From: a virus
IMG/VR virus record: IMGVR_UViG_3300020475_000653
Coordinates: 1 to 27,182 of that record
Length of the DNA stretch: 27,182 nt
Strand: one strand, 5' to 3'
Within the stretch, counting starts at the first letter, position 1; each line of letters begins with the position of its first letter. Shown piece after piece: positions 1 to 27,182 of this stretch. The notes beneath the pieces were generated by a model. The model was given only the letters and a program-made list of their open reading frames with translations. It was not told the origin of the DNA and searched no databases. A program made the translations under genes and the position numbers.

Positions 1-2
1 CA

Positions 3-92
3 CGTAGAGTATATCACTTCAACTTCTCAGGACTCACATGTCCTGACTGTAAAGAATCTATCCCCAAATACGACTGGAGCATCGCACAATGA
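3..92 (+). CDS. C-terminal end of an unidentified protein (partial)
   Basis: An open frame enters from the left edge and ends at TGA 90-92, giving 29 residues that include Leu-Thr-Cys-Pro-Asp-Cys-Lys. The CPxC pair could be half of a zinc ribbon or knuckle, but the other half would lie outside the window. The stop overlaps the ATG of the next gene in an ATGA junction, the same translational coupling used by later genes here, which is why I believe this frame rather than the other open frame at the edge. Function unknown. Confidence 0.5.
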   Translation, partial: RRVYHFNFSGLTCPDCKESIPKYDWSIAQ

Positions 93-382
93 CTATTCAA
101 TTTGACAACAGAAAAGTACCACACACAGTCACATTGACTGAAGGTCAGATCTCTACCATCCTGTTTCATTTAGAAGGAGCAGTGAGTAAGAATGCAAAGA
201 ACCTTGATGAAGTTCATGGTATCTTTGAGGTATTAGAAGGAGCGATTGATCGTTGGTATGATGACCATCATGGTATTCAAGGTAAGAAACTACAGTCTAC
301 TCAAATTGCATCACCAGTGACAGTGATGAAGGAACCACAGTTACCAAACTTGAAAACTCCACCTGTAAGGAGGATACCATGA
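89..382 (+). CDS. small hypothetical phage protein
   Basis: A 97-residue protein with a mixed helical core (LTEGQISTILFHLEGAV) and a proline-rich tail. Its start overlaps the previous stop (ATGA at 89-92), and its own stop overlaps the next ATG (379-382), so it sits inside a coupled run of small genes. The TEGQI...LI pattern is echoed by the gene at 792 (VVTEAQLDTLIQSL), so the two may be distant paralogues. I recognise no catalytic motif. Small genes like this are common in accessory regions of T4-like cyanophages. Confidence 0.75.
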   Translation: MTIQFDNRKVPHTVTLTEGQISTILFHLEGAVSKNAKNLDEVHGIFEVLEGAIDRWYDDHHGIQGKKLQSTQIASPVTVMKEPQLPNLKTPPVRRIP

Positions 383-549
383 CTGATATCGATTATGCAG
401 CAGTATGTGAATTCTTCAACAATGCACCATATGAGTTGACACAATGCACATTTCCGAGTATAATAGAACAGCGAACTACAAGATCTGAATTGCTCAGTGA
501 TTGTACTCTCGCATCAGTCTCTAACAAGAGTGCTGGTAAGGGGAAGTGA
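379..549 (+). CDS. very small hypothetical protein
   Basis: A 56-residue frame starting at an ATG that overlaps the previous TGA. A strong Shine-Dalgarno sequence, TAAGGAGG at about 366-373, lies at good distance from this ATG, which supports the start better than for any neighbour. The protein begins MTDIDYAAVCEFF, has three cysteines and no recognisable domain, and ends in a basic GKGK. It is followed by 64 nt that contain a run of eight T. Confidence 0.6.
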   Translation: MTDIDYAAVCEFFNNAPYELTQCTFPSIIEQRTTRSELLSDCTLASVSNKSAGKGK

Positions 550-613
550 ATATCTTTTATTATGCTCACAATGGGTGGTGGCAACATCACCTTTTTTTTC
601 TTTCTTCAATAAT

Positions 614-895
614 ATGAAAGCAGAAGAGTTAGAAGTAGATATGCCAGTCATCTTTGATAATGGTCAGATGCATGGCAGAAACGAAGGGCATATTGCATTT
701 ATATGTGATGAATATATAAGTTTATTACTGAGTGCAGGATGTAGATTACTGATCTATGCACATGATTACAAACATCTTTCAATAAATAAAAATGGACAAA
801 TCATACCGAATTGTGGTTACAGAAGCACAGCTAGATACGCTGATCCAAAGTCTACGATTACTCAAGGAGACAGTCAAGGAAATGAGTCATGCTGA
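614..895 (+). CDS. small hypothetical protein, 3' end in doubt
   Basis: From ATG 614 the frame gives 93 residues. The first ~55 look like a real soluble phage protein (VDMPVIFDNGQMHG, then HIAFICDEYISLLL and LLIYAHDYKHLSI), with alternating hydrophobic strands. The last ~35 residues overlap the next gene by 104 nt and look low quality. Both other frames stop at 783-789, just before the ATG at 792, so a single-base indel around the A-rich stretch 781-792 would give a normal gene end. It is therefore either a real long overlap, a damaged gene, or a sequence error. The frame can be extended upstream to a GTG at 497, but that part overlaps the preceding gene and looks non-coding. No Shine-Dalgarno sequence is visible. 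Confidence 0.55.
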   Translation: MKAEELEVDMPVIFDNGQMHGRNEGHIAFICDEYISLLLSAGCRLLIYAHDYKHLSINKNGQIIPNCGYRSTARYADPKSTITQGDSQGNESC

Positions 896-1016
896 TGAAA
901 GTATAACAACAGCAATGAGTGAGACATATTATAAACTTACCAACGCAACCCCAGTTGAAAATGTTTATGACACAACCACAGCACCCGAAGGAACAACCTT
1001 CACATCAACCCTCTAA
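792..1016 (+). CDS. small hypothetical protein
   Basis: A 74-residue protein with an N-terminal amphipathic helix (VVTEAQLDTLIQSLRLLKETVKEM) and a threonine-rich tail. The start ATG follows an A-rich leader without a Shine-Dalgarno sequence. It resembles the gene at 89 in size and in the TEAQ/TEGQ plus LI...L core. Its 3' end overlaps the next gene by about 50 nt. Function unknown. Confidence 0.7.
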   Translation: MDKSYRIVVTEAQLDTLIQSLRLLKETVKEMSHADESITTAMSETYYKLTNATPVENVYDTTTAPEGTTFTSTL

Positions 1017-1212
1017 ATATGATGATTTACTGAGTAAGTTATCGAATGGAGGATTGACCGATCTTACACAATATATTGATCTGTTTCAACATTTGTTGGA
1101 TACTGATCTTATATTTCATATGTCAGATCAAATGAGAAAAACAGCAGATTACTTAGTCAAGGAGGGTTTTTGCTATTATGTCCCATCACAAGATATGGAG
1201 CAGAGGGAATGA
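967..1212 (+). CDS. small hypothetical protein
   Basis: About 81 residues from ATG 967; in-frame ATGs at 961 and 919 would lengthen it by 2 or 16 residues but push it deeper into the preceding gene. The N-terminus is proline/glutamine-rich (QPQHPKEQPSHQPS), followed by a helical part (YDDLLSKL, LTQYIDLFQHLLDTDLIFHM). This is typical of small cyanophage accessory proteins. No motif identifies a role. It ends at TGA 1210-1212 inside the next gene. Confidence 0.65.
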   Translation: MTQPQHPKEQPSHQPSKYDDLLSKLSNGGLTDLTQYIDLFQHLLDTDLIFHMSDQMRKTADYLVKEGFCYYVPSQDMEQRE

Positions 1213-1366
1213 TCCTTATCGAAGAAATGATAAGGGTAAGAAAGCAACTGCTCGAATTCGCCAACTGAAGAAGAGAACCAAACAGACAGTTAAGCGGTTG
1301 AAGGACAATAGATCCGACAACCGCATTTTTATTAGTGATTACCATGTACCAAGCATTACCAAGTAG
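1178..1366 (+). CDS. small, very basic protein
   Basis: A 62-residue protein dominated by lysine and arginine (KGKKATARIRQLKKRTKQTVKRLK), so nucleic-acid binding is possible. AAGGAGGG lies upstream at about 1159-1166, somewhat far from the ATG. The gene overlaps its predecessor by 35 nt and the SET gene by about 23 nt, in keeping with a translationally coupled run. No named family recognised. Confidence 0.55.
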   Translation: MSHHKIWSRGNDPYRRNDKGKKATARIRQLKKRTKQTVKRLKDNRSDNRIFISDYHVPSITK

Positions 1367-1634
1367 ATTACATGTCAAGGATAGCACAGTAGCAGGTCAA
1401 GGCATCTTTGCTAAAGAAGAGATACCTGAAGGGATGGTGTTAGGCATGTCCCATATTGTAGTAGATGAAGTGATATACAGAACACCATTAGGAGGATTCA
1501 TCAATCATTCCGAAACGCCCAATTGTGTGAAATGGAATGAAGATGATAAGTGGTTTGTAAAAACTCTCAAGCATATACACATAGGAGAAGAACTTACACT
1601 GAAGTATACATTCTATCAGATATCACAGTTATAA
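1344..1634 (+). CDS. compact SET-domain protein (putative protein lysine methyltransferase)
   Basis: A 96-residue protein that is almost entirely a SET domain. Seen in the sequence: GQGIFA at residues 18-23 (the GxG motif near the S-adenosylmethionine site), FINHSETPNC at 52-61 (the NHS...PN knot motif), and GEELTLKY at 81-88 (the GEELTxxY motif with the catalytic-type tyrosine). Known for the family: SET proteins transfer methyl from S-adenosylmethionine to lysine side chains. There is no room for pre-SET or post-SET cysteines, so it is a minimal form like small viral and bacterial SET proteins. I chose ATG 1344 over GTG 1335 (3 residues longer). The target is unknown; a host or virion protein is possible. 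Its 3' end overlaps the convergent minus-strand gene by 19 nt. Confidence 0.85.
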   Translation: MYQALPSRLHVKDSTVAGQGIFAKEEIPEGMVLGMSHIVVDEVIYRTPLGGFINHSETPNCVKWNEDDKWFVKTLKHIHIGEELTLKYTFYQISQL

Positions 1635-1855
1635 TCAACATCTCTTTCAATATTACTCTTACGTAAGGTATTACAGTATGCAGTAATCTCTTGCTTTATA
1701 CTCATGAGTTCATCATAACATTTTTGATTATGAGCACATGCACGTAGGTGATGATCAGGTTTATGTAATGACTCTATGAATAGGTCAAGACCTCTATTAT
1801 ACTTCTCCACCTTAGTCTCTACATTATCAATAGTACGTTGGTCTTTACTTGCCAT
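1616..1855 (-). CDS. small hypothetical protein, helical
   Basis: A 79-residue protein from ATG 1855, with GTG 1864 as an alternative. It is charged and probably all-helical (NVETKVEKYNRGLDLFIESL, then CYDELMSIKQEITAY), with four cysteines. An AAGGTGAT sequence just upstream on the minus strand can serve as ribosome binding site. It overlaps its upstream minus-strand neighbour by 11 nt, so the two are probably one transcript read leftwards from the divergent region at 2.2 kb. No family recognised. Confidence 0.7.
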   Translation of the reverse strand: MASKDQRTIDNVETKVEKYNRGLDLFIESLHKPDHHLRACAHNQKCYDELMSIKQEITAYCNTLRKSNIERDVDYNCDI

Positions 1856-2120
1856 TGTTATCACCTTGTTGTTGTCTGTGTGTGTTTAGTTTCAACCAAT
1901 CTTCAGCAGTCTCATAATCATCGAAGTATCTTTGCTTACCCTCCCAGAAGAAGGTAAACTTATCAATCAATGCTTCATGTTTGATAAATGCGCCAGGTTC
2001 CGCTTCCCATACTTTATCATTGTCATAACAGTCTTTTACGAAGTTATCAATGTCTGCTTTCTCAGATGATATCCAAGGTATATCAGAGGGTATAGCACCA
2101 ATTTGGTTAGGATTATTCAT
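1845..2120 (-). CDS. small hypothetical protein
   Basis: A 91-residue acidic protein rich in aromatic residues (FTFFWEGKQRYFDDYETAEDWLKL). It is the first gene of the leftward pair. The start is the ATG at 2120-2118; upstream bases on the minus strand are A/T-rich with no Shine-Dalgarno sequence. A candidate promoter lies at 2273-2245. The YFDDYETAEDWL segment suggests a small globular protein rather than a membrane protein. Function unknown. Confidence 0.75.
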   Translation of the reverse strand: MNNPNQIGAIPSDIPWISSEKADIDNFVKDCYDNDKVWEAEPGAFIKHEALIDKFTFFWEGKQRYFDDYETAEDWLKLNTHRQQQGDNNGK

Positions 2121-2170
2121 TTATGTGGAAATAAAATAAATGTATCTAAAAATATGTATGTGTTGTTTAT

Positions 2171-2211
2171 ACTATCGGATAGTATCCTTAGAATGATTCT
2201 CAATAAGGATA
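2171..2211. other. two adjacent inverted repeats in the leftward leader
   Basis: ACTATC-G-GATAGT (2171-2183) is immediately followed by TATCCTTA, a 13-nt loop and TAAGGATA (2183-2190 with 2204-2211, 8 perfect base pairs); the loop itself contains GAAT...ATTC. Both lie between the leftward promoter candidate and the gene starting at 2120, so they could be an operator or a hairpin in the mRNA leader. There is no T-run next to them in either direction, so a terminator is unlikely. Confidence 0.5.
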
Positions 2212-2244
2212 AACACCACGGAGATTCGTTGTCTTAGCGAGCAC

Positions 2245-2273
2245 ATTATAGCACGAACGCCCGAAAATTGCAA
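2245..2273 (-). promoter_or_regulatory. candidate leftward sigma-70-type promoter
   Basis: On the minus strand, TTGCAA (2273-2268) is separated by 17 nt from a perfect TATAAT (2250-2245). The -35 matches the TTGACA consensus at 4 of 6 bases. It points towards the genes at 2120 and 1855, with an expected start near 2238, giving a leader of about 120 nt. Confidence 0.5.
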
Positions 2274-2297
2274 GGATTCGTCATAATTCTATAAAAA

Positions 2298-2601
2298 CTA
2301 GTCGAGAATACTCATAATTCATATAATCTCGACTAGCTTGACATCTAGACTAGAATATCTTATAATATCTCTACTAGCCTCTATAATCTCGACTAGATGT
2401 AACTAGAAAATCTCTACTAGCTCATAACACATATGCACTAGGCGCATCATTATCTCGTCTAGCTCATACATATGTACTAGCTCGTCTATACTTGTACTAG
2501 CCCATACATCTGTACTAGCTCGCATGTATAATCTCGTCTAGCTCATACACCTATACATATGTACTAGCTCATGTGTATAAACGTGAACATACTTGCACTA
2601 G
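2298..2601. repeat. CTAG-centred degenerate repeat array
   Basis: Sixteen CTAG tetramers fall within 304 bp. Two unit types recur. TATAATCTCGACTAG occurs at 2322-2336 and again exactly 60 bp on at 2382-2396, with a variant TATAATCTCGTCTAG at 2527-2541. TACATATGTACTAGCTC (17 bp, containing the palindrome TACATATGTA) occurs at 2467-2483 and 2554-2570. Intermediate copies (CTTGTACTAGCCC, CTGTACTAGCTCG, CTTGCACTAGCCC) vary. Spacing is irregular, so this is neither a CRISPR array nor a simple tandem repeat. It is compatible with iterated binding sites. Confidence 0.8.
2338..2366 (+). promoter_or_regulatory. perfect consensus sigma-70 promoter
   Basis: TTGACA at 2338-2343, a spacer of exactly 17 nt, then TATAAT at 2361-2366: a full match to the bacterial housekeeping promoter. 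It lies inside the CTAG array and points right, with an expected start near 2373, about 280 nt before the first gene at 2651. Strong host-type promoters of this kind are typical of phage early genes, so the accessory block may be transcribed early. The long leader contains most of the CTAG units. Confidence 0.8.
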
Positions 2602-2650
2602 CCCATAAGCATATGTTATAATTAGATGCAAGTACATATGATACAATATC

Positions 2651-2890
2651 ATGTCAGATACACGCCCCGAACCCCTGATAAGCAGGAAGGAATATTATGA
2701 AGATTTCAAGGTGCGGTTACAGATACATAACAGAGAATTTACAGAATTTGTAGTAGAGGTGGGCAACTTCGTCAACTGGACTAAACCCCACGTAAAATCT
2801 ATGATCAGTACTGTAAAAAATAAGATTGATGGTACAAATCCAGAACTGGCACAATCCAGCCAGAATTCTGATGAGGATCGTGTAGAATAG
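2651..2890 (+). CDS. small hypothetical protein
   Basis: A 79-residue charged protein with no membrane segment (EYYEDFKVRLQIHNREFTEFVVEVG, then an acidic DEDRVE tail). It is the first gene right of the CTAG region and the likely first product of the promoter at 2338-2366. There is no clear Shine-Dalgarno sequence before ATG 2651. A TATAAT at 2617-2622 could be a second, closer promoter, but its -35 is poor. Antisense frames here are judged to be shadows. Confidence 0.65.
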   Translation: MSDTRPEPLISRKEYYEDFKVRLQIHNREFTEFVVEVGNFVNWTKPHVKSMISTVKNKIDGTNPELAQSSQNSDEDRVE

Positions 2891-2909
2891 GGGCAACCGA
2901 GAGAAAAGT

Positions 2910-3200
2910 ATGACCAAACCCAATGACGACCATGAAATTGCACTGACCAGTGCTCACTGGGGTGAGTTGAAGGATCGGTGGGCAGAACTCGTATGTGATT
3001 CGATGGATCCCAAGAGCATGGAGCAATTCGTGTATGAGACAATTCGTGAGGGTTTGGATGATCTCACTGCGACTGAATCGGTTCGTCAATTTGAGGATGC
3101 GTTTGACCGTGAGACTGTGGACCAAGTGGTTCGTGATATCACATCGGAAAAATCCAGCCGCCTGGGCATAGTCATCGGAGACGATCCCTGTTACAGTTGA
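2910..3200 (+). CDS. small acidic hypothetical protein
   Basis: A 96-residue acidic, helical protein (MEQFVYETIREGLDDL, SVRQFEDAFDRETVDQVVRDI). GAGAGAAAAG precedes the ATG. It lies 19 nt after the previous stop, so it probably shares that transcript. Unlike the left-end genes, it uses many GTG/CGT/GAC-type codons, as do the next several genes. I recognise no family. A competing antisense frame was considered and rejected. Confidence 0.7.
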   Translation: MTKPNDDHEIALTSAHWGELKDRWAELVCDSMDPKSMEQFVYETIREGLDDLTATESVRQFEDAFDRETVDQVVRDITSEKSSRLGIVIGDDPCYS

Positions 3201-3241
3201 CGTAGTGGCACACTCCGTGACCACAGCACCTGATTTTCGTG

Positions 3242-3247
3242 TATTAT
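3242..3247 (+). promoter_or_regulatory. candidate -10 box exactly 6 nt before ATG
   Basis: TATTAT is followed by AAGAGT and then ATG 3254. If this is a -10 element, transcription would begin at the A of the ATG, giving a leaderless mRNA. No -35 match lies at the right distance. The same geometry occurs at 4213 and 4985. Confidence 0.4.
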
Positions 3248-3253
3248 AAGAGT

Positions 3254-3445
3254 ATGAAATTCACAGATCGCTTTTCCATCGTTCTTGACTCCCAAGAACA
3301 ATCCATGCTCGAAGAAATGGCATCATTTTGTGCTCAGTTCGATTTCACGGAGCATAACGACCCTGAAATCTTTGAGAGAGTCTGGGATAAAATCCTTGAC
3401 GCACATCTCGAAATCGTTGACCAAGACGACAGAGCAAAATCATGA
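3254..3445 (+). CDS. small hypothetical protein
   Basis: A 63-residue acidic protein from ATG 3254; GTG 3239 in frame would add five residues but would overlap the -10 box, so the ATG is preferred. It contains LDSQEQSMLEEMASF and HNDPEIFERVWDKIL, both probably helices. Its stop overlaps the next ATG (ATGA at 3442-3445), so the two genes are coupled. No recognised domain. Confidence 0.7.
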   Translation: MKFTDRFSIVLDSQEQSMLEEMASFCAQFDFTEHNDPEIFERVWDKILDAHLEIVDQDDRAKS

Positions 3446-3660
3446 TCATGTCACTTCACTTCGGTAGGCATTTCTGGTTAGATGAAAATGATGATTTTTG
3501 TTCGTGTCCAACGTTCGTTGATGGCACACCTGACAAAGATCTCTGGGATTACGTTTCAGAATGGACTGACCTTGAGGATGTCAACCTTGACAAACTCTTT
3601 TTCATTCACAAGTCATTGGTTACAGATGCTGTCACTGAGTACGAACAGATGAGAGCATAA
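3442..3660 (+). CDS. small hypothetical protein, aromatic and acidic
   Basis: A 72-residue protein rich in Trp, Phe and Asp (HFGRHFWLDENDDF, DLWDYVSEWTDLEDVNLDKLFF). It begins by ATGA overlap with the preceding gene and has an alternative in-frame ATG two codons later. Its net negative charge and abundant aromatics suggest a small protein-binding role, but I cannot name a family. The next 183 nt up to the terminator at 3844 hold no gene that I can support. Confidence 0.7.
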   Translation: MIMSLHFGRHFWLDENDDFCSCPTFVDGTPDKDLWDYVSEWTDLEDVNLDKLFFIHKSLVTDAVTEYEQMRA

Positions 3661-3843
3661 GAACTAATCGGGGCATACGCAAGGCAGGGGTGAGCAACAA
3701 TTCGGGAGCGTCTTAGATCGCACACCGTGGATAACTGCTCTTTATGTTTGGAGACCTCTTGTACTCACGGTAACTCATCCGTTATAAAAATATGAGTTTT
3801 GAAGTTGTAAGTCCCTAATTATTTCAATTTGTTACAATATTGT

Positions 3844-3870
3844 AAGGTTGGCAGAAATGTCAACCTTTTT
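3844..3870 (+). terminator. rho-independent terminator
   Basis: AAGGTTG (3844-3850) pairs with CAACCTT (3861-3867). Two further inner pairs (one G-U) close a 6-nt loop, and a T-run follows. It ends the transcript of the genes at 3254 and 3442 and sits 4 nt before a TATAAT box. Confidence 0.75.
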
Positions 3871-3874
3871 CTTT

Positions 3875-3880
3875 TATAAT
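3875..3880 (+). promoter_or_regulatory. candidate -10 box after a terminator
   Basis: TATAAT starts 4 nt after the terminator T-run. The expected transcript start is near 3887, about 19 nt before ATG 3906. There is no -35 match. The box overlaps the alternative ATG at 3879, which argues against that start codon. Confidence 0.5.
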
Positions 3881-3905
3881 GATTAAGTACACACGTCAAT
3901 CACGT

Positions 3906-4172
3906 ATGCCAACTGCTACTACTTCCAAGACCACTACCAAAGCACCAGCAAAGCGTAGAACTCGGAAGACAGCAACCAAGGTTACAAAGACCGTGAGGAT
4001 CAAAACCTCAAAACGTCCATCATCAGCAAGACTAATTTCTTCTGATCGTTATGTCAAGGACATACAGACAAGATGGGCAATCCACCAGTACGAAGTCAAA
4101 GAACTCTTCAAAGGATTTCCTGGATACTTCAACTTCGTCAAAACACAATACGCAAAGATGAATCTTTCGTAA
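3906..4172 (+). CDS. basic protein with histone-tail-like N-terminus
   Basis: From ATG 3906 the protein has 88 residues. The first ~45 are almost entirely Lys, Arg, Thr, Ala and Ser (SKTTTKAPAKRRTRKTATK), like an unstructured histone H1 tail. The last ~40 form a normal globular segment (IQTRWAIHQYEVKELFKGF). DNA or RNA binding is therefore likely by composition, but no named family is recognised. ATG 3879 lies inside the predicted -10 box, so 3906 is preferred. The gene is flanked on both sides by terminators and looks like a single-gene transcription unit. Confidence 0.75.
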   Translation: MPTATTSKTTTKAPAKRRTRKTATKVTKTVRIKTSKRPSSARLISSDRYVKDIQTRWAIHQYEVKELFKGFPGYFNFVKTQYAKMNLS

Positions 4173-4185
4173 AGAATTGTTACAG

Positions 4186-4205
4186 AACCCCGAAAGGGGT
4201 TTTTT
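4186..4205 (+). terminator. rho-independent terminator with GAAA tetraloop
   Basis: AACCCC-GAAA-GGGGTT followed by six T. It lies about 13 nt after the stop of the basic protein gene and 7 nt before the next TATAAT box. The same stem and loop recur at 4957-4978. Confidence 0.9.
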
Positions 4206-4212
4206 CATGTCC

Positions 4213-4218
4213 TATAAT
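4213..4218 (+). promoter_or_regulatory. -10 box exactly 6 nt before ATG (leaderless start predicted)
   Basis: TATAAT, then ACCAGT, then ATG 4225. By the usual -10 to +1 distance the A of the ATG is the first transcribed base. No -35 element is possible, because that position falls in the terminator stem. Confidence 0.5.
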
Positions 4219-4224
4219 ACCAGT

Positions 4225-4428
4225 ATGGCAACAAACAACCCTTTTCAAATCCCAAACAACTCCTATGACGCAATCGCCTTTCTCTGTGATGTCTACTCCG
4301 ATTATTGCACAAAGGAAAATCTCCCACAAGTCTCTGCTGATGAACAGAACTTCGGAGAACTTACACAGCGTCAAGTCCTGTGGATCGAGCACTTCATCGA
4401 TGTCTGGGATGCAGTACAGGATTGGTAG
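4225..4428 (+). CDS. small acidic hypothetical protein
   Basis: A 67-residue protein starting MATNNPFQIPNNSYDAIAFL and containing ELTQRQVLWIEHFIDVWDAV, a likely C-terminal helix. ATG 4225 is chosen because of the -10 spacing; ATG 4207 in frame lies between the terminator and the -10 box and would be untranscribed from this promoter. Size, acidity and aromatic content resemble the gene at 3442. It is a one-gene cassette between terminators at 4186 and 4483. No family recognised. Confidence 0.7.
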   Translation: MATNNPFQIPNNSYDAIAFLCDVYSDYCTKENLPQVSADEQNFGELTQRQVLWIEHFIDVWDAVQDW

Positions 4429-4467
4429 ACGCAGAACTTCCATCCTAAACGATTTCTAACCAGTTGA

Positions 4468-4515
4468 CAAACTGGCACACTCAACCCCTCCAAGGGGTTT
4501 TTTAGTGTGTATAAT
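4468..4515 (+). repeat. 48-nt intergenic module, copy 1
   Basis: CAAACTGGCACAC, then a CCCC/GGGG terminator, then TATAAT. Copy 2 at 4943-4990 has the same length and the same internal spacing; by hand alignment 38 of 48 positions are identical. The differences fall mainly in the hairpin loop and in the spacer before TATAAT. Just upstream is an extra inverted repeat, CCAGTT-GACA-AACTGG (4460-4475). Confidence 0.8.
4483..4503 (+). terminator. rho-independent terminator
   Basis: AACCCC (4483-4488), loop TCCAA, GGGGTT (4494-4499) and a run of six T. It terminates the gene at 4225 and is part of the repeated 48-nt module. Confidence 0.9.
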
Positions 4516-4541
4516 TAAGAAGTAACAAACACAAAGCATTT
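4510..4541 (+). promoter_or_regulatory. TATAAT box with conserved 26-nt leader
   Basis: TATAAT at 4510-4515 is followed by an A-rich leader containing AACAAAC and ending CATTTATGAG. The gene at 5949 has almost the same arrangement (TATTAT at 5916, leader 27 nt, also AACAAAC and CATTTATGAG). The likeness covers box, leader and start codon but not the coding sequences that follow. Confidence 0.55.
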
Positions 4542-4721
4542 ATGAGTTTTTTCAATCACGTTCAACTTCACAAGTATGACATCACCGACAAAGGTATTAG
4601 TCAAGCATGTTATGATGAACTGGTTATGAGTGGTAACAACTCTTCCGAAGATCAACTTCGTATACTTGCAGACAGTATGCGTGAAGACTTCAAAAACTAC
4701 ATGAGACCTTTATTCTCATGA
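4542..4721 (+). CDS. small hypothetical protein
   Basis: A 59-residue protein (MSFFNHVQLHKYDITDKG, then SSEDQLRILADSMREDFKNY), probably helical at its C-terminus. The ATG follows the conserved leader described at 4510. Its stop overlaps the next ATG in an ATGA junction, so it is co-translated with the gene at 4718. No Shine-Dalgarno sequence and no recognised family. Confidence 0.65.
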   Translation: MSFFNHVQLHKYDITDKGISQACYDELVMSGNNSSEDQLRILADSMREDFKNYMRPLFS

Positions 4722-4942
4722 ACAGTTTCAACGATTTCATAAACTATTGCCTTGACTTCTACGGTCAAGGCGGTTTATATGACCAAGGTAGAACAAAGGA
4801 GCAAATTGCATTTGCTACCACAATGTACCTTGACGCTATCAAACATTACGATAACGACAGTTACACGTGGGGTGATGGCGATTCATTAGATCGTGAAAGG
4901 GTTCGTGATGTAATGAACGAATACTACGGCAGAGGCAGATAG
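4718..4942 (+). CDS. small hypothetical protein
   Basis: A 74-residue protein rich in Tyr, Asp and Gly (FNDFINYCLDFYGQGGLYDQG, SYTWGDGDSLDRERVRDVM). It is the second gene of a two-gene cassette starting at 4542. The stop TAG is part of TAGCAAACTG, a string also present at the stop of the gene at 4997. Function unknown. Confidence 0.7.
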   Translation: MNSFNDFINYCLDFYGQGGLYDQGRTKEQIAFATTMYLDAIKHYDNDSYTWGDGDSLDRERVRDVMNEYYGRGR

Positions 4943-4956
4943 CAAACTGTCACACC

Positions 4957-4978
4957 AAAACCCCGAAAGGGGTTTTTT
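4957..4978 (+). terminator. rho-independent terminator with GAAA tetraloop
   Basis: AAAACCCC-GAAA-GGGGTTTT (8 base pairs) running into six T. It has the same core as the terminator at 4186. A TATAAT box starts 6 nt after the T-run. Confidence 0.9.
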
Positions 4979-4984
4979 CTTTTG

Positions 4985-4990
4985 TATAAT
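4985..4990 (+). promoter_or_regulatory. -10 box exactly 6 nt before ATG (leaderless start predicted)
   Basis: TATAAT, AAAGGT, ATG 4997. The AAAGG resembles a Shine-Dalgarno sequence but is only 1 nt from the ATG and would not be transcribed if the start is at the ATG. The -35 position falls in the terminator. Confidence 0.5.
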
Positions 4991-4996
4991 AAAGGT

Positions 4997-5875
4997 ATGA
5001 ACAAAAACACCCACCTTGAGCACCCCGAAGACCTTATCATTGGAGGTTTCGTGTCGGTGCTCTTTTTGTTGTATAATGAATTCAATGTTTCTCTGAAAAT
5101 CGATGGAAGTCCTGCTATTGTCTGGGGTACGGATCCTGTTACTGGCACTTTCTTCGTGGGGACGAAATCGGTATTCAACAAAAAGAAAATCAAGATCCCA
5201 CACTCTCACGAAGAGATCGATCAACATTACAAAGCACCGTTAGCAGACATACTACACGCATGTTTTGATAATCTTCCAAGAACAGAGGGAATTTATCAAG
5301 GTGACTTCATCGGGTTCGGTGGCACAGACACATTTACCCCAAACACTTTGACCTACAAATTCCCAGAGGTTATCAATCAAAATATCATTGTTGCACCGCA
5401 TACTGAGTACACAGCGACTAATGATCTTCGTGATGCAGTTTGCAAACCTCTCCAGGAACATTTCGTAGATACTGATCAAATCAAGTGGGTTCAACCTTGC
5501 GTGGATTTGGTTCGTAGAAATGACGTTTCACCACCTGTGCCATATAAGCAAAATTGGATCACAGGCACTGAGTATACCAAAATCAAAAAAGACATCAACA
5601 CACTCATCAAAAATGACATTCCTCTCACTGATTCTATTCTCACTGATATTCTCAATGATGTCCAACTCACAAACCTTTTCCAACTCGTCAGCGAAGTAAA
5701 GGAAGACCTTATGCAATCGTTTATTATTCATGATGCACCACAGGTGTTTTTGAATGGTCAACCATCACAGCATGAAGGTTTCGTGATTTGGTCAGAGTAC
5801 GGTCAATGCAAATTGGTCAACCGTTCAGAGTTTAGTGCAGCAAACTTCGCCAGAGGTGCAGTATGGGACAGTTAG
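4997..5875 (+). CDS. ligase-like nucleotidyltransferase domain protein
   Basis: A 292-residue protein with the layout of covalent nucleotidyltransferases (RNA/DNA ligase fold). Seen: KIDGSPA at 34-40 (motif I, KxDG, with Lys34 as candidate AMP-accepting lysine), FFVGTKS at 52-58, YQGDF at 100-104, HEGFVIW at 259-265 (motif IV, EGFV), and CKLVNR at 271-276 (motif V, with Lys272). The segment LEHPEDL...KIDGSPAIVWGTDP...TGTFFVGTKS resembles a T4-like phage family that I recall with KWDGAPA...GTDP, whose function is not settled. There is no added DNA-binding or OB domain. Possible roles are nucleic acid ligation, repair or nucleotidylation of another target. The frame extends to TTG 4982, but ATG 4997 fits the -10 spacing. 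It is a single-gene cassette. Confidence 0.7.
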   Translation: MNKNTHLEHPEDLIIGGFVSVLFLLYNEFNVSLKIDGSPAIVWGTDPVTGTFFVGTKSVFNKKKIKIPHSHEEIDQHYKAPLADILHACFDNLPRTEGIYQGDFIGFGGTDTFTPNTLTYKFPEVINQNIIVAPHTEYTATNDLRDAVCKPLQEHFVDTDQIKWVQPCVDLVRRNDVSPPVPYKQNWITGTEYTKIKKDINTLIKNDIPLTDSILTDILNDVQLTNLFQLVSEVKEDLMQSFIIHDAPQVFLNGQPSQHEGFVIWSEYGQCKLVNRSEFSAANFARGAVWDS

Positions 5876-5902
5876 CAAACTGACCATTTTTCCACCATTC
5901 GC

Positions 5903-5921
5903 ACTGCTTAAGCAGTATTAT
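5903..5921 (+). promoter_or_regulatory. palindrome abutting a TATTAT box
   Basis: The perfect 14-nt palindrome ACTGCTTAAGCAGT (5903-5916) ends on the first T of TATTAT (5916-5921). Its position fits an operator covering the -10 region. Unlike the other cassette junctions, no T-run terminator is seen between the stop at 5875 and this box. The downstream leader resembles that at 4510. Confidence 0.45.
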
Positions 5922-5948
5922 TAAAGAGTCAACAAACCAAAAACATTT

Positions 5949-6284
5949 ATGAGAAAGATCGAATCCCAAATGTGCTCTGCAGTTCGTTTCAAGCATGACT
6001 TCGCAAAGGATAACACCAGAGTTGAGATCGTGCAGGAGAATGACAGACCAGTCGCAGAGGTTCGTCTTCATAATAATCTCATCGCTCGCATCGGTGATGG
6101 GTTTATGCAAATCACATCAGCAGGTTGGGAGACAGTCACCACAAAATCCAGACTAAATGCTCTACTTCGTGATGGCGTGTTCAACGGCACAGGGTGTAGC
6201 ATCTTTCAGAAGGATTTCTACTGGTACATCAACACCCCAGACGGCACGGTTGATTTTGCAGATGGCATGATCATCCCAGTCTAA
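5949..6284 (+). CDS. conserved-looking hypothetical protein
   Basis: A 111-residue soluble protein. It reads as a mixed alpha/beta domain: a helical start (SAVRFKHDFAKDN), then strands (TRVEIVQEN, AEVRLHNNLIARIG), TSAGWETVTTKSRLNALL, and an aromatic strand IFQKDFYWYI near the end. This ordering recalls small bacterial and phage proteins with a HGNxIA...TTRSRLNAL signature, but I cannot name the family with certainty. The start is supported by the conserved leader shared with the gene at 4542. A terminator follows at 6295. Confidence 0.75.
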   Translation: MRKIESQMCSAVRFKHDFAKDNTRVEIVQENDRPVAEVRLHNNLIARIGDGFMQITSAGWETVTTKSRLNALLRDGVFNGTGCSIFQKDFYWYINTPDGTVDFADGMIIPV

Positions 6285-6294
6285 CAGAATAAGC

Positions 6295-6318
6295 AAAGGA
6301 CTGGCAACAGTCCTTTTT
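6295..6318 (+). terminator. rho-independent terminator with GCAA tetraloop
   Basis: AAAGGACTG-GCAA-CAGTCCTTT, 9 perfect base pairs with T-run. It closes the accessory block. TATTAT (6319-6324) follows with no gap, but no gene follows it (only an 11-codon frame at 6352), so it may be a remnant junction. Confidence 0.9.
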
Positions 6319-6380
6319 TATTATCTAAATTAACAATTAGCAGTCATATTGATGTGCCTAAATGTTAAGATTTGCGCCCG

Positions 6381-6440
6381 TATATAAAAACACCTAAGTC
6401 CCTAACCTACAAACCTTTACCATCGACCTGTATATAAAAA
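6381..6440 (+). repeat. two TATATAAAAA boxes 50 bp apart
   Basis: TATATAAAAA occurs at 6381-6390 and 6431-6440, each preceded by a C- and G-containing triplet (CCG, CTG) and followed by A/C-rich DNA. They lie between the accessory block and the structural block. They may be promoter-like A/T boxes or protein-binding sites; the function is not evident. Confidence 0.45.
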
Positions 6441-6478
6441 ACGCACTTTGAAAAAAATGCCCCAGAGAAAAATTTTCG

Positions 6479-6487
6479 TGGTATAAT
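6479..6487 (+). promoter_or_regulatory. extended -10 promoter candidate before the structural block
   Basis: TGG-TATAAT (TG at 6479-6480, TATAAT at 6482-6487) has the extended -10 form. The expected start is near 6494, with an 18-nt leader containing AGGA before ATG 6512. The same TGG-TATAAT string occurs at 10712-10720. Confidence 0.55.
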
Positions 6488-6511
6488 AAGTAGTACAGGA
6501 TCACATAAAAA

Positions 6512-6709
6512 ATGGAAGATAAATACAACATTTATGTCGTTGGAGATCTAAAGCATAATCTTGTAACTGAACAAGAGATGTTAGATATCCTTTTAGACTA
6601 TGCTGATGCATATCACGAAGATACATCTCAGCCTAGGGACATCCAAGTTGAACTCGTAAAAGAAAATGGTGAAAAAAGACTCCTCACAAAATCCAATGAA
6701 GTATCGTAA
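6512..6709 (+). CDS. small hypothetical protein at the head of the structural block
   Basis: A 65-residue acidic protein (YNIYVVGDLKHNLVTEQEMLDILLDYADAY, then VELVKENGEKRLL), probably a small alpha/beta fold. AGGA in the leader is a plausible ribosome binding site. The next gene overlaps its end. It precedes virion genes and probably shares their transcript, but nothing in it shows a structural role. Confidence 0.75.
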   Translation: MEDKYNIYVVGDLKHNLVTEQEMLDILLDYADAYHEDTSQPRDIQVELVKENGEKRLLTKSNEVS

Positions 6710-6860
6710 GGTCGGTGAAGAACAGGAAACTGATATATCTCACCTATTAGACGAGATCTTTGTAAGACTTGATATGATTGATCACAACTTGAAAGTCAAT
6801 AATAGAAAGATACAAAGTATCTACAATAATCTCAGAAATGATGACCCACTGGTAGACTAA
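6696..6860 (+). CDS. small hypothetical protein, helical
   Basis: A 54-residue protein from ATG 6696; ATG 6666 would add ten residues and a longer overlap. It contains DISHLLDEIFVRLDMIDHNL and RKIQSIYNNL, a heptad-like pattern suggesting a short coiled coil. Its TAA shares a base with the ATG of the next gene (TAATG). Possibly a small virion or chaperone component, by position only. Confidence 0.65.
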   Translation: MKYRKVGEEQETDISHLLDEIFVRLDMIDHNLKVNNRKIQSIYNNLRNDDPLVD

Positions 6861-7651
6861 TGGCATATACTACTCTCAATAAAACAGAACTTACTAAAAT
6901 AAAGATACTTGAACAGTTCTCAGAAAGCGTTACCGTATCTCTGGACAGTAATACTACATCATCTGGTGATTATATTGTAGATTGGCGATTTCAGACTACA
7001 GATAGTCTTGATGGGGTCGCAGGTTCTCCAAGTGCTAATTTCTATGTAACAAGACTTCCTGGCACTGGTTATCCCACTGATTGTGGTGGATGGACTCGGA
7101 TTTCATTGAAGTATCTAAAATTACCACAAAAGACCTATCAGCAACCTACGATTGCTAGACCTGATGTCTTAGGGATAAGGTTATCGTCTGGTGTTACCTA
7201 CCCAGAACCTACAGGGGGGTCGGGGCAAACGTCTCTCTCTGGTACAATATCTGGAGAGTATACTCGAATTGTCTTTCCTTGTGATAGAATAACTTACTTA
7301 GATAATAATTCAACGGATCCGATCATACTAACACCACCTCCTAATATCAGTAGTGTTACTCAACCTTCTCAGCAGAACTTTATGGAAGTAGTTCCTGATA
7401 AGTATGATCATATTAGTGAATTCCGTTTAGACCCTACAGAGTTTGTTGATCTGACTTATAAACTGAAAATCAATCTTATGATTGGTGGGAACCCAGAAAC
7501 AGAGTATCAAACACTAACTCATCGGTTATTACCTAATACTGATGGATCCTCTGAGATTCTTAGACATTTGATCGGTAGACAGCGTACAAAAGAGGAAATG
7601 GACGCTAAATATGAAGAGGAAGTATATGTTCCTTGGACAGGACCATCATGA
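6860..7651 (+). CDS. putative virion structural protein upstream of the spike tip
   Basis: A 263-residue protein. Much of it reads as beta strands with glycine/proline/serine loops (SVTVSLDSNTTSSGDYIVDW, GTISGEYTRIVFP), and the C-terminus is charged (RQRTKEEMDAKYEEE). It starts by TAATG overlap and its stop overlaps the ATG of the PAAR gene (ATGA at 7648-7651). The company of PAAR, gp25 and gp6 suggests a baseplate or tail component, but I recognise no T4 counterpart. No signal peptide or membrane segment. Confidence 0.75.
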   Translation: MAYTTLNKTELTKIKILEQFSESVTVSLDSNTTSSGDYIVDWRFQTTDSLDGVAGSPSANFYVTRLPGTGYPTDCGGWTRISLKYLKLPQKTYQQPTIARPDVLGIRLSSGVTYPEPTGGSGQTSLSGTISGEYTRIVFPCDRITYLDNNSTDPIILTPPPNISSVTQPSQQNFMEVVPDKYDHISEFRLDPTEFVDLTYKLKINLMIGGNPETEYQTLTHRLLPNTDGSSEILRHLIGRQRTKEEMDAKYEEEVYVPWTGPS

Positions 7652-8061
7652 GTACACCAGCAGCAACTAGAATAGGAGATGCAGACGTAGCTCATTGTTC
7701 TGGAATGACCAGAGCAGAGGGTTCTCCTACTGTGTTTGTCAATAATATACCTTGGAGTAGACAGGGAGATAAGAATACAACTCATTTATTTCCAGCACCA
7801 CCTATATGTTTACCTCATTCAGCAGCAATTGCTACAGGGTCAACTACAGTCTTTTTAGATACTGGTATGAGTCATGGTGCTTTACTCATGGGTGGAGCAA
7901 AGGATGGTGGTACAGGGAAAGGTGCTGGTAGAGTCGGAGATGCAGTTGCTGGATGTACTTCTGTCGCAGCAGGGTCTCCGAACGTATTTTGTGGTGGAGA
8001 ACCGCCAGGAATCAAGCCAGCAACTGATTTTGGACTAGAATTTGAAGAAAAAACAGTATAA
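7648..8061 (+). CDS. PAAR-repeat spike-tip protein
   Basis: A 137-residue protein with three PAAR-type repeats: GSPTVFVN at 25-32, GSTTVFLD at 64-71 and GSPNVFCG at 109-116. Nearby Cys and His residues (HC at 16-17, H46, C54, H57, H76, C103, C114) are suited to holding a metal at the tip. PAAR proteins cap the central spike of contractile tails and type VI secretion systems, as T4 gp5.4 does. ATG 7648 is chosen over TTG 7633 because it overlaps the previous stop. The next gene starts at its last base. It acts at the point of the baseplate during envelope penetration. Confidence 0.9.
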   Translation: MSTPAATRIGDADVAHCSGMTRAEGSPTVFVNNIPWSRQGDKNTTHLFPAPPICLPHSAAIATGSTTVFLDTGMSHGALLMGGAKDGGTGKGAGRVGDAVAGCTSVAAGSPNVFCGGEPPGIKPATDFGLEFEEKTV

Positions 8062-10694
8062 TGCCCATAAAAACCAGTTATAAATTCGATGTAAAGGATA
8101 AATTTACTCCTTTTGGGTTTGATGACGAAGTTACCCATATAGCAAGTTCTTGGCAAGTCTCAGATCATCAAGATTTTGGTATTTTACCCTTTGAAACGGT
8201 AATAAATGCTGATTTCAAGACAAAAGTAGACTTTTTTGCTGAAGATTACCTCCAAGGATTCAAAGATTATTGGATTAGGTGTAAATTTCACTCTTCTAAG
8301 GCGAAAGAGGGTGCAGTACCCCTGTTTGTAACTGCTAGAATGGTAAAAGGGAGCACCGAAGTGACTCTCTTGGGTAGACAAAACGAAGATAATCAACAAA
8401 TCCTCGAAGTAGAGGACTTAGAGTACTCAATTGAACCTGGAATGCGTGTAGACCTTATATCTACGGTTGCTGGTGTTACAGGTGGTATTGTTGCGCCTGA
8501 AGGTACTTTGGTTAGATCAATTGATAGAAGTACTAAAAAATTTACTTTGACACACCCTTCTACTCATAATGGAGCAGTAAATCTCAATTTGACTAGGTGT
8601 GTTGAGTCAGATTGGAGTGTAGAATGGAGATTTGACAGTAATAGAGGGTCTTGGGCTACTATTAGTATAGGAAATCAACCAACTAGTCAAACAAATACTG
8701 CTGGAGCATGTGTTACATTCACTGCTGGCAACGTTACTATCACAGATGGCACTGATTTAGAGTATATTTGGCAAGAAGAACTCCCAATGGTGGATGGAGA
8801 GACCTTTTTTGACATTGAAAACGGTGGAACTGCTCCAATTATTACAAATGCTGATACAAATGCTGTAACAATTTGTAATTTACGCTATCCAGAGGATGAT
8901 GGACGCTGTTTTAGACTAAAAGTCAAGGCAGAAACTGCTGCAGATGTATATTCTTCTACAGTTTGTATTACAGTTCTCCCTGTAAGCATTATTATCAATC
9001 AACAACCTCAAAGTCAGACTGTAGTACAAGAACCTGTTGTAACAAATGAGACAGTTCCTTGTATTGCAGTAATTGACGAAACTTCTCCAAGTCAGAGTTC
9101 ATTTGATAGTGCATGGGCTCAATTTAGAACTGCTTGGCCACTGAGACCATTTGACCTGATGTCTGTCGCTAGAGGTAATAGTTGGGGGTATAATAAGATA
9201 CCTAACAACATGAGTTCTTATCCTAACCCCTTGACAGAACATAATGTTCCTAGGTGGGGTGGAGATTGGTTCTCACTTGCTGGATTGTCAACTTACCCTC
9301 AAGGATCAACTGTAGCACTTTTTGTTGATAATTCTGGTTCAATGACCGTAAGTACGGTATCTCAAGCGATATCTATGTTTGAAAGTAAGTGTTCAGCAGC
9401 AGGAATCACTATAATTCGGGTATATGTCGGTAATGAGCGTTATATTGACCCATTTATTACTAATTTGATTGGATCTGGATCAACAACTACCTCTACTTTG
9501 GTAACTGTTCCTGCAGAATTCAGTATTCAAGCAAGTACTACTGATAGTAGCGATCTTACATACCAGTGGCAAATAAAACAAGCTGGCGAAAATACTTATT
9601 ATCCTATACAGGGTCAGACAGGAACAATAGTCTCTGGAGGATCAACAACGGTTGAAACACCACCTCCAATCTATCCTGTTGATAATATGGACATATATCG
9701 GTGTAAATTGAGTGCTACAGGAGCGTTAGATGTGTTTTCTAATGCTGCAGTACTTACAATAACCAACCAAACAGGTTATTCTAGTAGATTCAAGTATAGA
9801 TATCTGCAGAATAATCAACAGAATGGATCAGGTTTCAATTTTAATTGGACTGATGTAGATTTATCGAATGGGGTTTTTGACCTTACAACTCATGGAGTAT
9901 ATGAAGTAATTGCGGAAAATGGTAGTACTCCTATAAGTTGTGAACTTTGGGGTGCAGGAGGAGGATCTGCTGGTACGTTCCAAGGAGCAGATGGTGGATT
10001 TAGTAGTGTAAAGATGACTCTTAGGAATACTCAGCGTTATTTCTTTATTGTAGGTAAAGGTGGAAGAGCAAATACTGCAGGTGGTTTTAGTGGTGATCCT
10101 CAAACTGGTGGTGGATCAGGAGGTTCTTCTGGAGGAGCAGGAGGTGGACTTACTGGAATCTATGAAGATCATGGCAATGTAGTTTCTGGAGGAAGTGAAG
10201 CAATATTGACTTTTGCAAGAGTAGTTGCTGCAGGAGGTGGAGGTGCTTCTGTAAGGTCTCTAGGAGGGTCTGGAGGAGGTCTAAGTGGCAATAACGCATC
10301 AAACAATGGTTTAGGTGGTGGAGGTGCTATATGGGCAGGAATTGGTAATGCAAGTGCTACTCCTGGATTTGGTGGGACTGAAGGTAATGGTGGGACTGGT
10401 AGTGTAGGTATTGGTGGTGCTGGATTCAATGGCACTGCTGGTGGTGGTGGAGGATACAGAGGAGGCGGTGGTGGAGGATTTGTAGGTGTAGATCCTGCCA
10501 CTGGAGCTGGTGCTGGTGGCGGTGGATGCGGATATTACAATAACTCAGTAATATCAGCAGCAACTACTGGTGCTCGAAGTGCAGCTAATAATCCAAATTT
10601 CCTTATGCCTTATGGTGCTGGTGGACAAGCAAATGGTCAGAGTGGTCAAGGGGGAAGAATTCGCATAACAACTGCTGGTACTACCTCTCCATAG
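8061..10694 (+). CDS. mosaic adhesin-like virion protein: Ig-like, VWA, Ig-like, glycine-rich
   Basis: An 877-residue protein with apparent modules: a unique N-terminal region (1-195); an Ig-like domain at about 200-310 (ends YSSTVCITVLP); a von Willebrand A-like segment at about 415-475 with FVDNSGSM at 421-428, where Asp423-Ser425-Ser427 form the DxSxS metal-adhesion motif; a second Ig-like domain at about 480-570 (LTYQWQIKQAG, YRCKLSATG); and a glycine-rich domain from ELWGAGGG at 628 to the end. That last domain resembles the polyglycine-II-helix domains of phage adhesins and of the ALK receptor glycine-rich region. Its position, TAATG-coupled to the PAAR gene and upstream of gp25, suggests a baseplate-attached host-recognition protein. 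The VWA-like segment is short for a full domain, so it may be degenerate. Confidence 0.8.
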   Translation: MPIKTSYKFDVKDKFTPFGFDDEVTHIASSWQVSDHQDFGILPFETVINADFKTKVDFFAEDYLQGFKDYWIRCKFHSSKAKEGAVPLFVTARMVKGSTEVTLLGRQNEDNQQILEVEDLEYSIEPGMRVDLISTVAGVTGGIVAPEGTLVRSIDRSTKKFTLTHPSTHNGAVNLNLTRCVESDWSVEWRFDSNRGSWATISIGNQPTSQTNTAGACVTFTAGNVTITDGTDLEYIWQEELPMVDGETFFDIENGGTAPIITNADTNAVTICNLRYPEDDGRCFRLKVKAETAADVYSSTVCITVLPVSIIINQQPQSQTVVQEPVVTNETVPCIAVIDETSPSQSSFDSAWAQFRTAWPLRPFDLMSVARGNSWGYNKIPNNMSSYPNPLTEHNVPRWGGDWFSLAGLSTYPQGSTVALFVDNSGSMTVSTVSQAISMFESKCSAAGITIIRVYVGNERYIDPFITNLIGSGSTTTSTLVTVPAEFSIQASTTDSSDLTYQWQIKQAGENTYYPIQGQTGTIVSGGSTTVETPPPIYPVDNMDIYRCKLSATGALDVFSNAAVLTITNQTGYSSRFKYRYLQNNQQNGSGFNFNWTDVDLSNGVFDLTTHGVYEVIAENGSTPISCELWGAGGGSAGTFQGADGGFSSVKMTLRNTQRYFFIVGKGGRANTAGGFSGDPQTGGGSGGSSGGAGGGLTGIYEDHGNVVSGGSEAILTFARVVAAGGGGASVRSLGGSGGGLSGNNASNNGLGGGGAIWAGIGNASATPGFGGTEGNGGTGSVGIGGAGFNGTAGGGGGYRGGGGGGFVGVDPATGAGAGGGGCGYYNNSVISAATTGARSAANNPNFLMPYGAGGQANGQSGQGGRIRITTAGTTSP

Positions 10695-10711
10695 ACAAAT
10701 ACTCAACAAAC

Positions 10712-10720
10712 TGGTATAAT
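10712..10720 (+). promoter_or_regulatory. extended -10 promoter candidate
   Basis: TGG-TATAAT with TATAAT at 10715-10720. The expected start is near 10727, giving a leader of about 17 nt before ATG 10744. It has the same extended -10 form as at 6479-6487, and no -35 is seen. Confidence 0.5.
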
Positions 10721-10743
10721 ATCGGTACGTTCGATCCATTACA

Positions 10744-10896
10744 ATGGCTGTCAAGACTAAACAAGGTGCATGGGGTTCCTCAGAGTACGTTGAGTCTATT
10801 CCTAAGAAAACAAGACAGGGAAGAGGTAAGCATACAAAATATACTGCGACTTCACGCAACAAGGCTAAAAAGAGATCAAGAGGTCAAGGAAAGTAA
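10744..10896 (+). CDS. small basic conserved cyanophage-type protein
   Basis: A 50-residue protein, MAVKTKQGAWGSSEYVES at the start and a C-terminal half full of Lys/Arg/Gly (KKTRQGRGKHTKY, RNKAKKRSRGQGK). I recall nearly identical short proteins in many T4-like cyanophage genomes, with no assigned function. The basic, glycine-rich character suggests nucleic-acid or capsid interaction. It has its own promoter candidate and is too short for most gene finders. It lies between virion genes. Confidence 0.85.
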   Translation: MAVKTKQGAWGSSEYVESIPKKTRQGRGKHTKYTATSRNKAKKRSRGQGK

Positions 10897-10902
10897 TAAA
10901 TA
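10895..10902 (+). promoter_or_regulatory. T4-late-promoter-like box
   Basis: AATAAATA matches the T4 late consensus TATAAATA at 7 of 8 bases and overlaps the stop of the preceding small gene. It precedes the gene at 10927 by 24 nt. Such boxes are used by phage sigma factor gp55 in T4. Confidence 0.4.
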
Positions 10903-10926
10903 CTACATTATACCGAGGACTAAACG

Positions 10927-11136
10927 ATGGGAATGACTACATCTGCGTTGAACGGTGGTGATAATGCAGAAGCACAGGGAACAGAAGTAAATCCTTCAGA
11001 TTATTGTCCAGAAGATTACGAACCATATGTTTCTCCCTTAGAAACGGATATACAGATGGTAATTCAATTGTTACAGGAAATTTCAGAGAAATTAGATAGA
11101 AAAGGCGACCATGAAGGGTGTTGCCACGACCATTAG
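10927..11136 (+). CDS. small protein with Cys/His C-terminus
   Basis: A 69-residue protein. It has a Gly/Asn/Glu-rich N-terminus, SDYCPEDYEPYVSPLETD, then a helix (IQMVIQLLQEISEKLDRK), and ends HEGCCHDH. The terminal cluster of His and Cys could bind a metal. CGAGGA lies upstream of the ATG. It sits between the small basic protein and gp25. I have no family name for it. Confidence 0.75.
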   Translation: MGMTTSALNGGDNAEAQGTEVNPSDYCPEDYEPYVSPLETDIQMVIQLLQEISEKLDRKGDHEGCCHDH

Positions 11137-11157
11137 AAAAATACGAGAAAGAAGCGG

Positions 11158-11165
11158 TCTAAATA
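11158..11165 (+). promoter_or_regulatory. T4-late-promoter-like box before gp25
   Basis: TCTAAATA matches TATAAATA at 7 of 8 bases and contains CTAAATA, a form I recall being proposed for cyanophage late promoters. It lies 27 nt before ATG 11193 and would drive the gp25-gp6-giant-gene run. Confidence 0.45.
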
Positions 11166-11192
11166 ATAATAATCCGACTTATAACGCCTAAT

Positions 11193-11594
11193 ATGGCGAA
11201 AGCAGACCTTCTTTCCCGATCATTCAAAGACATATCCTTTAGTTTTGATTCACACCCCAAAACTAAGGATATTTTGGTGAAAAGAAATGAAGCAGCGATA
11301 AAGTCTGCTCTAAAGCATTTAATAATGACCAATATAGGTGAAAGACCCTTTCAACCTGAACTTGGAACAAATCTCTCTAGACTTCTATTTGATAATTGCG
11401 ATTACGGAACTGCGTCCCAAATCTCTGATGAAATTACTAGAGTTATTCAGACATATGAAGAAAGAGTTGTATTGAGTCTAGTAGACGTAAATCCAATTCC
11501 AGATAATAATTCCTTTGATGTTTCTATTGAGTTTGAAATTGTCGGGATTCCACATACGCAGACAATCGAATTCTATTTGGAAAGCACTAGGTAA
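11193..11594 (+). CDS. 25: baseplate wedge protein gp25
   Basis: A 133-residue protein of the gp25/GPW family (T4 gp25 is 132 residues). The diagnostic segment GERPFQPELGTNLSRLLF is at residues 49-66, where the conserved ER-P-PE-G-L-L pattern is intact, followed by helices (ISDEITRVIQTYEERV) and C-terminal strands. In T4, gp25 sits in each baseplate wedge close to gp6 and gp53 and helps start sheath assembly. The gene is followed after 2 nt by gp6, as expected for an assembly module. Confidence 0.96.
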   Translation: MAKADLLSRSFKDISFSFDSHPKTKDILVKRNEAAIKSALKHLIMTNIGERPFQPELGTNLSRLLFDNCDYGTASQISDEITRVIQTYEERVVLSLVDVNPIPDNNSFDVSIEFEIVGIPHTQTIEFYLESTR

Positions 11595-11596
11595 TA

Positions 11597-13474
11597 ATGG
11601 CAAATACGAAACTTACTAGTTTAGACTTTGAGAATATCAAAGCAGAACTGAAAGATTACCTGAAGAACAATACCGATTTCACTGATTACGACTTTGAAGG
11701 GTCTGCATTAGCGAATATCGTTGATTTACTTGCGTATAACACGCATTATCAATCTTTCGTCTCGAACATGATTGCAAATGAATCTTTTTTAGATTCTTCG
11801 ATTTTAAGGGACAATGTAGTTCTTCATGCTAAAAGTTTAGGTTATTTACCAAGATCTGCCAAGTCTTCTAGTTCTTTATTCAACTTCAACGTATTCTCAA
11901 CATTTTCTGGATTGACAGGTAGTGCTCCTGGATCAATTACTATAAAAGCAGGTAGTGTTTTCAATGCGATAAAGGATAAAGTATCATATTCACTATCAAC
12001 TCCATCTGATATTGTCACTCCATTAGTTTATATCAACCCACAAGCTCCTGGTCAAGGTGCTACTGGTACATATAATAATGTTAGGTTGTATGAAGGTACA
12101 TACCTTTCTACTTCATGGATTGTTGATCAGAATGATTTAGATCAAAGATTTATCATTCCTAACACTGGATTGGATCTTGACACCTTGATTATCAAAGTTC
12201 AACCCGATTCTGGTTCAACAACATCTGATTTATATACAAGAGGAGTAAATATCACTCAAGTTACCTCTACAAGTAAAGTTTACTTTGTTCAGGAAATAGA
12301 AGATGAGAAATACGAACTTGTGTTTGGTGATGGTGTAGTAGGTGCAAAACTACCAAATAATTCAAAAATAACAGCAACTTACATTATTTCTAGTGGTGCT
12401 GATGCAAATGGTATACAAGGAACTGCTAATTTCGTTTTTGCTGGAAATGTGACTAATAATCTTTCTGTTACACCAGGAAGTCAAACTGTTACTATCTCAA
12501 ATGCACCTGTAACTGAAGGTGGTGCAAAAGCAGAGACCATTGATTCAATCAAATTCCAAGCACCAAGATTCTATTCTGCTCAGAATAGAGCAGTAACTGC
12601 TGATGACTATGAAACTATAGTTCGTCTAGTATATCCAAACGTTGATGATATCTTTGCGTATGGAGGAGAGGAAGCAAGTCCACCTCAATATGGAAAAGTA
12701 AAGATCGTTATCAAACCCAAATCTGGTAGTACTCTATCAGTAAGTACAAAAGATCTTATCAAGTCAAAACTTAGATCCTATAAGGTTGCTTCTTTGACTA
12801 CTGATATAGTTGATCCACACGTACTTTATCCAACAATCAACTCTACAATATACTTTAATTCTGAGACTACTACAAAATCAGCATCTGAAATCAAGACTTT
12901 GGTAGAAAGTGCTATAGATTTGTATGAATCTTCTACTGCATTGAGCAGATTTGGAGGAAAACTAAAGTATAGTAAATTGATAGCAGTCATCGATGATGCA
13001 GATCCTTCTATTAGTAGGAATGCTACAACGATATCAATGAGAAGAGATATTCAGGCAATTCTGAATACAAAAGCTTCTTATGAACTTTGCTATGTAAATG
13101 CATTTGAAATTGATACTGATTCTCCAGTTTTGACATCAACTGGGTTCAAATTAGAAGGTTATACTCAGACTTTTTACCTAGAAGATGACTATGACGGAAC
13201 TTACCTAGATACTGCTAGGACTACTAAAAACGTAAAGGCGTATTACTTGAATAACTCAATTAAGACGTATCTTGGAGATCCAATTGGATCTATCAATTAC
13301 AGTAAAGGTGAGATATTACTAGGTATGTCCACATCTATTGTTATCACTGAAACAGTTGAAACTGGTTCACTTATTAAAGTCACTATTAGACCAGCGCAAA
13401 ACGATATCTTCGCAAAGCGAGAGGTTTATTTGGCTCTTACAAAAGGAAATATTCAGGTCTTAGCGGAGTCGTAA
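11597..13474 (+). CDS. 6: baseplate wedge protein gp6 (baseplate J-like)
   Basis: A 625-residue protein, close to the ~660 of T4 gp6. The N-terminus (IVDLLAYNTHYQSFVSNMI, then ESFLDSSILRDNVVLHAK and LGYLPRSAKSS) is the characteristic opening of phage baseplate J/gp6 proteins. The centre holds YELVFGDGVVGAKLPNNSKI and PRFYSAQNRAVTADDYETIV, both family hallmarks (GDGxxG; QNRAVTxxDYE). In T4, gp6 dimers form the inner ring that links the six wedges. It starts 2 nt after gp25, and 3 nt separate it from the giant gene, so the three are one transcriptional unit. Confidence 0.96.
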   Translation: MANTKLTSLDFENIKAELKDYLKNNTDFTDYDFEGSALANIVDLLAYNTHYQSFVSNMIANESFLDSSILRDNVVLHAKSLGYLPRSAKSSSSLFNFNVFSTFSGLTGSAPGSITIKAGSVFNAIKDKVSYSLSTPSDIVTPLVYINPQAPGQGATGTYNNVRLYEGTYLSTSWIVDQNDLDQRFIIPNTGLDLDTLIIKVQPDSGSTTSDLYTRGVNITQVTSTSKVYFVQEIEDEKYELVFGDGVVGAKLPNNSKITATYIISSGADANGIQGTANFVFAGNVTNNLSVTPGSQTVTISNAPVTEGGAKAETIDSIKFQAPRFYSAQNRAVTADDYETIVRLVYPNVDDIFAYGGEEASPPQYGKVKIVIKPKSGSTLSVSTKDLIKSKLRSYKVASLTTDIVDPHVLYPTINSTIYFNSETTTKSASEIKTLVESAIDLYESSTALSRFGGKLKYSKLIAVIDDADPSISRNATTISMRRDIQAILNTKASYELCYVNAFEIDTDSPVLTSTGFKLEGYTQTFYLEDDYDGTYLDTARTTKNVKAYYLNNSIKTYLGDPIGSINYSKGEILLGMSTSIVITETVETGSLIKVTIRPAQNDIFAKREVYLALTKGNIQVLAES

Positions 13475-13477
13475 GGA

Positions 13478-16400
13478 ATGATCAAAGTATCCCAGTTAGT
13501 AGATAGTCAACTATCTGACTTTTTCAGGCAGGAATATCCTACTTTCGTAAAGTTTTTTGAAGAATACTATAAAGCCACTGAGATTGATGGTGCGTCTACT
13601 GGTCTTCTTCGACAGATTCAGAAGTATCAAAATGCTGATTTCTACAAGGATGGTATTATCCTTGAGACTACTTTAGCTTTTGATATAACTGCGGATGACA
13701 CAACTATAGGATTATCACAAAAAACTGATAATAAGCAAAGAGCAATTTGGAAAAGGTTCCCTTCAGAGGGTCTTGTACTACTAAATGATGGTACAAATCA
13801 AGAAATTATACAATATAAGAATATTGATCCTTCTACTGGTGTATTATATGATATACGTAGAGGTTCTTCAGGTACAACAAAACTAGGTGATTTACTAAAC
13901 GATAGTACATTCATTAGTACTAATGGAACTGCTTTTAGTGCAAGTAACACAACTGTTACTAATATTAGTCATCTTTTCCTTGCAACTTTATTCAAAAATT
14001 TAAAAACTCAGTATTTCTCTGGAATTCCTATTGAAAGACTGAACGAAGATATTTCAGTACCAACAATTCTGAAGTATATCAAGGATTTCTATGCATCTAA
14101 GGGTACAAGTCCTGCTATTGAATTCTTATTCAGAAGTGCATTCAACGATGAGAAGATCTTAGTTCGTTATCCAAACGAGCAACTTCTAAAATCTTCTGTA
14201 TCTACATGGTCTGTTGATACAGTATTACAAGGAACTCTAATCAAATTTGCCGATGGTGTTACAGTAGATGATCTTCCAGGATTAGTTCTAAAACAAATTA
14301 CTTATGGTTATGATCAGACAATTGGAGAAGCAACAGCAAGTATTGAAAAAGTAATTCCAATCAAATCAGGAAATGATACTCTTTATAGAATCTTCTTGAA
14401 TGCAGAATCTGTTATTGGACATTTCCAACCTGCTAATGAGACTAGAAGTAATACTACCTTTGGTACTCTTAATAAGACCTTAGTTGTTGACTCAACTATA
14501 GGGTTTCCAGATATAAATGGTGAATTTTATGTAGAAGGGATAAATGATGCAAATAATATACCAATATCTTTTTCATATGCAGAAAAGACAGGTACAGAAT
14601 TTTATGATGTATCTACTAACGCTGTAACTTTTACAGCTGCGTCTAAGAATCGATCAGTATTTGGATCTAATATTCTTTATGTTGTTTCAGATTCGCAAGC
14701 AAATCCTTTAATAGATTATTATTCTGCTTCATTCAGACCTGCTGGTTTGATATCTGAAACTCCTATAACTGGTAAAGGATTATTTGTAAAAGAAGGAGAT
14801 GTTGTAGAATTTGGTCTATCTGGTAAAAAACAGGATGCACCTATCAATTCTTCATGGAGACAGAACGTTCCTTCAACAGAAGATAACATAAGAACCGTTT
14901 CCACTTCTGGAAATATGGTTGCTACCTATCTTTCTAACGAATATAACGTTTCAAGAGGTGTAAACCAAGTATTTGAGAATAATGATCATGTATTCGTTTC
15001 TTCTAATGGATTTCCTGATGTTCTTAGTATTGGTGAAATAAAAGCTGGTCCTCATGCTGGATTATCTCCTGCATCACAAAGACATCTGAAAAAGATACCA
15101 AAAGTTCCATCTTTAGGAAAAACAAAGACAACACAACCAGATAACGGAACTATAGGTGTAACAATTGATGGAGTTCCTATTATATCCTTCAGAGGTGTAA
15201 ATACGGAACTTGATGGTCCTAATATTTCTGGACAAGGTGGACAGTTGACAAGTGCTGGTGAACTTAGTTCTATTACTGTAGTAGATGGTGGATCTGGATA
15301 CACTGCACCACCAAAAGTTGTTGTTGATGATAGTGTTGGTACAGGTGCTTTTGCTACAGCACAAATTTCTGGTGGAAAGGTAATAGGTATTACTCTAACT
15401 GCTTTTGGTGCATATCAGTCAACTCCTGAAGTAACTATTAGTGCTGGTTCTGGTGCTCATATGAGCCCACAGTTTCCAAGCAATAATATTACTGGAGAGA
15501 TAGAAACTCTTAATATATTAGGTTCAGGTCAGGATTATACCCAAGTACCAGAAATAGTCATTGTAGACGAATCTGGAAGGGGTAGAGGGGCAAGATTCGT
15601 TGTCAGTACAATTGACCCTACAAGTGGTGCTATATCCTCTATAAGAAAGGTTTCTGGTGGATATGATTATGATAAAGCAAAAACAAAGATTTATATTGTT
15701 CCTACTGCAAGTGGAGCAAATGTATCTGCAAATGTGACTGAGTGGCATAGAGATAATATCAAAGAATATCAGAGATATTCAGATAAGCATAATGGATATC
15801 CTTTTCCTGGTCTAATACCAGAGTATCATGATGCATACAATTATGTTGGTAATCCTGTAGGTATTAGAAATATACTTGGTGATAATATTGTTGCTGGTAA
15901 TGAGACAGCAGGAAATTTACAACACTCACCTATTATTGGATGGGCATATGATGGTGTTCCAATTTATGGTCCTGTTGGATATACAAACCCTCTTGACACA
16001 TCATCTCCTCTAAAACGTTTAGAATCATCTTATTTTGTAAAAGATGCACGTAATGCTATTGGTGTTACTGCATATTCTATGGGAACGTTCATAGAAGATT
16101 ATGAGTACAAGCCAGATGGAGATGCTTTACATAAAGACTTAGATGAGTTCAATGGAAGAATTTGCATAACTCCTGAGTTTCCATTAGGTAGATATTGTTA
16201 TTTTACTACTGTTCATTCAAGTGCGGATGAAAATCAAATAGACAGATATGATATAAAACCAAGATTCCCTTATGTTGTAGGACCTACCTTCAAATATGCT
16301 CCAGAATCATCTAACTGGGATGCAACTTCTATATTGAAAAATTTACCTACTGATGTTATCAGAGTAAGAGATGAAAATAATAATTTACCTCAATTTGGTT

Positions 16401-19400
16401 CTTTAGTTGGTGCAACAGTATCTAACGTTTCATCAGGATCTATTGATTCTGTTATTATTGAAAATGGTGGTAAAAACTACGTAGATGTAGCAAGTAATGA
16501 ATCCTTCACTCCTAGATGGGGTGCTGGAGATGAGTTCTATGTTGACAATTCAAATACACAAGGTACTGGATTTACAGCAGCAGTTTCATCTATTCTTCCT
16601 AAGAGTCCAAGTGGAGCTGTTGTAAACACATCATCTATTGTTGCTTCTGATATTGTTGGAAAGATTGATTCTAGACAACAGAAACTAACAGTTCCTTCTC
16701 CATCAGTAGATACTAGTACAAATGTATTGTATTATAATAGAATTTCTGAAGGTGACGAGATCTCAGATAATACTGTTATTGAACAGGAATTTGAAACTGC
16801 TATTAATACAGGACTTTTAGACGAAATTTATCTTCGTGCTAATAATCTTGAGAATCTTAGCACTGGAATGACATTGGAGATTGAAGATGAGATAGTATAT
16901 GTTAATGGTGTCCCAACCAATAACACAAAGTACGTTTATCTTAAGGTTTCTTCTACAGAGCAATTATCTAATGATTTACCAATAACAGCAGGATCCCAAA
17001 AAGGATTTTATTATGAGTATATCAATGGAGCATATGGATTTGATGAGATATACGTAGATGCAAATAATGTATCTTACAAGATTGGTAAGATTATAGCACT
17101 TGATAGAGTTGCAAATACAATGCAACTTGAAATGTATATCAACCCTGTTACTAGCAATTATTATACATTTACAGTTTCATCTACATTCAATCAGTCATTA
17201 TATAGTGGTGCTGGTGGATATGAGCATAATATAAGTGTTGCTGACGTTGGAGGGGCAGGTGTCGCTGCTTCAGCTGCAATTTTCAATGCTGATGGATCTG
17301 GTAGTAGATATGCTAGTTCAATCTCATCACCAACTACAGAGACTAATTTATGGGGTGGAGCGAACAATAAGAACTATTTTGGAGAGGGTCGTGCTGGAGA
17401 CTTTGAATTTGCTAAAACTGTACCAGTACTTCGTGGATGGGATGCTTCTAAAAAAGTTCCTCACTTAGCTGGTACAGCAGTAGTAAGTCAAACACCTGAA
17501 GGTGTTATAAGTGATTACACTGTAAGGATATCTATTACTGGAGCATCTAGTATGGATGCTTGGAATGTTGGTACTTATATAAAAGGAGCAACGTCTCAAT
17601 GTGAAGGAAGAGTTTCAAAAATAGAGAAAATTGACAATAGTAATGGTTATCTCTTTGTAAAAGATATAAAATCAGGACCTAATGCTTCAGATCTTCCTAG
17701 ATTTGGTGCATATAGTGCTGGAACATTCAGTTCAGAGACTGTCAATGAAATTGGAATTGGTGCAACTAATACAGTAGCTGGTGGAGTTGTTACAAGTTAT
17801 GATCCAGCAACATCTACTAGTACACAACTTACTAGAACAATATCCAATACTGATACTATTATACGTGTAGGAAATGCATCTGCTTTCCCTCTTGATAGAT
17901 ACATCTCTATTGGATCTGAGAAAATGAGAATTGTCTCTAGGGATATAGAGAATAAAACATGGACAGTTGCTAGAAAACAATTAGGTAGTTCATATCCTAC
18001 TAGTGGTAGTCACTTGAATGGTGCAACAGTTGAGATTGCAAATGCACAAGCAACTTTCACTGCAGGATCTGATAAGTATTATGCAACAGTAGATCTTTAT
18101 AATGCTCAAAGATTTACTACATCAAGTTCATTCAAGGATCAGGATGACAATAATATATTCGTACAAGATCAAGTTATAAATCCAATAACCACTGATCAGA
18201 GAAATATAGCATTTGGACCTACTAAGTTTGATTTCTTCAATCTAGGAAACATAGTCAAGATTGGAACTGAAATGCTTCGTTTGGATGGAAAGGCTGGTAA
18301 TATTTTCCAAGTGACCAGAGGATTGCTTGGTACTACAGGTCAGGAACATGCACATAATACTGATATAACAAACCAAAGTGAACTTGAAGCAATTCTTCAG
18401 ACAGATATTGCTCATGGTTTGAGCGAAGATGATTTAGTTGAGATATTTGGAGATCCAGCAACTAATCAATCAATTACTACACCAGTTGTAGTAAAGTTTG
18501 ATGGTACTAACAACAGATTCTTATTCTCTAGTATTCATACTAATAATAGTTTTGAATCTAATCCAAATTTATCTTTTGTATATGGACACAAGTACGTATT
18601 TGATGTATCAGAACTAACCAATCAAACAACTATATTATCATTCTATAATGATGATTTGTATACTGATGAGTATGCTGTTAGTAGAGTTGGTACTCCAGGT
18701 AATGCTAATGCTACAGTTACACTGATAATAACTGATACTTCTATTTCAAATCTATTCTATGATAATTCAAATAGTTCTATAACAGATAGTAATCCAAAGA
18801 TCAATTTTGTTGAGGATCCATATAATACTGGTGGAACTCCTATCTTTGATGTTACATCTACTACTTTCAAGTATATTGTCAAGAGAAGAGTAGAAGGACA
18901 GGCAAGAGGTACAAAAAAAATGGGAGTTGTTACTCCAAATGTATTTGGTGAAATTGCTAATATTAATATTATAAATCAAGGTTTTGGATATGAATCTCTT
19001 CCTGTTATAAAAGGTATATCTCTCAGAAAAGATGATGAATTGCGTTATTCACTTACTATAGATGAGAATACTGGGGAGATTACTGGAGTTAGTGTAAGTA
19101 CTCCTGATACAAGGGAATTTGGTGGTAGTAGATATATAAGTCCAACAATATATGTTATAGGAAATGGAACTGGTGCTGAATTGGTTGCAGATACTCAAGG
19201 TGGATCAGTTCGTAGTATTAGGGTAACAAGCGGAGGTCAAGGATATACATCAGGAACTGAATTACTTCTTGTTGAAGAAGATGAAAGGAACATAAGAGTT
19301 CTTCCATCATCTTCTACTATTGGTAAGGTTATTGGACTTGATATAACAAGTCCTGGTGCTCGCTTCTCTAATAACTATACAATGGTTCCTGAGACTACTA

Positions 19401-22400
19401 TTCCAGTCTCAATGCAATTAGTAGATCTTGAAGATCCTAAGAAATATGAGTTTGGAGAAAGAGTTTATCAGGGTGATGTCAACAATCCATTAGTTACTGG
19501 TATAGTTGTTGATTATAATGAAATAAATCAGACTCTTAGAGTAAGAAGTGTTGTTGGAGAATTTTTGACAGGACAGGTATTGAAAGGATATCTTTCTGGA
19601 ACTGAATCTAAACCAAAGACAGTCAATTCTGCTTCTATCCAATCTACTATTGATGCTATCACAACTATTAGTGGATTCTTCTCAGATGACTTAGGTAAAC
19701 TAAGTACGTCATCTCAGAAGATTCAGGATTCCTATTTCTATCAGGATTTCTCTTATGTTATTCGTTCTCAGATACCTGTAACTGATTGGAGAGAAATTAT
19801 CAAGGATTCTACTCACCCTGCAGGATTCTTAGTATTTGGTGAAGTTATTCTTGATTCTTCAGCAAGTGTAAGTACAGTTCCTATAGGTGGTGCAACAACT
19901 TGTCCTTCAGATCGTCATAAGTTTACATTTGATACTAGTGCAGATATTCAATCTGATTTCCTATCAAGTATAACATGGGCAACAAACATTTTCCTAAGAA
20001 ATGGTTCAAATATAAAAGTTGGAGATTCATTCAAGTATTATCAAGATAGTTTTGATTATGAATTGAAGTGGAAAGGAATAACTGCTGCTGGTGATATTGT
20101 TGAAGGTAAGATGGTTGATCAGAAGATCTATTATGTTACCTATGCAGAAAATGATGGTTTAGGTAATGCATACATAAAGATTTCTGATTATCATCCAAAT
20201 GATACATTTGCGGATGCTGAACATAATAGAGAAAGATTTGATTTATCATTGCAATCAACATCACCTAATTCATATCTTCCAAACTTTACTTGTGATGCAC
20301 AGAATCCAAACAAACAGATTACTATAGAAGTATTCAAGGAGTTTATTGATATTGATCCTACAATTCCAATGGAATTGACAGATTCACTCAAGACTGTTCA
20401 GATCAATAAGTTCTTTAGAATGGTTGAGAGACCTGGAATGGGTTCTCTTATATCTGCTGAAGGAACAGTTGCTATTGATTTATCATATGTTGATGATATT
20501 ACTGCTAATATTGATGGCATCAAGAGAATATATGATATTAGAGAAGAAGGATCTCTGATCAGTCCATATAATGATAATTCATTACTTGTCACTATCGATG
20601 GTGTTGGGCAAGAACCTGGAAAAGCATATACTATTATCAATGATAGAAAGATCCAATCATTAGAGATTACAACTACTGGTGCTGGTTCACTAGAGTATGA
20701 TTCATGGAAGATCACATCTGGTACAACAGATATTGATAATGGTGCTACTGTTGTAGGCGGTACAGCAGACATTACACAAGTCTATAAAGACGAAGAATTC
20801 ATTTATATAACTTCTAGGGGTGTTCCATCATATACATCAACTATAGGTCCTTACAGTGGACTAAACCCCTCTTTCCAAGACTATATCAAGAGAGTACCAA
20901 CAGAAGTATTTGCTCCTGTAGATAAGCAAAATACTCCATTGGGAGTTATTGGAATGTTTGCAAATGGAACTCTTTTACAAAACAGTACATTAGAAACAAC
21001 CTATAACAATAAAGGTACATGGACTATAACTGAAGTTGGTTCTAAACCACCAACTGATGCATTTGGTGGTAAAGCAAATACTAGAGGTCAATATTATCAG
21101 GCATGTAACCCAATTGGATTGAGGAGACAGTTGAATGATAATATGACATCAACTGGTGATTATGCAGAAGATGCTTCATCTCCATCACACTCACCTATCC
21201 TTGGATGGGCATTTGATGGTACTCCGATTTATGGACCTTATGGTTATACAGATGCTCACTCTGCTACATCTGCAATAAAGAAAATACAAAGTGGATACTC
21301 TACAAGACCTCTTTCTACTAGAAATACTCTTATTGATGGAACTATTCTTACAGGAGATCAAATTGGACCTCCAGTAGATTCTGTTGAATTCAATGTAGTA
21401 GGATTTGTTCCGTTTAGTGGTGCTACTGATATATTCATTCCTGGTGCTGTAGTAACTCAAGTAAACAGTGCTACTGATGATAGTATTGTTTCAGGTATAA
21501 ATGGAATTGTTCAATCCTTCAATCCTCTTACAGGAACACTTTTACTTGCATCTGTAAATGGAACACTAAGTCAAAATATGTGGATAAAGAGTGCTACTGC
21601 TTGGTGTCAGATTAGTATCGTTCCTACAATATACAATATTGGTTATTTTGTAGAAGATTATTCTTACAGCACAACAGGTGCAGATCTTGATGTTTATAAT
21701 GGAAGATTCTGTGTAACTCCTGAGTTTCCATTAGGTAGATATTGTTATTTTACAACTATCAAGAATAGTACATATAATTACACTACTCCTGCAACTAATA
21801 CTGCAGAACTAAATGCAGCATATCCATTTGTAGTAGGTCCTCAACTATATCATACGTTCTATCCAGAAAACCAACTTACTAAAGGTGAATTATCTTCTAA
21901 GATTATATTTGCTGCACCTCCTACTGAATTCATTGATCCAGATACAGGACATACTCAGACTCAGAAGTTTGTAGGTAGAAAATTTGGATTCTCTGATGTA
22001 GTCAATAATAAGAACTTTGCTAAGAAATTTGTAGATATATCTCCTCAATTCGATGGATATAAGACAACCTTTGCATTACAAACTACTGCTCAACAACCAA
22101 GTTATGCTCCACAAGATCCATTAGAACCAGCTGAAAATGCTTTGGTATTCATGGATGGTATTATTCAAATACCTGGAACTGATAAGTCTTATACTATTGA
22201 TAATAATGCCAATACAATAACATTCAGCACTGCTCCTAAGAGAGTTGGTAAAGTTATCAATATGAGTGAAGTTGCTGGAGTTCTAAACTTTAGAGACAAT
22301 GAAATTATTGTTGGTGCAACCAGTGGTGCAACAGGAAAAGTTGTTGGTAGAACACCTCTTGGATATGAAGGAAAGGGTGTACTAAAAGTTGAAGTACTAA

Positions 22401-25400
22401 CTAAAGATTTTATTGATGGAGAAAACGTTACTGCTCCTGCAGTTTCTGGTGATGTAGAACCAAGAACAGGAAAAGATTCAAATGGAGACGTAATCCAGTT
22501 AGGTAATCTCAATGTAAGTGCAGCAACTTATAATCCTAATGATGGAGAACTTGTTCTCACAGTTAGTGATGTAAATCATTTAGTTGAGAATGCAGATGGT
22601 ATATTAGTCAATACTCCTATTACTACAAATGATGAACTCAATATTAGATACAAGTCTATAAACTTTACTTGTTTCTATGATAATCATGCAACAGAGCATA
22701 GGTATCCACGAGGAGGAGATCCAGCTCACCGTCAGAATTTACCTATACTTGCAGTAGGTTCTCAAACCATTACTGTAAATGTAGGAATATCTTCAAATAC
22801 AACAACTCATCTTTTTGTCAATGCATCTAACCCTGCTGTATTAGTCAACGGAAAGACATTTGGTAGAGGAGCAATCAATACTCCTATCAAACTAAAAGGA
22901 ACGGTAACTGCAGGAGATAGATTCCTTGATGCAGCAAACCTTCTTGAAGCAAATAAATCATTGATTGCAGAAGAAGCTGTTTTATCAATGTTAGATTATC
23001 CTGCATATAAAGGAACCTTCCAGATAAATTCAGGATCAGGTAACTTTACTAATCAGGATTGTATTGATGATGTTAGAGATGTTATTTCTGCAATTGTTGA
23101 TAATATTAGATTTGGTGGAAATGATCAGGTTCATGATGCAGCAAATCTCTATGTCAATGGAGGAGCATTACAACATCTTGTAGGTGAAGAAGAACCTTCT
23201 AAATTAGCATTTAGATGGGCAAAGGATCTTTGTGTTCTTGCTATGCAGAACAAGTTGGATGATTATAATAAACTTGGCACAAGTACTGGTTATTCAACTT
23301 ATGATAATGCTTCAACTAACAAGATGATTGATGGAGCAAATCTTCTAGAAATGAATAAGGATCTCATTGCTTATGAAGCAGTTTCTAGAATGACTGCTCA
23401 GTATCCTAGTTACACTTATCCTACTGGATTTACATCTGCTGATTGTATAGATGATGTGAAAGATGCTTTAGATTCTATAATCTTCAACATGACCTATGGT
23501 GGAAACAGTAGGACTTGGGATGCTGCAAGCTTCTATGCTAAAGGTATCTCCAATTATGTGACTGGTAGAGAAACAGAGATTGTTTATACATTCAATGCTG
23601 CAAAAGATATTGCTTCTGAAGTTTGTCGTAATATTCTTGTGAATATACAAGGATCTCATGGATATACTCAGCATACTAATGCTACTATTACTGACTCTAC
23701 AATTTCATCATTCACACCAACAGGTGCAACTTATAACCCAACATCAGGTGAAATGGTTCTAACCATACCTAATCATGGGTTGACAGCAGCTAATAGTATT
23801 GAGATAGATACGGATTCTTTAGAATTTACTTGTACTATGGATTCTAATGATACTAAGCATACCTATCCTAGATCTTCAGATCCTGCTAATAGTAAAGCAT
23901 TAGAAATTCTCAATACAACTACAAACACTATTAGTGTAAATGTTGGATCATCTCCTTTAGAAAATTATGATATCACTGCTGCTGATTATAATCAGAACAC
24001 TGGTGATATGGAAATTACTATTGGTAATCATAACTTCATTGAAGGTTCAGGTATAAAGTTAGCTGCTAATTCACTAACATTTACTTGCCTAAAAGATTTC
24101 AATGTAACTAATCATACTTACCCACGTACAACAGATCCAGTTTATAATAAGTCTATTCCAATCAAGAGTGTTGGTATATCACCATACACTATAGCTGGTG
24201 CAGATTATAATCCAGAAACAGGAACAGCAGTTTTGAATATTCCTAATCATCCATTCACTGCTCCAACACGTCACACTGCTGATAGTGCAACTTATAACCC
24301 ACTAACAGGTGAGTTGAAGGTTACAATGACTAGCCACAACTTTGCAGTTTCTGACATGATTAGGATTGCTCCTAATTCAATGTTCTTTACATGTACTATG
24401 GATGCAGGATCTACTCAGCATTCATACCCTAGGGAGACTGATCCAGCAGCAAATAAATGGTTGCCTGTTAGTGCTGTAGATACTTCTACATTTACTGTAA
24501 ATGTTGGAACATCTAATATTAGTGGATACTCTGTATCAGATTCTACATACAATCCTGTAACTGGAGAAATGACTCTTGTTGTTGGTGGTCATAACTTAGA
24601 TGTAGGATCTTCAATTAGAATTGCAAAAGATTCATTAAGATTCACTTGTGATATGGATCAGAACAGTACCTATCACACTTATCCAAGATCAACAGATCCT
24701 TATTATAATACAGCAGTAAAAATTACTGGAACAACATCCAATTCAATAACAGTCAATGTTGGCACAACTCCTACTGTAAATCATAATGTAACAGATGCTA
24801 CTTATGATACAACTTCAGGTAATATGCAATTGGAGATTGGATCTCATACTCTACAAGTTGGTGAGAGTATTAGATTAGCAACAGAGTCTATAACATTCAG
24901 TTGTGCATTCAATGGTGCTTCAGGTGCTGCTGCTGAAAAGGCATATCCTCGTGCAACAGGTGCAAATACCAGTAATGGTGCTGACTATGCATATAATACT
25001 GCACTTGAAATTATTGGAACAACTTCTACCAAAATTACTATAAACGTAAATGGTGGACAAGGTGCTATCAGTAATAGTGATACTCATACATTTGTATCTG
25101 CTACTGCTGGTGCTGTAATTTCTGGTGGTAACTATACACACACATATGTAAACGCAGCAAATGAATATACACCAACTGATGTAGTGTATAACCCAACAAC
25201 AGGTGTTATGACACTAACTGTGAATGGTCATAAGTTTGGTAATGGTGATCATATAAGACTTGATGATGACTCAATAACATTTACATGTACTCATGGAAGT
25301 GGTCAAAAATCTTACCCAAGATCAACAGATCCTATCAGTGGTCAGTGGATACCTGTTTCAAATGTAACTGATAATACATTTGATATCCAAGTTTTAGATG

Positions 25401-27182
25401 CTATACCATCAACCAATACTACTCCACATACATTCATATCTGCAGAAACTAATTGTATTGAAAGAGCAGTTATTAGTACAGGTGGAAATTATGCACATAC
25501 ATTTGTTGATGCACTTGCTGGTGGAATAGAAAAAGCAACTCAATTAGTTCGACTACAGAATAATTCATTAGTATTCAGATGTGGTATGGATAACTATGCT
25601 ACAACTCATTCATATCCTCGTTCTTCGGATCCTTATAGTTCAAGATGGCTTCCTGTAGGTAAAGTTCTTGGAGATAATTTTGAGATCCAAATAGGAGCAT
25701 CTCCAAATAAATCAATTCATACATTTGATAGTTCAACACCTAATGGGTTGGAGATACAGAATGGTAAGATTACAATAAATGTTGGAAGTGCATCTCTAGT
25801 TACTGATTTACACGATCATACATTTGTAAGTGCTACTACTGGAGCATTGATTAGTGGTGGTAGTTACACACATACATTCAGTACTGCTAAGAATGATTGT
25901 ATAACTGCACGTACTCCTTTACCAAAACTTGCTCCAACAGATGCTACCTATGATCCTACTACAGGAAACTTAGTAGTAACAGTCAAGAATCATGGATTGT
26001 CAACTAGTGATAGGATTGCTATTGCCCCTAATTCAATGAACTTTACATGTTCAATGGATGATAATTCATCAGAGCATACTTATCCTCGTAAGTCTGATCC
26101 AATTGCTTCTGCTGTAATACCTATTGCAACAGTCAATAGTGCTGATACGTTTACTGTAAATGTGGGTACTTCTCCACAGGTAACTCATGATGTTTCTAAT
26201 GCGTCTTATAATCATACTACAGGTGATATGATACTCACCATTGGAACTCATACTTTGAATAGAGGAACATCTATAAAATTAGCTGACAATTCACTAACCT
26301 TTACTTGTGCTAAGGATAACTATCAGACCGATCACTCTTATCCAAGAACAGATATTATCAATAAGGATATTACTAATGCTCTTTACTATCCAGATATAGG
26401 CAAATTGAGTATTACTTCTCCTAATCATGGATTCTCTGATGGTGATCAAATAAAGATTGCTGATGATTCAATAGTATTCAAATGTTTGATGGATGGTAAT
26501 TCATCAGATCATAGTTATCCAAGATCAACAGATCCTATTAGTGGTAAGTGGGTTACAGTAGAAAATGCAGGAAGTAATGCAGATACATTTGATATAACTG
26601 TTGGCAAGTCTCCGTTAGTAAAATACACACCTGGACCTGCAACTACATATAATCCAACTACAGGTCTTGTAGTTCTCAGCATAGGACCACATAATCTAAA
26701 GGTAGGTCAAAATATTAAGTTAGCTGGAGATTCATTGAAGTTTACCTGTGCTAAGGATAATCATCAAACATTCCATACATATCCAAGAATAAGTGATCCT
26801 GCTTACAATACTTCAGTTTCTATCACAGCAGTTACTGATACTACTATAACAATACAGGCATTATCTACTATTCCATCTACTAATACTACAGATCACATCT
26901 TTATTGATGCAACTGCTGATGCAGTGATTGCTGGTGGAGATTATCAGCATACATTCGTAAATGCAAATGCTAGTGCAATTAGTTTCAGAAAAGACAGATC
27001 ATATGATAATTCCATTGAGATTATTCAGGATGGATCACTTCACACCGTAACTGGTGCAGAGTATAATCCAATATCAGGAATTATGAGAGTTACTGTTCCT
27101 ACACACGGATTCAGTACTGGTGATAATGTCAAGTTTGCTGATGGTTCTATAACTTTCACATGCGGATTTGACAATAACGCTA
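13478..27182 (+). CDS. giant repetitive virion protein in the gp7 position (3' end beyond window)
   Basis: The frame is open from ATG 13478 (AAGGA upstream) to the window end: at least 4,568 codons. The opening SQLSDFFRQEYPTFVKFFEEYY is typical of T4-like cyanophage baseplate proteins; the position just after gp6 is that of gp7. In order: an N-terminal baseplate-like region; GGSGYT-type motifs (from ~residue 600); YHYH domain 1 (core at 816); more glycine-tyrosine motifs and two GTxE...R...GT segments to ~1,640; YQDFSYVIRS at 2088; YHYH domain 2 (core at 2571); one isolated repeat (~3015); two helical domains (~3150-3400); and a repeat array from 3416 to the edge. It is probably a baseplate or long fibre component. 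Nothing suggests an enzyme. No frameshift was seen when I read the frame through. Confidence 0.92.
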   Translation, partial: MIKVSQLVDSQLSDFFRQEYPTFVKFFEEYYKATEIDGASTGLLRQIQKYQNADFYKDGIILETTLAFDITADDTTIGLSQKTDNKQRAIWKRFPSEGLVLLNDGTNQEIIQYKNIDPSTGVLYDIRRGSSGTTKLGDLLNDSTFISTNGTAFSASNTTVTNISHLFLATLFKNLKTQYFSGIPIERLNEDISVPTILKYIKDFYASKGTSPAIEFLFRSAFNDEKILVRYPNEQLLKSSVSTWSVDTVLQGTLIKFADGVTVDDLPGLVLKQITYGYDQTIGEATASIEKVIPIKSGNDTLYRIFLNAESVIGHFQPANETRSNTTFGTLNKTLVVDSTIGFPDINGEFYVEGINDANNIPISFSYAEKTGTEFYDVSTNAVTFTAASKNRSVFGSNILYVVSDSQANPLIDYYSASFRPAGLISETPITGKGLFVKEGDVVEFGLSGKKQDAPINSSWRQNVPSTEDNIRTVSTSGNMVATYLSNEYNVSRGVNQVFENNDHVFVSSNGFPDVLSIGEIKAGPHAGLSPASQRHLKKIPKVPSLGKTKTTQPDNGTIGVTIDGVPIISFRGVNTELDGPNISGQGGQLTSAGELSSITVVDGGSGYTAPPKVVVDDSVGTGAFATAQISGGKVIGITLTAFGAYQSTPEVTISAGSGAHMSPQFPSNNITGEIETLNILGSGQDYTQVPEIVIVDESGRGRGARFVVSTIDPTSGAISSIRKVSGGYDYDKAKTKIYIVPTASGANVSANVTEWHRDNIKEYQRYSDKHNGYPFPGLIPEYHDAYNYVGNPVGIRNILGDNIVAGNETAGNLQHSPIIGWAYDGVPIYGPVGYTNPLDTSSPLKRLESSYFVKDARNAIGVTAYSMGTFIEDYEYKPDGDALHKDLDEFNGRICITPEFPLGRYCYFTTVHSSADENQIDRYDIKPRFPYVVGPTFKYAPESSNWDATSILKNLPTDVIRVRDENNNLPQFGSLVGATVSNVSSGSIDSVIIENGGKNYVDVASNESFTPRWGAGDEFYVDNSNTQGTGFTAAVSSILPKSPSGAVVNTSSIVASDIVGKIDSRQQKLTVPSPSVDTSTNVLYYNRISEGDEISDNTVIEQEFETAINTGLLDEIYLRANNLENLSTGMTLEIEDEIVYVNGVPTNNTKYVYLKVSSTEQLSNDLPITAGSQKGFYYEYINGAYGFDEIYVDANNVSYKIGKIIALDRVANTMQLEMYINPVTSNYYTFTVSSTFNQSLYSGAGGYEHNISVADVGGAGVAASAAIFNADGSGSRYASSISSPTTETNLWGGANNKNYFGEGRAGDFEFAKTVPVLRGWDASKKVPHLAGTAVVSQTPEGVISDYTVRISITGASSMDAWNVGTYIKGATSQCEGRVSKIEKIDNSNGYLFVKDIKSGPNASDLPRFGAYSAGTFSSETVNEIGIGATNTVAGGVVTSYDPATSTSTQLTRTISNTDTIIRVGNASAFPLDRYISIGSEKMRIVSRDIENKTWTVARKQLGSSYPTSGSHLNGATVEIANAQATFTAGSDKYYATVDLYNAQRFTTSSSFKDQDDNNIFVQDQVINPITTDQRNIAFGPTKFDFFNLGNIVKIGTEMLRLDGKAGNIFQVTRGLLGTTGQEHAHNTDITNQSELEAILQTDIAHGLSEDDLVEIFGDPATNQSITTPVVVKFDGTNNRFLFSSIHTNNSFESNPNLSFVYGHKYVFDVSELTNQTTILSFYNDDLYTDEYAVSRVGTPGNANATVTLIITDTSISNLFYDNSNSSITDSNPKINFVEDPYNTGGTPIFDVTSTTFKYIVKRRVEGQARGTKKMGVVTPNVFGEIANINIINQGFGYESLPVIKGISLRKDDELRYSLTIDENTGEITGVSVSTPDTREFGGSRYISPTIYVIGNGTGAELVADTQGGSVRSIRVTSGGQGYTSGTELLLVEEDERNIRVLPSSSTIGKVIGLDITSPGARFSNNYTMVPETTIPVSMQLVDLEDPKKYEFGERVYQGDVNNPLVTGIVVDYNEINQTLRVRSVVGEFLTGQVLKGYLSGTESKPKTVNSASIQSTIDAITTISGFFSDDLGKLSTSSQKIQDSYFYQDFSYVIRSQIPVTDWREIIKDSTHPAGFLVFGEVILDSSASVSTVPIGGATTCPSDRHKFTFDTSADIQSDFLSSITWATNIFLRNGSNIKVGDSFKYYQDSFDYELKWKGITAAGDIVEGKMVDQKIYYVTYAENDGLGNAYIKISDYHPNDTFADAEHNRERFDLSLQSTSPNSYLPNFTCDAQNPNKQITIEVFKEFIDIDPTIPMELTDSLKTVQINKFFRMVERPGMGSLISAEGTVAIDLSYVDDITANIDGIKRIYDIREEGSLISPYNDNSLLVTIDGVGQEPGKAYTIINDRKIQSLEITTTGAGSLEYDSWKITSGTTDIDNGATVVGGTADITQVYKDEEFIYITSRGVPSYTSTIGPYSGLNPSFQDYIKRVPTEVFAPVDKQNTPLGVIGMFANGTLLQNSTLETTYNNKGTWTITEVGSKPPTDAFGGKANTRGQYYQACNPIGLRRQLNDNMTSTGDYAEDASSPSHSPILGWAFDGTPIYGPYGYTDAHSATSAIKKIQSGYSTRPLSTRNTLIDGTILTGDQIGPPVDSVEFNVVGFVPFSGATDIFIPGAVVTQVNSATDDSIVSGINGIVQSFNPLTGTLLLASVNGTLSQNMWIKSATAWCQISIVPTIYNIGYFVEDYSYSTTGADLDVYNGRFCVTPEFPLGRYCYFTTIKNSTYNYTTPATNTAELNAAYPFVVGPQLYHTFYPENQLTKGELSSKIIFAAPPTEFIDPDTGHTQTQKFVGRKFGFSDVVNNKNFAKKFVDISPQFDGYKTTFALQTTAQQPSYAPQDPLEPAENALVFMDGIIQIPGTDKSYTIDNNANTITFSTAPKRVGKVINMSEVAGVLNFRDNEIIVGATSGATGKVVGRTPLGYEGKGVLKVEVLTKDFIDGENVTAPAVSGDVEPRTGKDSNGDVIQLGNLNVSAATYNPNDGELVLTVSDVNHLVENADGILVNTPITTNDELNIRYKSINFTCFYDNHATEHRYPRGGDPAHRQNLPILAVGSQTITVNVGISSNTTTHLFVNASNPAVLVNGKTFGRGAINTPIKLKGTVTAGDRFLDAANLLEANKSLIAEEAVLSMLDYPAYKGTFQINSGSGNFTNQDCIDDVRDVISAIVDNIRFGGNDQVHDAANLYVNGGALQHLVGEEEPSKLAFRWAKDLCVLAMQNKLDDYNKLGTSTGYSTYDNASTNKMIDGANLLEMNKDLIAYEAVSRMTAQYPSYTYPTGFTSADCIDDVKDALDSIIFNMTYGGNSRTWDAASFYAKGISNYVTGRETEIVYTFNAAKDIASEVCRNILVNIQGSHGYTQHTNATITDSTISSFTPTGATYNPTSGEMVLTIPNHGLTAANSIEIDTDSLEFTCTMDSNDTKHTYPRSSDPANSKALEILNTTTNTISVNVGSSPLENYDITAADYNQNTGDMEITIGNHNFIEGSGIKLAANSLTFTCLKDFNVTNHTYPRTTDPVYNKSIPIKSVGISPYTIAGADYNPETGTAVLNIPNHPFTAPTRHTADSATYNPLTGELKVTMTSHNFAVSDMIRIAPNSMFFTCTMDAGSTQHSYPRETDPAANKWLPVSAVDTSTFTVNVGTSNISGYSVSDSTYNPVTGEMTLVVGGHNLDVGSSIRIAKDSLRFTCDMDQNSTYHTYPRSTDPYYNTAVKITGTTSNSITVNVGTTPTVNHNVTDATYDTTSGNMQLEIGSHTLQVGESIRLATESITFSCAFNGASGAAAEKAYPRATGANTSNGADYAYNTALEIIGTTSTKITINVNGGQGAISNSDTHTFVSATAGAVISGGNYTHTYVNAANEYTPTDVVYNPTTGVMTLTVNGHKFGNGDHIRLDDDSITFTCTHGSGQKSYPRSTDPISGQWIPVSNVTDNTFDIQVLDAIPSTNTTPHTFISAETNCIERAVISTGGNYAHTFVDALAGGIEKATQLVRLQNNSLVFRCGMDNYATTHSYPRSSDPYSSRWLPVGKVLGDNFEIQIGASPNKSIHTFDSSTPNGLEIQNGKITINVGSASLVTDLHDHTFVSATTGALISGGSYTHTFSTAKNDCITARTPLPKLAPTDATYDPTTGNLVVTVKNHGLSTSDRIAIAPNSMNFTCSMDDNSSEHTYPRKSDPIASAVIPIATVNSADTFTVNVGTSPQVTHDVSNASYNHTTGDMILTIGTHTLNRGTSIKLADNSLTFTCAKDNYQTDHSYPRTDIINKDITNALYYPDIGKLSITSPNHGFSDGDQIKIADDSIVFKCLMDGNSSDHSYPRSTDPISGKWVTVENAGSNADTFDITVGKSPLVKYTPGPATTYNPTTGLVVLSIGPHNLKVGQNIKLAGDSLKFTCAKDNHQTFHTYPRISDPAYNTSVSITAVTDTTITIQALSTIPSTNTTDHIFIDATADAVIAGGDYQHTFVNANASAISFRKDRSYDNSIEIIQDGSLHTVTGAEYNPISGIMRVTVPTHGFSTGDNVKFADGSITFTCGFDNNA
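15923..16210 (+). other. YHYH domain 1 in the giant protein
   Basis: Residues 816-832 read HSPIIGWAYDGVPIYGP, the core of the YHYH domain family. At 899 follows PEFPLGRYCYFTT, 83 residues later. The second domain repeats both blocks. YHYH domains are common in marine phage and bacterial surface proteins, and their ligand is not established. Confidence 0.8.
21188..21760 (+). other. YHYH domain 2 in the giant protein
   Basis: Residues 2571-2587 read HSPILGWAFDGTPIYGP, and PEFPLGRYCYFTT recurs at 2748, 177 residues later. Compared with domain 1, about 94 extra residues lie between the two blocks. They contain hydrophobic strands (FNVVGFVPFSGATDIFIPGA and SFNPLTGTLLLASVNG), which suggests a small beta domain inserted in a loop. 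Confidence 0.8.
22520..22815 (+). repeat. isolated upstream copy of the array repeat
   Basis: This copy has AATYNPNDGELVLTV, INFTCFYDN, EHRYPRGGDP and TITVNVG in the same order as the array units, but lies before the two helical domains and about 900 nt from the array. It is the most diverged copy seen, with an enlarged first half. Confidence 0.8.
22920..23670 (+). repeat. tandem pair of helical domains in the giant protein
   Basis: Two copies of a helical domain of about 128 residues. Each has NLLE(A/M)NK-LIA-EAV, then a CIDDV-D signature (Cys at residues 3195 and 3323), a GGN motif followed by DAA, and an Ala-Lys-Asp helix (FRWAKDLC; FNAAKDIA). They are the only clearly alpha-helical part of a mostly beta protein and may be a hinge or trimerising element. 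I recall this domain from other cyanophage structural proteins. Confidence 0.75.
23723..27182 (+). repeat. array of about twelve degenerate beta repeats
   Basis: Units of roughly 75-90 residues start near 23723, 23972, 24277, 24536, 24788, 25173, 25538, 25938, 26194, 26377, 26638 and 27053; there is also a short fragment near 24195. Each has TYNPTTG-M-LTI--H, then IRIA--S--FTC, H-YPR-(S/T)DP and (F/I)TVNVG. Type A units have MD...SS before the HTYPR-like motif and usually W-(I/L)PV after DP; type B units usually have KDN and YNT. Several units carry an extra segment, HTFVSATAGA-ISGGNYTHTF. The array continues past the window. Confidence 0.9.

Follow-up and report, generated by a model that had tools for sequence, protein, structure and literature searches.

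Sequence comparison suggests a recurring palindrome-linked promoter design, with optional nested terminators, in a viral contig and related cyanophages

Introduction

The promoter-early stem-loops (PeSLs) of T4-like phages, associated with work by Arbiol in 2010 and Comeau in 2014, reportedly carry strong sigma-70-like promoters with both a -35 and a -10 element. In T4 middle promoters, TATAAT is retained and an activator box replaces the -35: a MotA box lies near -30 and is used together with AsiA. Passages of a 2010 review state that cyanomyoviruses lack motA and asiA, and call the control of early and middle genes in marine T4-like cyanophages without MotA/AsiA unclear (PMC2984593). In the sections of Sullivan et al. 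2010 drawn on here, NtcA and Pho sites are predicted in cyanophages, the NtcA motif being GTA-N8-TAC, and the T4 late box is given as TATAAAT-type (PMC3037559). A passage of Puxty et al. places a stem-loop at 11369-11391 of S-PM2, yet PeSLs are judged there to be too sparse (PMC4503421).

Here we compare these systems with a run of terminators and promoter-like boxes in a 27,182-nucleotide stretch of DNA from a marine cyanophage (IMG/VR record IMGVR_UViG_3300020475_000653, positions 1 to 27,182), hereafter the window. Features described below lie on the plus strand unless stated.

Results

A sequence-only reading of the region 3844-6324 had proposed five terminators, each followed by a TATAAT or TATTAT box, and all five sites lie exactly where it placed them. 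Terminator scanning and folding support the hairpins of junction 1 (3844-3867), followed by TATAAT at 3875-3880 and CDS 3906-4172, and junction 2 (4184-4203), followed by TATAAT at 4213-4218 and CDS 4225-4428 (phrog_9962). The junction 3 hairpin (4483-4499) precedes TATAAT at 4510-4515 and the pair CDS 4542-4721 (phrog_19379) and CDS 4718-4942 (phrog_7799). At junction 4, a hairpin (4957-4976) and TATAAT (4985-4990) are followed 6 nt downstream by the ATG, at 4997, of a gene for a DUF6267 protein (4997-5875; phrog_455). A gene or gene pair thus follows each of the first four junctions as proposed, although the gene after 4985, encoding 292 aa, is not the small one expected. Junction 5 (terminator 6295-6316, TATTAT 6319-6324) has no gene start close downstream of its box; the next CDS begins at 6512 and has its own TATAAT at 6482. 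Junction 5 is probably a plain terminator only.

Such junctions are far rarer in shuffled sequence. On the plus strand of 3000-6600 the terminator scan finds five terminators, all five followed by a box, whereas 300 dinucleotide shuffles of this region give a mean of 0.22 terminators and 0 junctions. Across the whole window, a box follows 6/7 terminators on the plus strand and 0/4 on the minus strand; the sixth plus-strand junction lies downstream of this region, at 16453, and none of 60 whole-window plus-strand shuffles reached six. The five junction hairpins have folding energies between -11.6 and -22.5 kcal/mol and z scores between -2.6 and -5.3; for junction 3, the folded sequence also took in the operator described below. 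An Rfam search returned no match near the region.

The five junctions are not of one kind. Those with boxes at 4510 and 4985 belong to a class defined by an upstream operator, a 24-bp palindrome with the consensus TGTGMCASTT-N4-AASTGKCACA. Its final base is 28-30 nt upstream of the -10, and its center ~41 nt upstream of that box, at about -53. The operator accounts for only part of the run, being missing at 3875 (best score 9/21), 4213 (11/21) and 6319 (score 9). The junction 3 operator occupies 4456-4479 (score 17/21; model R1 E 5.1e-9) and that of junction 4 occupies 4931-4954 (17/21; E 5.8e-7), overlapping the stop codon of CDS 4718-4942; in both, the terminator hairpin is nested within the operator-to--10 spacer. 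Two further promoters of this class had been overlooked. An operator at 3189-3212 (18/21; E 1.4e-9), which overlaps the stop codon of CDS 2910-3200, is followed after 29 nt by TATTAT (3242-3247), with no terminator in the spacer; then come a small CDS (3254-3445) without a Pfam or PHROG match and CDS 3442-3660 (phrog_13427). The other operator, at 5864-5887 (16/21; E 4.9e-5), overlaps the stop codon of CDS 4997-5875; a short stem-loop without a T-run (5904-5915) abuts the TATTAT box (5916-5921), and a Kyano_Gp96 family CDS lies at 5949-6284. A tentative second-type site, GTAAAGAATTGTTAC (4169-4183), lies 29 nt before the junction 2 -10 and is suggestive, but only suggestive, of a second operator type serving junctions 1 and 2; the evidence is weak, since the site itself served as the search motif.

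The spacing recurs well beyond the window. Among 2020 dereplicated -10-like sites, taken from contigs fetched via protein homology and not via the box, operators scoring at least 14 occur 25, 82 and 39 times at gaps of 28, 29 and 30 nt, against a mean of 1.66 and a maximum of 6 at the other 53 gaps; the spacing was also counted with four isolate regions added. A site of this score is present in only 35 of the protein-fetched loci. When 25 gaps were tested, TGGCAC-N30/31-TATWAT made up 36/93 matches in 13 cyanophages and 0/7 in T4, RB49 and HTVC008M, and Ma-LMM01 had no TGGCAC...TATWAT match at any of them. P-RSM4 and P-SSM7 were not among the R1 training sequences; in annotated parts of their genomes, 20/23 plus-strand R1 hits fall at CDS starts (2.7 expected). 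Judged by this shared layout, the promoters at 3242, 4510, 4985 and 5916 probably form one class, comprising the operator, a TATAAT-like -10 and a weak or absent -35. They are best explained, with a probability of roughly three in four, as members of a widespread class of activator-driven operator promoters.

The start codons following the boxes vary in position. Within the window, an ATG lies 6 nt past the boxes at 3242, 4213 (ATG 4225) and 4985, each a candidate leaderless start. Leaderless transcription as a general rule was rejected: of 186 operator promoters, 106 have the first ATG 20-29 nt past the -10 and 17 have it within 10 nt. For the DUF6267 gene, the ATG is exactly 6 nt past a TATAAT-like box in 9/43 distinct upstream regions, several closely related; other regions have a similar layout by eye, with CATACT or AATACT boxes.

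As the sequence-only reading had noted, no -35 is visible in the run: at most 3/6 letters match at 16-18 nt from every box. That reading had considered an extended -10 or a gp55-type sigma, neither of which the boxes support. A TG extension occurs in 27/176 operator promoters, compared with 171/2133 controls, and at none of the window junctions. T4 late promoters, served by gp55, likewise have a -10-type element without a -35; in the cyanophage class, however, the hexamer is not the T4 late TATAAATA but TATAAT, exactly so in 123/176. T4 late promoters are not known to carry such an upstream operator. At 4510 and 4985, the missing -35 would be better explained by the conserved operator at its fixed spacing. 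Canonical TTGACA 16-18 nt before TATAAT is not found at the window junctions or in most operator promoters; elsewhere in the window there are two perfect TTGACA...TATAAT promoters (436-464 and 2338-2366). At least 4/6 -35 letters are kept by 59/176 operator promoters, compared with 194/1760 shuffled spacers and 348/2133 other -10-like sites. Because this partial -35 is above controls, the operator may add to the -35 rather than replace it.

This arrangement resembles the T4 middle promoter in joining TATAAT to an upstream activator-type box in place of the -35, but the conserved cyanophage box is another palindrome and is centered farther upstream. It also resembles PeSLs: both are composites of a terminator and an early-type promoter between small, putatively exchangeable genes in hyperplastic regions, and the proposed tight coupling of stem-loop terminator to promoter is borne out at junctions 1-4. 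The S-PM2 stem-loop at 11369-11391 itself falls within an R1 operator promoter (11349-11408). The cyanophage class differs in its palindrome near -53, in lacking a strong sigma-70-like promoter in most cases and in having a terminator that often sits in the spacer but, on comparison, can be absent. Spacer hairpins of at least 6 bp occur in 52/176 operator promoters (3.5 in shuffled sequence), and of 46 promoters picked by box alone, 22 lack both a hairpin of at least 5 bp and a TTTT run.

These promoters are unlikely to be ordinary PeSLs, in which a terminator and a host sigma-70 early promoter would need no special regulator and the palindrome would be a tract of recombination homology between cassettes. 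Beyond the coupled stem-loop and promoter among small ORFs, which matches the published description of PeSLs (cited in PMC4503421), that account draws on a canonical -35 that forms the terminator loop in some relatives (17 with a T-run, 0 in one block-shuffled control) and on homology blocks, whose ends fall at operator promoters with roughly twice the expected frequency (182/1451, compared with 89 +/- 9 for shifted positions), an excess confounded by faster intergenic divergence. The block ends are moderate evidence that such junctions would be module boundaries. A recombination tract, however, needs no set distance to the -10, whereas the palindrome keeps its 28-30 nt with or without a terminator, and most operator promoters have a weak -35 or none. 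We rejected an exchange of junctions between the window and a relative, L010, since junction 4 shows ordinary orthology; at junction 3, the two differ in that there is an insertion and the terminator stem has been replaced.

Full-length R1 operators are present in 12/13 cyanophage isolates, at 3-17 per genome (four of the 13 supplied the training sequences), the sole exception being S-SM2 with one partial hit. Model R1 detected no operator in T4, RB49, HTVC008M or Ma-LMM01, and none in 121 genomes of a putative host family with picocyanobacterial-sized genomes, where 26-42 of up to ~1000 candidates per genome were scored. The bare palindrome, with at most two mismatches, is found at 21 sites in 13/121 of these genomes, against 4 control sites; among 11 sites inspected (10 regions), TATAGT lies 30 nt downstream of one and a poor TAAATT 29 nt downstream of another. 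Because the operator is scarce in the putative host family, a phage-encoded or phage-modified regulator is favored.

Control of these promoters by a regulator of the host, such as NtcA, Pho or RpaB, is improbable. The small palindrome excess in some putative hosts and the predicted NtcA and Pho sites, the former being palindromes proposed as activator sites in these phages, speak for one, as does a GTTACA-type sequence at junctions 1 and 2, compared with the RpaB consensus. By column frequencies over 176 operators, however, the operator matches neither GTA-N8-TAC nor CTTA-N7-CTTA, and R1 matched nothing in the limited host scan. Junction 2 carries GTA-N9-TAC. In the search for regulator candidates, HTH_3, HTH_Crp_2 and MarR_2 gave nothing above cut-off in 17 phage records or the window, and phrog_1987 (T4-GC66) was set aside, being found in only 8/13 cyanophages. 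A MarR-type regulator is known in the podovirus P-SSP7 and, according to a passage on it, binds elsewhere (PMC9692554).

The operator arms are symmetric without clear covariation, for which reason we favor a site bound as DNA by a dimeric regulator. Repressors typically bind palindromes, and the partial -35 kept by a third of operator promoters would suit promoters of host type silenced by a factor from phage or host. Repressors rarely act alone upstream of the core promoter, which is where a center near -53 lies, and the weak -35 is that of activated promoters; we regard repression as quite improbable. Still less credible is an RNA hairpin acting as a processing or termination signal at the upstream transcript's 3' end: the palindrome folds as a perfect 6-bp stem in the junction 3 RNA, 3/4 window operators overlap the upstream stop codon and the covariation score is at the shuffles' upper edge (42/500 as high), but arm pairing is near the expectation from column composition (66.2%, compared with 65.3 +/- 1.0 shuffled; 91/500 as high) and the palindrome stands at a set distance from the -10 that follows it.

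Discussion

We favor the reading of these elements as activator-dependent, PeSL-like early or middle promoters. A symmetric dimeric protein, phage-encoded or phage-modified, would bind around -53 and recruit or stabilize host RNA polymerase, and each cassette would thereby be switched on within one phage regulon. A terminator nested in the spacer would stop upstream transcription within the next promoter, and the resulting compact composite could serve as a module boundary. We see an even chance that marine T4-like cyanophages without MotA/AsiA run an early/middle regulon in this way, through an undescribed phage-encoded dimeric activator acting at the 24-bp palindrome near -53 with spacer-nested terminators; each cassette in such a regulon would stop its neighbor and start itself within ~70 bp.

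The motif is unreported in the open-access literature searched; the Syn9 transcriptome and both PeSL papers fell outside that search and may contain it. Operator promoters would escape searches built around a -35, and their presence bears on the view of PeSL-like elements as sparse in S-PM2. The operator allows the regulon to be defined by sequence and, at its fixed spacing, offers a 24-bp DNA bait with which to find the regulator. Together, these comparisons suggest a gene switch not yet described, whose design recurs in related viruses.

Terminator-box junctions in the window

The gene set of the window (27,182 bp, IMG/VR virus record) is that of a T4-like cyanophage and includes members of the Kyano_Gp96 and DUF6267 families; its DNA is similar to Synechococcus, Prochlorococcus, and marine virus records. 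The sequence-only reading had claimed five junctions in which a terminator is followed by a -10-type box (TATAAT at 3875, 4213, 4510, and 4985; TATTAT at 6319), and all five are present at these positions, with hairpins that are stable upon folding. The junctions lie far beyond chance: on the plus strand between 3000 and 6600, five of five terminators are followed by a box, while none of 300 dinucleotide shuffles contained any junction. On the minus strand, none of the window's four terminators has a box after it. TATAAT or TATTAT occurs 68 times in the whole window versus 37.9 ± 7.4; thus, boxes alone are cheap, but their coupling to terminators is not.

Two other stretches stood out. Positions 3671-3815 share 89% identity with Marine virus AG-345-L05 (MH319755), have no plus-strand ORF of at least 40 aa and no Rfam match, and represent a possible small RNA or gene remnant. 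The AT-rich stretch 2290-2650 consists of degenerate CTCGACTAG/CTAGCTCATACATATGTA repeats with several TATAAT boxes inside.

A palindromic operator at a fixed distance from the -10 box

Junction 3 DNA (4458-4536) was found again in other contigs of a comparison set encoding relatives of two window proteins. It precedes the same downstream gene in L079 and L083 and a different one in some contigs, such as L050, L062, and L070. A search with TTNACAAASTGGCACAC returned at least 120 stretches. Selection on this upstream box alone gave 63 dereplicated instances from 123 among the matches listed, and 46 of the 63 carry at least five of the six TATAAT letters 27-30 nt after it (control offsets, 2 and 1). 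The spacer lacks both a TTTT run and a hairpin of at least 5 bp in 22 of these 46 promoters, indicating that the upstream box and the -10 form a unit in which the terminator is optional.

A k-mer distance analysis of TATAAT, TATTAT, TATACT, and TATATT sites (both strands of 81 loci; 2340 sites after dereplication) assembled the top distance-preferring k-mers into a single palindrome, TGTGMCASTT-N4-AASTGKCACA, hereafter the operator. Because the 81 loci included four isolate regions picked near known matches, the gap count was repeated on the 75 protein-fetched loci alone (2020 sites). Operator scores of at least 14 of 21 were found at 25, 82, and 39 sites at gaps of 28, 29, and 30 nt, versus a mean of 1.66 at other gaps. 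These 146 promoters sit in 35 of the 75 loci; the rest have none at that score.

R1, a sequence-only model of the operator promoter built from 82 sequences, matches the window at 3193-3255, 4460-4521 (junction 3), 4936-4998 (junction 4), and 5864-5928, and at three of these four sites the operator overlaps the stop codon of the preceding gene. Junctions 1 and 2 are without an operator (scores 9 and 11), and junction 5 has neither operator nor gene nearby. At junction 2, a GTAANNNATTGTTAC-like element (4169-4183) lies 29 nt before the -10. Used as a query (12 of 15 letters), this site returned 14 rows, in all of which the element precedes a TATAAT-like -10 by 29-30 or 39-40 nt; the rows include the window's own virus once, one element twice, and one main-type operator, and the pattern gives a bare hint of a second operator type.

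Among 176 operator promoters, 123 have an exact TATAAT as the -10. At least four of six -35 letters are present in 59, versus 194/1760 shuffled spacers and 348/2133 other -10-like sites. The base five positions ahead of the -10 is a T in 119 (715/2133 at the other sites). Canonical TTGACA-N16/17 promoters form a separate class. In the window, two perfect TTGACA-N17-TATAAT promoters (436-464 and 2338-2366) are of a class distinct from the operator promoters. The first ATG (ORF of at least 35 codons) falls 20-29 nt after the -10 in 106/186 operator promoters.

The operator arms have a symmetric consensus, yet their cross-arm pairing is close to the expectation from column composition (66.2% versus 65.3 ± 1.0 shuffled). 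The arm covariation score was matched by 42/500 shuffles, leaving room for a weak effect. Half-sites vary largely independently of each other, the behavior predicted for a DNA-bound dimer, and the operator is probably a DNA site rather than an RNA element.

Distribution among phages and hosts

Across 13 cyanophage isolates, TGGCAC-N18..42-TATWAT has 93 matches: 23 at gap 30, 13 at gap 31, and 57 at the remaining 23 gaps together. S-SM2 has none at gaps 30-31; T4, RB49, and HTVC008M together have seven matches, none at these gaps, and Ma-LMM01 has none at N18..42. R1, whose training included P-HM2, S-PM2, P-SSM2, and S-SSM4 and excluded the nine other cyanophages, matches 13/13 cyanophages (E ≤0.001) and 0/4 of the other phages. 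Matches extend to the -10 end in 12/13, from three (S-SM1, P-TIM68) to 17 (P-SSM2); S-SM2 has none through the -10, as its sole match breaks off at model position 51. The other matches include cases of the palindrome read in reverse. For P-RSM4 and P-SSM7, both outside training, 20 of 23 plus-strand matches inside the annotated stretches fetched lie -8 to +35 nt from a CDS start (expected 2.7); in three of the 20, the annotated start is 1-8 nt before the match end, one overlapping the -10. Targets include a peptidase gene near replication genes, cobS, and the P-SSM7 DUF6267 (T4-GC71) gene.

R1 matched 1/194 cyanobacterial genomes and 0/121 in a family taken as putatively picocyanobacterial from its genome sizes alone (1.0-3.9 Mb). 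With 26-42 candidates scored per genome under strict filters, these scans set a limit on a strong regulon rather than on individual sites. Taken by itself (at most two mismatches), the palindrome occurs at 21 sites in 13 of those 121 genomes (control, 4 sites), a small excess clustered in a few assemblies, and at 199 sites versus 0 in ~1.0 Mb of phage DNA, 37 of the 199 coming from isolate DNA picked near hits.

Proposed mechanism, modularity, and terminator fusion

Most likely, an activator dimer, presumably of phage origin, would bind the operator near -53 and make up for the weak -35; the spacer, thereby freed, could house a terminator, and the promoters may behave as a regulon. Expression time classes have been published for P-HM2, P-SSM2, and Syn9 (PMC5082946, PMC7238727), and Sullivan et al. 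2010 (PMC3037559) describe cyanophage motif searches that covered sigma-70, late, NtcA, and Pho motifs.

The closest known system is the promoter-early stem-loops (PeSLs) of T4-like phages, which pair a terminator with an early-type promoter and were reportedly described by Arbiol in 2010 and Comeau in 2014. Operator promoters work alike, but they have an operator and a weak -35 and are therefore not classed as plain PeSLs. In PMC4503421, where that PeSL work is cited, Puxty et al. regard PeSLs as too sparse in S-PM2 and list two stem-loops; one of them (11369-11391) lies inside an operator promoter matched by R1 (11349-11408).

Homology blocks end at operator promoters more often than under random shifts (182/1451 clustered ends versus 89 ± 9), and a block end falls at 100/188 ORF starts with an operator versus 694/2004 without, spurious ORFs included. 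Faster intergenic divergence accounts for part of this excess.

The DUF6267 gene (4997-5875, plus strand) lies behind junction 4, and its protein spans only positions 22-335 of the 764-position PHROG profile. In 9/43 distinct upstream regions (window 4985-4999; L085, L115, L124, L138, L140, L142, L143, and L349), some of them closely related, a TATAAT-like box is separated from the ATG by exactly 6 nt, and by eye the layout recurs elsewhere with CATACT or AATACT boxes; the DUF6267 mRNA is a candidate conserved leaderless transcript.

Stems of at least 6 bp occur in the spacers of 52/176 operator promoters, versus 3.5 in shuffled spacers and 152/2133 other -10-like sites. Twenty-nine hairpins end 7-11 nt before the -10, the classical terminator layout; 20 of the 52 end 0-3 nt before it, too close for a T-run. 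Among relatives of the DUF6267 gene, the -35 hexamer itself forms the loop of the terminator hairpin. In L136 (3963), AGGGGTC-TTGACA-GACCCCT leads into a T-run and then the -10, with an ATG 6 nt on; L131:1996, L134:95, L125:2767, and others likewise have a canonical -35 as the hairpin loop and the T-run in the 17-nt spacer. We found 17 such elements with a T-run in 2.1 Mb, and none in one block-shuffled control. Together, the hairpins nested in operator spacers and those with the -35 in the loop indicate that these phages have at least two ways of fusing a terminator with a promoter.
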